A stretch of DNA of 61,450 nucleotides, taken from positions 1 to 61,450 of the forward strand of contig DATLYJ010000177.1 of NCBI GenBank assembly GCA_035574915.1. The letters are read 5' to 3'. The notes under the pieces are model-generated. The model was not told where the DNA came from. It was given only the letters and a program-made list of their open reading frames with translations, and ran no database searches. Made by a program: the position numbers and the translations under genes. This stretch comes from Dehalococcoidia bacterium (GTDB lineage: Bacteria; Chloroflexota; Dehalococcoidia; DSTF01; WHTK01). Positions 1 through 61,450 of the stretch are shown here, piece by piece; position 1 is the stretch's first letter, and every line of letters starts with the position of its first letter.

Positions 1-1208
1 GCCGGCGCGCTGCCGTTGGCGGCCGGGCGCGGCTGCGGCTCCGGGCGCGAGCGCATGGCGGCGCGCATCTCGGGCAGCGGCTGGCGCGGGGCGATGTTCA
101 ACTCCGCCACGGACACGCGCGGCAGCTTGTGGCCCAGCTTCGCCTCGATCTCCCGCAGCTTCAGGAGGTCCACCGCGGTCACGATCGTGATGGCGCGGCC
201 GGCGCGGCCCATGCGGCCCGTGCGGCCGACGCGGTGGGTGAAGAGCTCCGGCGTCTCCGGGATGTCGTAGTTGATGACGCGCTCGATGTCCAGCATGTCG
301 ATGCCCCGCGCGGCGACGTTCGTCGCCAGGAGGACAGGCACGTGGCCGGCGCGGAAGCGGGCCATGATGCGGTCGCGGGCCTGCTGGCCCAGGTTGCCCT
401 GCAGCGCCTCGACCTCGTAGCCCATGCGGTTCAGGCGTCGCGCCAGGTTCTCGACGCCGTGCTTGGTGCGCCCGAAGACCAGGGTCGCGCCCTCGACCTC
501 TTCGTCGAGGAGGGCGAGGAGGATGCCGAACTTGTCGGCGTTCCAGGCCTCGATGACGATGTGCTCGATGTCAGGCTTCGACTCCGTCTTGACCGACACC
601 ACCTTCGGGTTGCGCAGGTACTTCGCCGACACCTTGTGCACCCACTCCGGCGTCGTCGCCGAGAACAGCGCCGTCTGGCGCCCGCGCGGCGTGCGGTCCA
701 GGATGCGCTCGATGTCGCGCGCGAAGCCCCGGTCCAGCATCTCGTCCGCCTCGTCCAGCACGGCGTAGCGGATGGAGCGCGTGTCCAAAGCGCCGCTGCC
801 CAGGTGGTCGAGCACGCGGCCCGGCGTGCCAACCACGACCTGCGCGCCGGCGCGCAGCGCGTCCAGTTGGGGGCCGTAGCCGACTCCGCCGTAGATCACG
901 GCGACGCGCAGGCCGGCGGGCTTGCCGATGTCTTCGAGCACCGACGCCACCTGCTGCGCCAGCTCGCGCGTCGGCGTCAGGACCAGCGCCTGCGGCGCCT
1001 TCAGCGCGGGGTCGCAGCGCTCGACCAGCGGCAGCCCAAAGGCCAGCGTCTTGCCCGAGCCCGTGTGCGCCTGCCCGATGACGTCGTGGCCTTCGAGGAG
1101 GAGGGGTATGGTCTGCGCCTGGATAGGGGTGGGGGTCGTGATGCCCTGGGCCTCGAGGGCCTCCACGGAGCTAGGGCGCAGGTTGAACGAACGGAACGAC
1201 AAATCCAT
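1..1208 (-). CDS. DEAD-box ATP-dependent RNA helicase (C-terminus beyond window)
   Basis: Superfamily 2 RNA helicase that uses ATP to unwind short RNA duplexes, typically in ribosome assembly or mRNA turnover. The frame starts at an ATG at 1208, with AAAGGA five bases upstream, and runs off the left edge, so about 402 codons are visible. In order it shows the Q motif PTPIQAQ (residues 26-32), Walker A AHTGSGKT (47-54), PTRELAQ, the VLDEADE box, LFSATTP, and the second RecA domain ending in HRVGRTGR. The tail after that becomes Pro/Arg-rich, as in RhlE/CsdA-like proteins, but the subfamily cannot be fixed without the missing end. It is transcribed away from the rest of the window. Confidence 0.95.
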   Translation of the reverse strand, partial: MDLSFRSFNLRPSSVEALEAQGITTPTPIQAQTIPLLLEGHDVIGQAHTGSGKTLAFGLPLVERCDPALKAPQALVLTPTRELAQQVASVLEDIGKPAGLRVAVIYGGVGYGPQLDALRAGAQVVVGTPGRVLDHLGSGALDTRSIRYAVLDEADEMLDRGFARDIERILDRTPRGRQTALFSATTPEWVHKVSAKYLRNPKVVSVKTESKPDIEHIVIEAWNADKFGILLALLDEEVEGATLVFGRTKHGVENLARRLNRMGYEVEALQGNLGQQARDRIMARFRAGHVPVLLATNVAARGIDMLDIERVINYDIPETPELFTHRVGRTGRMGRAGRAITIVTAVDLLKLREIEAKLGHKLPRVSVAELNIAPRQPLPEMRAAMRSRPEPQPRPAANGSAP

Positions 1209-1494
1209 GTCCTTTCGGAGAATGCGGCTCTCCCATTCGGGTGCAAGCCCTCTCCGACAAGGACGCGTGGCCGTGATTCGACAAGTGGTTTGGGAAGGAG
1301 GCGGAGATTCGGTCTGGTCCGGACAATCGAGAACCCTTCACGTGGAAGGGAGCTGTCGGAGCGAGTGTCAGTTCGACGCTAATGAAATCGTTACTCCTTC
1401 TTGCGCTTATGTTAGCACACCAAAACGATATGCGGACGATAGACTCTCGCCCTGCGCGCCGCCTGCCCTGCCGCGATATGCTCTCAGGCGAGCT

Positions 1495-1750
1495 ATGGCC
1501 CCGTATGAGGCCGACCACGAGCGGGCACGACAGCACGGACTCACCGAGCGCGGGGCTCGAGGTGTTACGCCTTGCCGCCGAGGGACTGAACAGCCAGGAG
1601 ACCGGCTTGCGCCTCCACATCAGCGAGAACACCGTCCGGACACACTTCGCCAGGGTCGCCGGCAAGCTGGGGGCGAGGAATGCCTGCCAGCTCGGCGCCC
1701 GCGCGGTGGAGCTTGGGATACTGCGACCAAGTGATGTCAACAATCGTTGA
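1495..1750 (+). pseudogene. LuxR/GerE-type HTH protein, frameshifted at a G run
   Basis: The segment reads as a single LuxR-type helix-turn-helix domain (about 85 residues) only if one base is removed. The first part, from ATG 1495, gives ...HGLTER in one frame. After the GGGG run at 1552-1555 the next frame gives LEVLRLAAEGL, then HISENTVRTHFARVAGKLG, the classic recognition helix, ending at 1750. LTER followed directly by LEVLR is the normal family spacing, so an extra G is the simplest explanation. A 122-codon frame opening at 1382 covers the helix part intact, so a translated variant with an unrelated N-terminus is also possible. No receiver domain is nearby. It could be a decayed gene, a sequencing error, or a slippery site. 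Confidence 0.6.
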
Positions 1751-1847
1751 CACGACACGAGAATCAACGTTTGTTGATACCAACTTGACCTCCACAACTG
1801 TACGTTTGTCCCCACCAGATCATCTCGGAAGAGCCTAGGAGGGGGCC

Positions 1848-2656
1848 ATGCGCCTTCTCAGAGGGCGCGAAGCATTTCGTCGATCATTCCTCGGCATTGC
1901 CGCCACAGGAACAGTGGTGGTCCTAGCGGCCATCTCAGTGTTTCTAATTGTCCGGCAAGCCGCGGTCGGTGGGGGCGTCTCTGCGCGCCCTCAGGCCACG
2001 GTCCTTCCCGGGACCCTTGTCTGTGGAAAGACCTTCGGGCCAGCAGGAGAGGTCGTGGAATCGTATTGTCTCCCCGGCTCGCCGCCTTCGGAGTTCTGGT
2101 ACGTACCGCTCTTGGAGGCTGACAGTAAGAAGCCCCGGGCCAATGGCGTTGTGAACGGGATGCTGATCGGGCCTTCAGTCCAGCCCCGAGGTGGCCCGTG
2201 TGATACTCGCCTTCCTGATGGCCGCTTGCCTTCGCCAACTCCGGCAGCCGCCTCGGAAGCCACGGGGACCGAACTCGAGGTCAGGCCCAAATATCTGCCG
2301 GTAAAGACGGATTTCGTGAGCGCAGAGGCCCTGCGATGCGGTGCTGGACCGGCAGGATTGTCGTGGGTCGAGATGACCTTTCACGTTCGGCCAGATCCCG
2401 CCTCTCTGGGCGCTACGGCGGCATGCTGGTCATACTACGCACGCGTGGCGAACAAGCCGCGCAAGTGGATGTTCCTGCTGATCGCGTGGCGAGTACGACG
2501 GTGGCTGGGCGCCGGAGTGTCGCAGTCCGGCCGCTCACCGAGGATGGGTTCGGGGATTCAGCGTTAGTGATCGCCGAGCCATTTGGTGTCACCGTCATTC
2601 GCGCTCACGGGATTCCCTTCGCGGAACTGGAACGCATAGCGGCTGGACTCTACTAA
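1848..2656 (+). pseudogene. Membrane-anchored extracellular protein of unknown function, frameshifted
   Basis: The N-terminus (ATG 1848, preceded by AGGAGGGGG) is basic and then has one hydrophobic segment (about residues 14-36), so the rest should lie outside the membrane. The first frame stays sensible to ...HVRPDPASL at 2408; thereafter a different frame continues as RYGGMLVILRTRGEQ and ends LERIAAGLY at 2656. Restoring one G to the GGG at 2408-2410 joins them into one protein of about 269 residues. Its C-terminal pattern (Met-Leu-Val-Ile strand, ending in an Ile-Ala-x-x-Leu helix) resembles DUF4367-like lipoprotein domains, which I offer only as a resemblance. Left uncorrected, the first frame ends at 2567. 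A good SD for the next gene follows 4 bases after the restored stop, suggesting an operon. Confidence 0.55.
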
Positions 2657-2667
2657 AGGAGAAATTC

Positions 2668-3294
2668 ATGCGCCGCATTTGTGCCTTCCTGATTGCTGCG
2701 ACCCTTGGAGGGGCAGTAGTCGGGTCGCTTTTTCCCGTGTCCTCAGCTGCCGCAGTCTACGTAACGCTCTATTCCCATGGGGGAGCTGGCAACTACCTGG
2801 AGTGCGGTTGGCACGGCGTATGCATTAACCCTCCAAGCCCAGGAAACGCGCTGGATTGGTCGTCTCACAGCGGCTCTCCAGAAAACGTCTTTTGGCGGTC
2901 GTACGGTGAGAGGAGCGATTACACCGACTACATAGCAGTCGCTACTATCCGGACTCAACACAGTGGATGTCACAGGGTCCGGGTCGACGTGTCTGACGCC
3001 TTTGGATTCTCGAAGGGCTCGATTCTCTATACTCATACCAACACATCGAAAGCCGGACAGGCATTCTACATCTATGGGGGGCCTAATCCAGCCTGGACGA
3101 GCTCATTGATCGCGTCCACTGTGTGGGACGGGAGCAATTGCTCCTGGTCCGGCTACCATAATCACCAGTTATCCACGGGGTACCCTTGGTACGACAATTG
3201 GTCGAGGTATCCTTCCGCTCCCGCCAATGGCTGGTCAAACCCGACGCTCTGGCTCTGGCATCAGTCGCTCCAGGGATGGTGTTGGTCTTGTTAG
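2668..3294 (+). CDS. Secreted Trp/Tyr/Ser-rich protein of unknown function
   Basis: A 208-residue protein with a clear Sec signal peptide: MRRICAFLIAATLGGAVVG, a hydrophobic core and likely cleavage near SSAAA about residue 28. The mature part is rich in Trp, Tyr, Ser, Asn and Gly, has eight or so Cys, and ends WLWHQSLQGWCWSC, so an exported, disulfide-stabilised domain is likely. The start is supported by AAAGGAG seven bases upstream. Base composition is visibly less GC-rich than the flanking metabolic genes, and it follows another exported gene 11 bases upstream, so both look like a small acquired accessory unit. I recognise no family. Confidence 0.75.
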   Translation: MRRICAFLIAATLGGAVVGSLFPVSSAAAVYVTLYSHGGAGNYLECGWHGVCINPPSPGNALDWSSHSGSPENVFWRSYGERSDYTDYIAVATIRTQHSGCHRVRVDVSDAFGFSKGSILYTHTNTSKAGQAFYIYGGPNPAWTSSLIASTVWDGSNCSWSGYHNHQLSTGYPWYDNWSRYPSAPANGWSNPTLWLWHQSLQGWCWSC

Positions 3295-3363
3295 TGGCGA
3301 TCGCCGCCCGCTCCGCCCCATCCGCTTGCCCTCACACCACCCGTCACCTACGATTGCGAAGCT

Positions 3364-4062
3364 GTGACAACGCTTGCTGAAGTCGTGTCAGCGGCCCGCT
3401 CGCAGGGACGCCGGCTCCTGAACGAGGTCGAGGCGAAGCAGGTGCTGGCCGAGGCCGGCGTGCCCGTCGTGCCGGCAAAGCTGGCGCGGACGCGGGACGA
3501 GGCCGTCGCCCTGGCGCGCGAGGCCGGCTTCCCCGTCGCCCTCAAGGTCGTCTCGCTCGATATCGCCCACAAGAGCGATGTCGGCGGCGTGAAGCTCGGC
3601 CTCGCCGACGAGGCCGCCGTCGCCGCCGCCTTCGACGAGATCATGACCTCGGCGAAGCAGGCGCAGCCTGACGCCCGCATCGACGGCGTCTCCGTCCAGG
3701 AGATGGCCGCGCCCGGCACCGAGGTCATCATCGGGGTGAACACGGACCCGCAGTTCGGGCCCGTGCTCATGTTCGGGCTCGGCGGCGTCCTCGTCGAAGT
3801 GCTCGAAGACGTCGCCTTCCGCATCGTCCCCATCGAGCCCCGCGACGCCCGCCACATGGTGCGCGAGATCAAGGGCTTCAAGCTGCTCGAGGGCTACCGC
3901 GGCTCGCCGCCGGCGGATGTCGCGGCCCTGGAGTCGCTGCTGCTCAAAGTCTCGGAGTTCGTCGACGCCCACCCGGAGGTGGCGGAGCTGGACCTTAACC
4001 CCGTGTTCGCCTACCCGGACGGAGCGGTGGCCGTGGACGCGCGCATCGTCCTGGCGGATTAG
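3364..4062 (+). CDS. ATP-grasp domain protein (acyl-CoA synthetase NDP-forming, beta-subunit-like)
   Basis: A 232-residue ATP-grasp_5 protein, the beta-type half of ADP/NDP-forming acyl-CoA synthetases, which couple acyl-CoA hydrolysis to nucleotide phosphorylation. Visible family marks are the N-terminal LLNEVEAKQVLAEAGVPVV helix, FPVALKVVSLDIAHKSDVGGV (nucleotide-binding strand and loop), a central GTEVIIGVNTDPQFGPVLMFGLGG segment split here as EVIIGV and PVLMFGLGG, and the C-terminal ELDLNPVFAY strand. Length matches a free-standing beta chain; no CoA-binding alpha domain is adjacent, so the partner must be elsewhere. The start is GTG at 3364. Composition returns to the strongly GC-rich pattern of housekeeping genes. 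Confidence 0.85.
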   Translation: MTTLAEVVSAARSQGRRLLNEVEAKQVLAEAGVPVVPAKLARTRDEAVALAREAGFPVALKVVSLDIAHKSDVGGVKLGLADEAAVAAAFDEIMTSAKQAQPDARIDGVSVQEMAAPGTEVIIGVNTDPQFGPVLMFGLGGVLVEVLEDVAFRIVPIEPRDARHMVREIKGFKLLEGYRGSPPADVAALESLLLKVSEFVDAHPEVAELDLNPVFAYPDGAVAVDARIVLAD

Positions 4063-4145
4063 CGGGGAGGACAGAGCGCGGTGCCAGAAGGGTGCAGCGC
4101 GGACCTGAGCGGACTGTCAGCCGTCAGACGTCGAGGGAGTAGGGA

Positions 4146-4238
4146 TTGAACAAGCGTAAGAGAGTGGCCTGGGCGAAGCACCGCAAGAAGGCGAAGAAGC
4201 TGCTTCTCAAGAAGCGAGCCGCCAGGGAGTCGAAGTAA
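4146..4238 (+). CDS. AURKAIP1/COX24-domain ribosomal microprotein (mS38/bS22-like)
   Basis: A 30-codon frame starting with TTG at 4146, preceded by GAGGGAGTAGGGA and by an in-frame TAG at 4140, which fixes this start. The product is almost entirely basic: KRKRVAWAKHRKKAKKLLL in the core, then KKRAARESK. The K-R-K-R ... K-H-R-K-K pattern matches the short AURKAIP1/COX24 (DUF1713) domain, known as mitochondrial mS38 and as the 33-residue bS22 bound near the decoding centre of mycobacterial ribosomes. Assignment rests on this pattern and size alone. The gene stands alone between a plus-strand ATP-grasp gene and a GC-rich hairpin. Confidence 0.65.
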   Translation: MNKRKRVAWAKHRKKAKKLLLKKRAARESK

Positions 4239-4260
4239 CAGGCCTCACCTGAATTCCGCC

Positions 4261-4295
4261 CGCTGTCCCGGGCCGCTGCCGGCCCCAGCGACAGC
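4261..4295. terminator. GC-rich nested hairpin between convergent genes
   Basis: An outer stem CGCTGTC / GACAGCG encloses an inner GGGCCG-CTG-CCGGCCC stem, located between the end of the plus-strand microprotein gene and the stop of the minus-strand reductase gene. There is no T-tract, so it may be a roadblock or transcript-end stabiliser rather than a canonical intrinsic terminator. Confidence 0.4.
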
Positions 4296-4313
4296 GTCAC
4301 AGCGTCCGCAGAC

Positions 4314-4649
4314 TCAACCCTCGAGGTCGATAGCCACGGGAAGCGCGGAGCGGCCCCAGTCCGCGAGGTCTCCCGAGTACCCCGGACTGTACTTCTCGAG
4401 TAGCAGGCGCCGGGCGAGGGCGTCCTCTTCGCTGTCCGCGTCCACGAGCCGGGCGCGGCCGGCATGGTCGACGTCGGCGATGCGCACCCGCACCTCCGGG
4501 TTGCGCATGAGGTTACGCACCCAATCGGAACGGTGGCGGCCGCCGGCGAGCAGGTACAGGGTATCGCCCTGGCGAGCAAACCAGATCTCGATAGTGTGCG
4601 GCCTGCCGGTGACGCGGCCTGTAGTGGTGAGATAGCAGTAGGGTGTCAC
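4314..4649 (-). CDS. Deazaflavin (F420)-dependent nitroreductase family protein
   Basis: A 111-residue single-domain split-barrel protein of the DDN/DUF385 family, whose members use reduced coenzyme F420 to reduce quinones, nitro compounds or other substrates. Typical family features are YLTTTGRVTGRPHTIEIWFA at the start (beta-turn with the GR..G.P motif), LYLLAGGRHRSDWVRNL in the middle, and NPEVRVRIAD. Its ATG at 4649 overlaps the stop of the upstream S51 peptidase gene as ATGA, implying translational coupling as the last gene of a minus-strand operon. Substrate is unknown. Confidence 0.85.
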   Translation of the reverse strand: MTPYCYLTTTGRVTGRPHTIEIWFARQGDTLYLLAGGRHRSDWVRNLMRNPEVRVRIADVDHAGRARLVDADSEEDALARRLLLEKYSPGYSGDLADWGRSALPVAIDLEG

Positions 4650-5392
4650 CGCGCCCGCTCAGGCGGCGGGAGCGAGTCGATGACGTCGCCCGGGCGGTAG
4701 AGGCGGGGCGCGGCGCCTTTCTCGAAGACCTGGACGCGCTTGTGGCCCATCGCCCGCCAGGCGCCGTCGTGCCAGACAATCGCCGTATCCTCGTCCACGC
4801 CGGCAAGCTTCTGGCCCGGCGCGAGACCATCGATGGCGCGCTGCAGCATCTCCGGCCGGCGCTCGGCGAAGCGGTCGAAGTGGGACATCGCCCGCACCGG
4901 CGCGGCCAGACCAAGGCCCGTAGGGCCGGGTGGCGCCTGGCCATCGGGACCGGGCTGGTGCACGTGGGGGTTCAGCACCCCGAGGCCGCCGCTGGCCCCG
5001 GCGACCGCCGCGCCGGCTGCATTCGCATCCTGGAGGGCTGCCCAGGCGAGGGTGCCGTCGAAGGAGCGGGCGAGGTAGGCGGCGCTGCCGCCGGAGAACC
5101 AGACCAGGCCGGCGTTCGCGATCAGTTCGGCGTGCTTCTCGATGTTCGCCTCCTCCTGATTGCGGATGCGCACCGGTATCGCCTCGACCCCGAACTTACG
5201 GAAGTGTCGCACGCCGAGCTGCTCCCACCAGGCCATGCGCTCGTCCCCCTCCATGGCGCAGGCGGTGGCGATGAGGATGACGGCGCGCCCGTTCAGCACT
5301 TCCAGCAGGAAGCGGTCGACGACCTCCATCGTCTCCGTGTACTCGCCGGAGCCGGCGAGCACCAGGGGGCCGATACCGCCGTTCGCGGTCAT
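4646..5392 (-). CDS. Peptidase S51 / cyanophycinase-like serine hydrolase
   Basis: A 248-residue protein with the S51 (dipeptidase E/cyanophycinase) architecture: GPLVLAGSGEYTE at the N-terminus, a Rossmann-like strand AVILIATACAMEG, LVWFSGGSAAYLA, and the probable nucleophile elbow AGASGGL, where the usual GxSAGA has Gly for Ala. The start was taken as ATG 5392 because the family N-terminus begins there and it overlaps the upstream hydrolase stop as ATGA; the frame is open 65 codons further but that part is low-complexity Arg/Pro. Likely a small-peptide or ester hydrolase in the cytoplasm; substrate not predictable. Confidence 0.8.
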   Translation of the reverse strand: MTANGGIGPLVLAGSGEYTETMEVVDRFLLEVLNGRAVILIATACAMEGDERMAWWEQLGVRHFRKFGVEAIPVRIRNQEEANIEKHAELIANAGLVWFSGGSAAYLARSFDGTLAWAALQDANAAGAAVAGASGGLGVLNPHVHQPGPDGQAPPGPTGLGLAAPVRAMSHFDRFAERRPEMLQRAIDGLAPGQKLAGVDEDTAIVWHDGAWRAMGHKRVQVFEKGAAPRLYRPGDVIDSLPPPERAR

Positions 5393-6264
5393 GGCGCGCT
5401 CCGTGCCGGGACCTCGGCGGCGATGCGCTCGGCCCAGGAGCGGAGGGCCGCCGCGGCTTCCGGGTGGCCGAGGATGCCGTGCCGGCCGCCTTCGATGGCG
5501 TGGAACTCGGAACCGGGGATGCCTTCGTGCAGGGCCTTGCCCCAGGCGAAGGGCACCGTCTGGTCGGCGGTGCCGTGGATCACGCACACAGGCATCTTCA
5601 GCTCGGCGAGCCTGGGCGCGAAGTCGAACCCCACGTAGGCGGCGAAGTTCCGGATCTCGCCGGAGGAGTAGCGGAAGAGTTCCTCGTCCGAGAGCGCCTC
5701 GAGCGCCGCCTGGAGGGCGGCACGCCGCTCCTCGGTGCCGGGTTCGCCGGCCTGGGCTTCCGCTGCCGGCGCCTCGCGCAGGCGATGCTTTCTCGACTCG
5801 AAGACAGCGCGGGCGCCCTCGCTGCGGAAGCGCTCGACGAGCGCGAGCCGCTGGCGGGAGACTTCGCGGCTCTGATCCATCAGGTTGGCGCCGGTGTTCG
5901 GGAGCGCGAGGGCGGTTGTGCGCTCAGGCCGGCTGAGCGCGAACTGCAGCGCGATCGGCCCGCCGGCCGAGCTGCCGATAATGACCGCGCTCCCGATACC
6001 GAGATGGTCGAGGAGGGCCGCGGCGTCGTCCGCCAGGTCCTCGAGGTCGTAGTCGCCATCCACGTACTCGGTCTGGCCGCGGCAGCGGCGGTCGTAGGTG
6101 ACGAGCCGGAAGCGGTCTTCGGGAAGGACCTCGCGGATAACCTCCCGCGGTGGGGCAAGGGTGGTCGCCGCCCCGCCGTAGCCACCGTGAATGAAGAGCA
6201 CCGGCAGGCCGGAGCCACGGTCCTCGTAGCTGGTCATGACCCCGTTGACGCGCGCGAAGGGCAT
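5389..6264 (-). CDS. Alpha/beta-fold hydrolase
   Basis: A 291-residue alpha/beta hydrolase. Visible elements are VLFIHGGYGG (oxyanion strand-loop), YDRRCRGQTE, the nucleophile elbow IIGSSAGGPIALQ (Ser in GSSAGG), the late acid region CVIHGTADQTVPF, and the catalytic His in EGGRHGILGHP, so the triad is intact. The start ATG at 6264 lies 8 bases after the enoyl-CoA hydratase gene; the stop overlaps the S51 start. In this context it may hydrolyse an ester, lactone or C-C bond formed in a small catabolic pathway; the exact substrate is unknown. Confidence 0.9.
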   Translation of the reverse strand: MPFARVNGVMTSYEDRGSGLPVLFIHGGYGGAATTLAPPREVIREVLPEDRFRLVTYDRRCRGQTEYVDGDYDLEDLADDAAALLDHLGIGSAVIIGSSAGGPIALQFALSRPERTTALALPNTGANLMDQSREVSRQRLALVERFRSEGARAVFESRKHRLREAPAAEAQAGEPGTEERRAALQAALEALSDEELFRYSSGEIRNFAAYVGFDFAPRLAELKMPVCVIHGTADQTVPFAWGKALHEGIPGSEFHAIEGGRHGILGHPEAAAALRSWAERIAAEVPARSAP

Positions 6265-6272
6265 GCGGCCTC

Positions 6273-7082
6273 CTATCGTCCCGTGTACTTCGGGTCTCGC
6301 TTCTCGCGGAAGGAGGCGACGCCTTCCCGCGAATCCTCGGTCGCCCGGTGGGCGACGTTCAGGAAGCGCTCGTACTCGGCGTAGCCCTCGGCTTCCAGCA
6401 GCACTGAGCGGTTAACGGCGAACTTCCAGGCGGCGTAGTTCTTCGTCGGCCCGGATGCCAACTCATCGAGGAAGGTCTGAAGCTCCTGGTCCCAGGTCTC
6501 GGCCGGCCAGACGCGCGTGACGATGCCGTAGCGCTCCGCCTCGGCGGCATCGATGACGCGGCCCGTCATGAGCAGGTCCATCGCCCGGGACTGGCCGATG
6601 AGGCGGGGGAGAAGGAGCGGCGCCAGTTGGCCCGCGAAGATCGAGCGCCGCGAGCGGATGTCGCCGATGAGGGCGTCGCCGCGCATGACACGAAAGTCGC
6701 AGGACAAGGCGATCACCCAGCCGGCGCCGTGACATGGGCCGTTGATCGCGGCGACCACGGGCTTCGGCATGCTCATGAGCGTGCGGGTCATGTGGTAGTG
6801 CGGCCCGAACTCGCGCGTCAGGGTCGCCGGCTGACCGCTGGCCATCGGCGGGGCGCCGGGACGTTCGCCCATGCCGCCAACGATGTCGTCGCCGGCGGAG
6901 AAGGCGCGCCCTGCGCCGGTGAACACCACGCAGCGGACGTCATCGTCGCGGCCAACGTCCTGGCAGAACTTGATGATCTCGTCGATCATCCGCCAGGTGA
7001 TGGCGTTCAGCTTTTCGGGCCGGTTTAGCGTAATCCAGGCGATGGGGCCGCGCCGTTCGAAGAGTACGTCCTGAAAGTCCAA
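6273..7082 (-). CDS. Enoyl-CoA hydratase/isomerase family protein
   Basis: A 269-residue crotonase-fold protein: WITLNRPEKLNAI, CVVFTGAGRAFSAGDDI (oxyanion hole and CoA-binding loop), KPVVAAINGPCHGAGW (second oxyanion segment) and the C-terminal helix ending FREKRDPKYTG. The second catalytic Glu position reads SRRSIFAGQLAPLL, without the usual Glu pair of hydratases, so isomerase, hydrolase or decarboxylase chemistry is possible. The start is TTG at 7082, immediately beside a REP-like repeat whose minus strand supplies GGGGGTGAGG as the only SD-like sequence. First gene of the four-gene 4314-7082 unit. Confidence 0.9.
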   Translation of the reverse strand: MDFQDVLFERRGPIAWITLNRPEKLNAITWRMIDEIIKFCQDVGRDDDVRCVVFTGAGRAFSAGDDIVGGMGERPGAPPMASGQPATLTREFGPHYHMTRTLMSMPKPVVAAINGPCHGAGWVIALSCDFRVMRGDALIGDIRSRRSIFAGQLAPLLLPRLIGQSRAMDLLMTGRVIDAAEAERYGIVTRVWPAETWDQELQTFLDELASGPTKNYAAWKFAVNRSVLLEAEGYAEYERFLNVAHRATEDSREGVASFREKRDPKYTGR

Positions 7083-7125
7083 ACCTCACCCCCTGACCCC
7101 ATCTCCGCGGGCGGAGAAAAGGGAT
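7083..7125. repeat. REP-like element with small hairpin
   Basis: Between the P450 and hydratase genes lies CCTCACCCCCTGACCCC followed by the inverted repeat TCTCCGC-GG-GCGGAGA (7102-7117). This composition is typical of short interspersed repeats in GC-rich Chloroflexota genomes; the assignment is from memory of the pattern, and only one copy is visible here. Confidence 0.45.
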
Positions 7126-7135
7126 CTGTCCTTAA

Positions 7136-8284
7136 CTATGGAGAGGGCACAGCCGCCTTGAACCGAATGGGAAGGCGGGCCGGACCCCGGATCAGAGGCG
7201 AAGGCAACCACTCGACTGCCTCCTCGACCATGCGGATGTCGCTCAGGCGGGGCAGCAACTCTTCGAACGCGACCTGGGCCTCGAGACGGGCGAGGGGTGC
7301 GCCGAGGCAGAAGTGGGGACCATAGCCAAACGCCAGGTGGTCGCGGGCGTTCTCGCGGGTGATGTCGAAGGTGTCCGGCTCGGGGAAGTGGCGCTCGTCG
7401 CGATTCGCCGAGGCGTACATGGGGATCACGCTGGCACCGGCCGGGATAAGGCTGCCGCCGACCTCGGTGTCCCGCACGCAGCTGCGGAAGATTAGCTGCA
7501 CCGGGGACTGGTAGCGCAGCGCCTCCTCGACCATCGCCGGCACGAGCGAGGTATCGGCGCGGACGCGGTCAAGCTGCTCGGGGTGGTCGAGCAGCGCGAG
7601 CATGGCGTTGCCTATGAGGTTCGTGGTCGTCTCGTTGCCGGCAATGAGGAGCAGCAGCGCGAAGGACATTACTTCAGCGGCGGTCAGTGTGTCGGCCTCT
7701 TCTGCCCTGGTGAGGGCGCTGATCAGGTCGTCCCGCGGCTCGCGGCGCCGCTCGGCAATGACCTCCCCGAAGTAGGCCCGGAACTCGTCGCGGCTTTTGT
7801 CCAGGCCGCCCATCATGGCACCGGAGAACACGAGGCTGTCCGACCAGCGCTTGAAGTCGTCCCGCCGTTCGGGATCGACACCGAGTATCTCGGCGATGAC
7901 GATAACCGGCAGCGGCACGGCGAGGTCGCGCACCAGGTCGCACTCGCCCCGGGCCGCCAGGGCGTCAATCAGGCCGCGCGCAATCTCGCGGATGCGCGGC
8001 TCCATTGCCGCGACCATCCGGGGAGTGAACGCGCGGTTGACGATGTTGCGCAGGACCGTGTGCTCCGGGGGGTCGAGACCAATGACGGTGCGCGCCCCGA
8101 AGCCGAAGCCCAGGGGAGCGGAGGAGAACGCGGCGGTGTTCTTCAGGACAGCCACGACATCGTCGTAGCGGGAAACGGCATAGGTACCCGGAGCGACCTG
8201 TACCGCCGGGCCAGCGGCGCGCAAGCGGGCATAGAGGGGGTAGGGATCGTCGAGGCGCCCGAGGGCGAATAGGCCGCCGTTCAT
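7136..8284 (-). CDS. Cytochrome P450
   Basis: A 382-residue class I bacterial P450. The I-helix oxygen-activation motif is AGNETTTNL, the K-helix ExxR reads EALRYQSPVQLIFR (an unusual spacing around the Glu-Arg), and the haem-binding loop is FGYGPHFCLGAPLARLE with Cys326 as thiolate ligand. It starts at ATG 8284 with GGGAGC upstream. No ferredoxin or ferredoxin reductase gene adjoins it. It precedes the hydratase-hydrolase operon by 53 bases, so it may hydroxylate a substrate processed by that operon; this link is inference. Confidence 0.93.
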   Translation of the reverse strand: MNGGLFALGRLDDPYPLYARLRAAGPAVQVAPGTYAVSRYDDVVAVLKNTAAFSSAPLGFGFGARTVIGLDPPEHTVLRNIVNRAFTPRMVAAMEPRIREIARGLIDALAARGECDLVRDLAVPLPVIVIAEILGVDPERRDDFKRWSDSLVFSGAMMGGLDKSRDEFRAYFGEVIAERRREPRDDLISALTRAEEADTLTAAEVMSFALLLLIAGNETTTNLIGNAMLALLDHPEQLDRVRADTSLVPAMVEEALRYQSPVQLIFRSCVRDTEVGGSLIPAGASVIPMYASANRDERHFPEPDTFDITRENARDHLAFGYGPHFCLGAPLARLEAQVAFEELLPRLSDIRMVEEAVEWLPSPLIRGPARLPIRFKAAVPSP

Positions 8285-8385
8285 GTAGATGCTCCCTTAA
8301 TGCGCAGTACGGAGATGATTCGCGAAAGCGGCGCCGGAGGCAACCCCCCGGCGTCTCCGGAGACCTGCGACCAGGTCCCGCCCGT

Positions 8386-9381
8386 TCAGCGGCCCGCGAG
8401 AAGGGCGATCTGGCCGAGAGGCACGCCGGCAGCGAGCTTGACGGCAAGTCCCGTGGCCGTGTCGATGCGCCAGAAGGCCCCGGGGCCCAGGACGTAGACG
8501 AAGGCGCCATCGGCGGACCAGGCGATGGACGGCATGTTCTCCGCGATCTCGGAGAGGCGGCGCAGGCCGGTGCCGTCGCTGTTCACCAGCCAGATGTCCT
8601 GGGCGAACGGATGCCAGGCGAAGGTGCCGCCCGGCCGAACGGGGAGCGCGCCGCCCTGGAGCGGCTGGCTGATGTCGACCGCGGCAAAGGCGATCTTGCT
8701 GCCGTCCGGCGAGAACGTCTGGCCCGAGAAGAGGGCGAGGTTGTTAGCCGCGCCCGCGACCGCGCGTGCACCGCGCAGGTCCGCGCTGGCGACGGTGAGG
8801 GTCTCGGCCTGAGTGAGCGGGTCGATCGCCACGTAGACCAGGAGGCCCCTATCGGGCGAAACCGCGGCGTCGATCGCAGACTCGATGTAACGGCGGGAGG
8901 CGCCGGTCTTCAGGTCCAAGCGCTCGATGCGGAGGTCAGGCAGACCGTTCGGGCCGCGGCCGCGGTAGGTGTAGAGGAGCTCGCTCTCCGAGAGCCAGGC
9001 AGGCGCGCGCAGGAACTCGGCGACGCGCTGGTGCTTCGCGAGGATGCGCGGTCCCTTGCCGTCAATGCCTGCAAGGGCCAGGTCAGAGCCGAAGTCGACG
9101 TTGCCGTCGGGCAGGGGCTTCGCGGGCGGCTGCAGCGCGAACGCGACGCGGGTGCAGTCCGGTGACACGCTCGGGTCGAGAGGATAAGTCTCGTCGCGCC
9201 AGCCGAGGATCAGGCGGCGCGACCCGTCGGCCCGCATTTCGCTGATGCCGTCCTCGCTCGTCAGCAGGAACCTCGGCTCGGACGCCGGGCGGCAAGGCGT
9301 GACGGCCTGACCGTCGCCGCCGCACGCGGCGAGGATCAGGGCGGTCACAAGCCAGCCGCGCCCCAGCGCCCGGCCTAGCAT
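8386..9381 (-). CDS. Lipoprotein with TolB-like beta-propeller repeats
   Basis: A 331-residue protein with a lipoprotein signal (LVTALILAACGGD; the Cys after LAA is the likely lipid site, about residue 21). The mature part contains repeated PD40/TolB-type blades: DPSVSPDCTRVAFAL, SPDRGLLVYVAID, SPDGSKIAFAAVD and IAWSADGAFVYVLG, with Asp-Gly turns followed by a hydrophobic strand. It is probably an extracytoplasmic scaffold or sensor. It is divergently arranged with the glucan operon across a 93-base gap that must hold both promoters; I could not identify -35/-10 boxes with confidence. Confidence 0.8.
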   Translation of the reverse strand: MLGRALGRGWLVTALILAACGGDGQAVTPCRPASEPRFLLTSEDGISEMRADGSRRLILGWRDETYPLDPSVSPDCTRVAFALQPPAKPLPDGNVDFGSDLALAGIDGKGPRILAKHQRVAEFLRAPAWLSESELLYTYRGRGPNGLPDLRIERLDLKTGASRRYIESAIDAAVSPDRGLLVYVAIDPLTQAETLTVASADLRGARAVAGAANNLALFSGQTFSPDGSKIAFAAVDISQPLQGGALPVRPGGTFAWHPFAQDIWLVNSDGTGLRRLSEIAENMPSIAWSADGAFVYVLGPGAFWRIDTATGLAVKLAAGVPLGQIALLAGR

Positions 9382-9474
9382 CGATGGTCAGAATAGCCGA
9401 CCATCAATTCAGAAACCGCACGCGGTTGCCCGGAAGGGTCACCGGGCTGGCCTGTCGAGCCATCGTCTACTCCG

Positions 9475-11505
9475 GTGGCATCGTCTACTATCGATCCGGA
9501 GGTTGACAGCAACTTGTCCCTTCCTTCAGAAGACCGGCTGCGCCGCGTCGTCATCACTCACGTCACGCCCGAAATCGAAGGCGGCCGCTATGCCGTGAAG
9601 CGGGTCGTGGGCGAGAGCGTCACCGTCGAGGCCGACGTCTTCCTTGACGGACACGACCACCTGGCTTGCGAGCTGCAGTACCTTGCCCCGAATTCGCGAG
9701 AGTGGTCCGCCGTGCGCATGGACCCCCTGCCGAACGATCGCTGGCGGGGGTCCTTCACCGTGCTCGAGCAGGGCCGCTATCGCTACCGCATCGAAGGCTG
9801 GCCGGACCCGTTCGAGACCTGGCGGGCCGACCTGAAGAAGCGCGTCGAGGCGGGCCAGGATGTGGCCGTGGAGTTGCTGGTGGGCGCTGAACTCGTGCGC
9901 GAGGCGGCCGCGAGGGCCGAGGGCCCCGACAGGCAGCGTCTGCTCGACCGGGCCGGCGCGCTGGAGAAGGACTGGGATACGACCCTGCGCGTCAGCGTTG
10001 GGCTGGAGCAGGCGCTCTCCGAGTTGATGGCCCGCTATCCGGACAGGTCCCGCTCGACCCTGTACGACGCCGGCCAGGAGGTCGTGGTCGACCGCGAACG
10101 GGCGCGTTTCAGTACCTGGTACGAGATGTTCCCGCGTTCGGCCTCTCCTGATCCATCGCGGCCGGGCACGTTCGATGACGTGATCGCGCGCCTGCCATAC
10201 GTAGCCTCGATGGGCTTCGACGTGCTCTACCTGCCGCCGATACACCCTATCGGCAGGACGGGACGCAAGGGCAAGAACAACAGCGTCGTCTGCTTCGAGG
10301 ACGACCCCGGCAGCCCCTGGGCCATCGGCTCGGCGCTGGGCGGCCACAAGGCCGTGCACCCTGAGCTCGGGACGCTCGCGGACTTTCAGCGCCTGGTGGC
10401 AGCGGCCCGCGACCACGGCATCGAGATCGCCCTCGACCTTGCCTTCCAGTGCTCGCCCGACCACCCGTACGTGCAGGAGCACCCCCAGTGGTTCGCGCAC
10501 CGGCCCGACGGAAGCATCCGCTTCGCTGAGAACCCGCCGAAGAAGTACGAGGACATCTACCCGCTGGACTTCAATACCGAGGATTGGCAAGCGCTCTGGC
10601 AGGAGCTCCGCAGCGTCGTCGAGTTCTGGATCGAGCAGGGTGTCCGCATCTTCCGCGTCGACAACCCGCACACGAAGCCGTTCGCCTTCTGGGAGTGGCT
10701 GATCGGCAGCCTCAAGCCAAAATATCCGGACCTGATCTTCCTCTCCGAGGCCTTCACGCGTCCGAAGGTGATGTACCACCTCGCGAAGATCGGCTTCACG
10801 CAGTCCTACACTTACTTCACCTGGCGGAACACAAAGCACGAGCTGACGGAGTACTTCACCGAGCTCACGCAGACCGAGGTCCGAGAGTACTTCCGGCCGA
10901 ACCTCTGGCCGAACACTCCCGACATCCTGCACGAGTACCTCCAGACCGGCGGCAAGCCGGCCTTCATCGCGCGCCTGGTGCTGGCTGCGACGCTCGGCGC
11001 CTCCTACGGCATTTACGGCCCGGCATTCGAGCTGTGCATCAACGCGCCGCGTGAGGAGGGGAGCGAGGAGTACCTGGACTCAGAGAAGTACGAGGTCAAG
11101 CACTGGGACCTCGAGACCTCGGCGAGCCTGCGCCACCTCATCGCGAGGGTCAACAAGATCCGCCGGGAAAACAGCGAGCTTCAGTCGAACGCCGGCCTGC
11201 GGTTCCACAACACGGACAACGAGGCGATCATCGCCTACTCGAAGTCGGGCCGGGATGGGACAATCCTTACGGTCGTAAACCTGGACCCGCACCACACTCA
11301 GAGCGGCTGGGTCGAGCTGCCGCTTGGCGACCTTGGCCTGGACGAGCACGAAGCCTTCATGGTGCATGACCTGCTGGCCGACGGACGCTACACCTGGCAC
11401 GGGGCCTGGAATTTCGTGCAGCTCGACCCGCACGTGCTGCCGGCGCACGTCTTCAAGGTGCAGAGGCGGCTCCGAAGCGAGCGCGACTTCGACTACTACC
11501 GGTAG
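9475..11505 (+). CDS. glgE: Alpha-1,4-glucan:maltose-1-phosphate maltosyltransferase
   Basis: GlgE extends alpha-1,4-glucans by transferring maltosyl units from maltose-1-phosphate. The 676-residue protein has the N-terminal DUF3416 sandwich (VVITHVTPEIEGGRYAVKR), then the GH13_3 barrel. Catalytic residues can be placed: nucleophile Asp396 in FRVDNPHTKP, acid/base Glu425 in FLSEAFTRP, and Asp483 in NTPDILHEYL, matching the spacing in characterised Streptomyces and mycobacterial GlgE. GTG 9475 is the first start after an in-frame TAG at 9394; no strong SD is visible. The following gene starts at the very next base, so the two are coupled. Length is normal for the family. Confidence 0.95.
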   Translation: MASSTIDPEVDSNLSLPSEDRLRRVVITHVTPEIEGGRYAVKRVVGESVTVEADVFLDGHDHLACELQYLAPNSREWSAVRMDPLPNDRWRGSFTVLEQGRYRYRIEGWPDPFETWRADLKKRVEAGQDVAVELLVGAELVREAAARAEGPDRQRLLDRAGALEKDWDTTLRVSVGLEQALSELMARYPDRSRSTLYDAGQEVVVDRERARFSTWYEMFPRSASPDPSRPGTFDDVIARLPYVASMGFDVLYLPPIHPIGRTGRKGKNNSVVCFEDDPGSPWAIGSALGGHKAVHPELGTLADFQRLVAAARDHGIEIALDLAFQCSPDHPYVQEHPQWFAHRPDGSIRFAENPPKKYEDIYPLDFNTEDWQALWQELRSVVEFWIEQGVRIFRVDNPHTKPFAFWEWLIGSLKPKYPDLIFLSEAFTRPKVMYHLAKIGFTQSYTYFTWRNTKHELTEYFTELTQTEVREYFRPNLWPNTPDILHEYLQTGGKPAFIARLVLAATLGASYGIYGPAFELCINAPREEGSEEYLDSEKYEVKHWDLETSASLRHLIARVNKIRRENSELQSNAGLRFHNTDNEAIIAYSKSGRDGTILTVVNLDPHHTQSGWVELPLGDLGLDEHEAFMVHDLLADGRYTWHGAWNFVQLDPHVLPAHVFKVQRRLRSERDFDYYR

Positions 11506-14500
11506 GTGGGCGAGATGGTAGGGCGGCGCAGCCAGGACTTGCCACTTACGGACGACCCGCTCTGGTACAAAGACGCCGTCATCTACGAGGTACACGTCCG
11601 CGCCTTCTACGACTCCAACGACGACGGGATTGGCGACTTCAGGGGGCTGACGGAGAAGCTGGATTACCTGCAGGACCTGGGCGTCACCGCCATCTGGCTG
11701 CTTCCCTTCTATCCCTCGCCCTTGCTGGACGACGGCTACGACATCGCTGACTACAACGCGGTCCATCCCGCTTACGGCACCCTGCGCGACGCGCGCGATT
11801 TCATACGCCAGGCACACCGGCGCGGCCTCCGTGTGATCACGGAGCTGGTGTGCAACCACACCTCCGACCAGCACCCCTGGTTCCAGCGGGCGAGGCGGGC
11901 GCCCCGGGACAGCAACGCCCGCAACTTCTACGTCTGGAGCGACAGCGCCGATCGCTACCGCGAGGCGCGGATCATCTTCAAGGACTTCGAGACTTCGAAC
12001 TGGACCTGGGACCCGATTGCCGGGCAGTACTACTGGCACCGCTTCTATCGACACCAGCCGGACCTCAACTTCGAGAACCCTCGCGTACACCGGGCCATCC
12101 TGGACGCGATGGACGGCTGGCTCGACCTCGGCGTCGACGGCTTGCGGCTCGACGCCGTGCCTTACCTGTATGAGGCCGAAGGCACTAACTGCGAGAACCT
12201 GCCCCAGACCTACGAATTCTTGAGAAAGCTCCGGGCGCACGTTGACGGCAAATACGCCAACCGCATGCTCCTGGCCGAGGCCAACCAGTGGCCGGAGGAT
12301 GCGGTCGCCTACTTCGGCCAGGGCGACATGTGCAACATGGCGTTCCACTTCCCTCTCATGCCGCGCATGTTCATGGCCATCCACATGGAGGATCGCTTCC
12401 CGATCATCGACATCCTGCGCCAGACGCCGGCAATACCGGACAACTGCCAGTGGGCCCTTTTCCTGCGGAACCACGACGAGCTGACGCTGGAGATGGTGAC
12501 GGACGAAGAGCGCGACTACATGTACCGCGTCTATGCCGTCGAGCAGCAGATGCGCATCAACCTCGGTATCCGGCGGCGGCTGGCGCCGCTGCTGGGCAAC
12601 CACAGGCGGCGCATCGAGCTGATGAACGGGCTCCTTTTCTCTTTGCCTGGCACGCCGGTCATCTACTACGGGGACGAGATCGGCATGGGCGACAACGTGT
12701 ATCTCGGCGACCGCAACGCCGGCTTCTCGCGCGCCAATCCCCAGAAGCTCTACCTGCCGATCATCATCGACCCCGAGTACCACTACGAGACGGTGAATGT
12801 GCAGGCGCAGAGGGACAACCCCCACTCCCTGCTCTGGTGGACGAAGCGTTTGATCGCGCTGCGGAAGCGGTACAAGGCCTTCGGCCGCGGCACGCTCGAG
12901 TTCTTGCAGCCGGACAACCGCAAGGTGCTCGCCTTCGTGCGGGCTTACGAGGACGAACGGATCCTCGTAGTCGCGAACCTGTCTCGCTTCGTGCAGGGAG
13001 TGGAGCTGGACCTTTCGGCGCACAGGGGCCTGGTCCCGGTAGAGATGTTCGGGCGAGTGGAATTCCCGCCAGTCGGGGACAAGCCGTACTTCATCACCCT
13101 GGGGCCTCACAGCTTCTACTGGTTCTCGCTGGAGCAGGTGAGGCAGCGGGCGCCGCAGATACGGGTCGAGCCCGAATTCGTGCCCTCCCTGTCGGCCGCG
13201 AACTGGCAGAGTTCGCTGCAGGAGCAGCCGGACCGCGACGTTTCCCTGGCGCTTTCGGACTTCCTCATCAAGCAGCGTTGGTTCGGGGGCAAGGCGCAGG
13301 GGATCCGTTCCGTCAGCGTCTGCGAGCGTACACCCCTGAGGGCGGGTGACGCGGATGCGGTGCTTTCGCTGATCGAGGTGCAGTACAGCGACGGCGGCGC
13401 GGACATGTACCAGGTGCCCATCGCCGCCGCGTATGGCGACCAGGCGAAGCGGGTGGAGCGGGACTGGCCGGATGCCGTGATTGCCCGGCTGCGGGGCGGA
13501 GAGCCCAGCCGTGAGGGTGTGCTCTACGATGGCCTGTTCAATGAAGACGTCGCGGAGGCGCTGTTGGCGCTCATCGCGAACAACCGGCGCCTCAGGGGTG
13601 AGCGCGGCGACATCATGGGCAGTCGCACACGCCTCTTTCGCCAGCTCGCGGGGACGGCAGACGTCGGCAGCCTGAAGGCGACCGCGGTCAAGACCGAGCA
13701 GTCGAACAGCGCCATCTCCTTCGGCGACAGGCTCTTCTTCAAGCTCTTCAGGCGGGTCGAGCCAGGCGTGAACCCGGACCTCGAGATATCGCGCTACCTC
13801 ACGGACAGCGGCTTCCCGAACGCGCCCCGCCTTGCCGGCGCGATCGAGTACGTCCAGGGAAGGATCGAGCCTCGGACGCTGGCCGTCCTCTACGAGTTCG
13901 TCCCGAACGAGGGCGACGCCTGGAGCTACACGCGCGACACGCTCAAGGACTTCTTCGAGCGGGCCCTGGCGTCGCAGGTAAAGGCGGATGACATCCGCAT
14001 CACGGCTGGCTCCCTGCTCGACCTCGCGGAGCAGCCGGCCTCGCCGCAGGCCCTGGAGATGGTGGGGCCCTACCTGGAGGCGGCGAGGCTGCTGGGCCAG
14101 CGCACCGCCGAGCTGCACACGCTCCTCGCCGCGGCTACGGAGCCATCGCTGGCCCCGGAGACGTTCACGAGCTACAACCAGCGCTCGCTCTACCAGTCGC
14201 TTCGCAATCTGACCAGCAACACCATGCGCCTCCTGGCGCGCCGCGTGCGAGAGGACGGCGAGTCCGTGCCGCCGGAGGCCCTCCGAGTCCTCGCCCTCGA
14301 GGACCGCATCCTGCAGAGCTTCGGGCGCTTGCTGGAGGTATCGCTCGAAGGACTGCGGATACGCGTCCACGGCGACTTCCACCTCGGCCAGGTGCTGTTC
14401 AAAGGCAACGACTTCGTGATCATCGACTTCGAGGGCGAACCGGCTCGGCCGGTAACTGAGCGCCGCCTGCGCCGGACCCCCCTGCGCGATGTCGCCGGCA

Positions 14501-14823
14501 TCCTGCGCTCATTCAACTACGCCGTCCACGATGTACTCATCGAGGAGGAGGCGACGGGCTTGCGTGACCGGGGCGGCTCCCGCCTGGACGTGTGGGCGCG
14601 CTTCTGGAGCGCGTCGGTCTCGGCGGCCTACCTGCGCGGCTACCTGCAAGTCGCAAGGCCGGCGGGACTGGTGCCCGCCGACCGGGGCCAGCTCGAAATG
14701 CTGCTCGGCGTCTGCCTGCTCGAGAAGGCCGTCTACGAGATCGGTTACGAGCTCAACAACCGGCCGGACTGGGTCGTGATCCCGCTCCGGGGCGTGCTGG
14801 AGCTGCTGGGGGCGGAGGGGTGA
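11506..14823 (+). CDS. treS-mak: Trehalose synthase / maltokinase fusion protein
   Basis: A two-enzyme fusion that turns trehalose into maltose-1-phosphate, the GlgE donor. Residues 1 to about 550 are trehalose synthase (GH13_16): [16 protein letters not shown], nucleophile Asp216 in LRLDAVPYL, Glu258 in [11 protein letters not shown] and Asp324 in LRNHDELT. From about 570 the maltokinase part follows: [14 protein letters not shown], then the phosphotransferase catalytic loop [12 protein letters not shown] (Asp957) and metal-binding IIDFEGEP (Asp974). The start is GTG 11506, directly after the glgE stop; ATG 11515 is an alternative. Total of 1,105 residues is the usual fused size. Both active sites look complete. 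Confidence 0.95.
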
Positions 14824-16793
14824 CGCGCCATCAGCCCGCGCGCTCCCCGGACACCCCGGGTCCGGCGGCCGTCCGCTACGACTTCAGCCTCCTCAGCCGG
14901 GACGACCTCTACTTGTTCAACGAAGGGAGTCACCTCAGGCTTTACGAGAAGCTCGGTTGCCATCTCATGACCCTCGATGGTGTGCCGGGCGCCTACTTCG
15001 CCGTGTGGGCGCCTGACGCCGAGTACGTTTCGGTTATCGGGGCCTTCAACGGCTGGGACAAGGGCGCCCACCCGCTCCTGCCGCGCGAGAGCTCGGGCAT
15101 CTGGCATGGCTTCGTGCCCGGCGTGAAGAAGGGGGACGCTTACAAGTACCACGTCGTTTCCCGCTATCACGGCTACCGTGCCGACAAGGCAGACCCCTAC
15201 GCGCTCTACGCCGAGGTGCCGCCGCGCACTGGCTCGATCGCCTGGGACCTCGAGTATGAATGGCAGGATGCGGAATGGATGCGCGCGCGGGCGGCGCGCA
15301 ACTCCCTCAAGGCGCCTATAGCGGTGTACGAGGTGCACCTCGGGTCGTGGCGCCGGGTGCCGGAGGAGGACAACAGGCCCCTGACGTACCGGGAGCTGGC
15401 GCCCTACCTCGCGGATTATGTGAAGTCATTGGGGTTCACCTATGTCGAACTGCTGCCGGTCATGGAGCACCCCTTCTACGGCTCCTGGGGCTACCAGACC
15501 ACGGGCTATTACGCGCCCACCAGCCGCTACGGCACGCCCCAGGACTTCATGTACCTGGTCGACCACCTGCACCAGAACGGCATCGGCGTAATCCTTGACT
15601 GGGTGCCGTCTCACTTCCCCTCAGACGAGCACGGGCTCGGCTACTTCGACGGGACGCACCTGTACGAGCACGCCTACCGCGAGAAGGGATACCACCCGGA
15701 TTGGGGCAGCCTCATCTTCAACTACGGCCGCAGCGAGGTGCGCAGCTTCCTGCTCTCCAGCGCGATGTTCTGGCTCGACCGCTATCACGCTGACGGCCTC
15801 CGGGTCGACGCCGTGGCCTCGATGCTGTACCTCGATTACTCGCGCAAAGAGGGCGAGTGGATGCCGAACGAGTACGGCGGCCGCGAGAACCTCGAAGCCA
15901 TCTCCTTCCTGCGGCGCCTCAACGAAGAGGTATACCGGCACTATCCGGACGTCCAGATGATCGCCGAAGAGTCGACGGCCTGGCCTATGGTGTCGAAGCC
16001 GACGTACGTTGGCGGCCTGGGATTCGGGCTGAAGTGGGACATGGGCTGGATGCACGACACGCTGGAGTACATGAAGAGGGACCCCGTGTTCCGCAAGTAC
16101 CACCACAACGAGCTGACTTTTCGCAGCATCTACGCTTTCACGGAGAACTTCATCCTGCCGCTCTCGCACGACGAGGTCGTCCACGGCAAAGGGTCTCTCC
16201 TGGGCATGATGCCTGGCGACGACTGGCAGAAGTTCGCGAACCTGAGGCTGCTGTTTGCGTACATGTACAGCCAGCCGGGGAAGAAACTGCTGTTCATGGG
16301 CGGTGAGTTCGGCCAGCGGCGTGAGTGGGACCACGAGAACAGCCTGGAGTGGTGGGTCCTGCGCTTCCCAGAGCATGCGGGCGTCCAGAAGCTCATCGCC
16401 GACCTCAACCGCCTGTATGCCGCCGAGCCGGCGCTCCACGAACTCGACAACGACCCCGCAGGCTTCGAGTGGGTGAACGGCGGCGACTGGGAGCAAAGCG
16501 TGCTGAGCTACCTGCGAAAAGGCACGAGCGGAGAGCAGGTCCTGGTCGTCTGCAACTTTACGCCGGTCGTGCGCCACAACTACCGGGTCGGCGTGCCCAC
16601 AGGCGGCTACTGGCGCGAGGTGCTGAACTCAGACGCCGGGTACTACTGGGGAAGCGGGCAGGGGAACCTTGGCGGCGTCGAGGCGGCGCCGGTCCCGTAC
16701 CAGGGCCGGCCGTGGTCGCTGGTGCTGACGCTGCCGCCGCTGGCCGCCCTGTTTCTGACGCCGGCTGCGGCGCCCGCCGCGGACGGACCGTGA
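14820..16793 (+). CDS. glgB: 1,4-alpha-glucan branching enzyme
   Basis: Introduces alpha-1,6 branches into the linear glucan made by GlgE. The 657-residue protein has the CBM48 domain ([21 protein letters not shown]), the GH13_9 barrel with [18 protein letters not shown]-type region I, nucleophile Asp330 in [10 protein letters not shown], acid/base Glu383/384 in IAEEST, and Asp451 in [12 protein letters not shown], plus [16 protein letters not shown] 14820 overlaps the treS-mak stop as GTGA, which chose this start over upstream possibilities in the open frame. The N-terminal extension before [15 protein letters not shown] is short, so it is the one-CBM48 form. Confidence 0.95.
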
Positions 16794-17101
16794 GCAAGCG
16801 CGCCAGGCTGGAGCCGTGGCGGGCGGCCGGCGCGGCGAGCCGGCGATCGACGCTAGTGAGCAGCAGCGCCTCGTCGGTGACCCGGGGAGGCACCAGGCCG
16901 CCGCGGGGCCGCCCTGAGGCGCCGGCCAGGGCCGTTGCCCTGGAGCGGCGTCGCAGACTAAATCAGGCGAGGCCAACCGGCGCCGCGAAGGCAGCCCCGG
17001 CTACGCCTCTGCAAGCGCTCTCCGGCCGCTTGAGACTCTCTTCCCGCCGCCGCGGGCAACGCTTATGTCAATGTCGCCTGCCGCGGAGGCCGGCTGCGTA
17101 G
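16790..17101 (+). CDS. Possible small basic protein coupled to glgB (doubtful)
   Basis: The 323 bases between glgB and the GH57 gene contain an open frame of 103 codons whose GTG (16790) overlaps the glgB stop as GTGA, the same arrangement as treS-mak to glgB. In its first 60 codons the third positions are nearly all G or C, more so than positions one and two, as expected for coding DNA in a GC-rich genome. The product (starting [19 protein letters not shown]) is Arg/Ala/Ser-rich with no recognisable domain, and may be a chance frame. Nothing else, including a terminator, is evident in the gap. Confidence 0.25.
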
Positions 17102-17116
17102 CCTAAGATTGCAGCA

Positions 17117-19534
17117 GTGATCGACAAGTACGTCTGCATTCACGGCCACTTCTACCAGCCGCCGCGCGAGAACCCCTGGCTGGGCGTGATCGAGGTCCAG
17201 GACTCAGCGGCGCCCTACCACGACTGGAACGAACGCATAACGGCCGAGTGCTACCGGCCGAATTCGCGCTCTCGCATCCTCGACCACGAGGGGTGGATCG
17301 AGCAGATTGTCAACAACTACTCGCGCATCAGCTTCAACTTCGGGCCGACGCTCCTGAGTTGGTTGGACGAGTGCGCGCCGGACGTATACGAGGCCATTCT
17401 TGCGGCCGACAGAGATAGCGCCCTCCGCTTCGGCGGCCACGGGTCGGCGATTGCCCAACCCTACAACCACATGATCATGCCGCTGGCGAACAGCAGGGAT
17501 AAAAGGACACAGGTCCTCTGGGGAATCGCCGACTTCGAGCGGCGTTTCCGGCGGAGGCCCGAGGGGATGTGGCTGCCCGAGACGGCCGTAGACCTCGAGA
17601 CGCTCGACATCATGGCTGAACAGGGCATAGCGTTCACCATCCTCGAGCCGAGGCAGGCGCGACGCGTTCGCGCATTCGACCGCCCGGACTGGCGCGACGT
17701 CAGCGACGGCAGCATCGACCCGAGGCGTCCGTACCAAGTTTCGTTGCCCTCCGGCCGCACGATAGCCGTCTTCTTCTTCGACGGCCCGGCCGCGCGCGCG
17801 GTAGCCTTCGAGGGGCTGCTGGCAAGCGGCGAGAAGTTCGCGGAGCGGCTGGCAGGCCTGTTCGATCCCTCGAGAGGTCCACACCAACTCGCGCACATCG
17901 CGACCGACGGCGAGACCTACGGGCACCACCATCGCTTCGGCGACATGGCGCTCGCCTACGTCCTCGACTTCTTCGACAAAAGCCGCGACTACTCGCTCAC
18001 CAACTACGGCCGCCACCTGGAGATGTTCCCGCCCCAGCACGAGGTCGAGATCATCGAGAACACGTCCTGGAGTTGCGCCCACGGCGTGGAACGCTGGCGC
18101 GGCGACTGCGGCGACAGCACGGGGGGCGCTCCGGGCTGGAACCAGCAGTGGCGCGCGCCGCTCCGCCGGGCCCTGGACTGGTTGCGCGACGAACTCGCCC
18201 CCATGTATGAGCGGGAGGCCGCCAATCTCCTGAAAGACCCCTGGGCAGCCCGGGACGACTACATCAGCGTGATCGCAGACCGGTCGAGCGCGGCTGTCGA
18301 GGAGTTCCTCGCACGCCACGGTACGGGCCCCTTGGACCAGGCGGAACGCATCCGGGCCCTGAAGCTGCTGGAGATGCAGAACCACGCCATGCTCATGTTC
18401 ACGAGTTGCGGCTGGTTCTTCAACGACATCTCCGGGATCGAGACAATACAGGTCCTCCAATACGCCGGCCGTGCCGTACAGCTGGCCCAGGAGGTCTTCG
18501 GGGACCACATGGAGCAAAAGCTGATCTCGATGTTGGCCGAGGCCCGGAGCAACCTCCCCGAGCAGGGCGACGGCGCTCGCGTGTACGAGCGATACGTGAC
18601 CTCCGCGCGCGTGGACCTGCCGAGAGCGCTCGCGCACTACGCCGTAAGCTCGCTGTTCGACGACTATGGCTATCGCGCGAAGGTCTTCCACTACGTCGTC
18701 GAGCGCCAGGACTTCAAGCTGGAGTCGGCCGGCCGCGCGAAGCTCGCCGCTGGGCTGGCGCTGATCACGTCCGAGATCACGCAGGAGAGCATGCTCATGA
18801 GCTTCGGCGTGGTGCATCTGGGCGACCAGAACATCACTGGTGGCATGCGTCCCTATGAGAGCGCACGCGAGCACAACGACATGGTGCGCGAGCTGCACCA
18901 GACCTTCGGGCGGGGGGAGCTAACGGATGTAGTGCACCTTCTGGACCGGCTCTTTCCGGGCCGGCCTTTCTCCCTCAGGTCGCTGTTCCGGGACGAGCAG
19001 AGGAAGATCGTCCGCCAGATCATGCAGCCGGCCCTGGAAGACGCCGAGCGCGTCTACAGGGCCTTCTACGAGGAGCACATCCTCCTCTTCCGGTTCCTCG
19101 CCCACATCGACTTCCCCATACCCAATCGCTTCCGCGCCGCGGCGGACTTCGCCCTGCACCTAGAGCTGCGCCGGGAACTTCAGAAGCTGGACCTGGACCA
19201 GGAACGGATCGCGCTCATTCTGGAGGAGGCCCGCCTCGTGGCGATCGAGATCGACACGGAGGGCGTGGGCTTCGAGGTGCAGCAGAAAGTCGACAAGCTC
19301 GCCGCGGCGTTTGCTGCCAGGCCGGAAGATCCGGCGACGGCGCGTCGCCTCCTCGAGACAATCGAGGTCGCGGACCTGGCGAAGCTGCCCATCGACCTCG
19401 GGGAGGCGCAGAACGCCGTGTGGGACGTGACGCGTTCCGAGCCGCCGGCCTACGAACCCGCTTCGGAGGCGGTAGCCCTCGTCCAGAAGCTGGCAAGCCG
19501 GCTCAAGGTGAGGTTGCCGGCCCGCCAGGGTTAG
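17117..19534 (+). CDS. GH57 family glycoside hydrolase with DUF3536 domain
   Basis: An 805-residue GH57 enzyme of the type that acts on alpha-glucans (amylase or 4-alpha-glucanotransferase). It opens with CIHGHFYQPPRENPW, the GH57 His-containing motif, then ISFNFGPTLLSWL, GHGSAIAQPYNH and the nucleophile Glu155 in GMWLPETAVD, and ATDGETYGHHHRFGD as the region carrying the catalytic Asp. From about residue 330 the C-terminal half matches the DUF3536 helical extension (CAHGVERWRGDCG). It is the last gene of the glucan operon and probably trims or remodels GlgE/GlgB product. The start GTG 17117 gives the family N-terminus. Its stop overlaps the convergent lactonase stop by 3 bases. Confidence 0.92.
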   Translation: MIDKYVCIHGHFYQPPRENPWLGVIEVQDSAAPYHDWNERITAECYRPNSRSRILDHEGWIEQIVNNYSRISFNFGPTLLSWLDECAPDVYEAILAADRDSALRFGGHGSAIAQPYNHMIMPLANSRDKRTQVLWGIADFERRFRRRPEGMWLPETAVDLETLDIMAEQGIAFTILEPRQARRVRAFDRPDWRDVSDGSIDPRRPYQVSLPSGRTIAVFFFDGPAARAVAFEGLLASGEKFAERLAGLFDPSRGPHQLAHIATDGETYGHHHRFGDMALAYVLDFFDKSRDYSLTNYGRHLEMFPPQHEVEIIENTSWSCAHGVERWRGDCGDSTGGAPGWNQQWRAPLRRALDWLRDELAPMYEREAANLLKDPWAARDDYISVIADRSSAAVEEFLARHGTGPLDQAERIRALKLLEMQNHAMLMFTSCGWFFNDISGIETIQVLQYAGRAVQLAQEVFGDHMEQKLISMLAEARSNLPEQGDGARVYERYVTSARVDLPRALAHYAVSSLFDDYGYRAKVFHYVVERQDFKLESAGRAKLAAGLALITSEITQESMLMSFGVVHLGDQNITGGMRPYESAREHNDMVRELHQTFGRGELTDVVHLLDRLFPGRPFSLRSLFRDEQRKIVRQIMQPALEDAERVYRAFYEEHILLFRFLAHIDFPIPNRFRAAADFALHLELRRELQKLDLDQERIALILEEARLVAIEIDTEGVGFEVQQKVDKLAAAFAARPEDPATARRLLETIEVADLAKLPIDLGEAQNAVWDVTRSEPPAYEPASEAVALVQKLASRLKVRLPARQG

Positions 19535-20436
19535 CGCGGCGGCACAGGCTGCCCGGCGACTTTGAGGCGCACACGGTAGACGGAGGTCTGCGCCGTCACG
19601 AATAGCGTGCGCCAGTCCTCGCCGCCGAAGCCGCAGTTCGCCGGATTCTCCGCCACGGCGATCTGGCCAAGGAGCCGCCCGGAGGGGTCATAGACCCAGA
19701 CGCCCTGCGGCCGGCTCGACGTCACGTAGAGGTTGCCGCGCTCGTCCAGTTTGATGCCGTCCGGCCTGGCCACCACGCCCTCGTGCTCGGTATGGACGAA
19801 CACCCGCTCGTTCGCCAGCGGCCCGTCAGGCGTGACGTCGAAGGCGCGGACGTGGGCCCGGTCGGTGTCGGCGACGAACAGCGTGCGGCCGTCCGTAGAG
19901 AGGGCTATGCCGTTGGGCCGGACGAAGTCGTCGACGAGCAGCGTCAAGACGCCGGTCGCCGGCGAGAATCGGAAGACGCCGAAGAAGCCAAGCTCGCCCG
20001 GTGCGAAGGTGCCGTCTGGCTGACGCAGGCCATACGGCGGGTCCGTGAAGTAGACGTCGCCCAAGGCCGAGACGACGACGTCATTCGGGCTGTTCAGCCG
20101 CCGCCCCTCGTAGCGGTCGACGAGGGTCTCGACAGGGCCTCCTGGCTGGCCGTAGCTGACGCGGCGGTTCGTGTGCTCGCAGGTAAGGAGCGCCCCATCC
20201 GCGTCGATGGTGTTGCCGTTGGCACCGCCGCTTGGCTCGCGGAGGACGCGGAGGCCCCGGTCCGGCGACCACTCGTACATTCGGTCTGCTGGGATGTCGC
20301 TGAAGATGAGGACATCGCGGCGGCTGTCCCAGACCGGACCCTCGGTGAAGACGAAGCCGCCGGCCACCTTCTCCGCCTCAGCTTCGAGGTCGACGATCTC
20401 GCGGAATTCAGGCCTGACGGCGACAATTGCCGGCAT
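19531..20436 (-). CDS. SMP-30/gluconolactonase family protein
   Basis: A 301-residue six-bladed propeller of the SMP-30/LRE family, whose members hydrolyse sugar lactones or related esters using a bound divalent metal. Marks are FTEGPVWDSRRDVLIFSDI (metal-ligand Glu), RRLNSPNDVVVSALGDVYFT (Asn and Asp ligands), RPNGIALSTDGRTLFVADTD and RPDGIKLDERGNLYVTSS. No signal peptide is seen, so it is probably cytoplasmic. The start ATG 20436 has GGAGAGGAC upstream. It is convergent with the GH57 gene and divergent from the permease; a role in sugar-acid metabolism is plausible but not shown by context. Confidence 0.9.
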   Translation of the reverse strand: MPAIVAVRPEFREIVDLEAEAEKVAGGFVFTEGPVWDSRRDVLIFSDIPADRMYEWSPDRGLRVLREPSGGANGNTIDADGALLTCEHTNRRVSYGQPGGPVETLVDRYEGRRLNSPNDVVVSALGDVYFTDPPYGLRQPDGTFAPGELGFFGVFRFSPATGVLTLLVDDFVRPNGIALSTDGRTLFVADTDRAHVRAFDVTPDGPLANERVFVHTEHEGVVARPDGIKLDERGNLYVTSSRPQGVWVYDPSGRLLGQIAVAENPANCGFGGEDWRTLFVTAQTSVYRVRLKVAGQPVPPR

Positions 20437-20570
20437 GAGTCCTCTCCTAAGCGAGCGCTTTGGGCCTCAGCAGGCCGGGCGGCGATGCCGGCCCTCGCCA
20501 GCCGCGCTGGCCCCACCGCGCGAGGGCGCGGGACAATGTGTACAGTGCTGAGTATGGGACGGCCACGCTC

Positions 20571-21776
20571 GTGATCAGACTCGAAGTCTCGTACAGGGGC
20601 ATCATCGTAATCCTGCTCGCCCTGGCGACGTTCTGGGCGCTGACCGAACTGTGGCCGGTCATACTGCTGGTCCTGACCTCGCTGATCATCATGATTGGGG
20701 TCCTGCCCTACGTGGAGGCATTAGTCGCGCGGGGCATCCCCCGCAGCCTGGCAGTCCTGGCGCTGGTGCTTACCTTCCTCGTCATCATGGCGGCGCTTTT
20801 CAGCGCGGTCGTTCCCGTGATGATCGACGAGTTCCAGGACCTGCGCAATAACCTGCCGCAGTCGGGCCGGGAGATTGACGAGCTGCTCGGGAGCCTGGGG
20901 ATCGACACGAACCTCGAGCAGCGGGCACGCGAGGTCAACTGGAACGAACTGATCTCCGGCCGCGCGGCTGTCGACTACGGCCAGCGGGTGCTGAGCGCCA
21001 CCCTGTCGCTGATAACCGTCGTCGTCATGACGGCATATCTCCTCCTGGAAATGCCGAACCTGGCGCGTTTCCTGTACCAGTTCATCCCGGCCGACAAAGA
21101 AGAGGACTACGACAGGCTCTTTCAGGACATGAGCCGGGTGGTGGGCGGCTACCTGCGGGGGCAATTCATAACCTCCCTGACCATCGGCGTCTACACCTTC
21201 GTCGTGCTGCGGATCATCGGCATCCCCAACCCGCTGGCATTCGCTGTGGTGGCGGCCTTCGCGGACATAATCCCCATTGTCGGCGCCTTCATCGCGATCA
21301 TCCCGCCCGTCGCCGCGGCGCTGCAGGAGTCGTCCACGCAGGCGCTGATCGTGCTCGGACTCCTTATGGCCTACCAGCAGTTCGAGGACCGCTTCTTCGT
21401 GCCGAGGGTCTACGGGCGGACCCTTAACCTGCCGCCGGTGATCGTCCTCATCGCGGTCCTGGCCGGCGCGGAACTCCTGGGCATCACCGGCGTGCTGCTG
21501 GCGCTGCCGTTGACGGCGGCCGGCCGCGTCTGGCTGGACTACGCCCTTCGCCTGAGGGGAGTGTCGCTGAGCCCCGTCGAGCCGGAGGTTGCACCGGCAG
21601 CAGAGGGCGAGCAGCCGTTTGCACCGGACACGGAGCCTGAGAAGCCGGCCGAGCCGCCGCGGACATCACTCACCGCGCTGGCCGGGCGGCGCCTGCCGCG
21701 CCTTCGCCGTGGCCGTGAGGGCGCACCGGAGGCGCCCCAGACCCCGGCCCAGGGCCAAGCGGAGGGCACCCGATAG
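20571..21776 (+). CDS. AI-2E/PerM family membrane transporter
   Basis: A 401-residue polytopic protein of the AI-2E family (PF01594). Hydrophobic segments are evident in the first 80 residues (ILLALATFWALTELW, VILLVLTSLIIMIGVLPYV, SLAVLALVLTFLVIMAALF), followed by an amphipathic region (LRNNLPQSGREIDELLGSL) and a C-terminal membrane cluster with the family motif DIIPIVGAFIAIIPP and QQFEDRFFVPRVYGR. The last 65 residues are a Pro/Glu/Arg-rich cytoplasmic tail. GTG 20571 (MIRLEVSYRG) was preferred over the far-upstream start because the preceding codons read as low-complexity. The family name does not prove autoinducer export; many members are Na+/H+ antiporters or unknown. Confidence 0.85.
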   Translation: MIRLEVSYRGIIVILLALATFWALTELWPVILLVLTSLIIMIGVLPYVEALVARGIPRSLAVLALVLTFLVIMAALFSAVVPVMIDEFQDLRNNLPQSGREIDELLGSLGIDTNLEQRAREVNWNELISGRAAVDYGQRVLSATLSLITVVVMTAYLLLEMPNLARFLYQFIPADKEEDYDRLFQDMSRVVGGYLRGQFITSLTIGVYTFVVLRIIGIPNPLAFAVVAAFADIIPIVGAFIAIIPPVAAALQESSTQALIVLGLLMAYQQFEDRFFVPRVYGRTLNLPPVIVLIAVLAGAELLGITGVLLALPLTAAGRVWLDYALRLRGVSLSPVEPEVAPAAEGEQPFAPDTEPEKPAEPPRTSLTALAGRRLPRLRRGREGAPEAPQTPAQGQAEGTR

Positions 21777-21971
21777 GCTCGATCCGGCCACAGCGCCGCC
21801 CTGCTGCTCGACGTGGTCCACTCCGCGCCTGGTAGCCGCGGCCTGCCGGACGCCCGGGCCGTGGGAGGAGGTCTTGTGGCAGGGAGAGCTCGCACGCGGC
21901 CGGGGGCGCGGGGCGCCAGTCAGGGTCCCTCGGCGGCGGCGTGACGATGCTGTCCCTGGCCAGGCTCCAGG

Positions 21972-22400
21972 TCAGCTTGATTGGCTATGACTACAGGCTC
22001 TGAGAAGCCCGCTAATGGAGCCGGCCCGCTGGATAACGGCGGCCAGGTCCCGGGCCGAGGCCACGCCGAGCCGGATCACCGTCGAGTGCCCTGGGCCGGG
22101 CAGGACAAGCCGCGTCGCTGGACAGGCGCGGGCGGCTCTCCTGATGGCGGCGGCCACCTCCGGCGGACACGCCAGCCCGGCAGCCTCACCGGCGTGGGTC
22201 ACGGCGATTCCTTGCAGCAGCGCCGCGGCATCATCGATGCTCGCGGCGCAGTACAGGCCGTGCAGCCGCCCTGCATGCGGCTCGCCGTGCGCCAACGAGA
22301 GCGAGGTGCGGAGGAGATGAAGGGTGACCGCACCCGGGCTGCGGTCCAGCAGGAACACCTCGCGCGGCGATCTGGGAGCGGATTCTAGTTCTCTTTCCAT
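21972..22400 (-). CDS. Hypothetical protein
   Basis: A 142-residue frame from ATG 22400 with balanced composition and alternating hydrophobic pattern: EVFLLDRSPGAVTLHLLRTS, a middle stretch GLYCAASIDDAAALLQGIAV and ATRLVLPGPGHSTVIRLGV, suggesting an alpha/beta fold. I recognise no family. It stands alone, with 195 bases without features to the permease gene on one side and about 450 bases on the other. No convincing SD is visible. It may be a real orphan or a long chance frame. Confidence 0.4.
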   Translation of the reverse strand: MERELESAPRSPREVFLLDRSPGAVTLHLLRTSLSLAHGEPHAGRLHGLYCAASIDDAAALLQGIAVTHAGEAAGLACPPEVAAAIRRAARACPATRLVLPGPGHSTVIRLGVASARDLAAVIQRAGSISGLLRACSHSQSS

Positions 22401-22855
22401 GACCCAAACCTAAGGCCGGCCCATTAGTGCCACATGAACGCCGGTTAACGTTTCCCTAAATGTCAGCGCTGGCGGTCGCAGGACCGCATCCGCGGCTCGC
22501 TGCGGGCGCCAGGCGGGCCCGGGCGCGGGCTTTGTCCGGGCGTGGCTGGTCGGTCCGGAGGAGGAGCCGGACGCCACGAGGTTGCCGAGTCCGATTAGAC
22601 CCCGGCCACTTAGCAGCTAGGACGCATGTCGTCTGGCAGGCCGAACCGCCTCGAGCTCCGTCAGGCATCCGGCACTCCTGCCCCCGGAAGCCCGGCGCGC
22701 GCCGGAGGGTCCAACTCCGGTGATCGAGGCTCCTTAGCTCACGATAGTAACCACATACTCCGAGGCCTCGGCGCGGATGACCGGCTCCACTTTGTGCGCC
22801 TCGCATAGGCGCAGCATGTGAGACCTGCGCCCGCTCCAACCGCACGATTTGCCAG
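22401..22855. other. Intergenic stretch, no firm gene
   Basis: No convincing gene. A 47-codon minus-strand frame (22734-22877) ends in a coding-like segment (CEAHKVEPVIRAEASEYVV) with GC-rich third positions and could be a gene remnant or a microprotein; its start lies inside the next pseudogene. Otherwise only low-complexity Arg/Pro/Gly-type frames are seen, and no RNA structure that I recognise. Confidence 0.5.
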
Positions 22856-23669
22856 ATGGGCCAACAGACGCCGTCATCCCAAGAAGTCGTAGTGCTGCAC
22901 CTCTCTCAAAACACGCTCTAGCGGAGCCAATACGGGTACTCTATCGGCGGAAACAACCGCTTCCACGCGCCGACGGTTTCGTTCGTGCTCAAGCCGTGGC
23001 ACTTCGCCTTGTTGGCGTTCGTCGCTGGTGTTGGCTTGACCGCCCTCGTAGCTGTCGTTCTGACATCTGGCGACGGCAAAACCCTCAGCGGGCGCAGCGC
23101 CGGCGACTTCTGAGCCGGCAGCGAGTTTGCAGACCCCTTCGCAACCGGCCCCGCAGCAACAGGCGCCTGTCCAACCGAATCCAGAACCGACGAGCGTGCC
23201 GGCTGTCCAGGCCGGGACACCTCCAATTCGGACCTGTGCAGAGATTCGCGCGTCCGGAAGCTACAACAGCGATGCAGAGCGAACATTCTTCTTAACCAAC
23301 TGCGCTGCAACGCCGCAGGCCGCCGCTCCCTCATCGCCAAACCAGAACCCTGCTCCCGCGGCCCCGTCAGCGCCAGAAGGTTGCTTCGTCACAGCGCCAA
23401 TATTCGACAACACAATCCTTCCCAACCAGTCGGCCTCAATAGCAGCGCGGTTTACATGCAATGGGTCGCCAGTTGCGGGCGTGCCCATGCTGTTTACGGT
23501 CTACTCGGATCTTGGTACGCGATCCTCCTGCTCGGCTTCGACCAGCAGCACTGGATTTGGTAGTTGTTCGGCTGTCATTCCGAGAGCGAACCGCTCCATT
23601 CTCATGGAGGTCTGTATTAGCTGGCAAGGAACGGTGTACTGTAACGACGAGGTGTTTACGAGAAATTAG
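22856..23669 (+). pseudogene. Membrane-anchored protein with Pro-rich linker and Ig-like domain, disrupted
   Basis: The pieces read as one exported protein. From about 22922 a frame gives a transmembrane helix (KPWHFALLAFVAGVGLTALV). At the AAAA run 23078-23081 this frame dies, and one base over a second frame continues as PSAGAAPATSEPAAS, a Pro/Gln/Ala linker, a Cys motif (TCAEIRASGSYNSDAERTFF), a second linker and a Cys-rich Ig-like (Big-type) domain with PVAGVPMLFTVYSD, ending at 23669. In the first frame a TAG (22919-22921) also separates the helix from a possible ATG at 22856. The second frame alone could start at TTG 23127 and give a 180-residue protein without a signal. Two disruptions favour a pseudogene. 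Confidence 0.55.
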
Positions 23670-23952
23670 CTGACCCGACTACAAGGGTTCTTCCCGAGGG
23701 AGATCTGCAGCCTATGCTGGCATGATGTGGAGTTCGGGCAGGATGGCTCTCCGTCGGGATCAATCGCCACCCCTCGACGCTGGCGCTTTCGCCAGTTTGC
23801 AAGCTCGGAAACAGCAGCACCGTCGTGTCGGTGGACGTGTACAGCCTCACGCCCTGGCTGAGAGGGACAGCCACGCCGCCGATGCCGTGGCCGCCCTCTT
23901 TGCACCCCCTCAAGGAAGGAATCTCGCAAACGCACGGCTGATTTTGGCTCAT
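23656..23952 (-). CDS. Hypothetical protein, possibly a fragment
   Basis: A 98-codon frame from ATG 23952. The central part (GGVAVPLSQGVRLYTSTDTT, then VLLFPSLQTGESASVEGWRL) has regular beta-strand periodicity and GC-rich third positions, like the extracellular beta domains in neighbouring accessory genes. The final third is less convincing. It lacks a signal peptide and ends 13 bases inside the pseudogene on the other strand. It is the only candidate in the 344 bases between that pseudogene and tRNA-Ala. Confidence 0.3.
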   Translation of the reverse strand: MSQNQPCVCEIPSLRGCKEGGHGIGGVAVPLSQGVRLYTSTDTTVLLFPSLQTGESASVEGWRLIPTESHPARTPHHASIGCRSPSGRTLVVGSANFS

Positions 23953-24012
23953 GGCCCTGCGCGTTCATGGTAGAAGCCGGCTTCTAGAGCCGGCTTCTGA
24001 ATCTGCGAATTC

Positions 24013-24088
24013 TGGTGGAGCTGGGGGGATTCGAACCCCCTACCTTTTGACTGCCAGTCAAACGCTCTCCCAATTGAGCTACAGCCCC
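24013..24088 (-). tRNA. tRNA-Ala (anticodon GGC)
   Basis: On the minus strand a complete 76-nt cloverleaf: acceptor GGGGCTG paired with CAGCTCC, D arm GCTC/GAGC, anticodon stem TTTGA/TCAAA with loop CTGGCAG (anticodon GGC, reads GCC), T arm GGGGG-TTCGAAT-CCCCC, discriminator A and encoded CCA. The third acceptor pair is G-T, the G3:U70 wobble that defines alanine identity, which confirms the assignment. Confidence 0.97.
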
Positions 24089-24239
24089 AGCGACTACAGC
24101 CTAGCATAGCGGCAACGCCGAGTGCAGCGGCGGCGTCCAGGCCCCAGCCCTGGTCGCGAGGACGCACCCCGCGCCGGACGAGAGGTTTCCGCCGGCCCTT
24201 GCTGGGCGCGTTTGCCCGGGTGCGGCTATCATCCGGGCG

Positions 24240-24860
24240 ATGTCGACGGAAGAGGCGATCATCGCGGCGGCACGGGTCGCCGGTTCCCTGCTCGTGCTGC
24301 GCTGGGCCTTCGTGGGCGGGGTCATCGCCGTGCTGGTTGACCTCTCGGACCTCTTCATGATGAACCTGCTGCAGCTCGGCGGCGTGAGCAACTACCAGGC
24401 GTTCGACAAGTGGCTGGACCAGGTCTACATGGCCTGCTTCCTGTTGGTGGCGCTGCGTTGGCCGGGCCCGGCGCGCGAAGTGTCCGTCGCGCTCTACGGC
24501 TTCAGGTTGGTCGGTTTCGTGGCGTTCGAGGCGACCCACTCGCGCGAGGTCCTGGTAGCCTTCCCGAACGTCTTCGAGTTCTGGTTCCTGTTCGCCGCCT
24601 ACCTGGCGCCGCAGGCGGCGCCCCAGGCGGCGCCGGTCGCTGTGCCGGCCGACGTGTCGACGCCGGCGCGCGCCGTGTCCCGTCGCCGACTCCTTGGAAG
24701 GAGGTTCCAGTTCACGAACAGGAACCTCGCTCTGGCGCTGTTGGTCCTTCTCGCGCTGAAGGAGGTCCAGGAGGTCGCGATCCACTGGCTGAAAGTCTTC
24801 GATAGCTTCACGGCGGTCGAAGCAGTCCAGGCGATCTGGGACTGGGTCACGCCTTTCTGA
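24240..24860 (+). CDS. Multi-spanning membrane protein of unknown function
   Basis: A 206-residue protein with about four hydrophobic segments: AGSLLVLRWAFVGGVIAVLV, VYMACFLLVALRW, VLVAFPNVFEFWFLFAAYL and NLALALLVLLALKEV. Between the third and fourth is a PQAAPQAAP linker followed by an Arg-rich stretch (SRRRLLGRR) that is probably cytoplasmic. I recognise no family. ATG 24240 is the only good start; the upstream sequence has GGGCGA rather than a clear SD. It converges on the SIMPL gene with 8 bases between stops. Confidence 0.7.
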   Translation: MSTEEAIIAAARVAGSLLVLRWAFVGGVIAVLVDLSDLFMMNLLQLGGVSNYQAFDKWLDQVYMACFLLVALRWPGPAREVSVALYGFRLVGFVAFEATHSREVLVAFPNVFEFWFLFAAYLAPQAAPQAAPVAVPADVSTPARAVSRRRLLGRRFQFTNRNLALALLVLLALKEVQEVAIHWLKVFDSFTAVEAVQAIWDWVTPF

Positions 24861-24868
24861 CGCCGGCA

Positions 24869-25663
24869 CTACTTCTCGAGGTCGTAGATCACGTTGGCGG
24901 TGACGACGATGTCATTCAGGCCGACCACGATCTCGGGCGACTGCTGGAATGGTGGACCGCCGCCCGTCCGCGGGGCGGAGATTGCGCGGCCACCCGAGAA
25001 CTCATAGCCAAACTGGGGTATCTGGGTGAACGTGCTCACCTGCCGGACTCCCGCCAGGCGCACACCGAGGGCCGCGGCCTGAGTCTCCGCCTTCTTGCGG
25101 GCGTCCTCGAGCGCCCTGATGCGCGCGTCCTGGACCGCTTGCTCTGGCTTCTCGACGGTGAAGCGGATACCGCTGATCAGCACGGTTGGCGCGGCCGCCG
25201 AGATCACGCCATCGATGATGCGGTCCACGCGAGACAGATCGCGGATGCGCGCCTGCAGGCTGCTCAGGACGCAGGCCTGGATCGGTCCCGGATCGGCGAC
25301 CGGCGCCGGAGCGGGCGCGCCAGGGAATGACGGCTGCGGGTTCGGCGAGCTCTGATCACAAGTCCGCCCCCAACCGTAACGCAGCACGAACTGAGAAGTC
25401 TGAATGTCCTCGGATGCCACTCCGCTCTCGCGCAGGACGGCCAGGACCTTGGCCAGCGCGTCCGAGGCCTGGGTCCGGGCCGCATCTGCGACCGGCGACT
25501 GGGCCTCGATCCCCAGGACCAACAATGCGATGTCCGGCTTGGCCTGCACTAAGCCAACGCCCTGGACCTGAAACCCTTCGGAGTACAAAGGCTGCCTGGC
25601 GTCTACGCGCGTACAGCCTGCAATGGTTAGCGCCACCAGCATGGCAAAGCAAATCGACCGCAC
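24869..25663 (-). CDS. SIMPL (DUF541) domain lipoprotein
   Basis: A 264-residue exported protein with a lipobox (AMLVALTIAGC, Cys near residue 16) and a SIMPL domain: FQVQGVGLVQAKPDIALLVLG, SDALAKVLAVLRESGVASED, IQTSQFVLRYGW, and near the end IVVGLNDIVVTANVIYDLE, with the conserved helix ARIRALEDARKKAETQAAAL. Family members form membrane-linked oligomeric rings of mostly unknown function. GTG 25663 was chosen because GGAGGGGG sits seven bases upstream and it places the signal peptide at the N-terminus; an ATG 17 codons upstream is less likely. An insertion with GAPAPAPVADPG and two Cys interrupts the domain. Confidence 0.87.
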   Translation of the reverse strand: MRSICFAMLVALTIAGCTRVDARQPLYSEGFQVQGVGLVQAKPDIALLVLGIEAQSPVADAARTQASDALAKVLAVLRESGVASEDIQTSQFVLRYGWGRTCDQSSPNPQPSFPGAPAPAPVADPGPIQACVLSSLQARIRDLSRVDRIIDGVISAAAPTVLISGIRFTVEKPEQAVQDARIRALEDARKKAETQAAALGVRLAGVRQVSTFTQIPQFGYEFSGGRAISAPRTGGGPPFQQSPEIVVGLNDIVVTANVIYDLEK

Positions 25664-25941
25664 CGCTTCCCCCTCCGCTAACAGTCTTCGACACAGGCGA
25701 TAACGCTGGTACAAGCCGCGTGGTTAACGACTTTCCGTCGCCGCGAGCCTGGTGATAGACGATTGATAGGCCCGCGGCAGGCGCCGACGGAGGGCGAGAC
25801 CCGTGATCGCTACCGGGGCGCCAAACTGCCATACTCCTGCCATAACGGTGTCAGCAATGCTCGCCCTGAATACGACATCCTGACACTATGCTGGCAGCAG
25901 TCCTCCCTTACTGTGGCGCAAAACCTCGAGGAGGGGGCGTG

Positions 25942-26301
25942 ATGAGAGTCCAATCGTTCGTACTCAAGCTGACCAGCGAGGACCCGGAGCTGCTGCGGTC
26001 GTTCTACGAAGACATCCTCGAGCTGCCGCCGCGAGAGGGCATGGGCGAGGGGGCGTTCGCGCTCGGCGATGCGACACTGATAATCGACTGGCACAGCGAG
26101 ACTAAAGGCCAGACCAACGAGCCCCACCGCGTCCTGCTCGACTTCTATGTCGAGGACCTGCCTGAGGAGCAGGCCCAGCTGGAGGCACGAGGGGTCGAGT
26201 TCATCAGGCGCGAAGGCAAAGAGTGGTGGGGCGGCATCATCTCCACCTTCCTCGACCCGGACGGCAACTACTGCCAGCTGATCGAGTACAGGCCGGACTA
26301 A
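25942..26301 (+). CDS. VOC (glyoxalase/bleomycin resistance) family protein
   Basis: A 119-residue protein with two beta-alpha-beta-beta-beta modules of the vicinal oxygen chelate fold: VQSFVLKLTSEDPELLRSFY, LLDFYVEDLPEEQAQLEARG and STFLDPDGNYCQLIEY, the last carrying the usual metal-ligand Glu. ATG 25942 has GAGGAGGGGG just upstream; a further upstream ATG in frame is not preceded by an SD. It begins a three-gene operon with a small protein and a second VOC protein. Substrate unknown. Confidence 0.88.
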   Translation: MRVQSFVLKLTSEDPELLRSFYEDILELPPREGMGEGAFALGDATLIIDWHSETKGQTNEPHRVLLDFYVEDLPEEQAQLEARGVEFIRREGKEWWGGIISTFLDPDGNYCQLIEYRPD

Positions 26302-26304
26302 GCC

Positions 26305-26529
26305 ATGCTGGAATCCGAGCTGTACGCACAGATGAAGCTCGCCTTGCTCGAAGACCCGCGACTGCTGGAGCGCGGCAGGGTGCTGGCACACTTCCATGCG
26401 GAGGCCGGCGAGCGACCGGGGCGCCTGGCGCGCTTCCTCGGCATGCGGATGGTCGCGCTCGGCACCTGGCTCGAGAAGGCCGGGGCGTCTATGGCCTTCG
26501 AGCCGCAATCACAGGAGAGGACCGCATGA
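26305..26529 (+). CDS. Small hypothetical protein in VOC operon
   Basis: A 74-residue protein of mostly helical character (MLESELYAQMKLALLEDPRL, GRLARFLGMRMVALGTWLEK). It starts three bases after the first VOC gene and its stop overlaps the second VOC start as ATGA, so co-translation is likely. I recognise no family. The last helix has a hydrophobic face but is not long enough to be a clear membrane span. Confidence 0.65.
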   Translation: MLESELYAQMKLALLEDPRLLERGRVLAHFHAEAGERPGRLARFLGMRMVALGTWLEKAGASMAFEPQSQERTA

Positions 26530-26864
26530 GGCAAGACGGCAAGCTGGACTACCTGGAGCTGCCCGCGGCCAACCTGGCCGAGAGCAAGCGCTTCTATTCC
26601 GAGGCTTTCGGCTGGACCTTCACCGATTACGGCCCGACCTATGCGTCCTTCGAGCAGGGCCTCGATGGCGGCATCAACGCCGAAGACCCGTCCGGGGCGC
26701 CGGTCCCGATCCTCTACGCGCACGACCTCGAGGCGATGGAGGCAAAGGTGACGGCAGCTGGAGGCCAGATCACTCGCCCCATTTTCAGCTTCCCCGGCGG
26801 CCGCCGGTTCCACTTCCGGGACCCCGCTGGCACGGAACTGGCGGTGTGGTCGGCCAGTGAGTAA
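26526..26864 (+). CDS. VOC family protein
   Basis: A 112-residue VOC protein: KLDYLELPAANLAESKRFYS, EAFGWTFTDYGPTYASFEQG, ILYAHDLEAMEAKVTAAGGQ and FHFRDPAGTELAVWS. The pattern resembles the stand-alone glyoxalase-like proteins that pair with a second copy to form an active site. ATG 26526 overlaps the upstream stop. Translational coupling to the first VOC gene through the small protein suggests a hetero-complex, which is inference. Confidence 0.88.
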   Translation: MRQDGKLDYLELPAANLAESKRFYSEAFGWTFTDYGPTYASFEQGLDGGINAEDPSGAPVPILYAHDLEAMEAKVTAAGGQITRPIFSFPGGRRFHFRDPAGTELAVWSASE

Positions 26865-26985
26865 GCCTGGGGCGCCGCCGCGGCTGCACCCCGGCTGGCA
26901 CCCGGCGCATCCCATGCCGCGGCGCCCGGGCCAGGCGGAGACCGGCCGTCGCCGGGCCGGCCAGCGGGGGTAAGCGAGGAGAGCC

Positions 26986-27693
26986 GTGCGGCGCGCCGAC
27001 CGCCTCTTTCAGATCATCCAGCTCCTTCGCCGCCACAAGGTCGCGACTGCCCGCAGCCTGGCCGCAGAGCTGGAGGTCTCGGAACGGACCGTCTACCGCG
27101 ACATCAGCGACCTGGTGTCCTCGGGTGTGCCGATCGAGGGCGAGGCCGGTGTGGGTTACGTGCTGCGCAGGGGCTTCGACCTGCCGCCGCTGATGTTCAC
27201 GGAGTCGGAGGTAGAGGCACTCGTCCTCGGGATGCGCGTCGTCGCCAGCTGGGCAGACGCCGACCTGGCGCGTGCGGCCGAGGCGGCGCTGGGAAGGGTG
27301 GAGGCGGCATTGCCGGACAGGCTGCGCACCCGGCTGACGGAGTCGCGCCTGTTCGCGCCCGGCTTCCACGTTAGGCCGCAGATGCTGGCGCGAATGGGGG
27401 ACATTCGTCCGGCGATCGAAGCGCGACGAAAGGTCTGGCTGCACTATCGCGACGTCAACGAAGCGGAGACCGAGCGCGTGACGCGGCCGCTGGGCCTGTT
27501 CTTCTGGGGCTACACCTGGTCGCTGACTGCCTGGTGCGAGCTACGCTCCGACTTCCGGAGCTTCCGGCTCGACCGGATCGTGGAGTTCCGGATCCTGGAG
27601 GAGGGCTTCCAGGACGAGCCGGGCCGGACGCTTGACGACTACTTCGACGCGCTGGCGGCCGAACACGAGCGCCACCACAACGGGGCGACATAG
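26986..27693 (+). CDS. YafY/WYL-family transcriptional regulator
   Basis: A 235-residue regulator with an N-terminal HTH_11 winged helix (RADRLFQIIQLLRRHKVATA, then VSERTVYRDISDLVSSGVPI) and a WYL domain (RKVWLHYRDVNEAETERVTR, PLGLFFWGYTWSLTAWCELR) followed by the WCX extension. WYL domains bind nucleic acids or small ligands. GTG 26986 has GAGGAGA upstream. It lies 121 bases downstream of the VOC operon in the same direction and may regulate it, a frequent pairing of YafY-like regulators with VOC genes, but no operator was identified. Confidence 0.92.
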   Translation: MRRADRLFQIIQLLRRHKVATARSLAAELEVSERTVYRDISDLVSSGVPIEGEAGVGYVLRRGFDLPPLMFTESEVEALVLGMRVVASWADADLARAAEAALGRVEAALPDRLRTRLTESRLFAPGFHVRPQMLARMGDIRPAIEARRKVWLHYRDVNEAETERVTRPLGLFFWGYTWSLTAWCELRSDFRSFRLDRIVEFRILEEGFQDEPGRTLDDYFDALAAEHERHHNGAT

Positions 27694-27727
27694 TCCACAG
27701 GCAGGCACGGACGGGCCGCGCGTGGCC

Positions 27728-27797
27728 GCATTCGGGCAGGCGGCGCTAAGCCGAAGCGCTTTGCATTCGGGCAGGCGGCGCTAAGCCGAAGCGCTTT
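27728..27797. repeat. Perfect 35-bp tandem duplication at the end of a stress-protein gene
   Basis: Two identical 35-base units (27728-27762 and 27763-27797) beginning GCATTCGGGCAGGCGGCGCT lie between convergent genes. The second unit contains the last five codons and stop of the universal stress protein gene. Each has the palindrome AAGCGCTT, and the junction forms CCGAA...TTCGG, so a hairpin usable as a bidirectional transcript end is possible. Confidence 0.9.
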
Positions 27798-28656
27798 GCG
27801 AACGCGCGAGGATGACCGGCAGGCGTGAGCGCTGCAGGACGAGTTCCGCAGTATTGCCGAGCACGAGGGCGCGGGCGGTGGAGCGGGCGCTCAGGGACAT
27901 CGCGATAGCGTCGGCGTTCACCTCGACCGCGTGGTCGACGATCGCCACGTCGACGCCGCCGCCGGGGGCGATCGCCCGGGTCGCCGTCTCCACTACCGGG
28001 CCAGCGGGCAGCAGCGCCTTGATCCTGTCCAGTTCGGACTGGAGCCTGGCGCGCACCTTTGCCTCGTCCTGGCCGGCCTCCCGAGTAAAGACCTTCAGGA
28101 GGTAGACCCTGATCGGCGCACCTTCCAGGAGGCCGGCCATGGAGCGCAAGACCGCCTCCGAAGCTGCTGAGCCGTCCGTCGTCGCGACGATCGAATAAGG
28201 AGCTACAGGGGCCAGAGGCTCGAGGTTCGGCCCGCCCACCATGACGGGCACGCGCGCCTTCTGGACTACATCGTGGCTTACGCTGCCGAACAGCGCCACG
28301 CGCACCATGCCAGACCCGCGCGACTGCATGGCGATGAGGGCAGCGCCGGTTTCCTCCGCCGCGCGCAGGATCGCCTCGGCGGTCGCCTCGCCGGCCCGTG
28401 GCGCGACGGCGAGGGCCCGCGCTTCCAGGCCAAAACGGGCGATTCCGGCCTGAAGCTCCTTTTCCATGCGATCTAGACCCCGGGAGAGCGCGGCCTCCTG
28501 GCTTTCGCCCGGCTCCGGTATGACGTCATTCCTGGGGTCCAGCACGCGGCAGAGGATCATCGAGGCGCCACATGCCCGGGCCAGCGCCGAGGCGTGGGGA
28601 ATGATCAGGTGTGAGCGCGGAGAGCCGTCGGTCGTGACCAGGATCGTCTTGGCCAA
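27781..28656 (-). CDS. Universal stress protein, tandem UspA domains
   Basis: A 291-residue protein with two UspA folds: domain 1 opens TILVTTDGSPRSHLIIPHAS and ends with the nucleotide-binding loop MQSRGSGMVRVALFGSVSHD and VPVMVGG; domain 2 opens YSIVATTDGSAASEAVLRSM and ends MSLSARSTARALVLGNTAEL followed by LPVILAR. The G-2x-G-9x-G-S/T ATP-binding pattern is clear in domain 1 and altered in domain 2 (Asn-Thr for Gly-Ser). Probably a cytoplasmic dormancy or starvation factor. Its 3' end lies in a tandem duplication. Confidence 0.92.
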   Translation of the reverse strand: MAKTILVTTDGSPRSHLIIPHASALARACGASMILCRVLDPRNDVIPEPGESQEAALSRGLDRMEKELQAGIARFGLEARALAVAPRAGEATAEAILRAAEETGAALIAMQSRGSGMVRVALFGSVSHDVVQKARVPVMVGGPNLEPLAPVAPYSIVATTDGSAASEAVLRSMAGLLEGAPIRVYLLKVFTREAGQDEAKVRARLQSELDRIKALLPAGPVVETATRAIAPGGGVDVAIVDHAVEVNADAIAMSLSARSTARALVLGNTAELVLQRSRLPVILARSQSASA

Positions 28657-28766
28657 ATCAGGTCCTCATACACGAAGGCCACGCCGGGCCCCTCGTCCCA
28701 ATCCGGTGCGCGAGCGATGTAGCCGCGACCCGGCCAGGGGCATCGTAGCATCTGCCGCAGTAGCGG

Positions 28767-29297
28767 TCAGTTGCCGACAGGCTCAACCCCGTTCTTGTGG
28801 CGCCGCGCCAACTGCTGGTAGCCGAGCGGGTTGGTCCGCACCCAGCGTTCGGCCGGCGTGCCGGCGAGGGGGCGCCTCACCTCAGCGGGCACGCCCATCA
28901 CCAACACGCCTTCGGGGAGCTCGGTGTTAGAGGTAACCACGGCTCCGGCCGCGACCAGAGTGCGCGCACCGACCTTCGCCCCGTCCAGGACGATCGCGCC
29001 GTTCGCGATCAGCGCTTCATCCCCGATGGTGGCGCCGTGTACGACGCAGTTGTGGGCGATGGTAGCGCCTCGGCCGATGGTGGTCGGATTCTCCGGCGGC
29101 GCATGAACGACGGAACCGTCCTGGATATTGGCGCCGGCCTTGATGAGCACGGGCGAGAAGTCACCCCGGACTACCGCTCCGTACCAGACCGACGCGTTCT
29201 CCTCGATCGTGACATCGCCCACGATGCTCGCCGTCGGAGCGATGAAGGCAGTGGGGTCGATCTTCGGGTACTTGCCCTCGAAGGCAAATACGGGCAT
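28767..29297 (-). CDS. Gamma-class carbonic anhydrase family protein
   Basis: A 176-residue left-handed beta-helix (hexapeptide repeat) protein of the gamma-CA/PaaY/YrdA group. The zinc-ligand histidines are all present: SVVHAPPE, then IAHNCVVHGATIG, spaced as in Cam. Other repeats are ASIVGDVTIEENASVWYGAV and ALIANGAIVLDGAKVG. ATG 29297 is preceded by a near-perfect AAGGAGGT. It probably hydrates CO2 or acts as a related acyl-CoA hydrolase or isomerase; a proton-abstracting Glu is not obvious, so activity is not assured. Monocistronic on the minus strand. Confidence 0.9.
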   Translation of the reverse strand: MPVFAFEGKYPKIDPTAFIAPTASIVGDVTIEENASVWYGAVVRGDFSPVLIKAGANIQDGSVVHAPPENPTTIGRGATIAHNCVVHGATIGDEALIANGAIVLDGAKVGARTLVAAGAVVTSNTELPEGVLVMGVPAEVRRPLAGTPAERWVRTNPLGYQQLARRHKNGVEPVGN

Positions 29298-29486
29298 GAC
29301 GTGACCTCCTTCGCATCTTCGGCCCAGCGGCCCGCGCGACCGGGACGAACGGGGGACAGGCTGGAAGCCCGGCCAACGTGCAGGGCCGCCGGAGGCCTGC
29401 ACGGCAGGCAGCCCCCAGGCCCGGGCCGCGACCGGGCCAGGATAAGGACTCCGCGCTCCTGGCAGCCGGGAAGAAGCCTTCCGCGC

Positions 29487-30569
29487 CTAGGCGCCGGCCC
29501 TAGCTTCCTTCCTTATCTCCAGTCCCCTCGGGACGCCGGGCGTCTTGATCGCCTGGATCTGGCGCATGACGTGCTGGAAGCGCTCGCGTTCTGCCGGAGT
29601 ACGCATGGGCATGCTGAAGCCGATGCGGCTCGCGTACTCGCGGTGGTCGCGGATGAACTCCGGCAGCTTGTCGTACGTTGACGTCTGGGCGAAGGTGCGC
29701 AGGATGTCTTCCGTGACCAGGTTGCGCATCTCCTCCCACTTGTTCGGCTTGTCCGAGATCGAAAGGGCATGGAGCTGCATGCCAAAGTCCTTGAGGCCGT
29801 GCACCTCGAAGACCTCGTGGTAGCTGCGCGTGCTCCCGTAGAACGAAATCGGCTGCTTCAGCCGCTCGAGCCCCTGCTCGATCTCGGACTCGTTCTCGCC
29901 GAAGACGGTGAAGCCACCGCCTGAGAGCTCGATGTCACTCCAGTCACGCCCCGAGCGCTCGAGTCCGATCTTGACGTTCGGCAGGACCACCTCTCGCATG
30001 TACTTGTCGGTCATGAAGCCGTGGGGCAGGACGCCGTCGGCGACTTCACCGGCCGTCCGCGCCATCGCGTCACCCACGCAGGCGAGGAACACCTTCGGGC
30101 GCGGGTACTGGATCGGGCCAGGGTTGAAGTTCGGCGTCATGAGGGTGAACTGATAGTACTTGCCGACGAAGTTCGGCCGGCTGTTGTTCTGGAAAACGTC
30201 CCAGGCCGCCTTGAGGAACTTGATGTACTCGCGCATGCGGTTGGCGGGACCGGGCTGCCACTGCATGCCGAACCGCCGCTCGTTGTGGCCCTTCACCTGG
30301 CTGCCCAGGCCGAGGACGAAGCGGCCCTTGCTGAAGGCCTGCAGGTCCCAGGCCTCATAGGCGAGGACAAGGGGGCTGCGCGGGAAGGCGATCGTGACCG
30401 AAGTCTGCAGCTCGACGCGCTCGCTGTTCGCGGCCGCGACCGTCATCGTGAGGATGGAGTCATGCGACAGCTCGCCGCAGGACACGAAATCGTAGCCAAG
30501 CTCGTCGGCGCGACGTGCCGCTTCCGGTACCTGAGCCAGCCAGCCGCCAACGCCCGTTCCGACTTTCAT
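29487..30569 (-). CDS. LLM-class F420-dependent oxidoreductase
   Basis: A 360-residue TIM-barrel protein of the luciferase-like monooxygenase superfamily: MKVGTGVGGWLAQVPEAARR, ELGYDFVSCGELSHDSILTM, TSVTIAFPRSPLVLAYEAWD and RFVLGLGSQVKGHNERRFGM, the signature of the F420-dependent subgroup represented by TIGR03617. The cofactor is inferred from family; FMN is the alternative. ATG 30569 has AAGGAGAA upstream, and the open frame further upstream is low-complexity. With the DDN-type reductase at 4314-4649 it implies the organism makes F420. Substrate unknown. Confidence 0.9.
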   Translation of the reverse strand: MKVGTGVGGWLAQVPEAARRADELGYDFVSCGELSHDSILTMTVAAANSERVELQTSVTIAFPRSPLVLAYEAWDLQAFSKGRFVLGLGSQVKGHNERRFGMQWQPGPANRMREYIKFLKAAWDVFQNNSRPNFVGKYYQFTLMTPNFNPGPIQYPRPKVFLACVGDAMARTAGEVADGVLPHGFMTDKYMREVVLPNVKIGLERSGRDWSDIELSGGGFTVFGENESEIEQGLERLKQPISFYGSTRSYHEVFEVHGLKDFGMQLHALSISDKPNKWEEMRNLVTEDILRTFAQTSTYDKLPEFIRDHREYASRIGFSMPMRTPAERERFQHVMRQIQAIKTPGVPRGLEIRKEARAGA

Positions 30570-30669
30570 CGACAGTTCTCCTTGAGTTATTCGTCCTGCG
30601 GGGCCGGCTAATAATACGCCTATTCGGGCGTTCGGGCAGCGGGTCCGGCGCCCGCCGTCCGCGATGGCG

Positions 30670-32007
30670 TCACGTACGGCTGCGGACGGCAGCGGCGGGC
30701 GCGTGGCCGGCGGGCGCCGCGGATGCTGCCGCCGCTTCGGGCGGCTCTTCCGCTCCCGACCTGAAGTCGCGGATCTCGGGCACGGCGGCAGCGGCCAGGG
30801 CCGCCACCAGGGCGACAACCGCCGCCGAAAGCGCCACTGCCTCCGGCGTGCCGATGGCCGTCGCGAGACTGCCGGTCATGAGGCCGCCCAGGGGCGCCAG
30901 GCCCTGCATCGTGACTGTAACGAGGCTCATGACGCGGCCACGCATTTCGGGCGCAGCCCGGAGCTGCAGCATGGTCGTCATCATGGAGCTGAAGAGGATC
31001 GACGTCACGCCGACGAGGAAGAGGAGGCCAATCCCGGGAAGGAACTCCCGGTTCAGCGTGAAGACCACGAGCGTGAGGCTGAACATCACCATCCCGGCGA
31101 GAAAGAGGACGCCTTTCCGCTGAATGTCGGCGAGGACGGCCAGCGCCGCTGCCGCGGCCAGCGTGCCCGCGCCGGGCGCCGACATCATCAGCCCGAGGCC
31201 GAAGCTCCCCTCGTCGAAGACGTCGCGCGCGAAGACGGGGAGGAGCTGCTGATATGAGCGCCCGAAGATGTTGGTTGCCGCGGACAGGAGGATCAGCGCC
31301 AGGATCAGGCGGGTCCCCCGGACGTAGCGCAGCCCCGCTACGAGGTCGTCCGTGAGGCCTTTGCCGCTGGGCTCCGCGGAGCGTTCCGGCACGCCGCGCA
31401 TCAGAAAGAGGGCCGCGATCACGCCGAAATAGCCGAAGGCGTTGGCGTAGAAGGCCCCCGCCAGGCCGACCGCGGCGATCGTGATGCCGGCGAGGGTCGG
31501 GCCGAAGAGCGACGCGCCCTGCCAGGCGGAGGAGTACAGGGCGACGGCCTTGGCCAGGTCCTCCCTCCGGACCAGGTCCGGCAAGAGCGCCTGGCGGCTG
31601 GGCTGGTCGAAGGAGTTCAGGGCCCCGGCGAGGAAGGCGATGAGCACGATCTGCCAGATCTGGACGGTCTCGGTGTGGACGAGACCGGCAAGGACGAGCG
31701 CGTTCAGGAACATTGTGGTCTGAGTGACCTTGAGCAGCTTCAGGCGCGGCATGCGGTCGGCGATGACGCCGCCCATGGGTGGCAGCACGATCATGGGTAT
31801 GGCCCGCGCCATGCCCACGACGCCCAGGTAGAAGGGCGAGTCTGTGAGGTTATAGACCAGCCAGCCCTGGGCGACGATCTGCATCCAGGCGCCGGAGTTG
31901 GAGATGATCTGGCCGAACCAGAGGAGGCTGAAGTTGCGGTTGCGCAGGACGCTGAGGCGCCCTCCGCCGCTGGCTTCGCGCCCAGGCGGTTGGCCGTTCT
32001 CACCCAT
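30670..32007 (-). CDS. MFS exporter (enterobactin exporter-like, MFS_3)
   Basis: A 445-residue, 12-helix major facilitator. Visible are NFSLLWFGQIISNSGAWMQI in helix 1, PPMGGVIADRMPRLKLLKVT (the loop 2-3 motif with D-R), ALNSFDQPSRQALLPDLVRR after helix 4, SAWQGASLFGPTLAGI in helix 5, and the matching loop in the C-terminal half. The ALNSFDQPSRQALLPDLV block is typical of EntS-like exporters. The C-terminal tail is Ala/Pro/Glu-rich. It is separated from the LLM gene by 100 bases and follows the thioesterase gene by 155 bases, so operon membership is doubtful. Confidence 0.92.
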   Translation of the reverse strand: MGENGQPPGREASGGGRLSVLRNRNFSLLWFGQIISNSGAWMQIVAQGWLVYNLTDSPFYLGVVGMARAIPMIVLPPMGGVIADRMPRLKLLKVTQTTMFLNALVLAGLVHTETVQIWQIVLIAFLAGALNSFDQPSRQALLPDLVRREDLAKAVALYSSAWQGASLFGPTLAGITIAAVGLAGAFYANAFGYFGVIAALFLMRGVPERSAEPSGKGLTDDLVAGLRYVRGTRLILALILLSAATNIFGRSYQQLLPVFARDVFDEGSFGLGLMMSAPGAGTLAAAAALAVLADIQRKGVLFLAGMVMFSLTLVVFTLNREFLPGIGLLFLVGVTSILFSSMMTTMLQLRAAPEMRGRVMSLVTVTMQGLAPLGGLMTGSLATAIGTPEAVALSAAVVALVAALAAAAVPEIRDFRSGAEEPPEAAAASAAPAGHAPAAAVRSRT

Positions 32008-32162
32008 GGACAGCGCCAGTGTAAGGCGGAGAGCGGCGCCAGTGCGAACCTACCGGGCGCTGACTCCATCGCTGCCAGGTCGTTGTGAGGCGTCCGCTGC
32101 TGCGCCCCGCTGCAGCAGGCCAGAATCACTCGCGGCTCCCGAGGCCGGGCCGCGGCGCTGTG

Positions 32163-32975
32163 CTAGCGACGCTGGTTGGCGATCACGGCCTCGACGACGG
32201 CGCCGATGGGTCCGCGTTCGTCGTGCAGGACCGCGGTCGAGACGGCGAGACCGTAAGGCTGCGCAGCGCGCAGAGTCTCGAACCCGATCCAGTCGCCGGC
32301 AGGGTAGCGGTGGAGGTAGAGGCTGATGTCGGCATTGATGAAGCCGGTCGGCGCCCGCCCTCCCATGTTGGTGAAGGCGTTCGTGAAGTCGGACACGGTG
32401 GCGGCGAGGACCAGGGGCGTGTTCTCCTCGCCCTCCACGAGCGGGAGGGGCAGCCGCACCCAGGCCCTGTTCCGGTCGGCCGGGTCGCCGCGATTGAGCC
32501 AGCGCACCTCGATTGTCGTATGCAGGCCGGTGCGGCCGAGAGCGGGAGGCGGAGGCGGGCCGCCGGGTGTCTGCGACCAGCCGCTCAGGTTCGATGCCGG
32601 CAGGCCATCCGGAGGCGGCAGCGAGGCCGCCGGCGGCTCGATAGCCAGCTCCTCATCGAGGCGTCTCAACAGGAGGGCGGTCGCCTTCGTGACCAGCTCG
32701 CCATCGCTCAGGAGGACTGCTTCGACCACATGGATACGGCCACCACGGCGCACGGTGGAGGCATGGGCCTGCAGGGGCGCATTCGGCACCGGCCGAAGGA
32801 GGTCGACAGTCAGCCGCGCGACCTGCAGGCCCGGGTCGTCGCTAAATTGCTGCACGGCGCGGGCAAGGAGGCCGGCCGCAGAGCCGCCATGAAGCTGGCT
32901 CTCGGACCACGGGCTTCGCGCGGCCTCGGTGGGGACAAAGCGCTCGCCGTCGAGGCGGAAGATGGCGTCGGGCAC
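32163..32975 (-). CDS. Acyl-CoA thioesterase family protein (4HBT_3)
   Basis: A 270-residue double hotdog-fold protein. Marks are ESQLHGGSAAGLLARAVQQF, VARLTVDLLRPVPNAPLQAH, RRGGRIHVVEAVLLSDGELV and, in the second hotdog, WIGFETLRAAQPYGLAVSTA followed by VLHDERGPIGAVVEAVI, as in TesB-like thioesterases that release fatty acids from CoA. The start is GTG 32975 (PDAIFRLDGERF follows); a much longer frame is open upstream but overlaps the EthD gene and is unlikely. No strong SD is visible. Confidence 0.85.
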   Translation of the reverse strand: MPDAIFRLDGERFVPTEAARSPWSESQLHGGSAAGLLARAVQQFSDDPGLQVARLTVDLLRPVPNAPLQAHASTVRRGGRIHVVEAVLLSDGELVTKATALLLRRLDEELAIEPPAASLPPPDGLPASNLSGWSQTPGGPPPPPALGRTGLHTTIEVRWLNRGDPADRNRAWVRLPLPLVEGEENTPLVLAATVSDFTNAFTNMGGRAPTGFINADISLYLHRYPAGDWIGFETLRAAQPYGLAVSTAVLHDERGPIGAVVEAVIANQRR

Positions 32976-33103
32976 AGGCGAAGCATATGGCGCGAGCGGG
33001 GCAGGGCCAAGTGCAGCGAGGCTAAACGGTTGCACTGCTGGCGCCGCCAAGGGCGAGCTGCCGGCCTGCTGCGAGGCCCTTCCGCCGCCGGACGCAGGCT
33101 GAC

Positions 33104-33484
33104 TCAATCGATCGGCGTCGCCGGCCCGATCATGTGCACCTCTTCGCCGCGCGTGATACAGGAGCGCGAGAAGTCGATGAAGTTGGCCTCGTCCTCGGCG
33201 AGGACGCGCGCGGCCTCGCGGCGCTCCTCGGGCGTGCCTGTAGCCTTCGCGGGGTCGATCCACCACTCCGCGATCCCGTCGTAGGGCTCCGGCATCTGGC
33301 CCCGGATCGGGTCTGCCGGCCGCTCGGCCGGCGGCGGCACTGCGTGGACCTGGATGTAGCGCACCATGCCGATCTTGGGCGCCCACTTGCGCACGAGCGG
33401 CCCGTGCACCTCCCGCCAGTACCGCTGGAACTCCTCCAGCGACATGCCGGGCTTTCGCCTCAGGACGTAAGCCGACTTCATCAT
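33104..33484 (-). CDS. EthD domain protein
   Basis: A 126-residue dimeric alpha/beta-barrel protein: KSAYVLRRKPGMSLEEFQRY, WREVHGPLVRK, RYIQVHAVPPP, YDGIAEWWIDP and an EDEANFIDFSRS segment, all typical of EthD (named for ethyl-tert-butyl-ether degradation; true role unknown, possibly dehydratase- or monooxygenase-like). It starts with tandem ATGs at 33484, GGAGGAGG upstream, and overlaps the end of the truncated acyl-CoA ligase gene. Such proteins often sit near CoA-ester catabolic genes. Confidence 0.88.
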   Translation of the reverse strand: MMKSAYVLRRKPGMSLEEFQRYWREVHGPLVRKWAPKIGMVRYIQVHAVPPPAERPADPIRGQMPEPYDGIAEWWIDPAKATGTPEERREAARVLAEDEANFIDFSRSCITRGEEVHMIGPATPID

Positions 33485-34869
33485 GGATAGGCCTCCTCCA
33501 CCTGTTTGTGCTCCGCGACACGCCGCAAATTCCGCGGTCCCACCCTTGCCTTAAGGGCGGTCCAGCCAGACCAGCAGCAGGCCGCCGCTCTGCGGCGCGG
33601 GTAAACGTTCTCGCCGCCGGAAATGATCATGTCCTTGACGCGGTCCTGGATGTAGACGTAGCCTTCGGCGTCCATGACGCCCGCATCGCCGGTGTGCATC
33701 CAGCCGCCGCGCAATGCGGCGCCGGACTCGTCCGGCAGGTTCCAGTAGCCGCGCATCATCTGTGGCCCCCGGACGATGATCTCGCCGATGCTTCCGGGAG
33801 CCAGCGGGCGGTCCTCCTCGTCCACGACGCGGATCTCCGTCCCCATGACGGCGCGGCCGGCAGAGGTTAGCAGATGCGGCCTGCCATTGAGCGCAGCGAC
33901 GTGATCGTCGGGGCTGAGGACCGTCGCGACGGCCGTGAGTTCGGTCATGCCGTAGGCCTGCATGAAACCGCAGCCAAACGTCTGCATCGCCGCCCGGAGG
34001 GTGCTCTCCGCAATCGGTGAGGCGCCGTAGGCGATGGAGCGCAGGCTTCGGTACTCGCGCTGAGCGACATCGGGGACGGCGACGAGGCAGGCCTGGATCA
34101 TCGCCGGCACCAGAGTGCAAGCGTTGATGTTGTCTTCGCTCAGGGCGCGCACGACTTCGGCGGGGATGAAGTCCTGGTGTATCACGGAGGTGCCGCCGGC
34201 GGCGACGGTGTCCAGCAGGCTGATGACGCCGGCCGCGTGGTACAGGGGGACGACGATGAGATAGCGGTCTCCGGGCTGGACCAACACCGAGCTGGTAAGC
34301 ACCTGCATGACGTTGGCGGTTACCGCGCGGTGGGTGAGCAGCGCCCCCTTGGGATGGCCGGTGGTGCCGCTCGTGTACATCTGGTAGGCGTCTTCGTCCT
34401 CCCGGACGTAGCGCTGCGGCGCTTCCGTCGAGGCCCCTGCGAGCCAGCCGCCGTAAGCCTCCCAGCCCGCCGGCGCGCTCTCGGCGAGCGCAACGAAGCG
34501 CCTCACGCCGCGAAGGCTGGTGCGAACGCCGTCGATTCCGGACGTGTACTCGGCGCTGGCGATCAGGAGCTTGGCGCCGGCATCGTTGATGATGTACTCC
34601 CATTCAGGTGGAGCGAGCCGGTAGTTAAGGGGTACTGGGACGAGGCCGGCCTTCGAGGCGCCGAAGTACATCAGGGCATAATCGAGGCTGTTCCGCGACA
34701 GGTAGGCAAAGCGCTCCCCGGGCGCGAGGCCGGACGCAAGGAGAGCGTTGGCGAGGCGGTTGCTCTCCAGGCGCGCCTCGGCATAGCTCATGCGCCGGCC
34801 GCCGTAGACGGCGAAGTCGTGTTGTGGCCGGACGCTCGCCTGGTAGTCGAGAAGGTCGTGTAACCGCAC
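33481..34869 (-). CDS. Acyl-CoA synthetase (AMP-forming), C-terminally truncated
   Basis: Class I adenylate-forming enzyme that should activate a carboxylic acid to acyl-CoA. The N-terminal domain is complete: A3 loop MYTSGTTGHPKGALLTHRAV, PLYHAAGVISLLDTV, YGMTELTAVATVL (A5), GWMHTGDAGVMD (A7) and DRVKDMIISGGENVYP (A8 hinge). Immediately after ENVYPR (residue 425) the sequence turns into about 37 unrelated residues (RAAACCWSGWTALKARVGP...), so the whole C-terminal subdomain with the catalytic A10 lysine is missing; 462 residues instead of roughly 510-550. Only about 120 bases separate this point from the EthD start, so no other frame can encode it. Probably inactive or adenylation-impaired. 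Confidence 0.85.
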   Translation of the reverse strand: MRLHDLLDYQASVRPQHDFAVYGGRRMSYAEARLESNRLANALLASGLAPGERFAYLSRNSLDYALMYFGASKAGLVPVPLNYRLAPPEWEYIINDAGAKLLIASAEYTSGIDGVRTSLRGVRRFVALAESAPAGWEAYGGWLAGASTEAPQRYVREDEDAYQMYTSGTTGHPKGALLTHRAVTANVMQVLTSSVLVQPGDRYLIVVPLYHAAGVISLLDTVAAGGTSVIHQDFIPAEVVRALSEDNINACTLVPAMIQACLVAVPDVAQREYRSLRSIAYGASPIAESTLRAAMQTFGCGFMQAYGMTELTAVATVLSPDDHVAALNGRPHLLTSAGRAVMGTEIRVVDEEDRPLAPGSIGEIIVRGPQMMRGYWNLPDESGAALRGGWMHTGDAGVMDAEGYVYIQDRVKDMIISGGENVYPRRRAAACCWSGWTALKARVGPRNLRRVAEHKQVEEAYP

Positions 34870-34952
34870 GTTCTCTACCTCCCGCTTAGCACTTACTTAG
34901 GCGAGCGGAGTCTAGATCGGCGGACACCGCCTTACAACGGGGCCGCGAGACA

Positions 34953-36521
34953 TTAGCGCCAGGCAGGCGCGTGCGAGAGCCGGTCCGCCTCTTCTCTCAA
35001 GGCGGCGGCGCGCCCGCCGAGCAGGGGCGCGAGGACGTCCAGGACGGCATGCGCCTCCCGCGGGCCAAAGTCTGGTTGCCAGACCAGGCGTGTGCGGCGC
35101 TGCACCAGGTCTTCGAGAGTGCGTGCCTCCTCGCGTACCAGGGCAAAGGCGAGCTGGCCGGCGAGGACGGGAGACGACTCGACGACGCGTCGAGTGTAGC
35201 GCTCGTCTGCCGCGATGAAGTCGAATGCTTCGCCTGCGCGGGGGCCGTACACGCCCTGGAGGTAGCGGTACAGGTCGAGGCGGTCGGTCATGACCGGCGT
35301 TGCCGGATACGTCTCGCGGAAAAACGGGGCCTTCCTGGTGGGCGAAGGCACGTGCGGGCGCCCGAGGACTCGCAGGAGGCGGTCGACCGCTTCCGCCGCC
35401 ATGTGGCGATAGGTCGTGTACTTGCCTCCGAGTAGCGTGACGAAGGCAGGCGGTGTGACGAAGACGCGGTGGCGGCGGGAGATCGCGCCAGCGTCCACCC
35501 CCGGCTTGTCGGGGGCGATCAGCGGCCGCAGGCCGGCGTAGGCGAAGGAGATTGACTCCTTCGATAGTCCTGAGTGGGGCAGGTATCGGGCGGCAGCCGA
35601 CAGGAGGTAGTCGACGTCCTCACTAGTGGGCTCGACGGCGTCGGGGTCGCCGTCGAAGGGCGTGTCGGTGGTGCCGACCAGCGAGCGGTCCGCCCACGGG
35701 ATGACGAAGAAGACGCGGTCGTCGGGGCCGGTCGGCAGGATGAGGGCGTCGTCCAGGGGCAGGCGGGGGACAACGATGTGCGCGCCCCTGGTGGGCCTCA
35801 GTTTCCCGCCTTCGAGCCCGGCCAGCCTTGCGACCTCATCGCCCCAGGGGCCGCCGCAGTTGACGACGGCCGCGGCGCTGACGCTGCCCTCATCGCCGTC
35901 GCAGCTCCGGTAGCGGACGCGGTAACCGCGATGCTCGCGTTCGATGTCCAGCACCTCGGTGTAGCTCCGGCATTCAGCGCCGGCCCGGGTCGCGGAGAGG
36001 GCGTTTTCGAGGCACATGCGGGCGTCGTCCATGCGGTCGTCCCAGTAACGGACGGCGCCGCGCAGCCCCTCACGGCGCAGCCCCGGGTTGGCAGCCAGGG
36101 CCCCAGCCGGCGAAAGCCGGCGGCTCCGCTCCACGTTGCGGAAGCCCGCGAGGAGGTCGTACACGGCAATGCCCAGGCGCACCTTCCAGAGTGGGTCGGG
36201 GTCGCCGTCGTAGACCGGGTAGAGGAAGCTCTGCGGCCAGACCAGGTGAGGCAGGAGCCGGCCGAGGATGTGGCGCTCCCGCTGGGACTCGAAGACCAGG
36301 CCAAACTCGTAGTGCTTGAGATAACGCAGGCCGCCGTGGGCGATCTTCGTCGACCGCGACGACGTCCCGCTGGCATAGTCACCCTTCTCGAAGAGACACA
36401 CGGAGAGCCCGCGCAGGGCGGCATCGCGCGCGACGCCCGTACCGTTGATGCCACCGCCGATCACTACGGCGTCGAAATGACGGCCGTCGAGCGGAGGCCG
36501 CCGCGGCGCGCCAGCGGTCAT
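34953..36521 (-). CDS. glpD: Glycerol-3-phosphate dehydrogenase (FAD)
   Basis: A 522-residue flavoprotein that oxidises glycerol-3-phosphate to dihydroxyacetone phosphate and passes electrons to quinone. The FAD dinucleotide fold reads FDAVVIGGGINGTGVARDAA; family signatures GTSSRSTKIAHGGLRYLKHY, VVNCGGPWGD, WADRSLVGTTDTPFDGDP and LLGGKYTTYRHMA are all present, followed by a C-terminal helical domain. The start ATG 36521 overlaps the glpK stop as ATGA. Length matches GlpD; the protein is probably peripheral to the membrane. The pair provides glycerol catabolism or lipid-backbone turnover. Confidence 0.95.
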   Translation of the reverse strand: MTAGAPRRPPLDGRHFDAVVIGGGINGTGVARDAALRGLSVCLFEKGDYASGTSSRSTKIAHGGLRYLKHYEFGLVFESQRERHILGRLLPHLVWPQSFLYPVYDGDPDPLWKVRLGIAVYDLLAGFRNVERSRRLSPAGALAANPGLRREGLRGAVRYWDDRMDDARMCLENALSATRAGAECRSYTEVLDIEREHRGYRVRYRSCDGDEGSVSAAAVVNCGGPWGDEVARLAGLEGGKLRPTRGAHIVVPRLPLDDALILPTGPDDRVFFVIPWADRSLVGTTDTPFDGDPDAVEPTSEDVDYLLSAAARYLPHSGLSKESISFAYAGLRPLIAPDKPGVDAGAISRRHRVFVTPPAFVTLLGGKYTTYRHMAAEAVDRLLRVLGRPHVPSPTRKAPFFRETYPATPVMTDRLDLYRYLQGVYGPRAGEAFDFIAADERYTRRVVESSPVLAGQLAFALVREEARTLEDLVQRRTRLVWQPDFGPREAHAVLDVLAPLLGGRAAALREEADRLSHAPAWR

Positions 36522-38020
36522 TCGAGCCCTTCGAAGGGCGGTAGCCTGGTGGCCAGGAGGCCCTCGACCGCCGCAGACCAGCGGCCTCTTTCGCCCCGCC
36601 GCGCCGCCGCGCGGGCGGAAGGGGTGAACCGCCGCTCCTCGCGCCGGAGCGCCGCCACCTCCGCCTCGTCTTTCCAGAGGCCCACGGCAATCCCGGCCAG
36701 GTAAGCGGCGCCCAGGCCTGTCGATTCCACGGACTCGGGCCGGGACAGGACGGCGCCGCAGAGGTCCGCCTGCAGCTGCATCAAGAAGTCGTTGCCGGCG
36801 GCGCCACCGTCGACGCGCAATTCGCGCACCGCCACGCCCGCTTCCTCGGCCATTATGTCGAGGACATCTTGCGCCTGGTAAGCCATGCTCTCCAGGGCCG
36901 CCCGCACGATGTGCGCCGGCCGCGTGCCGCGCGTGAGCCCGAAGATCGCCCCGCGCGCGTCCGGGCCCCAGTACGGCGTCCCGAGCCCGACAAAGGCCGG
37001 CACGAACACCACGCCGCCGCTATCAGGCACGCTCGTCGCCAGCGCTTCGGCCTCGCCCAGGTCCCGGATCAGGCCCAGGTTGTCTCGACACCACTGCACC
37101 GCCGCGCCGGCCACGAAGATCGATCCCTCGAGGGCGTAGACGGGCCGGCCGTCGCCCGAGGCGGTGGGAGTCGAGAGCAGGCCGCCGCTGGAGTCCACCC
37201 GGCGCCCCGTGTTCAGGAGGATGAAGCAGCCGGTGCCATAGGTGGCCTTCGCCTGGCCGGCCTGGAAACAGGCCTGGCCGAAGAGGGCCGCCTGCTGGTC
37301 CCCCGCCTGTGCCGCGATGGGCACGCCCGCCGCTATCGCTCCGCAGGCGACCGTCTCGCCGCGGACGCCGGCCGAGGGCCTGACCTCCGGCATGGCCGCG
37401 CGCGTCAGGGCAAAGGCGTCCAGAAGGGCGTCATCCCAGTCGAATCGGTCGATGTCGAAGGCGAGGGTCCGCGCGGCATTCGTAACGTCCGTCACATGCA
37501 GGACGCCGCCGGACAGCCGGTAGGCCAGCCAGGAGTCTATGGTGCCGAAGGCTGCGTCCCCGGCGGAGACCATCCGCGCGACCTCCGGCTGCTCGCGCGC
37601 CAGCCAGAGCGTCTTCGTGCCGCTGAAGTAGGGGTCAAGGAGGAGGCCCGTCTTACGCCGCACCTCGGCTTCCAGTCCGGCCGCCTTCAGCTCTTCGCAG
37701 ATAGCGGCGGAACGGCGGCACTGCCAGACGATGGCGTTGTGCAGCGGCCGGCCCGTCCGCCGGTCCCAGAACAAGAACGTCTCACGCTGGTTCGTTATGC
37801 CGATGGCGACGGGGTCCACTCCCGAGCCCCGGAGGGCGTCCGCCGCGGCCGCGAGAGTCGCCTCCCATATCTCCTCGGCGTCGTGCTCGACCCAGCCCGG
37901 CTTCGGATAGTGCTGGGGGAACTCGCGGTATCCGCGGGAAAGCACCCGCCCGTCCTCGCCCACCGTGAGGACGGTGACGCCCGTCGTGCCGGCATCGATC
38001 GCGAGGACGGCGCCAGGCAT
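36518..38020 (-). CDS. glpK: Glycerol kinase
   Basis: A 500-residue FGGY kinase phosphorylating glycerol to sn-glycerol-3-phosphate. Family features are VLAIDAGTTGVTVLTV (phosphate-1), ITNQRETFLFWDRRTGRPLH (substrate loop), IVWQCRRS, LLLDPYFSGTKTLWL, KATYGTGCFILLNTG (phosphate-2) and RVDGGAAGNDFLMQLQADL (adenosine). Normally the first motif has Thr-Ser rather than Thr-Gly after the second Thr (GTTSSR); here it is GTTGVT, a mild deviation. It starts three bases after the peptidase gene and is coupled to glpD downstream. Confidence 0.95.
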   Translation of the reverse strand: MPGAVLAIDAGTTGVTVLTVGEDGRVLSRGYREFPQHYPKPGWVEHDAEEIWEATLAAAADALRGSGVDPVAIGITNQRETFLFWDRRTGRPLHNAIVWQCRRSAAICEELKAAGLEAEVRRKTGLLLDPYFSGTKTLWLAREQPEVARMVSAGDAAFGTIDSWLAYRLSGGVLHVTDVTNAARTLAFDIDRFDWDDALLDAFALTRAAMPEVRPSAGVRGETVACGAIAAGVPIAAQAGDQQAALFGQACFQAGQAKATYGTGCFILLNTGRRVDSSGGLLSTPTASGDGRPVYALEGSIFVAGAAVQWCRDNLGLIRDLGEAEALATSVPDSGGVVFVPAFVGLGTPYWGPDARGAIFGLTRGTRPAHIVRAALESMAYQAQDVLDIMAEEAGVAVRELRVDGGAAGNDFLMQLQADLCGAVLSRPESVESTGLGAAYLAGIAVGLWKDEAEVAALRREERRFTPSARAAARRGERGRWSAAVEGLLATRLPPFEGLE

Positions 38021-38023
38021 CTC

Positions 38024-39340
38024 CTAGGCCTGAGCCGCGCCCGGCTTGAACGTCAGGGCGGCCGCAGCGTAGACCTTCGCCGCCCGGACGAGGTCGGCTA
38101 TCTTCACGAACTCGTTCGGGCCGTGCGCGCCGCCGCCGGCCGAGCCGGCGCCAAAGCCGACGGATGGTATGCCGGCGATGTGGTGGGTGGAGATGCCATC
38201 GGTGCCGCCGCTCAGGAGCCGCAGGGCCGGCAGCGTCCCGGTCGCGGCCTTGACCGCCGCACGCATGTGCTGGACGAAGGGGTGCGAGGGCGACTCGTAG
38301 TAGCCCGCGCTGCCGGCCAGGCTCGGCCGGACCTCGGCTTCGACGCCCTGCACGCCCGCCTCGGCGACGAGCTCCAGCATGCGGGCACGGACCTTCTCGC
38401 GGTCGCAGCCGGGCGTGAGGCGGATGTCGAAGGTGGCGGTGGCCTCGTCCGGGATGACGTTGGTCTTGACGCCTCCGTTGATCATGGTCAGGGCCACGCT
38501 CGGGTAGAGGAAGAGATTGCGCGCCATCTCGGCGTCCGCGCCTTCCAGGCCGGAGTTGGCGACGAGGTCCTCGCCCGAAGCCTTAGCCACCGGGTACAGC
38601 TCCTCCGGCAGCTCCAAACGGAACTCGCCGATGCGGCGGGCGTAGGGGATGACCGCGAGGAGTTTGTCGATGGCGTTGTCGCTGCCCATGGGACGGGAGG
38701 CGTGGCCGGCGGTGCCCCTGGCACGGAGCGTGGTGCCCATGCCGCCCTTGCAGCCGATGTCTACGGTCGGCGAGGCGCCCGTCCAGCCATCGCCGATAAG
38801 GCAGGCGTCAGCGCGGAAGAGGCCGGCTTCTGCGATCTTGCGAGCGCCGTCGGCGCCGCCGACCTCCTCGTCGCAGGTGAACCAGAACTCTACCGTCGGC
38901 CCGAGGCGGTCTCCGAGGCTGTGCAGGAGACCGGCCACTACGATGGCCGCGGCGTCGCCACCCTTCATGTCGGTGGTGCCGCGGCCGTAGACGCGGCCGC
39001 CCGTGATCTCGCCGCTGAAGGGGTCGCGCTCCCAGGCGTCGAGTTTGCCCGGCGGGACGACATCTATATGGCCGAGCCAGATGAGCCTTCCCTCTCCCCG
39101 GCCCGGGACCGTCGCGCAGAGGCTGGCCTTGCCGGAGACGAACTCGTGCACCCGCGTCTCCAGGCCCTGCCGGCGAAGGACGGCGTCGACCGCCTCGACC
39201 AGGGCAGCAGTGTCGCCGGGCGGGTTGACGGTAGGGATGCGCACCAGGCGCGAAGTGAGCTCGGCGAGCTCATCCCCAAGCGAGTCGATCCGCGTGAGCA
39301 GGTCTGAAAGGGTCTCGCTGGCAGAGTTCTCGGAAGTCAC
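38024..39340 (-). CDS. M20 family metallopeptidase (ArgE/DapE-like)
   Basis: A 438-residue co-catalytic zinc hydrolase. Metal-ligand motifs are IWLGHIDVVPPG (His and catalytic Asp), GRGTTDMKGGDAAA (bridging Asp), FTCDEEVGGADGA (catalytic Glu plus ligand Glu), IGDGWTGASPT and the C-terminal GAGSAGGGAHGPNEFV (His). The dimerisation lid runs from GCKGGMGTTLRARGTAGHAS. It probably hydrolyses an N-acyl amino acid or peptide; family members include DapE, ArgE and carboxypeptidases. It lies 5 bases downstream of an enoyl-CoA hydratase gene and 3 upstream of glpK, so all are likely one transcript. Confidence 0.92.
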   Translation of the reverse strand: MTSENSASETLSDLLTRIDSLGDELAELTSRLVRIPTVNPPGDTAALVEAVDAVLRRQGLETRVHEFVSGKASLCATVPGRGEGRLIWLGHIDVVPPGKLDAWERDPFSGEITGGRVYGRGTTDMKGGDAAAIVVAGLLHSLGDRLGPTVEFWFTCDEEVGGADGARKIAEAGLFRADACLIGDGWTGASPTVDIGCKGGMGTTLRARGTAGHASRPMGSDNAIDKLLAVIPYARRIGEFRLELPEELYPVAKASGEDLVANSGLEGADAEMARNLFLYPSVALTMINGGVKTNVIPDEATATFDIRLTPGCDREKVRARMLELVAEAGVQGVEAEVRPSLAGSAGYYESPSHPFVQHMRAAVKAATGTLPALRLLSGGTDGISTHHIAGIPSVGFGAGSAGGGAHGPNEFVKIADLVRAAKVYAAAALTFKPGAAQA

Positions 39341-39345
39341 CGGCG

Positions 39346-40164
39346 CTACTCCCCTGTGAAGCGCGGCTCGCGCTTCTCGGCGAAGGCGCGCGCGCCCTCT
39401 CGGTGGTCGGAGCTCAGGCGGCCGTAGCGCTGGTAGAACGCCTCCTGGTCCAGCACGGCCTGCAAGGTGCCGCTCTCCGCCAGGTTCAGGTTCTCCTTCA
39501 TGCGCGCCATGGCCGCGGTCGGGCCAGCAGCGAGGCCGGCACAGAAGGCCAGCGCCTCTTCCATGAGGCTGTCGTGCTCGTAGACCCGGTTGGCGATGCC
39601 GAGCTCGAGGGCCCTCTGAGCGTCGACGATCTCGGCCGTGAAGAACAGCTCGCGCGCCCGGCCGGAGCCGACAATGCGGGGCAGAAAGAAGCTGGCGCCG
39701 AAGTCGCCGCTGAGGCCGACGTTGCGGAAGGCGGTCCCGAAGCGGGCTCGGTCAGAGCAGAGGCGGACGTCGCAGGCAAGGGCGATGCTGAAGCCGGCGC
39801 CAGCAGCAACGCCGTTGACGATGGCCACCGTGGGCTTGGCCATGGTGTGCAGAGGTAGCGAAACGGCGTTCTGGAAGCCCCGCAGCTGCGCGGCGGAGCG
39901 GTCGACCATGCCCGCCGGCGACCCGGTGGAGCCAGCGCCGCGTGAGGCCATGGCCGCCATGCCCTTCACGTCGCCCCCGGAGCAGAACGCGCGGCCCGCG
40001 CCGGTGAGGGCGACGCAGCGGACCGCGCGGTCGCGCGCGCACTCCGCCAGGGCCTCGCCAAGCGCCTCGAACATCGTGTCGGTGAGGGCGTTGAGGCTGT
40101 CCGGGCGGTTCAGGGTGATGAGGGCGACGCCGTCGCTTCGCTTTTCGAAGAGCAACTCTTCCAT
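39346..40164 (-). CDS. Enoyl-CoA hydratase/isomerase family protein
   Basis: A 272-residue crotonase: VALITLNRPDSLNALTDTMF, CVALTGAGRAFCSGGDVKGM (oxyanion hole), KPTVAIVNGVAAGAGFSIAL and the C-terminal trimerisation helix ending FAEKREPRFTG. Position after the second oxyanion segment is RNVGLSGDFGASFFLP, with Asp rather than a catalytic Glu as in isomerase-like members. ATG 40164 has GGAGGAGCGC upstream; a second ATG six codons earlier has none. First gene of the unit that continues into the M20 peptidase and glp genes. Confidence 0.9.
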   Translation of the reverse strand: MEELLFEKRSDGVALITLNRPDSLNALTDTMFEALGEALAECARDRAVRCVALTGAGRAFCSGGDVKGMAAMASRGAGSTGSPAGMVDRSAAQLRGFQNAVSLPLHTMAKPTVAIVNGVAAGAGFSIALACDVRLCSDRARFGTAFRNVGLSGDFGASFFLPRIVGSGRARELFFTAEIVDAQRALELGIANRVYEHDSLMEEALAFCAGLAAGPTAAMARMKENLNLAESGTLQAVLDQEAFYQRYGRLSSDHREGARAFAEKREPRFTGE

Positions 40165-40341
40165 GCGCTCCTCCGCCGGCATCCGGCCGCGAGTAGCTGT
40201 CGCCACGGGCGCGGCAGCCGCTGGCCCGAATGCTAATTGCAGCGAGGCACGAGGGGCAAGGAATCCAGGGAGCGTCGGGCGGCGTATTAAGGGATGAGGC
40301 GCTGTCAGCCCGGTGCGGGAGCGTGGGGCGAACAGAGCCTG

Positions 40342-40380
40342 GAGGGAAGAGACGGGGAGCGACTCTTCCCTCTTTTTCTT
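40342..40380 (+). terminator. Strong intrinsic terminator on the plus strand without an upstream gene
   Basis: A perfect 10-bp stem GAGGGAAGAG (40342-40351) / CTCTTCCCTC (40363-40372) with an 11-base loop is followed by TTTTTCTTT. It has the only long T-tract I see in the window. It acts on plus-strand transcripts, but both flanking genes are on the minus strand. The 337 bases between them (40165-40501) hold no convincing protein gene on either strand. Confidence 0.85.
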
Positions 40381-40501
40381 TGTCCGGGCTCCCCGGCGGG
40401 GCCGTGCGCGATCGGGATTCATCGACCGCCGGGAGAGGCCTGGTGGTGCCAGACGGGGCGACCGGGCGCCTGTGGCCGGTCAGCCCCGGCGCTGGAGCTC
40501 G

Positions 40502-41467
40502 TCAGGCAGCTATCGGTTCGCGCGAGGGCTCGCGACGGCGCAGCCGGCGTATGGCGGCGCGCAAGGGCGCCGGCCGCAGGGGCAACTCGAGGGCGTGGTG
40601 GCGCAGGCGCAGCGGTGGATGTGCAACGCCTTCCCACTCTCCATTCTCCAGGCGCGTGTAGCGCATGAAGACCACGTCGTGGTTTGCCTGACGGCCCGCG
40701 GGCCAGCCGGCGCGTTCCACGGCCGGTACCTTGAAACCGGCGGCAAATCCGGCAGGCAGGGCGCCGCCGCGATAGTGGAAGCGGACCGGCGGGACGCTTT
40801 CCGGATCGCTCGCGAGTGTGAAGCCGTCCGGGACGGGAGTCGTCGTAAGCGCGAAGCGGACGCTCGGCGGAAGCAGGTAGAGCGCGGCGTCGCGCAGTCG
40901 GGAGCCAACCCCCCGGCTGCGGTCGCCGAAGGCCGTGATCTGGAGCAGGATTGCGGTATCGCCGCGCATCGTCGCGGCCGTGTCCCAGGTACCGCCTCCC
41001 GTTATCGCATCGAAAGTCGGGTAGATGGCAAGCAGCCGCTGAGGGTCGCCGCCCGCCTCGACCAGGCCGGTCTGGAGCAGGCCCTCGACCGGGCCGAGCC
41101 CCGCCTCCTCGAAGAACCGGATCGTGTAGACGAAGCGCCCGGCGTTGCGCGCCATGCGCCTCATTTCCTCGAGGTCACGGGGCGCGAAGGGCCCCCACTC
41201 CGCGAGCAGTTCTTGCTGGATCGATTCGAGGGCGGCGTCGTCGTCCTTGAGGTCATCGAGGGTCGAGACCCGGTAGGGGTGCTCGTCGTCGAGGACGTCG
41301 GCGTAGACGCGGCCCTGATGGCGCATGACGTAAACGGTGCCCACGGCCACCGCGGCCGAGCCTGCGCCTACGAGCGCGGCCAGGCGCGGGTAGCCTCGGG
41401 CGCGTCGCACGTAGGTGAACGCGTCCCGCGAATGCTCAAGTAGGTGCAGCGCCTGGCCCTTCATCAC
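40502..41467 (-). CDS. Membrane-anchored protein with GNAT-like acyltransferase domain
   Basis: A 321-residue protein. An N-terminal hydrophobic helix (AALVGAGSAAVAVGTVYVM, about residues 30-48) is followed by a domain that reads like a GNAT core: VSTLDDLKDDDAALESIQQE, GLLQTGLVEAGGDPQRLLAI, then strand beta-4 ILLQITAFGDRSRGVGSRLR, where R-S-R-G-V-G matches the acetyl-CoA pyrophosphate loop RxxGxG, and the helix DAALYLLP. The last 100 residues (VRFHYRGGALPAGFAAGF) are unassigned, ending in an Arg-rich tail. This is unusual because most GNATs are soluble. The assignment is by pattern only. Confidence 0.6.
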   Translation of the reverse strand: MMKGQALHLLEHSRDAFTYVRRARGYPRLAALVGAGSAAVAVGTVYVMRHQGRVYADVLDDEHPYRVSTLDDLKDDDAALESIQQELLAEWGPFAPRDLEEMRRMARNAGRFVYTIRFFEEAGLGPVEGLLQTGLVEAGGDPQRLLAIYPTFDAITGGGTWDTAATMRGDTAILLQITAFGDRSRGVGSRLRDAALYLLPPSVRFALTTTPVPDGFTLASDPESVPPVRFHYRGGALPAGFAAGFKVPAVERAGWPAGRQANHDVVFMRYTRLENGEWEGVAHPPLRLRHHALELPLRPAPLRAAIRRLRRREPSREPIAA

Positions 41468-41573
41468 ATATGAATGATAGCCCTATAGGTATCGGCCGTA
41501 ATGTGACAGCGATAACAGCCGGCATATCCGTCATATTTCTCGCTGCGCCGTTCGGCCGGCAGGCGGGCGCGGC

Positions 41574-42305
41574 TCAAGACTCGCGCCAGCGCATTCCCCA
41601 GATGCCGGCGGCAAGGGCCGTAGCGGTGATCGCGGCGAGCAAGCCCATCTCCGCGTAAAGGACGCCCGCGCCGGAGAGCACGCCATCGATTGCGGTCGCC
41701 GCGTGGGTGTAGGGCGAGAGCCTGGCCGGCCACTCCATCCAGTCCGGTAGCCGCGAGAGCGGGTAGTACAGCGGCGAAAACAGGACGACGAGGATGCCGA
41801 TGGTGTTCGACAGCAGGTTCCCCATCTGGGCGCTCGGCGCCCAGGTACCGATTACAAGCGCCAGTCCCGTAAGCGAGAGAGCGCAGAGCACGAGCAACGG
41901 AGCGAGCCAGAGGCTTAACTCGATATCGATGCCGAACATGGGCGCGAACAGCAGGATGATGGCCGATGTGAGCAGCCCGCGCAGTAAGCCGGAGACGATG
42001 ATCCCGGCCGCGTAAGAGGCTTTGTGCACGGGAGAGGTCACGATCAGCTTCAGATGCTGGTTGAAGCGTTCGTTGACAAGGGTCTGCGACAGCTCATTCA
42101 CGATCGTCAGGCCCAGGCTGAAGACAAGCGAGCCGGTGATGAGCCTGCTGCCGACATCAACGCCTTCCGGCGAGAGGTTCTGGGCGAAGAAGAGGAAGGA
42201 GAGCGGGAAGAGAGTGAAGATCAGGAGATAGATGACCAACTCGCGCCGGATCACGAGAAAGTGGATCCAGGCCACCACCGCCGCATCGCTGATGAGCTTA
42301 GGCAA
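41574..42305 (-). CDS. ABC-2 type transporter permease
   Basis: A 243-residue permease with six hydrophobic segments: ELVIYLLIFTLFPLSFLFFA, LITGSLVFSLGLTIVNELSQ, ASYAAGIIVSGLLRGLLTSA, LWLAPLLVLCALSLTGLALV, LLSNTIGILVVLFSPLYYPL and GLLAAITATALAAGIWGM. The FSPLYYPLSRLPDWMEW segment after the fifth helix is the ABC-2 signature. Its start overlaps the ATPase gene by 8 bases. With that ATPase it would form an exporter for a drug, lipid or polysaccharide; the regulator and DUF4097 context suggest envelope stress. Confidence 0.92.
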   Translation of the reverse strand: MPKLISDAAVVAWIHFLVIRRELVIYLLIFTLFPLSFLFFAQNLSPEGVDVGSRLITGSLVFSLGLTIVNELSQTLVNERFNQHLKLIVTSPVHKASYAAGIIVSGLLRGLLTSAIILLFAPMFGIDIELSLWLAPLLVLCALSLTGLALVIGTWAPSAQMGNLLSNTIGILVVLFSPLYYPLSRLPDWMEWPARLSPYTHAATAIDGVLSGAGVLYAEMGLLAAITATALAAGIWGMRWRES

Positions 42306-43212
42306 CTTCCGCCTCCCCTAGCTCCGTACCGGTCAGCTCCAGGTAGAGGTCCTCCAGGCTCGCCCGCATCAGGGAGTACTCGGCGGCGCCCGCTCGTTCC
42401 AGTTGCTCGGCCACCTCCCGCTGGCTCTGGCCATACACCACCTGGCGCTGGCCGCGCTCGTCCTGGTAGACGCCCTTGAAGCGGTTACGGCAGCGCGCGC
42501 GCAGCTCGTCGACGCTGCCCAGAGCGAGGATGCGGCCGCTGCCGATCACGGCAACGCTGTCGCTCAATTCCTCGGCCTCGTCCATGTAGTGGGTCGTGAT
42601 GAGGACGGTCGACCCCTGGTCGCGTATGTCGCGGATCAGGGACCAGACCTCGCGGCGGGAGTGGGGGTCGAGCCCGGTGGTGGGCTCGTCGAGGATGAGC
42701 ACCTCGGGCTCGGCGACCATGGCCATGCCGACCAGGAGCTTGCGGCGCAGCCCGCCCGATAGATGGCGCGCCTGCTTGCCGTCATGCTGGCGAAGGTCGA
42801 GCGCGTCCAGCAGGGCCTCGGCGCGCACGTCTGCCTGGCGGCCGGAGAGACCCCGGAGCCGGCCGAAGAGACGGAGATGCTCGGAGGGGCGCATGTGCAT
42901 GTATGGGAGGGCCTCCTGCGGCACGACGCCCATCAGCCTCTTGGCGCGCAACGGCTCCCGGAGCACGTCCACCCCCAGGAGCTCGATCTCGCCGCTGGTC
43001 GGCTTCAGTTCGGCGGTTATCTGGCGCACCAGCGTGGTCTTGCCGGCGCCGTTCGGCCCCAGGAGCGCGAACACGGCGCCGCGGGGGATCGTCAGCTCGA
43101 TGCCGTCGTTCGCCAGCGCGCCGTTGCGATAGCGCTTCGTGACGCCGCCCAACACGATCGCTGGTGCGGCCGCTACCGCCGCGCCGGTAGCTTCGGGCAA
43201 GGCGACCGCCAT
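42298..43212 (-). CDS. ABC transporter ATP-binding protein
   Basis: A 304-residue ABC ATPase of the drug/daunorubicin export type: Walker A LLGPNGAGKTTLVRQ, Q-loop GVVPQEALPYMHM, signature HLSGGLRRKLLVGMAM, Walker B EVLILDEPTTGLDPHSRREV and switch TTHYMDEAEELSD. The signature reads LSGGLRRK rather than LSGGQ, which is common in this subfamily. The C-terminal 70 residues form the usual accessory region. ATG 43212 overlaps the stop of the DUF4097 gene by one base, and the stop overlaps the permease start, so the three are translationally coupled. Confidence 0.95.
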   Translation of the reverse strand: MAVALPEATGAAVAAAPAIVLGGVTKRYRNGALANDGIELTIPRGAVFALLGPNGAGKTTLVRQITAELKPTSGEIELLGVDVLREPLRAKRLMGVVPQEALPYMHMRPSEHLRLFGRLRGLSGRQADVRAEALLDALDLRQHDGKQARHLSGGLRRKLLVGMAMVAEPEVLILDEPTTGLDPHSRREVWSLIRDIRDQGSTVLITTHYMDEAEELSDSVAVIGSGRILALGSVDELRARCRNRFKGVYQDERGQRQVVYGQSQREVAEQLERAGAAEYSLMRASLEDLYLELTGTELGEAEVA

Positions 43213-44165
43213 CACAGTTCCGTGAGGCGGATGCCGCCGTTGACCGTCCGGAGACGCACCTTGTAGAGGGGCCCACTCTCCCCGCCCGGCGGCGTCTCGC
43301 GGACGGGCAGGTCCGAGTGCACGCCGCCGTGGACGGACTGAGCGTCTATCTCGAAGCGGCTGTCCGCCGTCACGGCCATGCGGATGCCGCCGTTCGTAGC
43401 CTGAAGCTCGACGTCCCCGTTGACTTTGCCGCTGAATCGGACGGGGCCGTTGGTGCTGGTGGCCTTCACCCCGGCCAGAGGGTCCTGGACCTCGACGGCG
43501 CCATTGCGGGTGCTCACGTCGACATCGCCCCCGGGGCGCTCCACGGACACCGCGCCGTTGGTCGTGCTTACCGTCACGCCACCGGCGCAGCGCGTCACCG
43601 ACGTGCGCCCGTTGTTGTTCTCCACCGTCACGTCCGCGGCCACGTCTTCGAGGGTCACGCGGCCGTTGCGGTTCTCGACGCGGACGGGGCGGCGCGTGCC
43701 CCTCACTCGCACCGGCCCGTTGCGGGAAGTAACCTGCACCTCCGTATCCGCCGGCACCCGAATGTCGTAGTCGACCTTCGGGCCGCGGCCGAAGAAGAAG
43801 ATGCCGAATTCCGGCCGGCGCAACTCCGGGGTAAAGACCTCGACCCTGTCGCCTTCAACCGTGATTGCTTCCTGGAGGCGGCGCAGGAGCTCGTCTGCCT
43901 CGGCCTCGGAGGCCGCGTAGATGTCCGCCGTGACCTCGATGGTCACGCCCGGCTCCTCGTGGCTGGCGATGTCCACGCGGCCGTTCCGGTTCTCGACGCG
44001 CAGGCGCGCCTGATGGCCAGTATCCACCTGGCGCCGGAAAGAGCGCCGGTATAAGTCCATGCCTTCTACTCCCAGCTCCCAGTCCTGATGCTCGGCGTCC
44101 CGGTCCGCGCGCGGGCGGAGGCGGACACGTACGGGAGGAATCCTGCCGATGCCGAAGAAGCCCAT
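43212..44165 (-). CDS. DUF4097 family beta-helix protein
   Basis: A 317-residue protein built of about eight repeats that each turn on an Asn-Gly: RLRVENRNGRVDIAS, QVTSRNGPVRVRG, RVENRNGRVTLED, TVENNNGRTSVTR, TVSTTNGAVSVER, DVSTRNGAVEVQD, KATSTNGPVRFSG and ELQATNGGIRMAV. This is the DUF4097 right-handed beta-helix, often found beside envelope-stress ABC transporters and membrane PspC/LiaI proteins. There is no signal peptide, so it is probably cytosolic or peripheral. ATG 44165 follows the small membrane protein stop by 2 bases. Confidence 0.88.
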   Translation of the reverse strand: MGFFGIGRIPPVRVRLRPRADRDAEHQDWELGVEGMDLYRRSFRRQVDTGHQARLRVENRNGRVDIASHEEPGVTIEVTADIYAASEAEADELLRRLQEAITVEGDRVEVFTPELRRPEFGIFFFGRGPKVDYDIRVPADTEVQVTSRNGPVRVRGTRRPVRVENRNGRVTLEDVAADVTVENNNGRTSVTRCAGGVTVSTTNGAVSVERPGGDVDVSTRNGAVEVQDPLAGVKATSTNGPVRFSGKVNGDVELQATNGGIRMAVTADSRFEIDAQSVHGGVHSDLPVRETPPGGESGPLYKVRLRTVNGGIRLTEL

Positions 44166-44167
44166 GG

Positions 44168-44356
44168 CTATCGCTCGTCCTGCCAGCCCAGATGTCTGGA
44201 GCGCGGGCCGATGTAGATACGCGGCGCGCCGGACCAGCCGAAGACCGAGAGGCCGGTGAACACCGTCAGGGCGATGAACCATCCTTGCTCGGCGGCCACA
44301 GCCCCGGTGACCAAGAGGAGGCTGATGATGAAGGCCGCGACCCTAATCGCGAACAC
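44168..44356 (-). CDS. Small two-helix membrane protein
   Basis: A 62-residue protein with two hydrophobic helices: AAFIISLLLVTGAVAA and GWFIALTVFTGLSVFGWSG, ending in a basic cytoplasmic tail (PRSRHLGWQDER). Its ATG overlaps the upstream small gene by 14 bases and its stop is two bases before DUF4097, so it belongs to the same transcript. It could anchor the DUF4097 protein to the membrane; this is inference from adjacency. Confidence 0.75.
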   Translation of the reverse strand: MFAIRVAAFIISLLLVTGAVAAEQGWFIALTVFTGLSVFGWSGAPRIYIGPRSRHLGWQDER

Positions 44357-44576
44357 CGGCCGCCTCCAGCGCCATCTGCCCGGGTGTAAGGTTCAGGGCC
44401 TCGGGGTCGAGGCGCAGGCCGGCGCCCACCAGGGCTGCCGCAAGGCGGCGCCGGAGGCCTGGCGCCTTCGGTCCCGAGGTGTGTTCGCCCAGAAACCGCA
44501 GTAGCTCCGCCTCCCGGGGCGTTAGCGGCGAAAGGGCTTCCATCGCCCTGTATTCGATGGACCAGAAGTCGAACAT
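44343..44576 (-). CDS. Small hypothetical protein of the RHH/DUF4097 cassette
   Basis: A 77-residue protein with a helical N-terminal part (SPLTPREAELLRFLGEHTSG), a Lys/Arg-rich middle (KAPGLRRRLAAALVGAGLRL) and LTPGQMALEAAG at the end. It lacks a membrane span. TPREAELLRFL is reminiscent of an HTH first helix, but the domain is too short for a full HTH. It lies 18 bases after the RHH regulator and overlaps the membrane protein gene. Confidence 0.65.
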   Translation of the reverse strand: MFDFWSIEYRAMEALSPLTPREAELLRFLGEHTSGPKAPGLRRRLAAALVGAGLRLDPEALNLTPGQMALEAAGVRD

Positions 44577-44594
44577 GACAGCTCCTTCCGGGCG

Positions 44595-45125
44595 CTAGTC
44601 GCGCCCCACGAATCCGCGCAGGCCGCGGTTGCGGCGCTCCTCGCGTCTTGATTCGCGCCGCTGGTCCCGGATCTCATCCCGCACCTGCCGGGAGATGGTC
44701 CGCGCCAGCTCGCGCACGTACCACGTGTTTACGGACATGCCTCGCAGATTGGCCGCCTGCGCGATCAGCTCCTTGAGCTCGGCCGGCAGGCGGATGGTGA
44801 CCTTCTCGATGTCGCCCTCGGCGGAAAAGAGGCGCTCCGTCTCAGGACCGGCCTCGGCTTCGCTGGCGCCTTCCACCACCAGGTAGAGCTTCCCGCCCTG
44901 GTACTCGAGGCGGACGCTTGCTCCCACGCCGGCCTCGCTCACCGTGGTGGCGACATCCGAAAGGATGTCGAAGATGGCGCGCTCGAGGTGGATCCGCGCC
45001 GCCTCCACGTAGCGCTGCATGTCGGCCCGCCGCTCGGGACTATCGATGAGGGCGAGCGGCCGCTCGAGCGCCTGGAAGACGGCGCTGAGGTCTATCTCTC
45101 GTTGCTGGCGTTGTGCTTGTGTCAT
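44595..45125 (-). CDS. Ribbon-helix-helix domain protein, probable autoregulator
   Basis: A 176-residue protein. Residues 1-100 are an alpha/beta segment (IDLSAVFQALERPLALIDSP, SVRLEYQGGKLYLVVEGASE) of unknown type. A C-terminal Arc/MetJ-like ribbon-helix-helix follows: EKVTIRLPAELKELIAQAAN, LRGMSVNTWYVRELARTIS. The sequence ends in a strongly basic tail (RRESRREERRNRGLRG). ATG 45125 lies within an operator-like repeat, so autoregulation is likely. It heads a six-gene minus-strand cassette ending in an ABC exporter. It resembles antitoxin DNA-binding domains, but no toxin gene adjoins it. Confidence 0.8.
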   Translation of the reverse strand: MTQAQRQQREIDLSAVFQALERPLALIDSPERRADMQRYVEAARIHLERAIFDILSDVATTVSEAGVGASVRLEYQGGKLYLVVEGASEAEAGPETERLFSAEGDIEKVTIRLPAELKELIAQAANLRGMSVNTWYVRELARTISRQVRDEIRDQRRESRREERRNRGLRGFVGRD

Positions 45126-45157
45126 GCCAGCATGGTGCCAGCATCGTTGATGGCATG
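45123..45157 (-). promoter_or_regulatory. Operator-like repeats at the head of the RHH/DUF4097/ABC cassette
   Basis: Two direct copies of TGCCAGCAT (45125-45133 and 45136-45144) are spaced by 11 bases, one helical turn, and an inverted copy TGGCATG (45151-45157) mirrors CATGCCA (45123-45129). This is the usual layout for cooperative binding by ribbon-helix-helix dimers, and it covers the start codon of the RHH gene. Function is inferred. Confidence 0.6.
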
Positions 45158-45213
45158 TCAAGGGCCTGCAAACGAAAATTCTTCAGGATTTCTCGCAGTC
45201 GCTCGGGCGGCGC

Positions 45214-46557
45214 CTACTCCGCCAGCTGCGCCTTCGCGGAGAGGCGAGCCTCGACATAGGGCAGGGCGCTGACCAGCAGCAAGAGGCCGAAGCCGGCCAG
45301 CGTCACCCAGTAGGCCGCCGTGTGGCCGGCTGCGACCGTCGCGGAGGCGTTGGGCCAGTCGTTGGCCGCGAAGTACACCGCCAGGAAGCACGCCCACACG
45401 GTGACCCGCGAGACGGTGGGGGCACTCCTGCTGAGGGCGACCGCGACGGCGACGAACACCACTACCCAGTCCTGGGGGTGCGAGTGGGGCACGACGAGCA
45501 GGGTGCTGAGGATGGCCGCGGCCATACCCAGCTCGAGGTCGCCTTTCAGCAGGGCGTGCGCGAACACGGCCAGCGTCAGGCCCGCTGCCGCCAGCGAAAG
45601 GGCCGGCTGCGGCGAGCCCGTGATCGCCCGCATGAAGCCCGACCAGCTGAGGATTGCGCTGCTGTAGGTCTGGTCGGAGAGGTCGCCGCCGCCTCGGTCG
45701 AGCGTTATGTCGATGTAGTCGCGGAAGCCGTCGACGCCGACGAGCCCGAAGGGCAGGACGAGGACGACAAGGGCGGCGGCCGCGGACCAGAGGAGCGCCC
45801 GCGGATGGCGCCTCGCCGCGACCAGGGGCGGCAGGGCCAGCCACTGGGGCTTCATCCCGCCCAGGACCGCGAGCACCGCTCCTGCCCGCCAGGCGCCCGA
45901 GCGCCACAGGAGGTAGCTCCCCGCGAGCACCAGGGCCAGGAGCAGCGACGACTGCGCATGCTGAAACACGAAATACAGGGGTGTGTAGCTGAGCAGCGCC
46001 AGTATGAGTAGCGTCCTCTCCAGCTGACGCCAGCGCAGAAGGCTGCCCATGATCACTGCCAGGACGGCCGTCGCGGCAATGTTCAGGCCGAGCACGATCA
46101 GGTAGGCGGTGTGGAGGTCCACCAAGGACAGGGGCGCCAGGACGAGCGCGAAGGCCGGCGGATTGTAGAAGCGGCTCCATTTGCCGTCGCCGGCGTAGAC
46201 GTCGCCGGGCTGCCAGCCCTGCGTCTCGAAGACCCTGGGGATGAAGTAGTCGGGGTCGTACAGTCGCGAGCGCTCTTCCGAGACGATGACGTCTCCCGCC
46301 GTGTAGAAGACGGTGATGTCGCCGGCCTCCGGGAACTTCGGCGGCCCCTTCGCCTCGTAGGCGGTCGAGATGATCTCCTCGTATGTCTGCATGAGGTCCA
46401 GGGCCTTGTAAGCCATGTAAACGGCCAGCAGCACCGCGGCCGCCAGGAGCACGACGCGGCCCGCGGCAGCGAGCAGCTCACGGCTGCCAGCCAGACCAGA
46501 GCGGGCGGCTTCCGGGACAGCTTCCCTTGGACCCTGCCTCGAGCCTAAGCGAGCCAA
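45214..46557 (-). CDS. GT87 family (DUF2029) polyprenyl-phosphate-dependent glycosyltransferase
   Basis: A 447-residue polytopic GT-C enzyme with about ten hydrophobic helices. Between helix 1 and 2 is the long extracytoplasmic loop with ITVFYTAGDVIVSEERSRLY, then KWSRFYNPPAFALVLAPLS, the F-x-x-P-P-x motif region typical of GT87, and GGMKPQWLALPPLVAARRHP with the conserved K-P. Members transfer mannose or other sugars from polyprenyl-phosphate donors. Transcribed in the same direction as a second GT87 gene 41 bases upstream. It ends about 90 bases from the RHH gene operator. Confidence 0.85.
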   Translation of the reverse strand: MARLGSRQGPREAVPEAARSGLAGSRELLAAAGRVVLLAAAVLLAVYMAYKALDLMQTYEEIISTAYEAKGPPKFPEAGDITVFYTAGDVIVSEERSRLYDPDYFIPRVFETQGWQPGDVYAGDGKWSRFYNPPAFALVLAPLSLVDLHTAYLIVLGLNIAATAVLAVIMGSLLRWRQLERTLLILALLSYTPLYFVFQHAQSSLLLALVLAGSYLLWRSGAWRAGAVLAVLGGMKPQWLALPPLVAARRHPRALLWSAAAALVVLVLPFGLVGVDGFRDYIDITLDRGGGDLSDQTYSSAILSWSGFMRAITGSPQPALSLAAAGLTLAVFAHALLKGDLELGMAAAILSTLLVVPHSHPQDWVVVFVAVAVALSRSAPTVSRVTVWACFLAVYFAANDWPNASATVAAGHTAAYWVTLAGFGLLLLVSALPYVEARLSAKAQLAE

Positions 46558-46598
46558 TGGCCCTCCTCAGGGCGACCGTGATTGACGGCGCCCTCGCT

Positions 46599-48116
46599 TC
46601 AGACTCTAGGGAAGGCGCCTGGTCGCGGCAATTCCGCGGCCTTGCGGGCCTCGGGTGGCGCCCCGCCGTCACCGTCGAAGGCGGGGCCGGCCTGCCGGCG
46701 CGAGAGGACGACGAGCGCCGCGAGGACGGCCGCGAGCAGCGATAGCGCCGCCAGGCGAATGGGCGGCACGAGGGAGAGATGGCCGCCCAACCACGGCGGC
46801 AGCGGGTAAAGGTCGACCACGTCCTCTACGACGATCCCCGGCACCCACTCCGGGTGATAGAAGACGGAGTTCACGTCGAAGAGGTAGTGGTCGCCCGGGT
46901 AGTTGAGGGCGATGTAGCAGGCTACCAGGACGGCGGCCGCGCCAGCGCGCAGGCTTCGAGGTCCGGGCAGGACTTTCTCCGGCGCCAGGAAGGCGGCGAG
47001 AAAGAGCGGCAGCAGCCAGACGACGTAGAACTCCCAGGTCACGCTGCTGGCGAGCAGGGAGACGGCGACCACCAGGTAGTACTCGAGGACGTAGGTCTGC
47101 GCCCCCGGCGCGCTCTGCTCCCGGGGCCGCCGTTGCCGGCCGGCAACGGCGGCGGTCAAGCCGAGGAGCGCGAGCATGGTCACGGCGCCGAGCAGGCGCG
47201 CGCCGCTACGTGAAGGCACCTCCTCCAGGGTCAGGAGCGGGCCGAGCGCGCCGCCAAAGTCATCGCCGGCGAAGAGTCGGTTGTAGACCCCGCTGATGGA
47301 GATGTTTGCGTAATGGGTGCTGCCCTTCATCAGCGCAGGTACCGTCTCGGTGATGTAGGTCCAGTACGTGTCGACGCCGGCGAGAGGGAGGCTCACGAGG
47401 AACAGCGCGGCCCCGATCGCCAGTCCCCAGACGGCGAACCTGTACTCGCGCTTCCACAGGAAGTAGGCGAGGAGCAGGACGGGTATGAGCTTGATCGCCG
47501 TCCCCAGGGCGATCGCCCCGCCGGCGACCGCGGGCCGGCCGCGGCTGTAACCCCAGAGGCCAAGGGCCAGCAGGAAGGCGATCGAGGCGTCGACCTGGCC
47601 GAGGGCGAAGGAACCGTAGACCTGGCTGTAAAAGGCGACGATGACGGCGGCGCCCGCGATGGCCCAGCGCATCGGGACCGTGGGGCGCACGGTCACCAGG
47701 GTCAGGGCGGCCGCCCCGAGGAGGAGGGTGTTGTTCGCAAGGAGGTAGAGGCGCGTCGCTTCGCGCCAGTCGAGCACGGTGATCGGCAGGAGGAGCAGCG
47801 CCGATACGGGCGGCTGTATGTAAGAGGTGAAGAGGGTCTGGTAGATGAAGGGCTCCGGGCCTCCCAGGTCCGGCGGCGACTTCAGCTCGCGCGCGCGCTC
47901 CAGGAGGGCCTCTTCGCCGTAGGGGTTCTGGCCCTCGCGCATGGTGTGCGCGGCCGTGAAGTTGATCGAGAGGTCGACGTGCAGGGCGCTGACGCTGCTG
48001 AAGAAGGCGCCGTTCATGTAAATGAAGGCCGCCGCGAGGGTGATAGCGGCTGGCGCAAGCCAGTCGAGTCGCAGGAGGCCGGAGACAGCGCGCAGGGAGG
48101 CGGCGGTGGCGCTCAT
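46599..48116 (-). CDS. GT87 family (DUF2029) glycosyltransferase
   Basis: A 505-residue polytopic protein with about ten helices. Family marks are HVDLSINFTAAHTMREGQNP (the catalytic-loop acidic residue), FIYQTLFTSYIQPPVSALLL (the Y-x-P-P region), GQVDASIAFLLALGLWGYSR and GTAIKLIPVLLLAYFLWKRE with the conserved K-x-x-P. The two GT87 proteins probably act in the same envelope glycan pathway, with GT87 partners such as PIM or arabinan enzymes as distant analogues. ATG 48116 has GGCGGTGGC upstream, a weak SD. Confidence 0.85.
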   Translation of the reverse strand: MSATAASLRAVSGLLRLDWLAPAAITLAAAFIYMNGAFFSSVSALHVDLSINFTAAHTMREGQNPYGEEALLERARELKSPPDLGGPEPFIYQTLFTSYIQPPVSALLLLPITVLDWREATRLYLLANNTLLLGAAALTLVTVRPTVPMRWAIAGAAVIVAFYSQVYGSFALGQVDASIAFLLALGLWGYSRGRPAVAGGAIALGTAIKLIPVLLLAYFLWKREYRFAVWGLAIGAALFLVSLPLAGVDTYWTYITETVPALMKGSTHYANISISGVYNRLFAGDDFGGALGPLLTLEEVPSRSGARLLGAVTMLALLGLTAAVAGRQRRPREQSAPGAQTYVLEYYLVVAVSLLASSVTWEFYVVWLLPLFLAAFLAPEKVLPGPRSLRAGAAAVLVACYIALNYPGDHYLFDVNSVFYHPEWVPGIVVEDVVDLYPLPPWLGGHLSLVPPIRLAALSLLAAVLAALVVLSRRQAGPAFDGDGGAPPEARKAAELPRPGAFPRV

Positions 48117-48179
48117 CCGGGGAAAGTCACCATTGCACCCAGAAGTGTACAGCCGCGGACACGCGGGACTGGCCTCGCG

Positions 48180-48971
48180 TCAGCGCCGCGGCAGGGGCGG
48201 CACGGGGATGACGCAGGGCGGGTCGAACGGCTCCGCGCCGCCGCCCGCGAGCGCCTTGACGAGCTCGACGCTGTCATCGCTGGGGCCGTTCCTGAAGACG
48301 TACATGTCCGCCGCGAGGGCGAGTTCGAAGCGTTTCTTGTTGCGGGCGAGCTGGAGCTCGACCTGGTCGTCTGCGGGCGGGCGCGGCCGCGGCAGGGGCG
48401 TGACCTCGGCGTTGAGGTCGACGCTGAAGCCGCAGACCCGGGTGGTGCCGCGGAACTGCCAGATGGCCGGCCGGCGCCAGCCGCCATAGGGCCGGAAGCT
48501 GTCCGCCGATGGCGGCGCCTCGATGGAGCCGGTGTATTCGGCGTGCCAGAGGGGCAGGTGGCCGAAGGCCGTGGAGTCGCCGGTGGCGGGAGGCCACCAC
48601 CAGCGGCCGGTGTAGATCCCCAGGGGCGTCTCGCCGCCAGCGCGGGCCGCGGCCTCGATGCGGGCGACCACCTCGGCCGGGGAGAGGCCGGCAGCGGCGT
48701 CCTCGCAGTCCAGCCAGACGCGGGAGACGGGCAGGTCGTCGAGGGCCTCGAGGGCGCGGCCGACCTCGGCGGCGGTGTCCCGCGACCAGTAGAGGTAGAC
48801 GTAGGCCTGCACCTCGAAGCCGGCCTCGACCGCCGCAGCGACCTGCTGCCGCGTGATCGAGGCGGCCTGCGTGCCCGCGATGAGGAAGTCGAAGCCGGCG
48901 GCGCGGAGGCAGCGCGCGGACTCTGCGGTCAGGGGCCCGCTGTAATTGCTGCAATCGACGCCAAGCCTCAT
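48180..48971 (-). CDS. GH25-like lysozyme-fold protein
   Basis: A 263-residue TIM-barrel protein: MRLGVDCSNYSGPLTAESAR, FDFLIAGTQAASITRQQVAA, QAYVYLYWSRDTAAEVGRAL, VSRVWLDCEDAAAGLSPAEV (the acidic D-x-E pair), LGIYTGRWWWPPATGDST and LPLWHAEYTGSIEAP. This is GH25/DUF1906, which cleaves peptidoglycan or related glycans; a Glu is present where the catalytic Glu of muramidases is expected (DCE). No signal peptide is seen, so export may need another route. ATG 48971 has GGGAGGGACGG upstream. Follows the envelope glycosyltransferases in the same orientation. Confidence 0.8.
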   Translation of the reverse strand: MRLGVDCSNYSGPLTAESARCLRAAGFDFLIAGTQAASITRQQVAAAVEAGFEVQAYVYLYWSRDTAAEVGRALEALDDLPVSRVWLDCEDAAAGLSPAEVVARIEAAARAGGETPLGIYTGRWWWPPATGDSTAFGHLPLWHAEYTGSIEAPPSADSFRPYGGWRRPAIWQFRGTTRVCGFSVDLNAEVTPLPRPRPPADDQVELQLARNKKRFELALAADMYVFRNGPSDDSVELVKALAGGGAEPFDPPCVIPVPPLPRR

Positions 48972-49204
48972 CCGTCCCTCCCCCGGCTGCTCTTGTCTCG
49001 TTCGGCAAGGAGTACCCGCGGGCCCGCCCTCTGGAGACGCCCTCAGGCGGCTCCAGGGCAGCGCGCGCATTCGACGGGAGGAGCCTAAGGAGAGAAGGCG
49101 ACATCTCCTAGCGGCTCGTGTCAGCCCCGGCGGCCGTTGGAGATGTCGCCAGGCGTTCCTTGGGGTCGGCTCTAGTCCGTCACGGCTGAGCTTCGGCCGG
49201 GTCG

Positions 49205-49306
49205 TTGACGGACGCGTACGCCCGCTAGGCATCGAATCTAGAATAGAAGCACGCCGACGCCGCTTAACGGTAGGGCACCATCGATAATCTCAACCGCTGA
49301 GTCGGT
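49205..49306 (+). other. Decayed tRNA-like copy with its promoter region
   Basis: This stretch aligns without gaps to the tRNA-Thr region 736 bases downstream. The block CGAATCTAGAATA (49233-49245), containing the -10-like TAGAAT, recurs before the tRNA-Thr gene; then GCCGACG starts 14 bases after TAGAAT in both, and CGCTTAACGGTAGGGCA mirrors the tRNA D arm GGCTCAGTGGTAGAGCA. By my count 35 of 45 positions match over 49233-49277. After that the anticodon and T arms are not recognisable, so it is a remnant, although GCCGAC could still pair with GTCGGT at 49301-49306. The rest of the gap 48972-49334 shows no gene. Confidence 0.5.
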
Positions 49307-49334
49307 CGGTGCCGCCTCTCGAACTCGATGGCCA

Positions 49335-49856
49335 ATGGATGCCGCCCATCGGGAGCTCGTGGTCGTCGACATTACCTGCCACATGAGTTCAGATCCAGCA
49401 GCCAAAGTCGTTGTCCCCTCCCCAATAGTTGTCCCCCTGTCGCCGGCGGCTTTTCATCGCTGGGCCACTCAGTTCCTGGAAGCAGCCCGCGTGCTTCCGC
49501 CGACGCCCGACTTCTCGCCAGTGCCGCTCCTCCTCCTGAGTCGCGCAATAGAGTTGGAACTCAAAGCACGTCACCTAATCACTAAGAATCAAAATGCAGT
49601 AAAGAAGGAGTTCGGGCACGACCTCGTCAAGTCCTACAACGCCCTTCCACGTGAACAGCAGATCTTACGGACTGAGGAAATGGATGTTCTTACCAAGTGC
49701 AGCAAGTCGTACAACGTGCCAAATAAGTACTTCGACTTCTGGAGCCCCGCCGCGGCCTTGAGAGGCTTCTCCATGTTTCCGAATCAAGCTGAGCTCCTTC
49801 GCATTACCGAAAAGTTAGTCGCATTCGGCTCTTCCATGCCCGACCTTTCGGTTTGA
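49335..49856 (+). CDS. HEPN-like domain protein between tRNA-like copies
   Basis: A 173-residue protein, lower in GC than its surroundings. The core LLLLSRAIELELKARHLITK followed by KKEFGHDLVKSYNALPREQQ is the HEPN-type helix pair: long helix with an Arg-Ala-x-E-x-x-x-K-A pattern and a GHDL turn. HEPN proteins are often RNases or antiphage/toxin components, but the catalytic R-x4-6-H motif is not evident, so it may be a non-catalytic member. ATG 49335 opens the frame; ATG 49383 (MSSDPAAK) is an alternative, and no SD is strong for either. Position, composition and flanking repeats suggest acquisition. Confidence 0.5.
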   Translation: MDAAHRELVVVDITCHMSSDPAAKVVVPSPIVVPLSPAAFHRWATQFLEAARVLPPTPDFSPVPLLLLSRAIELELKARHLITKNQNAVKKEFGHDLVKSYNALPREQQILRTEEMDVLTKCSKSYNVPNKYFDFWSPAAALRGFSMFPNQAELLRITEKLVAFGSSMPDLSV

Positions 49857-49988
49857 GATCCGACCCGACGACGAACACGCAGGAATGTCAATGACAGGCT
49901 GTGGGCGGCACGTGGTACGCTGTCACTGGCGTCAAACTCGCTGACGACCTGTAGCGCGACGTCGAGAGCGAATCTAGAATATAGACGC

Positions 49989-50063
49989 GCCGACGTGGCT
50001 CAGTGGTAGAGCAGCCGATTCGTAATCGGCAGGTCGTGAGTTCGAATCTCACCGTCGGCTCCA
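49989..50063 (+). tRNA. tRNA-Thr (anticodon CGT)
   Basis: A complete 75-nt cloverleaf: acceptor GCCGACG/CGTCGGC, D arm GCTC/GAGC, anticodon stem GCCGA/TCGGC with loop TTCGTAA (anticodon CGT, reads ACG), T arm GTGAG-TTCGAAT-CTCAC, discriminator T and encoded CCA. A -10-like TAGAAT lies at 49975-49980. A partial, decayed copy of the promoter and 5' half lies 736 bases upstream. Confidence 0.96.
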
Positions 50064-50075
50064 TCATGCACGGCC

Positions 50076-50105
50076 GGGCCCCGCCTCGCGGGGCCCCTTC
50101 CATTT
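50076..50105 (+). terminator. Hairpin terminator after tRNA-Thr
   Basis: A 9-bp GC stem GGGCCCCGC (50076-50084), loop CTC, GCGGGGCCC (50088-50096) is followed by CTTCCATTT. The T content is modest, but the location 12 bases after the tRNA CCA makes a transcript end likely. Confidence 0.65.
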
Positions 50106-50149
50106 CCGCGGCCAGTTGCGGGCGGATGAGGCCTGTTTGGCTGATGGGG

Positions 50150-50390
50150 CGCAGCGGGCGCGGCGGCGCTACGCCCCGAATCCCACGGTGGGGTTATGGC
50201 GCGCTGACGGGCCTGCGCGGCAGGCGTGGTGTCGCGGGCGCAGCGGTGCTGCGCCCCTACGCACCCGGTGGGGTTATGCCGCGCAGACGGGGCCTAAGCG
50301 GCAGGCGAGGTGTCGCGGGCGCAGCCGTGCTGCGCCCCTACGCCCCTGGTGGGTTATGGCGCGCTCGGAGCCAGCCGCGCGGACGCGGGG
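50150..50390. repeat. Three tandem copies of an 81-bp hairpin-bearing repeat
   Basis: The period is 81 bases: TCGCGGGCGCAG at 50232 recurs at 50313, and a diverged first copy begins near 50150. Each unit carries an inverted repeat (GGGCGCAGC-GGT-GCTGCGCCC in the second) followed by CCTACGC and GGTGGGGTTATG. The whole fills the gap between tRNA-Thr and the SDR gene. The pattern resembles repetitive extragenic elements, and the apparent protein reading (GRRGVAGAAVLRPYAPGG repeats) is a by-product. Confidence 0.8.
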
Positions 50391-50397
50391 CGCGGGG

Positions 50398-51123
50398 TCA
50401 GCGGGCGGTCCAGCCCCCGTCGACGACGAGCGCGCAGCCGGTGACGAAGGACGCCTCGTCCGAGGCGAGGAAGAGGAAGGCGTTCGCGATCTCCTCCGGC
50501 CTGCCGGCGCGCCCTAAAGGCGTCTGGGACTCGATGCGGCGGCGCCCGGCCTCGTTCTCCATGATGCCGCGCGTCATCTCCGTCTCGATCCAGCCGGGGC
50601 AGACGCAGTTGACGCGCACCCCCCGCGGCCCCAGCAGCAGCGCGAACTCGCGCGTGAGGCCGATGACGCCGTGCTTGGCCGCGACGTACGGCCCCGTGCC
50701 CCCCAACCCCACGAGGCCGGCGATCGAGGCCGTGTTCACGATGGCGCCGCCTCCGGCCGCTGCCATGGCCTCGCCGGCGATGCGGCAACCGTAGTACACG
50801 CCGCTGAGGTTCACCGCGATCGTGCGGTCCCAGTCGAAGCCGCCGCCGACGCCGGCGTTGTTCACCATGATGTCGAGGCGGCCGAAGGCCTCGACAGCCT
50901 CCCTTACGGTCGCCGCGACCTCGCCTTCATCCGACACGTCGAGCAGCCGGTAAGTGGCCTGGCCGCCGCCTTTGCCGATCGCCTCGGCGACCTCGGCGGC
51001 ATTGCCAACGTCGATGTCGGCGACCAGCACGCGACAGCCCTCGCGGGCGAAGGCCTCGCAGATCGCGCGGCCGATGCCGCGGCCGCCTCCCGTGACGATC
51101 GCTGACTTGCCGGACAGTCGCAT
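50398..51123 (-). CDS. Short-chain dehydrogenase/reductase
   Basis: A 241-residue classical SDR: cofactor loop VTGGGRGIGRAI, acidic residue in VLVADIDVGNAAE after strand 2 (NAD preference), NNAGVGGGFDWDR, catalytic Ser in IVNTASIAGLVG, catalytic YVAAKHG (Tyr-x-x-x-Lys) and CPGWIETEM. All catalytic residues are intact. Substrate is unknown. ATG 51123 has AAAGGA immediately upstream. It is divergent from the cyclase gene and its end abuts the tandem repeat array. Confidence 0.94.
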   Translation of the reverse strand: MRLSGKSAIVTGGGRGIGRAICEAFAREGCRVLVADIDVGNAAEVAEAIGKGGGQATYRLLDVSDEGEVAATVREAVEAFGRLDIMVNNAGVGGGFDWDRTIAVNLSGVYYGCRIAGEAMAAAGGGAIVNTASIAGLVGLGGTGPYVAAKHGVIGLTREFALLLGPRGVRVNCVCPGWIETEMTRGIMENEAGRRRIESQTPLGRAGRPEEIANAFLFLASDEASFVTGCALVVDGGWTAR

Positions 51124-51270
51124 TCCTTTCCCCCTTCTCCCAGGACGCGTCCGCGGGATCATAGCGCAAGCCCTACGCCCGGCCTCCTCGCGCCGGCAGG
51201 GAGCGCGCGGCTTCGTCCTTGTAGCGGTAGGACGGCGGCCTTAACCTTCGTGTACCGGAGGAGGGGCCGA

Positions 51271-54200
51271 GTGGTACTGGACGGATTGCGCTGCGAGCTC
51301 TGCGGTCAGATGAACCCGCCCGACGCGCGGTTCTGCAATTCCTGCGGCTCCAGCCTCGAGGCGAAGTGCCCGGACTGCGGGCGCCTGAACCCGCCCGGCA
51401 GCGCCTTCTGCAACAACTGCGGCCGCCGCCTGCGGCCCGCGCCCGCGCAGGCCGCGATCGAGACGCCGCGGCACCTGGCCGAGCGCATCCTCCGCGACCG
51501 CGCCGGCCTCGAGGGCGAGCGGCGCAACGTGACCGTCCTCTTCATCGACGCCGCTGACTCCACGGCCACGGGCTCCCGGGTGGACATGGAGGTGCTGCAC
51601 GCTGTCGTGCGCGAGTGCACGCAACGCATGGCCGACGCCGTGCACCGCTATGAGGGCACCGTGACGCAGTTCCGCGGGGACGGCATCATGGCCATCTTCG
51701 GCGCGCCCATCGCGCACGAGGACAGCGCCCGGCGCGCCGTAGCCGCGGCCCTGGCGATGCGCGACTCGCTGGTGGCATTCAGCACCGAGCTGCAGGCCGC
51801 CGGCAGGCCCCACTTCCGCTACCGCATCGGCCTGAACTCGGGGCCCGTGGTCGTGGGCCGGATCGGCGACGACCTTTCGATGGACTACACGGCCATCGGC
51901 GACACGGTGAACCTGGCGGCGCGCATGGAGGCCGCGGCCCGGAACGACTCCATCTACATCACGGACGCGGTGTACCGGCAGGTGCGCGAGTACTTCGAGT
52001 TCAGGCCCCTGGGCCAGCTCGAAGTGAAAGGCAAGGCCGAACCGGTCGAGGCCTACGAGGTGCTGCGGGCGCTGCCCGTGCGCGACCGCCTGGAAGCGAT
52101 CGCGGCGCGCGGGCTGAGCCCCTTCGTCGGGCGTGAGCGGGAGCTTGCGGCGCTGCGCGGCTACTTCGAACAGGCGCGCCGCGGGCAAGGCCACGTGGTC
52201 TTCATCTCGGGCGAGGCGGGCATGGGCAAGTCGCGCCTTCTACTCGAGTTCCGCCGCTCGCTGGGCGAAGACGGCGCTACCTGGGTGGAGGCGCACTGTA
52301 ACGCCTACGCCCGCAACACGCCCTACGTCGCGATCACGGAGGTGCTGAAGAGCGCGTTCGCCCTGGACGAGGCCGACACCGAGGACGTGGTGGTAGGGCG
52401 CGTCCAGGCCGCGGTGGCCGAGTGGGACGAGGCGGCGCAGCCCACGGCCGCCTATCTGCGCTTCCTCCTGAACGTCGACCCGGGCGACGCGGCGCTGGCG
52501 TCGATGGACGCCGGGGCGCGCCGCGCCGGAGTGCTGGACAGCCTGCGGGCCCTCCTCCTGCAGCTGTCGCGGCGGCGTCCCGTCGTGCTGGTCGTGGAGG
52601 ACTTGCACTGGATCGACGCCCAGTCACAGGACGCGCTCGCCGGACTGATCGACGTCAGCGCTTCGGCGCCGGTGCTGATGCTCCTCACCTTCCGGCCGGG
52701 CTACAGCCAGCCCTTCGGCGACCGCAGCTACTTCAGCCGGATCGCCCTGAGCAACCTCGGCGCGGAGGAATCGGCGCTCATCTCGGAGTCGTTGATCGAG
52801 GGCGCCGCATTGCCGGAGGAGGTCCGGCGGCTGATCTTCAGCAAGGCGGAGGGCAACCCCTTCTACGTCGAAGAGGTCACGAAGTCGCTGGTCGAATCGG
52901 GCGCGCTCAGGCGGAGCAACGGCACGCTGGCGCCAGCCCGGCCCCTGAGCCAGATCCAGATCCCGGACACCATTCAGGGCGTCATCCTCAGCCGCATCGA
53001 CCGCCTCGACCGCCGCGCGCGGGAGGCGATCCAGCTTGCCTCGGTAATCGGGCGCGAGTTCACGGTGCGGCTGCTGCAGCGCATCTCGGACGTCGAAGCA
53101 CAGCTCGAGGGGCTGCTCGGGGAGCTCAAGGGCCTGGAGCTGATCTACGAGAAGGCCTTCTTCCCCGAGCTCTCCTACATGTTCAAGCACGCCCTCACGC
53201 ACGACGTCGCCTATTCGACCCTCCTCGTGGAGCGGCGGCGCGCGCTGCACAGGGTCGTCGCGCAGGCGATCGAGGACCTCTACTCGGAGCGCCTGGCCGA
53301 GCACTACGAGATGCTTGCGCACCACTTCTACGAGGCGCAGGACTGGGACAAGGCGCTCGACTACCTGACGAAGGCCGCCCGCAAGGCGCTCGACACCTAT
53401 GCCCACGCGGAGGCGACATCCTTCCTCGAACGCGCGATGGAGGCGGTCGAGCGCGCATCGACGCCGGAGCGGGACCAGGTGCGCGCTGACCTGCAGGCCT
53501 ACCGGGGCCGGGCGCTGATCCAGGCCGCGGCGTGGCCCCGCGCGCGACCCGACCTCGAGTCGGCGCTGGCGGCACTCTCGCCCGAGCGCCTGGAGCGCAG
53601 ACTCGAAGTCCTCGGGGACCTGGCGATGGCCTGCTGGTGGAGCCGCGACACTCCCGCGATGCGCCGCTACGCCGGCGACCTGCGCGCGCTGGCGAGCGAG
53701 ATGGGCCGCGAAGACCTGGTCACCGTCGCGGACGCCTGGCTCGCGGCCGCGCTCAGCGCCGAGGGTGACCCGCTGCGCAGCCTCAGTGAACTGACGGCAA
53801 TCGCGGAGCGGGCGCGGAAACTGCGGGTCACGATGCCGCCCGGCCCGGGGTCATTCGTCCCGCTGTGGAACTACTGGACGGGGCGTCTGGACGAGGCGGT
53901 GCGCGTGGGGCGCGAGGCGGTCGAGCGCGCGCGGCGGGAGAATCATGTCCTCATGCTCATGGAGGCCTTGCCTCACTTCGCGGTGTCGCTGGCGGCGCAC
54001 GGCGACTACGCCGAGGCCCTGGAGGTGTACCGGGAGGCGCGCCAGGTAGGCGAGCGCTACGGGGCCAAGGCGCCGCTCTCGCGCGCGATCGCCATGGAGG
54101 CGGGCATGCACCTGGACCTCCTCGACTTCGAGGGCGCCGCGACGCTCCAGCAGGAGGCGCGCGAGGTCGCGGCCGCGGCAGGCTTCCCGCCGGCGGCTGT

Positions 54201-54726
54201 CAGCGCCGGGATCGACCTGCTCCTGAACCTTGCGCGCCAGGGCCGGCCCGCGGAAGCGGAGGCGATCGAGCCGGAGATCGCGGCCGCGGTTGAGCGAGAG
54301 GCCGGTTGGCACGGCTGGCTCTGGCGTCTGCGGCTCGCCCAGGCGCGGGCCGAGTTGGCGCTGGTCCGCGGCGACTGGCAGCAAGCGGTCCGGCAGGCGG
54401 ACGAAGCCATCGAGCGTAGCCTGGCGACCGGGCGCGTGAAGTATCAGGTGGCGGCGCTGGGCGTGCGCGGCGCCGCTCGTTCGGCGCTGGGCAACCGCGA
54501 AGACGCCGTAACCGACCTCCGGCGGGCCATAGACCTGGCCCGCGGGACGCGCGACCCGGCCATGCTTCTGCGCGCCATGCTTGCGCTCCTGGTTGTCCAG
54601 CAGGACGAGGCGGCCCTGACCGAGGCGCGAGAGGTGGCGGACCGCATTGCCGCGGCGCTCCCGGGCGGCCTGCAGGGGCGGTTCATCGCGGCAGCGCCCC
54701 TGCGCCTGATCCGCCGGTCTACATGA
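51271..54726 (+). CDS. Class III adenylyl cyclase with zinc ribbons, AAA ATPase and TPR-like domain
   Basis: A 1,151-residue signalling protein. Two zinc ribbons open it (CELCGQMNPPDARFCNSCG and CPDCGRLNPPGSAFCNNCG), then a class III cyclase domain: metal Asp93 in VLFIDAADST, Asp137 in FRGDGIMAIFG, and the purine/transition-state region YTAIGDTVNLAARMEAA. A linker leads to an AAA module (GREREL; Walker A GEAGMGKS about 314-321; Walker B VLVVEDLHWIDAQS) and a long helical TPR-like C-terminus. Predicted cytoplasmic; cAMP formation is expected but not certain. GTG 51271 has GGAGGAGGGG upstream. This family is common in Chloroflexota and Actinobacteria as a maltotriose-regulator-like ATPase coupled to a cyclase. 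Confidence 0.92.
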   Translation: MVLDGLRCELCGQMNPPDARFCNSCGSSLEAKCPDCGRLNPPGSAFCNNCGRRLRPAPAQAAIETPRHLAERILRDRAGLEGERRNVTVLFIDAADSTATGSRVDMEVLHAVVRECTQRMADAVHRYEGTVTQFRGDGIMAIFGAPIAHEDSARRAVAAALAMRDSLVAFSTELQAAGRPHFRYRIGLNSGPVVVGRIGDDLSMDYTAIGDTVNLAARMEAAARNDSIYITDAVYRQVREYFEFRPLGQLEVKGKAEPVEAYEVLRALPVRDRLEAIAARGLSPFVGRERELAALRGYFEQARRGQGHVVFISGEAGMGKSRLLLEFRRSLGEDGATWVEAHCNAYARNTPYVAITEVLKSAFALDEADTEDVVVGRVQAAVAEWDEAAQPTAAYLRFLLNVDPGDAALASMDAGARRAGVLDSLRALLLQLSRRRPVVLVVEDLHWIDAQSQDALAGLIDVSASAPVLMLLTFRPGYSQPFGDRSYFSRIALSNLGAEESALISESLIEGAALPEEVRRLIFSKAEGNPFYVEEVTKSLVESGALRRSNGTLAPARPLSQIQIPDTIQGVILSRIDRLDRRAREAIQLASVIGREFTVRLLQRISDVEAQLEGLLGELKGLELIYEKAFFPELSYMFKHALTHDVAYSTLLVERRRALHRVVAQAIEDLYSERLAEHYEMLAHHFYEAQDWDKALDYLTKAARKALDTYAHAEATSFLERAMEAVERASTPERDQVRADLQAYRGRALIQAAAWPRARPDLESALAALSPERLERRLEVLGDLAMACWWSRDTPAMRRYAGDLRALASEMGREDLVTVADAWLAAALSAEGDPLRSLSELTAIAERARKLRVTMPPGPGSFVPLWNYWTGRLDEAVRVGREAVERARRENHVLMLMEALPHFAVSLAAHGDYAEALEVYREARQVGERYGAKAPLSRAIAMEAGMHLDLLDFEGAATLQQEAREVAAAAGFPPAAVSAGIDLLLNLARQGRPAEAEAIEPEIAAAVEREAGWHGWLWRLRLAQARAELALVRGDWQQAVRQADEAIERSLATGRVKYQVAALGVRGAARSALGNREDAVTDLRRAIDLARGTRDPAMLLRAMLALLVVQQDEAALTEAREVADRIAAALPGGLQGRFIAAAPLRLIRRST

Positions 54727-55237
54727 GCTCAGGCTCGAAGCGGCCGATGCCCGCCATCCCGGACAGGGCGCCAGCGCGCAGCTCGACGGCCTGGAAGGCG
54801 TCCGGCGCGGCGAGCTCGCCGGCGTAGCGAATGCCGAAGGCGCTCGCGGGACGGAACCCGAAACGGCCGTAGTACGCCGGGTTGCCCAGGAGGAACACAG
54901 CTCCATAGCCGAGCGCCCGGCAGCGCTCGAGGCCTTCCCGCGCGAGCGCCGACCCGATGCCGCGGCCCTGCCAGGCGGGGAGCACGGCCAGCGGCGCCAG
55001 CGCCGCCTCGGCACGCATCTCCCCGCCAGCCTCGATGGTGAAAGGGCTGAACATCACGTGGCCCACGACCTCGTCGCCGATGACGGCGACGAGCGAGAGG
55101 AAGGACTTGCCGTGGTCCCGCAGCGCGTCGACGATGCTCGCCTCGTCCGGCCTCCCGAACGCGAGCTCGTTGACGTTCCGGATGGCGCCAGCATCGGCGT
55201 CCGTTTCTTCGCGGATGGTGACAGGTGCCGAGACCAC
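54719..55237 (-). CDS. GNAT family N-acetyltransferase
   Basis: A 172-residue GNAT of the YhbS type: VTIREETDADAGAIRNVNEL, LVAVIGDEVVGHVMFSPFTI, LAPLAVLPAWQGRGIGSALA (acetyl-CoA loop QGRGIG), EGLERCRALGYGAVFLLGNP and YYGRFGFRPASAFGI, the typical end of the fold. Soluble, substrate unknown. The start was put at GTG 55237 because the fold begins there; an ATG 43 codons upstream adds only Arg/Pro-rich sequence. It is convergent with and overlaps the cyclase end by 8 bases. Confidence 0.9.
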   Translation of the reverse strand: MVSAPVTIREETDADAGAIRNVNELAFGRPDEASIVDALRDHGKSFLSLVAVIGDEVVGHVMFSPFTIEAGGEMRAEAALAPLAVLPAWQGRGIGSALAREGLERCRALGYGAVFLLGNPAYYGRFGFRPASAFGIRYAGELAAPDAFQAVELRAGALSGMAGIGRFEPELM

Positions 55238-55445
55238 GCCGCCACGGTAACGGCGCCCGCCCTCTCGCTCCAGGCCTTCGCGGAGAAAGCGGAACTGGCG
55301 TAAGGCCACCGACCGGCACCCCGGCGGGACCGGTTCAGGCCGGAAAGGACTAAAGGCCCGCGACATGGCCCGGATGTAGTCCTCATCTCATCCCCTCCGC
55401 CTCTGCTAGAATCGGGCAACTCGGCTGAAAAGCCAGGGAGGTGCC

Positions 55446-56681
55446 ATGACCGAGGCTTCGCGAGACGGCGCTATGCCGCCGGCAGCGCCACAGGCCCTCG
55501 ACGGCCTGCGCGTGCTCGACCTGACGCAGTACATCGCCGGGCCCTTCTGTACCAAGCTCATGGCAGACTTCGGCGCCGAAGTGATCAAGGTCGAACCTCC
55601 CGGCATCGGCGATGTCAGCCGCGGCTACGGCCCTTTCAGGGGTGACCTGCCGGACCGTGAGGCGAGCGGCCTTTACCTGTACTGCAACACGAACAAGAAG
55701 AGCATCACGCTCGACATCGAGACCGAGGCCGGCCTGGAGATAGCCCGCCGCCTCGCCTCACAGGTCGACGTCGTCGTCGAGAGCTACCCGCCCGGGCGCA
55801 TGGCCGAACTCGGGCTGGGGTACGAGCACCTTTCCCTCCTTAACCCGAAGCTCGTCCTCCTCTCGATTTCGATGTTCGGGCAGGACGGCCCCTGGCGCGA
55901 CTGGAAAGCGGACGAGGTCAACCTGCACGCCATCAGCGGCCTGATGTCGATTACGGGCGAGCCGGACCGGGAGCCATTGAAGAACGGCGGCCACCAGGCG
56001 CTGTACAACACCGGCATCAATGCCTTCACCGCCGTCACTATGGCGGTCTACGCCCAGCAGACCATGGGCGTGGGCCAGCACGTCGATGTCTCCGCCTACG
56101 AAACCATGTCGTTCCTCCTCGAGCCGCCCCGGGTGTTGCAGGCCTCTCAGCAGGGCACCTTCACCGAGCGCGTGGGTAATCGCACCACGCTTCTGCCCGC
56201 GGCCGATGGTCACGTGAACGTGATCCGCGGCGGCTCCGGCGTCTTCGTCGAGGTGCTGGCTAAGGTGACGGGAAACGACTCCTTCCTGGTCCCCCACCTG
56301 CGCAACGCGCCCCTAGTCGGGCCTGGCGCCGCTGAGGCGAACGAGGAGATCGAAGCATTGCTCATGCCCTGGACCATCGAGCATGGCAAGGAGGAGTTCT
56401 ACCACGCCGGCCAGGCGGGAGGTCAGAACTTCGGCTACGTCGCTTCGCCGGCGGACATGCTGAACTCGCCCCAACTCCGTGCCCGCGGCTACTACGTCGA
56501 AGTTGACCACCCCGTTGCCGGCCGGCTCACCTACCCGGGAGCTCCGTTCAAGATGAGCGAAACGCCCTGGCGCGCCGGCCGCGCCCCGCTCCTGGGCGAA
56601 CACAATGAAGAGGTCTACTGCGGGCTGCTGGGGTACTCCCGCGCAGAGCTTGTCGACCTCAGCCGCGCCGGCGTCATCTAG
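55446..56681 (+). CDS. CaiB/BaiF family CoA-transferase (first of pair)
   Basis: A 411-residue family III CoA-transferase, which moves CoA between carboxylates through enzyme-bound acyl intermediates. Marks are LDGLRVLDLTQYIAGPFCTK, MADFGAEVIKVEPPGIGDVS, NTNKKSITLDIETEAGLEIA and VVESYPPGRMAELGLGYE, where the catalytic Asp of the classic VxxENxRPG(D/A) region appears as ESYPPG, followed by LLSISMFGQDGP. ATG 55446 has GGGAGG upstream. It is paired with a second family member 8 bases downstream, so a heteromeric enzyme is likely. Confidence 0.92.
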   Translation: MTEASRDGAMPPAAPQALDGLRVLDLTQYIAGPFCTKLMADFGAEVIKVEPPGIGDVSRGYGPFRGDLPDREASGLYLYCNTNKKSITLDIETEAGLEIARRLASQVDVVVESYPPGRMAELGLGYEHLSLLNPKLVLLSISMFGQDGPWRDWKADEVNLHAISGLMSITGEPDREPLKNGGHQALYNTGINAFTAVTMAVYAQQTMGVGQHVDVSAYETMSFLLEPPRVLQASQQGTFTERVGNRTTLLPAADGHVNVIRGGSGVFVEVLAKVTGNDSFLVPHLRNAPLVGPGAAEANEEIEALLMPWTIEHGKEEFYHAGQAGGQNFGYVASPADMLNSPQLRARGYYVEVDHPVAGRLTYPGAPFKMSETPWRAGRAPLLGEHNEEVYCGLLGYSRAELVDLSRAGVI

Positions 56682-56689
56682 GAGGAGAC

Positions 56690-58042
56690 ATGGCTGGTCT
56701 GCTCGAAGGCATCCGCGTGATCGACCTCAGCACGATCTGGGCCGCCCCTCTAGGCACCCGCTGGCTGGCCGACATGGGCGCCGAGGTCATCAAGGTCCAG
56801 GAAGTGCCCAGGCTGACGCCCGCGATAATCCAGCGCCTCCGACGCCTGCAGGAGCAGCGGCAGCAGGAGACCGCGGCGGCAGCTGCCGGCGGCGGCGCCG
56901 CCACGGCCGCGCCGCCCCGTCCCGCCGGCCTCAACCCGAACCAGAATCCCGTGATGGCCGAGAAAGGCCTCACCGGATATGTGCTCCAGGCCGAGGGCAA
57001 CAAGAAAGCCGTCAGCCTCGACTTCGAGAAGCCCCGCGGCCGCGAGCTGCTCGTCCGCCTCATCGAGATGTCCGACATCGTCGTCGACAACCATCGCCCC
57101 ATCGTCCTCGAGCGCATCGGTCTCGACTTCGAGGGCCTGACGCGCATCAAGCCCGGCATCATCCTCCTAAAGGTCGCCGCCATGGGGCAGACCGGGCCGG
57201 AGCGCAACTATTCCGGCTTCGGCGCGACCATCGACGGCCTTGGCGGCCTCGCTTTCCATACCGGCTACCACGACGTGCCCGACCAGCCCGTGCGCAGCGG
57301 GATCAACTACGCGGACCCCATCGCCGGCATGTACGTCGGCAGCGCCCTCATGATGGCGCTCCTCCACCGCCGGCGTACCGGCCGCGGCCAGGAGATCGAC
57401 GTCAGCCTCCGCGAGACGCTGCCCATCGCCGAGATGTTCATGGAGTACTCCATGAACGGCCGCTTCTTCCCCCGCATCGGCAACCGCGAGATGGGGCGCG
57501 CGCCCCACGGGGTCTACCGCTGCCAGGGCGCCGACCGCTGGATCGCCATCGCCGTCAACTCCGACGCCGAGTGGCGGTCCCTCTGCGCCGCAATGGGCGA
57601 TCCGGAGTGGGCGCACGCGCCCGAATTCGCCGACATGCACAGCCGCTGGCGCAACCACGACGCCCTCGACGCGCGCCTGAACGCCTGGACCTCTACCCAG
57701 GACGACCTTGCCCTCGCCGAGCGCCTGCAGGCGGCCGGCGTCGCGGCCACGCCGGTGCTAACGCCGCCTGAAGCCGTGCGTTCTCCCCACCACCAGGCTC
57801 GCGGCTGGTGGCACATCATGCACCAGGAGCACATGGGGGCCTACCACTACTACGGCCCCGGCTGGCGCCTGTCCGCCACCCCCGCCCGGATCCACTCGCC
57901 GCCGCCCTACCACGCCCAGCACAACCGCGAGGTCCTGCAGGGCATGCTCGGACTGAGCGACGCCGAGTACGACCAGTTGCTCGCTGACCAGATCACCAGC
58001 GAGTCCGCCCTGCCGGTGCTGCCGCCGGGCGACAACCCCTGA
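56690..58042 (+). CDS. CaiB/BaiF family CoA-transferase (second of pair) with inserted Ala/Gln segment
   Basis: A 450-residue family III CoA-transferase: LEGIRVIDLSTIWAAPLGTR, ADMGAEVIKVQEVPRLTPAI, GNKKAVSLDFEKPRGRELLV, IVVDNHRPIVLERIGLDFE and KVAAMGQTGPERNYSGFGA. Compared with its partner it carries about 50 extra residues after the second motif, a helical Gln/Arg segment (LRRLQEQRQQE) followed by AAAAAGGGAATAAPPRPAG, which sits where other members have a short loop. It starts 8 bases after the first gene with AGGAGG upstream. The substrate is not predictable from sequence. Confidence 0.9.
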   Translation: MAGLLEGIRVIDLSTIWAAPLGTRWLADMGAEVIKVQEVPRLTPAIIQRLRRLQEQRQQETAAAAAGGGAATAAPPRPAGLNPNQNPVMAEKGLTGYVLQAEGNKKAVSLDFEKPRGRELLVRLIEMSDIVVDNHRPIVLERIGLDFEGLTRIKPGIILLKVAAMGQTGPERNYSGFGATIDGLGGLAFHTGYHDVPDQPVRSGINYADPIAGMYVGSALMMALLHRRRTGRGQEIDVSLRETLPIAEMFMEYSMNGRFFPRIGNREMGRAPHGVYRCQGADRWIAIAVNSDAEWRSLCAAMGDPEWAHAPEFADMHSRWRNHDALDARLNAWTSTQDDLALAERLQAAGVAATPVLTPPEAVRSPHHQARGWWHIMHQEHMGAYHYYGPGWRLSATPARIHSPPPYHAQHNREVLQGMLGLSDAEYDQLLADQITSESALPVLPPGDNP

Positions 58043-58075
58043 GGGCCGGGCAACCCGACTTCCCTGACCTGGGAC

Positions 58076-58687
58076 TCAACCCGCGGGCCGAAGGTCGCCG
58101 CGCAGGTAGTGCCAGGCGCGGTACAGGCCGGCAAGGCTGAAGCCATCGAAGATCGCCGACTCCTGCGCCTGTGCCAGCGCTTCCCCCAGGGGCATGCGCC
58201 GCACCTCGAGCTGCTCGGTCTCATCGGGCGCCGCCCGGACTGCCGAGAGGTCCTGTGCCAGGTAGAGGAAGCCGACCTGGTCCGTGACGCTGTTCGAGAT
58301 CTCGATGTGACCGAGCGCCGTCCACGACCCCGCCGACAGGCCAGCCTCCTCGCGCAGCTCCCGCTGCGCCGCCGCGAGCGGCTCTTCGCCCGCATCGGCG
58401 TATCCCGTCACGATCTCCCAGGAGTAGCTATCGGTCGGATACCGGTACTGGCCGACCAGATAGACGGCGCCATCGTCGCCGAGGGCGACAACGCCCACCG
58501 CCGGCTCGAACTCCACCACCCCGTAGATGCCCGGCCTGCCGTCGGGCCGCAGCACGCTGTCCTCTCGCACCCGGATCCAGGGGTTGCGGTAGACCTCGCG
58601 CGTGTCCAGGACCCGCCAGGGGCCACGAGTCTGGCCGGGCGCCGCCGCCCTCGGTTTCGGGGGACGCTGGGGTACGGGGGCCTCCAC
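58076..58687 (-). CDS. NUDIX hydrolase (ADP-ribose pyrophosphatase-like)
   Basis: A 203-residue NUDIX protein. The nudix box is complete: GYADAGEEPLAAAQRELREE then AGL, matching Gx5Ex7REUXEEXGU. The preceding strand is VYLVGQYRYPTDSYSWEIV, as in ADP-ribose pyrophosphatases that hydrolyse nucleotide sugars. GTG 58687 (MEAPVPQRPP) is preferred; an ATG at 58765 would add 26 residues but its start and SD-like GAAGGA are within a TTCG-loop hairpin. Divergent from the TerC gene. Confidence 0.88.
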   Translation of the reverse strand: MEAPVPQRPPKPRAAAPGQTRGPWRVLDTREVYRNPWIRVREDSVLRPDGRPGIYGVVEFEPAVGVVALGDDGAVYLVGQYRYPTDSYSWEIVTGYADAGEEPLAAAQRELREEAGLSAGSWTALGHIEISNSVTDQVGFLYLAQDLSAVRAAPDETEQLEVRRMPLGEALAQAQESAIFDGFSLAGLYRAWHYLRGDLRPAG

Positions 58688-59088
58688 GCCGCCATCATAG
58701 GCGGCGGCGATCGCCGGAGAAAACGCAAGGCCCGGGGGGAGCGGACCCGGGCCCTGCCGCTTCATCCTTCCGAAGAAGGACTAAGCGCCTTGTGAGCGCC
58801 CCGAGGGGCGGTCGCGGCTCTCGCCGCTTCGTCATACTAGCACCGGCGGCCCCATTTTGAACATAAGCGACGCCGGTCTGGAGAACGCAGACTAGTACCG
58901 GCCTCGCGCCTTGTCAACTACGTCCGGCCTCTGGCAGTTGCCCTCTGCCAGCATGAGCCAGAGGGCCGCCGCCTGCCGAAGCCCTGGCCCATCCTGCCTC
59001 GTGGCCCGCAGCTCTGCCCTCCGCCTCCCAAGGCCAATGCCTGACGCGCGGCGCCGGCCCCGATACCATGCGGGCGGGAGGTGCTCAC
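58688..59088. other. Divergent intergenic region with hairpins
   Basis: The gap between divergent NUDIX and TerC genes contains no protein gene. It holds a small perfect hairpin with a TTCG loop on the minus strand (58765-58780), the near-repeat ACTAGCACCGG/ACTAGTACCGG, and a stem GCCCTCTG / CAGAGGGC near 58939-58965. No metal-sensing riboswitch that I could recognise is present, although TerC genes are sometimes controlled by one. Confidence 0.5.
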
Positions 59089-59841
<753 letters not shown>

Positions 59842-59854
59842 GCAGACAACCCTC

Positions 59855-59890
59855 CGCCGGGGCGTCGCCAACGCCGCCCGCGCCCCGGCG
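59855..59890. terminator. GC hairpin between convergent genes
   Basis: CGCCGGGGCG (59855-59864) can pair with CGCCCCGGCG (59881-59890), lying between the end of the TerC gene and the stop of the convergent lipoprotein gene. No T-tract on either strand, so it may only mark the transcript ends. Confidence 0.4.
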
Positions 59891-59892
59891 CC

Positions 59893-60495
59893 CTAGTCCG
59901 CCGGCGCGACCCAGACGGCGACCGGAACGTCGGAAGATGGCCAGGCGTTCGTCCCCATCCTGACCTTCTGGCCGACCGCCACCTGCCCGCCGGGGGTCAG
60001 GAACTGCGTTCCGGGCGCGATGTAGGCCTGAGCAAAACCGGGGATCAACGAGCGCTCAAAGAGCGGTCCATCGCCGCGAATTACTATGAGGTGGGGTTCC
60101 AGACTGGTAATGATCCCCTCTATCTGCTCCTTGGCGGGCCAGACGACGGTCATCAGGTCAAGGCTAGCCCGAAGCTCGTAGGTCATCTCATTGTTCACCA
60201 GTATTCGCGCCTCGTAGCCCGGGATTGTTTGCGCACTGCAGAGCGCTCCCGGCGGATGGACGCCAAGACAGGCGTCAGGCCAGACGACGGCGTCAAGGCG
60301 GGTAACCTCTACGGGCACGCTACCGATAACGAAGATAGACGCGAACCGGCGGGCCAGGCGCTCGCTGAGCACGGACGCATCCGCGGTGGGCGGAGGGCTG
60401 TCCGAGGCCGGGCTTCGCTCGCGACAGGCACTGCCCGCCAGGGCGGCCGCCCCGACAGCGAGAAGCAGGACCCAGCCCCCACGACACCCGCTCAA
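59893..60495 (-). CDS. Putative lipoprotein of unknown function
   Basis: A 200-residue exported protein. The signal LLLAVGAAALAGSAC ends in a lipobox-like LAGSAC. The mature domain includes RLDAVVWPDACLGVHPPGAL followed by CSAQTIPGYEARILVNNEMT, a recognisable motif block (W-x-D-x-x-L-G ... C ... P-G-Y) that occurs in secreted lipoproteins of environmental bacteria, but I cannot name a family. TTG 60495 overlaps the upstream gene stop as TTGA and has GAGGGG upstream, so it was preferred over the ATG at 60579, which would lie inside the upstream gene. Confidence 0.65.
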   Translation of the reverse strand: MSGCRGGWVLLLAVGAAALAGSACRERSPASDSPPPTADASVLSERLARRFASIFVIGSVPVEVTRLDAVVWPDACLGVHPPGALCSAQTIPGYEARILVNNEMTYELRASLDLMTVVWPAKEQIEGIITSLEPHLIVIRGDGPLFERSLIPGFAQAYIAPGTQFLTPGGQVAVGQKVRMGTNAWPSSDVPVAVWVAPAD

Positions 60496-61016
60496 GGCCG
60501 GATGCCCCTCACGTGGAGGATTCCCGGGAGACCGCAGACTTTCGGCTTGCGGCGTGTGTACAAGTCTGTCGACCGCCATCCAGTTGACAGCCCTCTGCCC
60601 GTAAATCTGCTGTCAGTCTTTAACAGCTCGAACATCCGCGCCGAGCAGCAGCCGCGGTGCAGCGCCGCCCACAGCATCGCCAGCGCATCGTCGTGCGGCG
60701 GCAGGCCGAGCGGTACCAGGATGACCTCCTTCACCTGGTCCCAGCGCCGCCGCATCTGCGACTCCGAGTAGCCGAGCAGTTCGGCGCCGGCCCGCGTGCC
60801 GCCCCCCGCAAGCCGCGCTGCCATGATGCAGGGATGCGCTTCCGCAAGCCCGTGCACGTGGGCCTGCGCAAGCAGACCAATCAGGCCGCCGCTTCGCTGC
60901 TCTTCGACTCCGCCTGACAGGCTCAGGACGACCTCCTTGTCGGCACCGCGGCGCGCAGGGCTGGGGTAACGCGTGCGGCGGCCTCTCGCCCCCGAATCGT
61001 ATCGCCAAGCAATCAC
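60492..61016 (-). CDS. Hypothetical protein coupled to the lipoprotein gene
   Basis: A 174-residue frame from GTG 61016 (AGAGGT upstream) ending in a TTGA overlap with the lipoprotein start. The middle (GGLIGLLAQAHVHGLAEAHP, AELLGYSESQMRRRWDQVKE, VILVPLGLPPHDDALAMLWA) is helical and protein-like, with a possible helix-turn-helix around GYSESQMRRRW. The N-terminal 30 residues are Arg-rich and uncertain, so the true start may be further in. I recognise no family. Coupling to a lipoprotein suggests a regulator or partner. Confidence 0.45.
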   Translation of the reverse strand: MIAWRYDSGARGRRTRYPSPARRGADKEVVLSLSGGVEEQRSGGLIGLLAQAHVHGLAEAHPCIMAARLAGGGTRAGAELLGYSESQMRRRWDQVKEVILVPLGLPPHDDALAMLWAALHRGCCSARMFELLKTDSRFTGRGLSTGWRSTDLYTRRKPKVCGLPGILHVRGIRP

Positions 61017-61200
61017 AGACCTCTGACAAATACTACTCAACGCGGTTTCCGTGCGCCGAATGGGCTGCGGGAGCCGCGTGCGCGCTGGCCCAGGCAGGCG
61101 GCGGAAGCCGTGAGGCCGGCAGCCGGGAGCAGCAGTGCGCCGAAGCGCGTCAGGCAAACGGGTCCGCAATCGTCAGGCCGTCGATCCGCTGGCCGCACGG

Positions 61201-61240
61201 CGTCATTGCGAGCCCGATAGGGCGAAGCAAGCTCTGGAGG
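61201..61240. repeat. REP-like repeat with hairpin
   Basis: CGTCATTGCGAGCCC-GATA-GGGCGAAGCAA forms a stem of TTGC/GCAA and GCCC/GGGC around a GATA loop. It resembles the interspersed GTCATTGCGAGC...GAAGCAA repeat found in several Chloroflexota genomes; this resemblance is from memory. The rest of the 61017-61381 gap shows no gene. Confidence 0.55.
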
Positions 61241-61381
61241 CGCCATCGCGCAGCGGGCCCGACTTCAGCCATTTGTCCATCCGTTCGCTATCCGCACGCG
61301 ACTCTCCTTCGATTGGATGGTGTCGCCTCCGGCCGCATCAGGCATACTTGAGAAAGCGAGACTGGGGTTTGGAGGCCCGAG

Positions 61382-61450
61382 ATGACGACTAACACCAACG
61401 GCAGCCGCGAGACCGGCACCTTCACCGCCAAGGCCGGCCTGGCCAGGATG
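61382..61450 (+). CDS. pdxS: Pyridoxal 5'-phosphate synthase subunit PdxS (N-terminal fragment)
   Basis: Only 23 codons lie in the window: ATG 61382, GGAGG seven bases upstream, encoding a peptide that starts MTTNTNGSRETG and reads TGTFTAKAGLARM at the edge. The last block matches the start of PdxS, where T-x-x-x-K-x-G-L-A-x-M is followed by LKGGVIMDV. PdxS condenses ribose-5-phosphate, glyceraldehyde-3-phosphate and ammonia into PLP, with PdxT as glutaminase. Identification rests on this short block only. Confidence 0.65.
   Translation, partial: MTTNTNGSRETGTFTAKAGLARM

Follow-up and report, generated by a model that had tools for sequence, protein, structure and literature searches.

How does an AMP-forming acyl-CoA ligase come to end without its C-terminal subdomain, and where has that subdomain gone? 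The question is raised by one gene, here called A, in the window, by which we mean the whole 61,450-nucleotide stretch of Dehalococcoidia DNA that was analysed. Gene A and its surroundings, in the order in which the minus strand is read, are as follows.

34953..36521, minus strand: glycerol-3-phosphate dehydrogenase-like gene (DAO, DAO_C; Pfam), the upstream neighbour on the gene A side
33481-34869, minus strand: ligase ORF of 462 aa (translated frame)
33595..34869, minus strand: 5' part of gene A, AMP-forming acyl-CoA ligase residues 1-425, from a GTG start through ENVYPR (PF00501, 1.1e-85; 63% and 61% identical to two close full-length orthologues)
33481..33594, minus strand: out-of-frame read-through of gene A's frame into the tail of a second gene, B, and the spacer; the source of 37 'unrelated' residues, and no protein domain
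33104..33484, minus strand: EthD-domain gene with its own Shine-Dalgarno-like GGTGGAGGAGG (PF07110, 1.3e-22)
32163..33035, minus strand: acyl-CoA thioesterase (4HBT_3 / 4HBT_3C; Pfam) on the gene B side of the junction, 33035 being the edge of the scanned stretch

The truncation announced by the original prediction is real. PF00501 (AMP-binding) is the sole Pfam domain of the window ORF (residues 8-376), and the ANL core motifs TSGTTGxPKG, which we take to be the P-loop, and YGMTE, to which we likewise assign a presumed role in the core, are both visible, while no Pfam match to PF13193 (AMP-binding_C) occurs in its 462 aa. The A10 lysine of the ANL family sits in the C-terminal domain, and the predicted product should be a ligase core devoid of that residue, in agreement with the earlier claim that the A10-lysine domain is missing from the encoded enzyme. 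When bacterial and archaeal genomes were scanned for orthologues, 80 loci were returned, 21 of which were extended (L041-L060, L069), and every one of these 21 encodes a full-length protein of 518-523 aa. The orthologue alignment of the window ORF stops at residue 425 (ENVYPR), and the 37 residues beyond it diverge, as had been described, with no convincing match in the alignment with the two close orthologues. The proposed position of the break, at the hinge, stands only in part: the truncation does lie near there, but the A8 hinge region of the ANL family presumably falls ~12 residues earlier, and the break comes just within the beginning of the C-terminal subdomain rather than precisely at the hinge. 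The abutting EthD gene was also correctly noted, its ATG overlapping the TGA of the ligase ORF; this meeting is nonetheless an accident of gene A's frame being read through another gene's tail and spacer.

Looking for a free-standing AMP-binding_C domain, as had been suggested, was the decisive step: it turned up a lone domain on contig C103 of the same genome. Among the seven matches to PF13193 in this 183-contig assembly, the strongest lies at C103:23064-23288, and the remaining six are paralogues. No ligase core precedes the C103 frame, which stands alone and reads VVEDVLFSHPAVADVAVIGVPD...REPYWQGQTRRVAGS followed by a stop. It and the features needed below are these.

C103:23061-23351: 3' end of gene A, an AMP-binding_C fragment in an open frame of 97-98 codons (PF13193, 1.1e-25; 77-80% identical to the C-termini of most of the best-matching gene A orthologues)
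C103:23059-23061: reciprocal junction, 3-bp overlap GCG (sequence)
33595..33598 of the window, minus strand: window junction, 4-bp overlap GCGC common to A (end of the P codon plus the R codon) and B, with A on the 5' side and B on the 3' side (sequence)
33551..33598 of the window, minus strand: 3' end of gene B, its last 15 codons and stop (APQSGGLLLVWLDRP, stop), displaced from C103 (matches the ends of the G008 and G370 orthologues)

The fragment resumes at residue 426, exactly where the window part stops, and no residue separates the counterparts of the two parts in orthologues such as L041 and L042. The scores of the N-terminal and C-terminal parts are correlated (Spearman 0.87) over the 113 of 119 loci that match both, several of the 119 being repeat retrievals of one place. 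Full-length paralogues in the same genome (L002-L005) are only 39-49% identical to the fragment; a partial paralogue at a contig end (L006) reaches 57% over a short stretch, and another (L007) gave no match to it. Judged from these alignments, the C103 fragment is the displaced end of the window ligase. Contamination from another organism was considered as a source of C103 and rejected, as the fragment completes the window gene exactly. With PF13193 missing from the ORF and its counterpart displaced to C103, the window ORF is, on its predicted domains, a broken and not an intact member of the ANL superfamily acyl-CoA ligases (AMP-forming).

The place left vacant in the window is occupied by the end of another gene. 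Directly preceding the ligase C-domain on C103 is the 5' part of a small lipoprotein-like gene, gene B, whose frame loses sense at the junction, after ..VSIAVADA. Gene B was found in 3 of the 393 genomes of the class, its own genome counted, and both other orthologues are full length, that of G008 ending ..VALADAPQGGGVLLVWVDPVFQ and that of G370 ending ..IAIADAPQSGAPLLVWVDPFQLN, each followed by a stop; both read ADAPQ..LLVWVDP across the break. Their segments matching the window tail are APQGGGVLLVWVDPVFQ (G008) and APQSGAPLLVWVDPFQLN (G370), again each with its stop, and when the two tails were scored on both contigs the window junction came out best of 175,014 six-frame positions (108 vs 60 for the next). 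There the end of gene B runs straight across the junction (33598-33551) in a frame other than the ligase's; a fusion of the start of A with the end of B as a designed protein was considered and rejected on this difference of frame. Gene B (L001:957-1497 = C103:22520-23060) also carries a one-base deletion, between WAPG and PQALVRF, the resulting frameshift lying ~170 bp upstream of the junction, so that the gene is damaged twice; because of this frameshift it may already have decayed before the break.

Since the end of A follows the start of B on C103, and the end of B scored first at the window junction, the two contigs can be read together: the window is A-start plus B-end, C103 is B-start plus A-end, and the exchange is reciprocal, both displaced gene ends having been recovered at complementary positions. 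This overturns the precise internal deletion that the original prediction invoked, in which the hinge was joined to the gene's own end. Such a deletion would account for a truncated ORF with no domain loss upstream, but the tail in the window consists of frame-shifted codons from the end of gene B and it is C103, not the window, that carries the true ligase end (REPYWQGQTRRVAGS), which refutes it and leaves it a probability of practically nil.

A reciprocal exchange could still be a product of sequencing, with A and B intact in the cells and the joins made by chimeric library molecules or by a mis-join in assembly or scaffolding. The fragmentation of the assembly into 183 contigs and the further frameshift in gene B are compatible with this reading, which nevertheless would need two independent chimeras at reciprocal positions agreeing within ~2 bp, at breakpoints with no long shared sequence. 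Both contig ends that were tested have exactly 141 identical bp in common with another contig (the right end of the window with C154, that of C103 with C62), which suggests a de Bruijn graph assembly at k=141; the default k list of MEGAHIT ends at 141. A collapse over 4 bp would be unlikely in such a graph, which should not connect unrelated loci there unless reads carry the join. Neither the junction region of A nor the 58-aa segment of B has a second near-identical match in the assembly, the other AMP-binding_C matches being the six paralogues only, and neither contig ends at its junction, where a parental order that was also common should have caused a break. Given how improbable it is that two library chimeras arose independently at reciprocal places, and given that a k=141 assembly requires reads that carry the joins, we favour a real rearrangement over an artefact, one that probably took place in living cells rather than in the library, and consider an artefact unlikely.

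As to how a real rearrangement would have arisen, we propose that two double-strand breaks fell, one in gene A after codon 425 and the other in gene B ~15 codons before its stop, and that the broken ends would then have been joined crosswise by non-homologous end joining, which would yield the two reciprocal hybrids found, A-start with B-end in the window and B-start with A-end on C103. On a single chromosome the simplest form of this event would be an inversion, which is probably the topology and which requires A and B to have lain on opposite strands. With the intact-parent letters at both junctions reconstructed from orthologue alignment, the net loss over the two is ~2 bp. The overlaps of 4 and 3 bp suggest the use of microhomology but do not prove it, because they are not rare by chance: in 200,000 random joins of both contigs an overlap of at least 4 bp occurred in 2.8%, and of at least 3 bp in 7.4%. 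GC skew offered no useful change at the junction. The genome encodes Ku adjoining a full LigD (phosphoesterase PE, ligase and primase-polymerase domains) on contig C57, and so has machinery at hand for joins with few repeats and small losses; short overlaps, a ~2-bp loss and a Ku/LigD-bearing genome are together what an NHEJ-type junction would present, and Ku/LigD may well have made the A/B join. All in all, A and B were in all likelihood broken by a rearrangement, probably an inversion, that was closed by non-homologous end joining. The locus on C57 (L141:653-5205) deserves mention in its own right as a complete bacterial NHEJ pair, LigD and Ku, in an uncultured Chloroflexota genome.

A programmed, reversible inversion that swaps the ends of A and B as a phase switch would equally give a reciprocal exchange with both products present. 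It would call for inverted repeats or recombinase sites at both ends, and no repeat pair was found when the contigs were compared within 1.5 kb of the breakpoints, where inter-contig matches are short and weak (E 0.026 for the best, 20 bp at 90%) and the breakpoints share no repeat; with an overlap of 3-4 bp only and a net loss of ~2 bp, which is not conservative, we give a switch of this kind only the slightest chance, and the end-joined rearrangement is retained.

Gene order in relatives was consulted for the arrangement before the break; in a set of 40 genomes, none shares the genus and only one (G001) shares the family. Neither flank pair was kept together, either when 14 junction-flanking proteins were compared with the relatives' loci by tblastn or when all frames of at least 80 codons from both contigs were compared with 14 stretches from relatives. 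EthD homologues occur in 15 of the 40 genomes searched, the own genome counted, and none was seen beside gene B, G008, which has both, carrying them on different contigs. In the window's own lineage the EthD gene probably lay downstream of gene B originally. On contig C53 of G001 (L144/L145), the sole same-family genome, a homologue of GSDH, B's neighbour on C103, and a 79% homologue of window 58957-59838 lie ~9 kb apart, possibly a trace of an older gene order.

What remains of the ligase is most likely a recent pseudogene whose function has been lost, because the A10 lysine is missing from the window core and no start signal is evident for the detached C-domain. A working split enzyme, whose N-terminal core and C-terminal domain would be made separately and act in trans, might be proposed from the fact that each of the ligase fragments is an open frame free of other lesions and that the C-part opens with two GTG codons (GTG GTG). 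No Shine-Dalgarno sequence is evident upstream of the C103 fragment, however, gene B is reciprocally damaged, and a split gene occurs in 0 of the 21 extended orthologues; these features make the detached domain look like a fragment moved out of place and lacking its own start, rather than a dedicated partner protein, and a functional split appears exceedingly improbable. If true, a two-piece ligase would mean that an ANL enzyme had been divided naturally a little beyond its hinge. That the lineage holds either a reversible switch or two ligase halves assembling from separate loci into a working enzyme is, taken as one proposition, highly improbable, and we keep to the reading of gene A as a pseudogene. 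Elsewhere in the window (3364-4062, plus strand) a 232-aa protein amounts to one ATP-grasp_5 domain, complete and standing alone (301.9 bits), which resembles the small-subunit type of acyl-CoA synthetase (NDP-forming).

The finding has a practical side, in that a reciprocal junction in the same assembly can fully explain an apparently 'domain-less' enzyme, and it guards against the annotation of a new class of C-domain-free ligases. If real in cells, it also offers an example of a rearrangement junction that is clean and free of repeats, in an uncultured Chloroflexota genome that bears Ku and LigD. Literature searches on ligases without the C-terminal domain returned nothing beyond NRPS papers, those on a ligase split at the breakpoint of an inversion returned none, and those combining LigD, microhomology and inversion returned no matching report.

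Among relatives, the ligases of Chloroflexi RBG_16_68_14 (L041) and Dehalococcoidia PFL39 (L046) are ~61-64% identical to window residues 1-425 and, in their C-termini, 77-79% identical to the C103 fragment; both are single intact genes of 521 codons, whereas gene A is split over two contigs. Genes split by chromosomal inversion are known from Pseudomonas aeruginosa, where one report describes rbsC in HCF324 and, in strains C4 and C12, the PA2252 orthologue (PMC10040652); as with gene A, the 5' and 3' parts lie at opposite breakpoints of the rearranged segment. The breakpoints given there carry IS6100 (rbsC, HCF324) or a transposon, whereas the A/B junctions have no long shared repeat, and unlike those cases A and B swap ends directly, gene to gene (PMC10040652). 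In Salmonella LT2, spontaneous rearrangements include inversions at short homologies, the confirmed junctions having >10 bp of microhomology, against 4 and 3 bp at the A/B junctions (PMC3411829). Set beside these systems, the A/B case is an ordinary instance of genes split between inversion breakpoints, without a long shared repeat at its junctions.

Follow-up and report, generated by a model that had tools for sequence, protein, structure and literature searches.

An RHH–Toastrack operon with a putative cross-phylum operator and a separately recruited exporter in a Dehalococcoidia bacterium

Six consecutive genes in a 61,450-nucleotide stretch of DNA from a Dehalococcoidia bacterium (GCA_035574915.1 DATLYJ010000177.1:1-61450; hereafter the window) encode a ribbon-helix-helix (RHH) transcription factor, two small proteins, a DUF4097 (Toastrack) protein and an ABC-2 exporter, which raises the question of whether they constitute one inherited system and how that system would be controlled. 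All six minus-strand frames were confirmed, with successive gaps of 18, −14, 2, −4 and −8 nt, and 106 nt separate the run from the next gene. Judged from the sequence, the six genes form one operon, which comprises the RHH protein (176 aa, 44595..45125), a 77-aa helical protein (S77, 44343..44576), a 62-aa membrane hairpin (S62, 44168..44356), the Toastrack protein (317 aa, 43212..44165), a DrrA-like ABC ATPase (42298..43215) and its partner ABC-2 permease (41574..42305). Pfam searches returned HicB/Arc-type RHH (PF05534, 7.7e-5), DUF4097 (9e-14), ABC_tran (2e-27) and ABC2_membrane (2e-21), confirming the gene identities proposed in an earlier note on this DNA, and assigned no family to S77, S62 or the N-terminus of the RHH protein. 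PADLOC detected no defence family at the locus.

By comparison with relatives, both small frames are genuine. Homologues of S77 and S62 are present in relatives of the same order, so their conservation was borne out. Within one genus, dN/dS was ~0.04-0.18 for S62 and ~0.08-0.24 for the C-terminal motif of S77; the value for full-length S77, from the one pair compared, was weaker (~0.67). S62 shows a clear transmembrane helix and a second, borderline one, and its family was detected in 12 of 294 genomes of the class, always within an RHH–Toastrack operon. S77, which carries the motif RxxLAxxLVxxGLRLDxxA and for which AlphaFold gave helices only at low confidence, is nearly as tied to the operon, yet is also found elsewhere. 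Lone copies occur, and in the window's own genome one such copy is a second S77-like gene standing by itself (G000:C105:22728-22931, L208). At L211 (G631:C494, ~1800-4030, reverse strand), an S77-like gene lies directly upstream of an ABC-2 exporter with neither DUF4097 nor RHH, and at L182 (G016:C65, 981-1967) one stands between genes for a DUF2089 regulator and a SHOCT-like protein, in a locus with an assembly gap and, ~2 kb downstream, an orthologue of the window exporter. In family f3 (L016, L020, L022, L023, L025, L027), S62 has been tandemly duplicated within one gene, turning the two-helix hairpin into a four-helix protein. When every S62 and S77 homologue was run against Pfam, nothing rose above chance, and no link to LiaI-LiaF emerged.

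Orthologues of the RHH protein, at 40-47% identity, were found in 13 of the 17 other genomes of the order, and the relatives' gene order is RHH–S77–S62–DUF4097. Where DUF4097 and at least 1.5 kb past it could be read, in 10 order loci, no exporter comes next in the operon. By sequence comparison, the conserved unit is RHH–S77–S62–DUF4097, and the six genes are not one inherited six-gene system. The co-conservation of all six, named earlier as a check, was thus contradicted within the order, where these four genes occur without the exporter, an outcome that the earlier note had itself named as evidence against its reading. Gene content around the unit varies: a GNAT gene lies upstream in three f4 loci (G008, G010 and G014), G008 adds a P450 upstream of the GNAT, and G016 keeps the RHH gene with no adjacent S77. 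In several f3 loci (L020, L022, L024, L025, L027), a thioredoxin-like protein is encoded between the S62-like gene and DUF4097, with its CxxC replaced by SSRxKQRP or SSRCRQRP. The window Toastrack protein scored 51.8 bits against PF13349 (gathering score 22.9), and no signal peptide or transmembrane segment was apparent in its sequence. At the N-terminus its frame is ~35 residues longer than in order relatives, and the true start may be the ATG at 44060.

Upstream of the RHH genes, a common operator design was recognised, consisting of 8-bp TGNNNNCA boxes in an 11-bp repeat under a TTGACA-like promoter. On the minus strand of the window, these are box 1 (TGCCATCA, 45148..45155; the same box sequence occurs in order relatives), box 2 (TGCTGGCA, 45136..45143) and box 3 (TGCTGGCA, 45125..45132), with boxes 1 and 2 spaced 12 bp, not 11 bp. 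The putative −35 element TTGACA (45156..45161, minus strand) has a TTGACA-like counterpart in the same place in most of 39 homologous promoters, and a weak putative −10, CACCAT (45132-45137, minus strand), would have transcription begin at the ATG or close to it; a strict consensus promoter scanner called neither element. The 39 promoters contained 37 box pairs at 11 bp compared with 2 in control stretches farther upstream (29/39 promoters with such a pair vs. 1/39 control stretches), although these promoters share descent and so do not amount to independent trials. On the three-box score, 32/39 promoters and 1.3% of Markov-resampled sequences reached at least 10 of 12; here the ATGG appended to each promoter to take in the start codon contributes the last A of box 3. 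Across 18 order genomes, the two-box pattern occurred at 14 distinct sites, 12 of them at the RHH operon, and the reversed-pattern control gave none. A trans-acting regulon was considered and rejected, as the 2 other sites both lack the GCC core and were taken as chance.

The position of the boxes follows the head of the operon. In G010 and G014, they stand in front of the added GNAT gene, and in G008 in front of the P450–GNAT pair; because the boxes precede these added genes, the putative operator predicts operon heads and relocates ahead of genes added upstream. Box 3 ends on the first letter of the RHH start codon, which is why the RHH gene most likely starts at the ATG at 45125 and not at ~45157. 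The window has order-type boxes but differs from its order relatives in that the last box ends on the start-codon A (45125), an overlap shared by almost every Actinomycetota and distant Chloroflexota locus. This placement suggests a transcript start near the ATG, and the RHH message is probably leaderless.

A wider family emerged when 400 Chloroflexota genomes were searched with a profile: more remote proteins match the RHH domain and C-terminal tail, in loci ordered RHH–DUF4097–ABC–ABC or, in family f99, RHH–ABC–ABC–DUF4097. Plasmid records searched with tblastn added RHH proteins from Streptomyces, Streptantibioticus, Embleya, Nonomuraea and Tsukamurella, Actinomycetota being sampled through plasmid-collection records only. 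DUF4097 followed the RHH gene in all 12 annotated records; an ABC pair came next in 7, and other genes, among them ones for a P450, a serine hydrolase and an alpha/beta hydrolase, in the remaining 5. Comparison of the promoters indicates that the putative operator is common to the window, distant Chloroflexota and Streptomyces. Moreover, a change in box sequence goes along with a change in the RHH contact strand (K-T-R vs. R-N-R): TGCCAKCA or its complement goes with the strand E-K-x-T-x-R in the order, and TGGYRCCA with R-x-N-x-R in most loci outside it. S77 and S62 were not seen outside the class; the small proteins would therefore not be essential to the basic mechanism.

On these comparisons, which carry the operon, the operator, the conserved core and the separate recruitment of the exporter described below, we infer a negatively autoregulated stress operon in which repression by the RHH protein is relieved upon stress sensing by the Toastrack protein, switching on the module and its cargo exporter; we give this reading a probability of about one half. 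The RHH protein most likely represses its own operon. It would bind the three 8-bp boxes, one helical turn apart, over the promoter and start codon, and so keep the operon off. One-turn spacing suits cooperative side-by-side binding of RHH dimers, as in the Arc and MetJ operators. The Toastrack protein would be cytosolic and anchored to the inner membrane face through the S62 hairpin and the helical S77. There it would register envelope or antimicrobial stress and relieve repression, perhaps by gripping the repressor's conserved C-terminal G-W-V tail. Relief would turn on the module and the attached cargo, here a DrrAB-like ABC-2 exporter that may remove a membrane-active compound. Ravi et al. 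(2024, PMC11237479) proposed that Toastrack proteins serve as cytosolic platforms on the inner face of the membrane. This proposal, together with a DUF4097 protein lacking an apparent membrane segment and the membrane helices of S62, makes a membrane-tethered Toastrack circuit plausible.

The architecture of the RHH protein bears on where the signal would enter. In the window protein, an N-terminal domain of no assigned family precedes an Arc/AtaR-type RHH (~residues 104-145), a basic linker and a C-terminal G-F-V-G tail. The nearest solved sequences to the Actinomycetota-type RHH profile are AtaR/KacA-type antitoxins, Mnt and Arc, all of them weak matches. The earlier view that the N-terminal domain has no known relative held, since neither Pfam nor the PDB gave a match and hence no known sensor domain; the monomer model is of moderate confidence (pTM 0.43), and its Foldseek search against the PDB gave no significant match (best E no better than 0.2). 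As an alternative, the protein could be a one-component drug switch whose N-terminal domain binds an inducer, such as the exported antibiotic or a lipid, leaving the Toastrack and small proteins as downstream effectors with no part in signalling. A ~90-residue N-terminal domain does stand before the RHH in every family member, is well conserved in the order with a model pLDDT near 80, and RHH–DUF4097 pairs occur in antibiotic clusters, as such a switch might lead one to expect. However, hhalign between the order proteins and the distant and Actinomycetota proteins gave a probability of 98.4% (E 8e-15) for the RHH domain plus C-terminal tail and of 1.5% for the N-terminal domains, the latter on shallow profiles. 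The two N-terminal domains share a similar helix-helix-strand-strand outline by eye but are not demonstrably homologous. These values point to the tail, kept across phyla as G-W/F-V behind a variable linker, as the shared functional element, and DUF4097 is the sole partner almost always present. The drug switch is thus possible but the less probable account, and the tail is a candidate contact point.

A toxin–antitoxin module, with the RHH protein as a HicB-like antitoxin and one of the small proteins as the toxin, was also weighed. Relatives are often annotated in public records as 'toxin-antitoxin system HicB family antitoxin', the window protein has a Pfam HicB match, and antitoxins are typically autoregulated. 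Of the HicB antitoxin fold, which includes a partial RNase H-like domain, that match covers the short RHH part; the N-terminus gave no match in sequence, nor did its moderate-confidence model in the PDB. HicAB systems, however, have an adjacent HicA toxin; neither HicA nor any other toxin was seen beside the RHH gene in the window or in any relative's locus examined. S77 and S62 match no toxin family, S77 copies exist without an RHH gene, and in Actinomycetota loci no small gene separates RHH from DUF4097. We consider this reading very improbable, and the HicB antitoxin label looks like a misannotation. No relative of the RHH protein was found in viral contigs or phages.

DrrAB antibiotic exporters are the best NCBIfam matches of both subunits of the window exporter, but under the curated cut-offs (ATPase vs. 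TIGR01188, 251.8 bits, cut-off 312.45; permease vs. TIGR01247, 37.4, cut-off 223.05). The closest homologues of ATPase and permease come from four order genomes that also have the RHH gene, where they lie at other loci. In a 53-sequence tree, the window ATPase joined these homologues in an order-specific lineage (100/100). The RHH-linked exporters found in other Chloroflexota and in Actinomycetota stood apart from it and themselves fall into more than one clade. A common clade of the window exporter with those RHH-linked exporters was rejected by the AU test (p 5e-6). Phylogenetically, the window exporter was recruited separately, and exporters joined RHH–Toastrack units at least twice. The exporter could merely lie downstream, with no functional connection to the unit, as might be supposed from the order relatives, none of which has an exporter there and whose orthologues sit at other loci; but the frames overlap (−4 and −8 nt) and ABC-2 exporters have come to stand behind RHH–Toastrack repeatedly and independently in distant lineages, and a chance neighbourhood is therefore unlikely. 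Their repeated placement argues for a functional tie, though the exporter is dispensable. Many RHH–Toastrack loci have a P450, ferredoxin or hydrolases in its place, which indicates that export is not a constant output of the stress operon.

Homologues of the RHH–DUF4097 pair lie near NRPS, chlorinating-enzyme and ketosynthase genes. At L111 (S. lunaelactis pSLUN1, 3501-4963), on the edge of the lunaemycin cluster, the RHH protein is Lun1 and the DUF4097 protein Lun2, both published as 'unknown' (PMC9866976), and a second DUF4097 gene, Lun27, lies beside the DrrAB-type exporter of that cluster. The antibiotic-cluster context agrees with a possible role in antibiotic self-protection or response. 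A broader and more tentative proposal, which we hold with less confidence than the autoregulated circuit itself, is that RHH–Toastrack is a widespread gene-pair switch for envelope and antibiotic stress in Actinomycetota and Chloroflexota. The Toastrack protein, aided by lineage-specific tethers such as S62 and S77, would act as an anti-repressor capturing the RHH protein by its G-W-V tail, and exporters, P450s and acetyltransferases would be interchangeable cargo under one three-box operator. The circuit offers a specific function for a family often called HicB antitoxin and left unexplained in Streptomyces antibiotic clusters, as with Lun1. Furthermore, it supplies a defined promoter and regulator for Toastrack proteins, about whose role there are mostly hypotheses, and the operator motif could serve to find further members across two phyla.

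Several known systems resemble parts of the locus. Lia/Psp systems (LiaFSR, PspC-Toastrack) likewise place Toastrack beside small membrane proteins in envelope-stress loci; Pfam found no PspA, PspC or LiaI-LiaF domain in the six window proteins, and no two-component system is present at the locus, which upholds the earlier suggestion that RHH control replaces two-component or PspC-type control. DUF2089–Toastrack operons (Ravi et al., 2024), exemplified by L182, offer a Toastrack-type context with an S77-like protein and a nearby orthologue of the window exporter, but L182 has a Zn-ribbon/HTH regulator, no RHH and no operator match found, and its Toastrack region falls in the assembly gap. In the PadR-HAAS-DUF4097 operon of Listeria, an autorepressor, a membrane protein and DUF4097 share one operon, as in the window; this autorepressor, LltR, controls an operon derepressed >100-fold in the mutant (PMC6624303), and is by analogy a precedent for a circuit of the proposed shape. 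It differs in its winged-helix PadR regulator, its multi-spanning DUF1700 protein and the lack of an exporter in the operon.

The closest arrangement is the RHH-Toastrack-ABC operon noted in Actinobacteria (Ravi et al., 2024, PMC11237479), beyond which our literature searches found no further analysis of it. Like the window, it is a single operon headed by RHH, with DUF4097 and then an ABC ATPase and its permease, and in Streptomyces and Tsukamurella it shares the operator design over the RHH start codon, the RHH domain and the C-terminal G-W-V tail. Unlike the window, it lacks S77 and S62, its exporter is of another lineage (Ravi et al., 2024, do not list common descent among the requirements), its N-terminal domain is not demonstrably homologous, and its boxes read TGGYRCCA instead of TGCTGGCA/TGCCATCA. 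The claim that the arrangement is not a described system thus stands in part: RHH-Toastrack-ABC itself had been noted and is seen in Streptomyces and Tsukamurella records, whereas the operator, the small partners and the exporter's origin were not found reported. The operon is genuine and builds on an arrangement that has been lightly described, adding a cross-phylum operator, two small partner families, a separate exporter recruitment and reason to doubt the antitoxin label.
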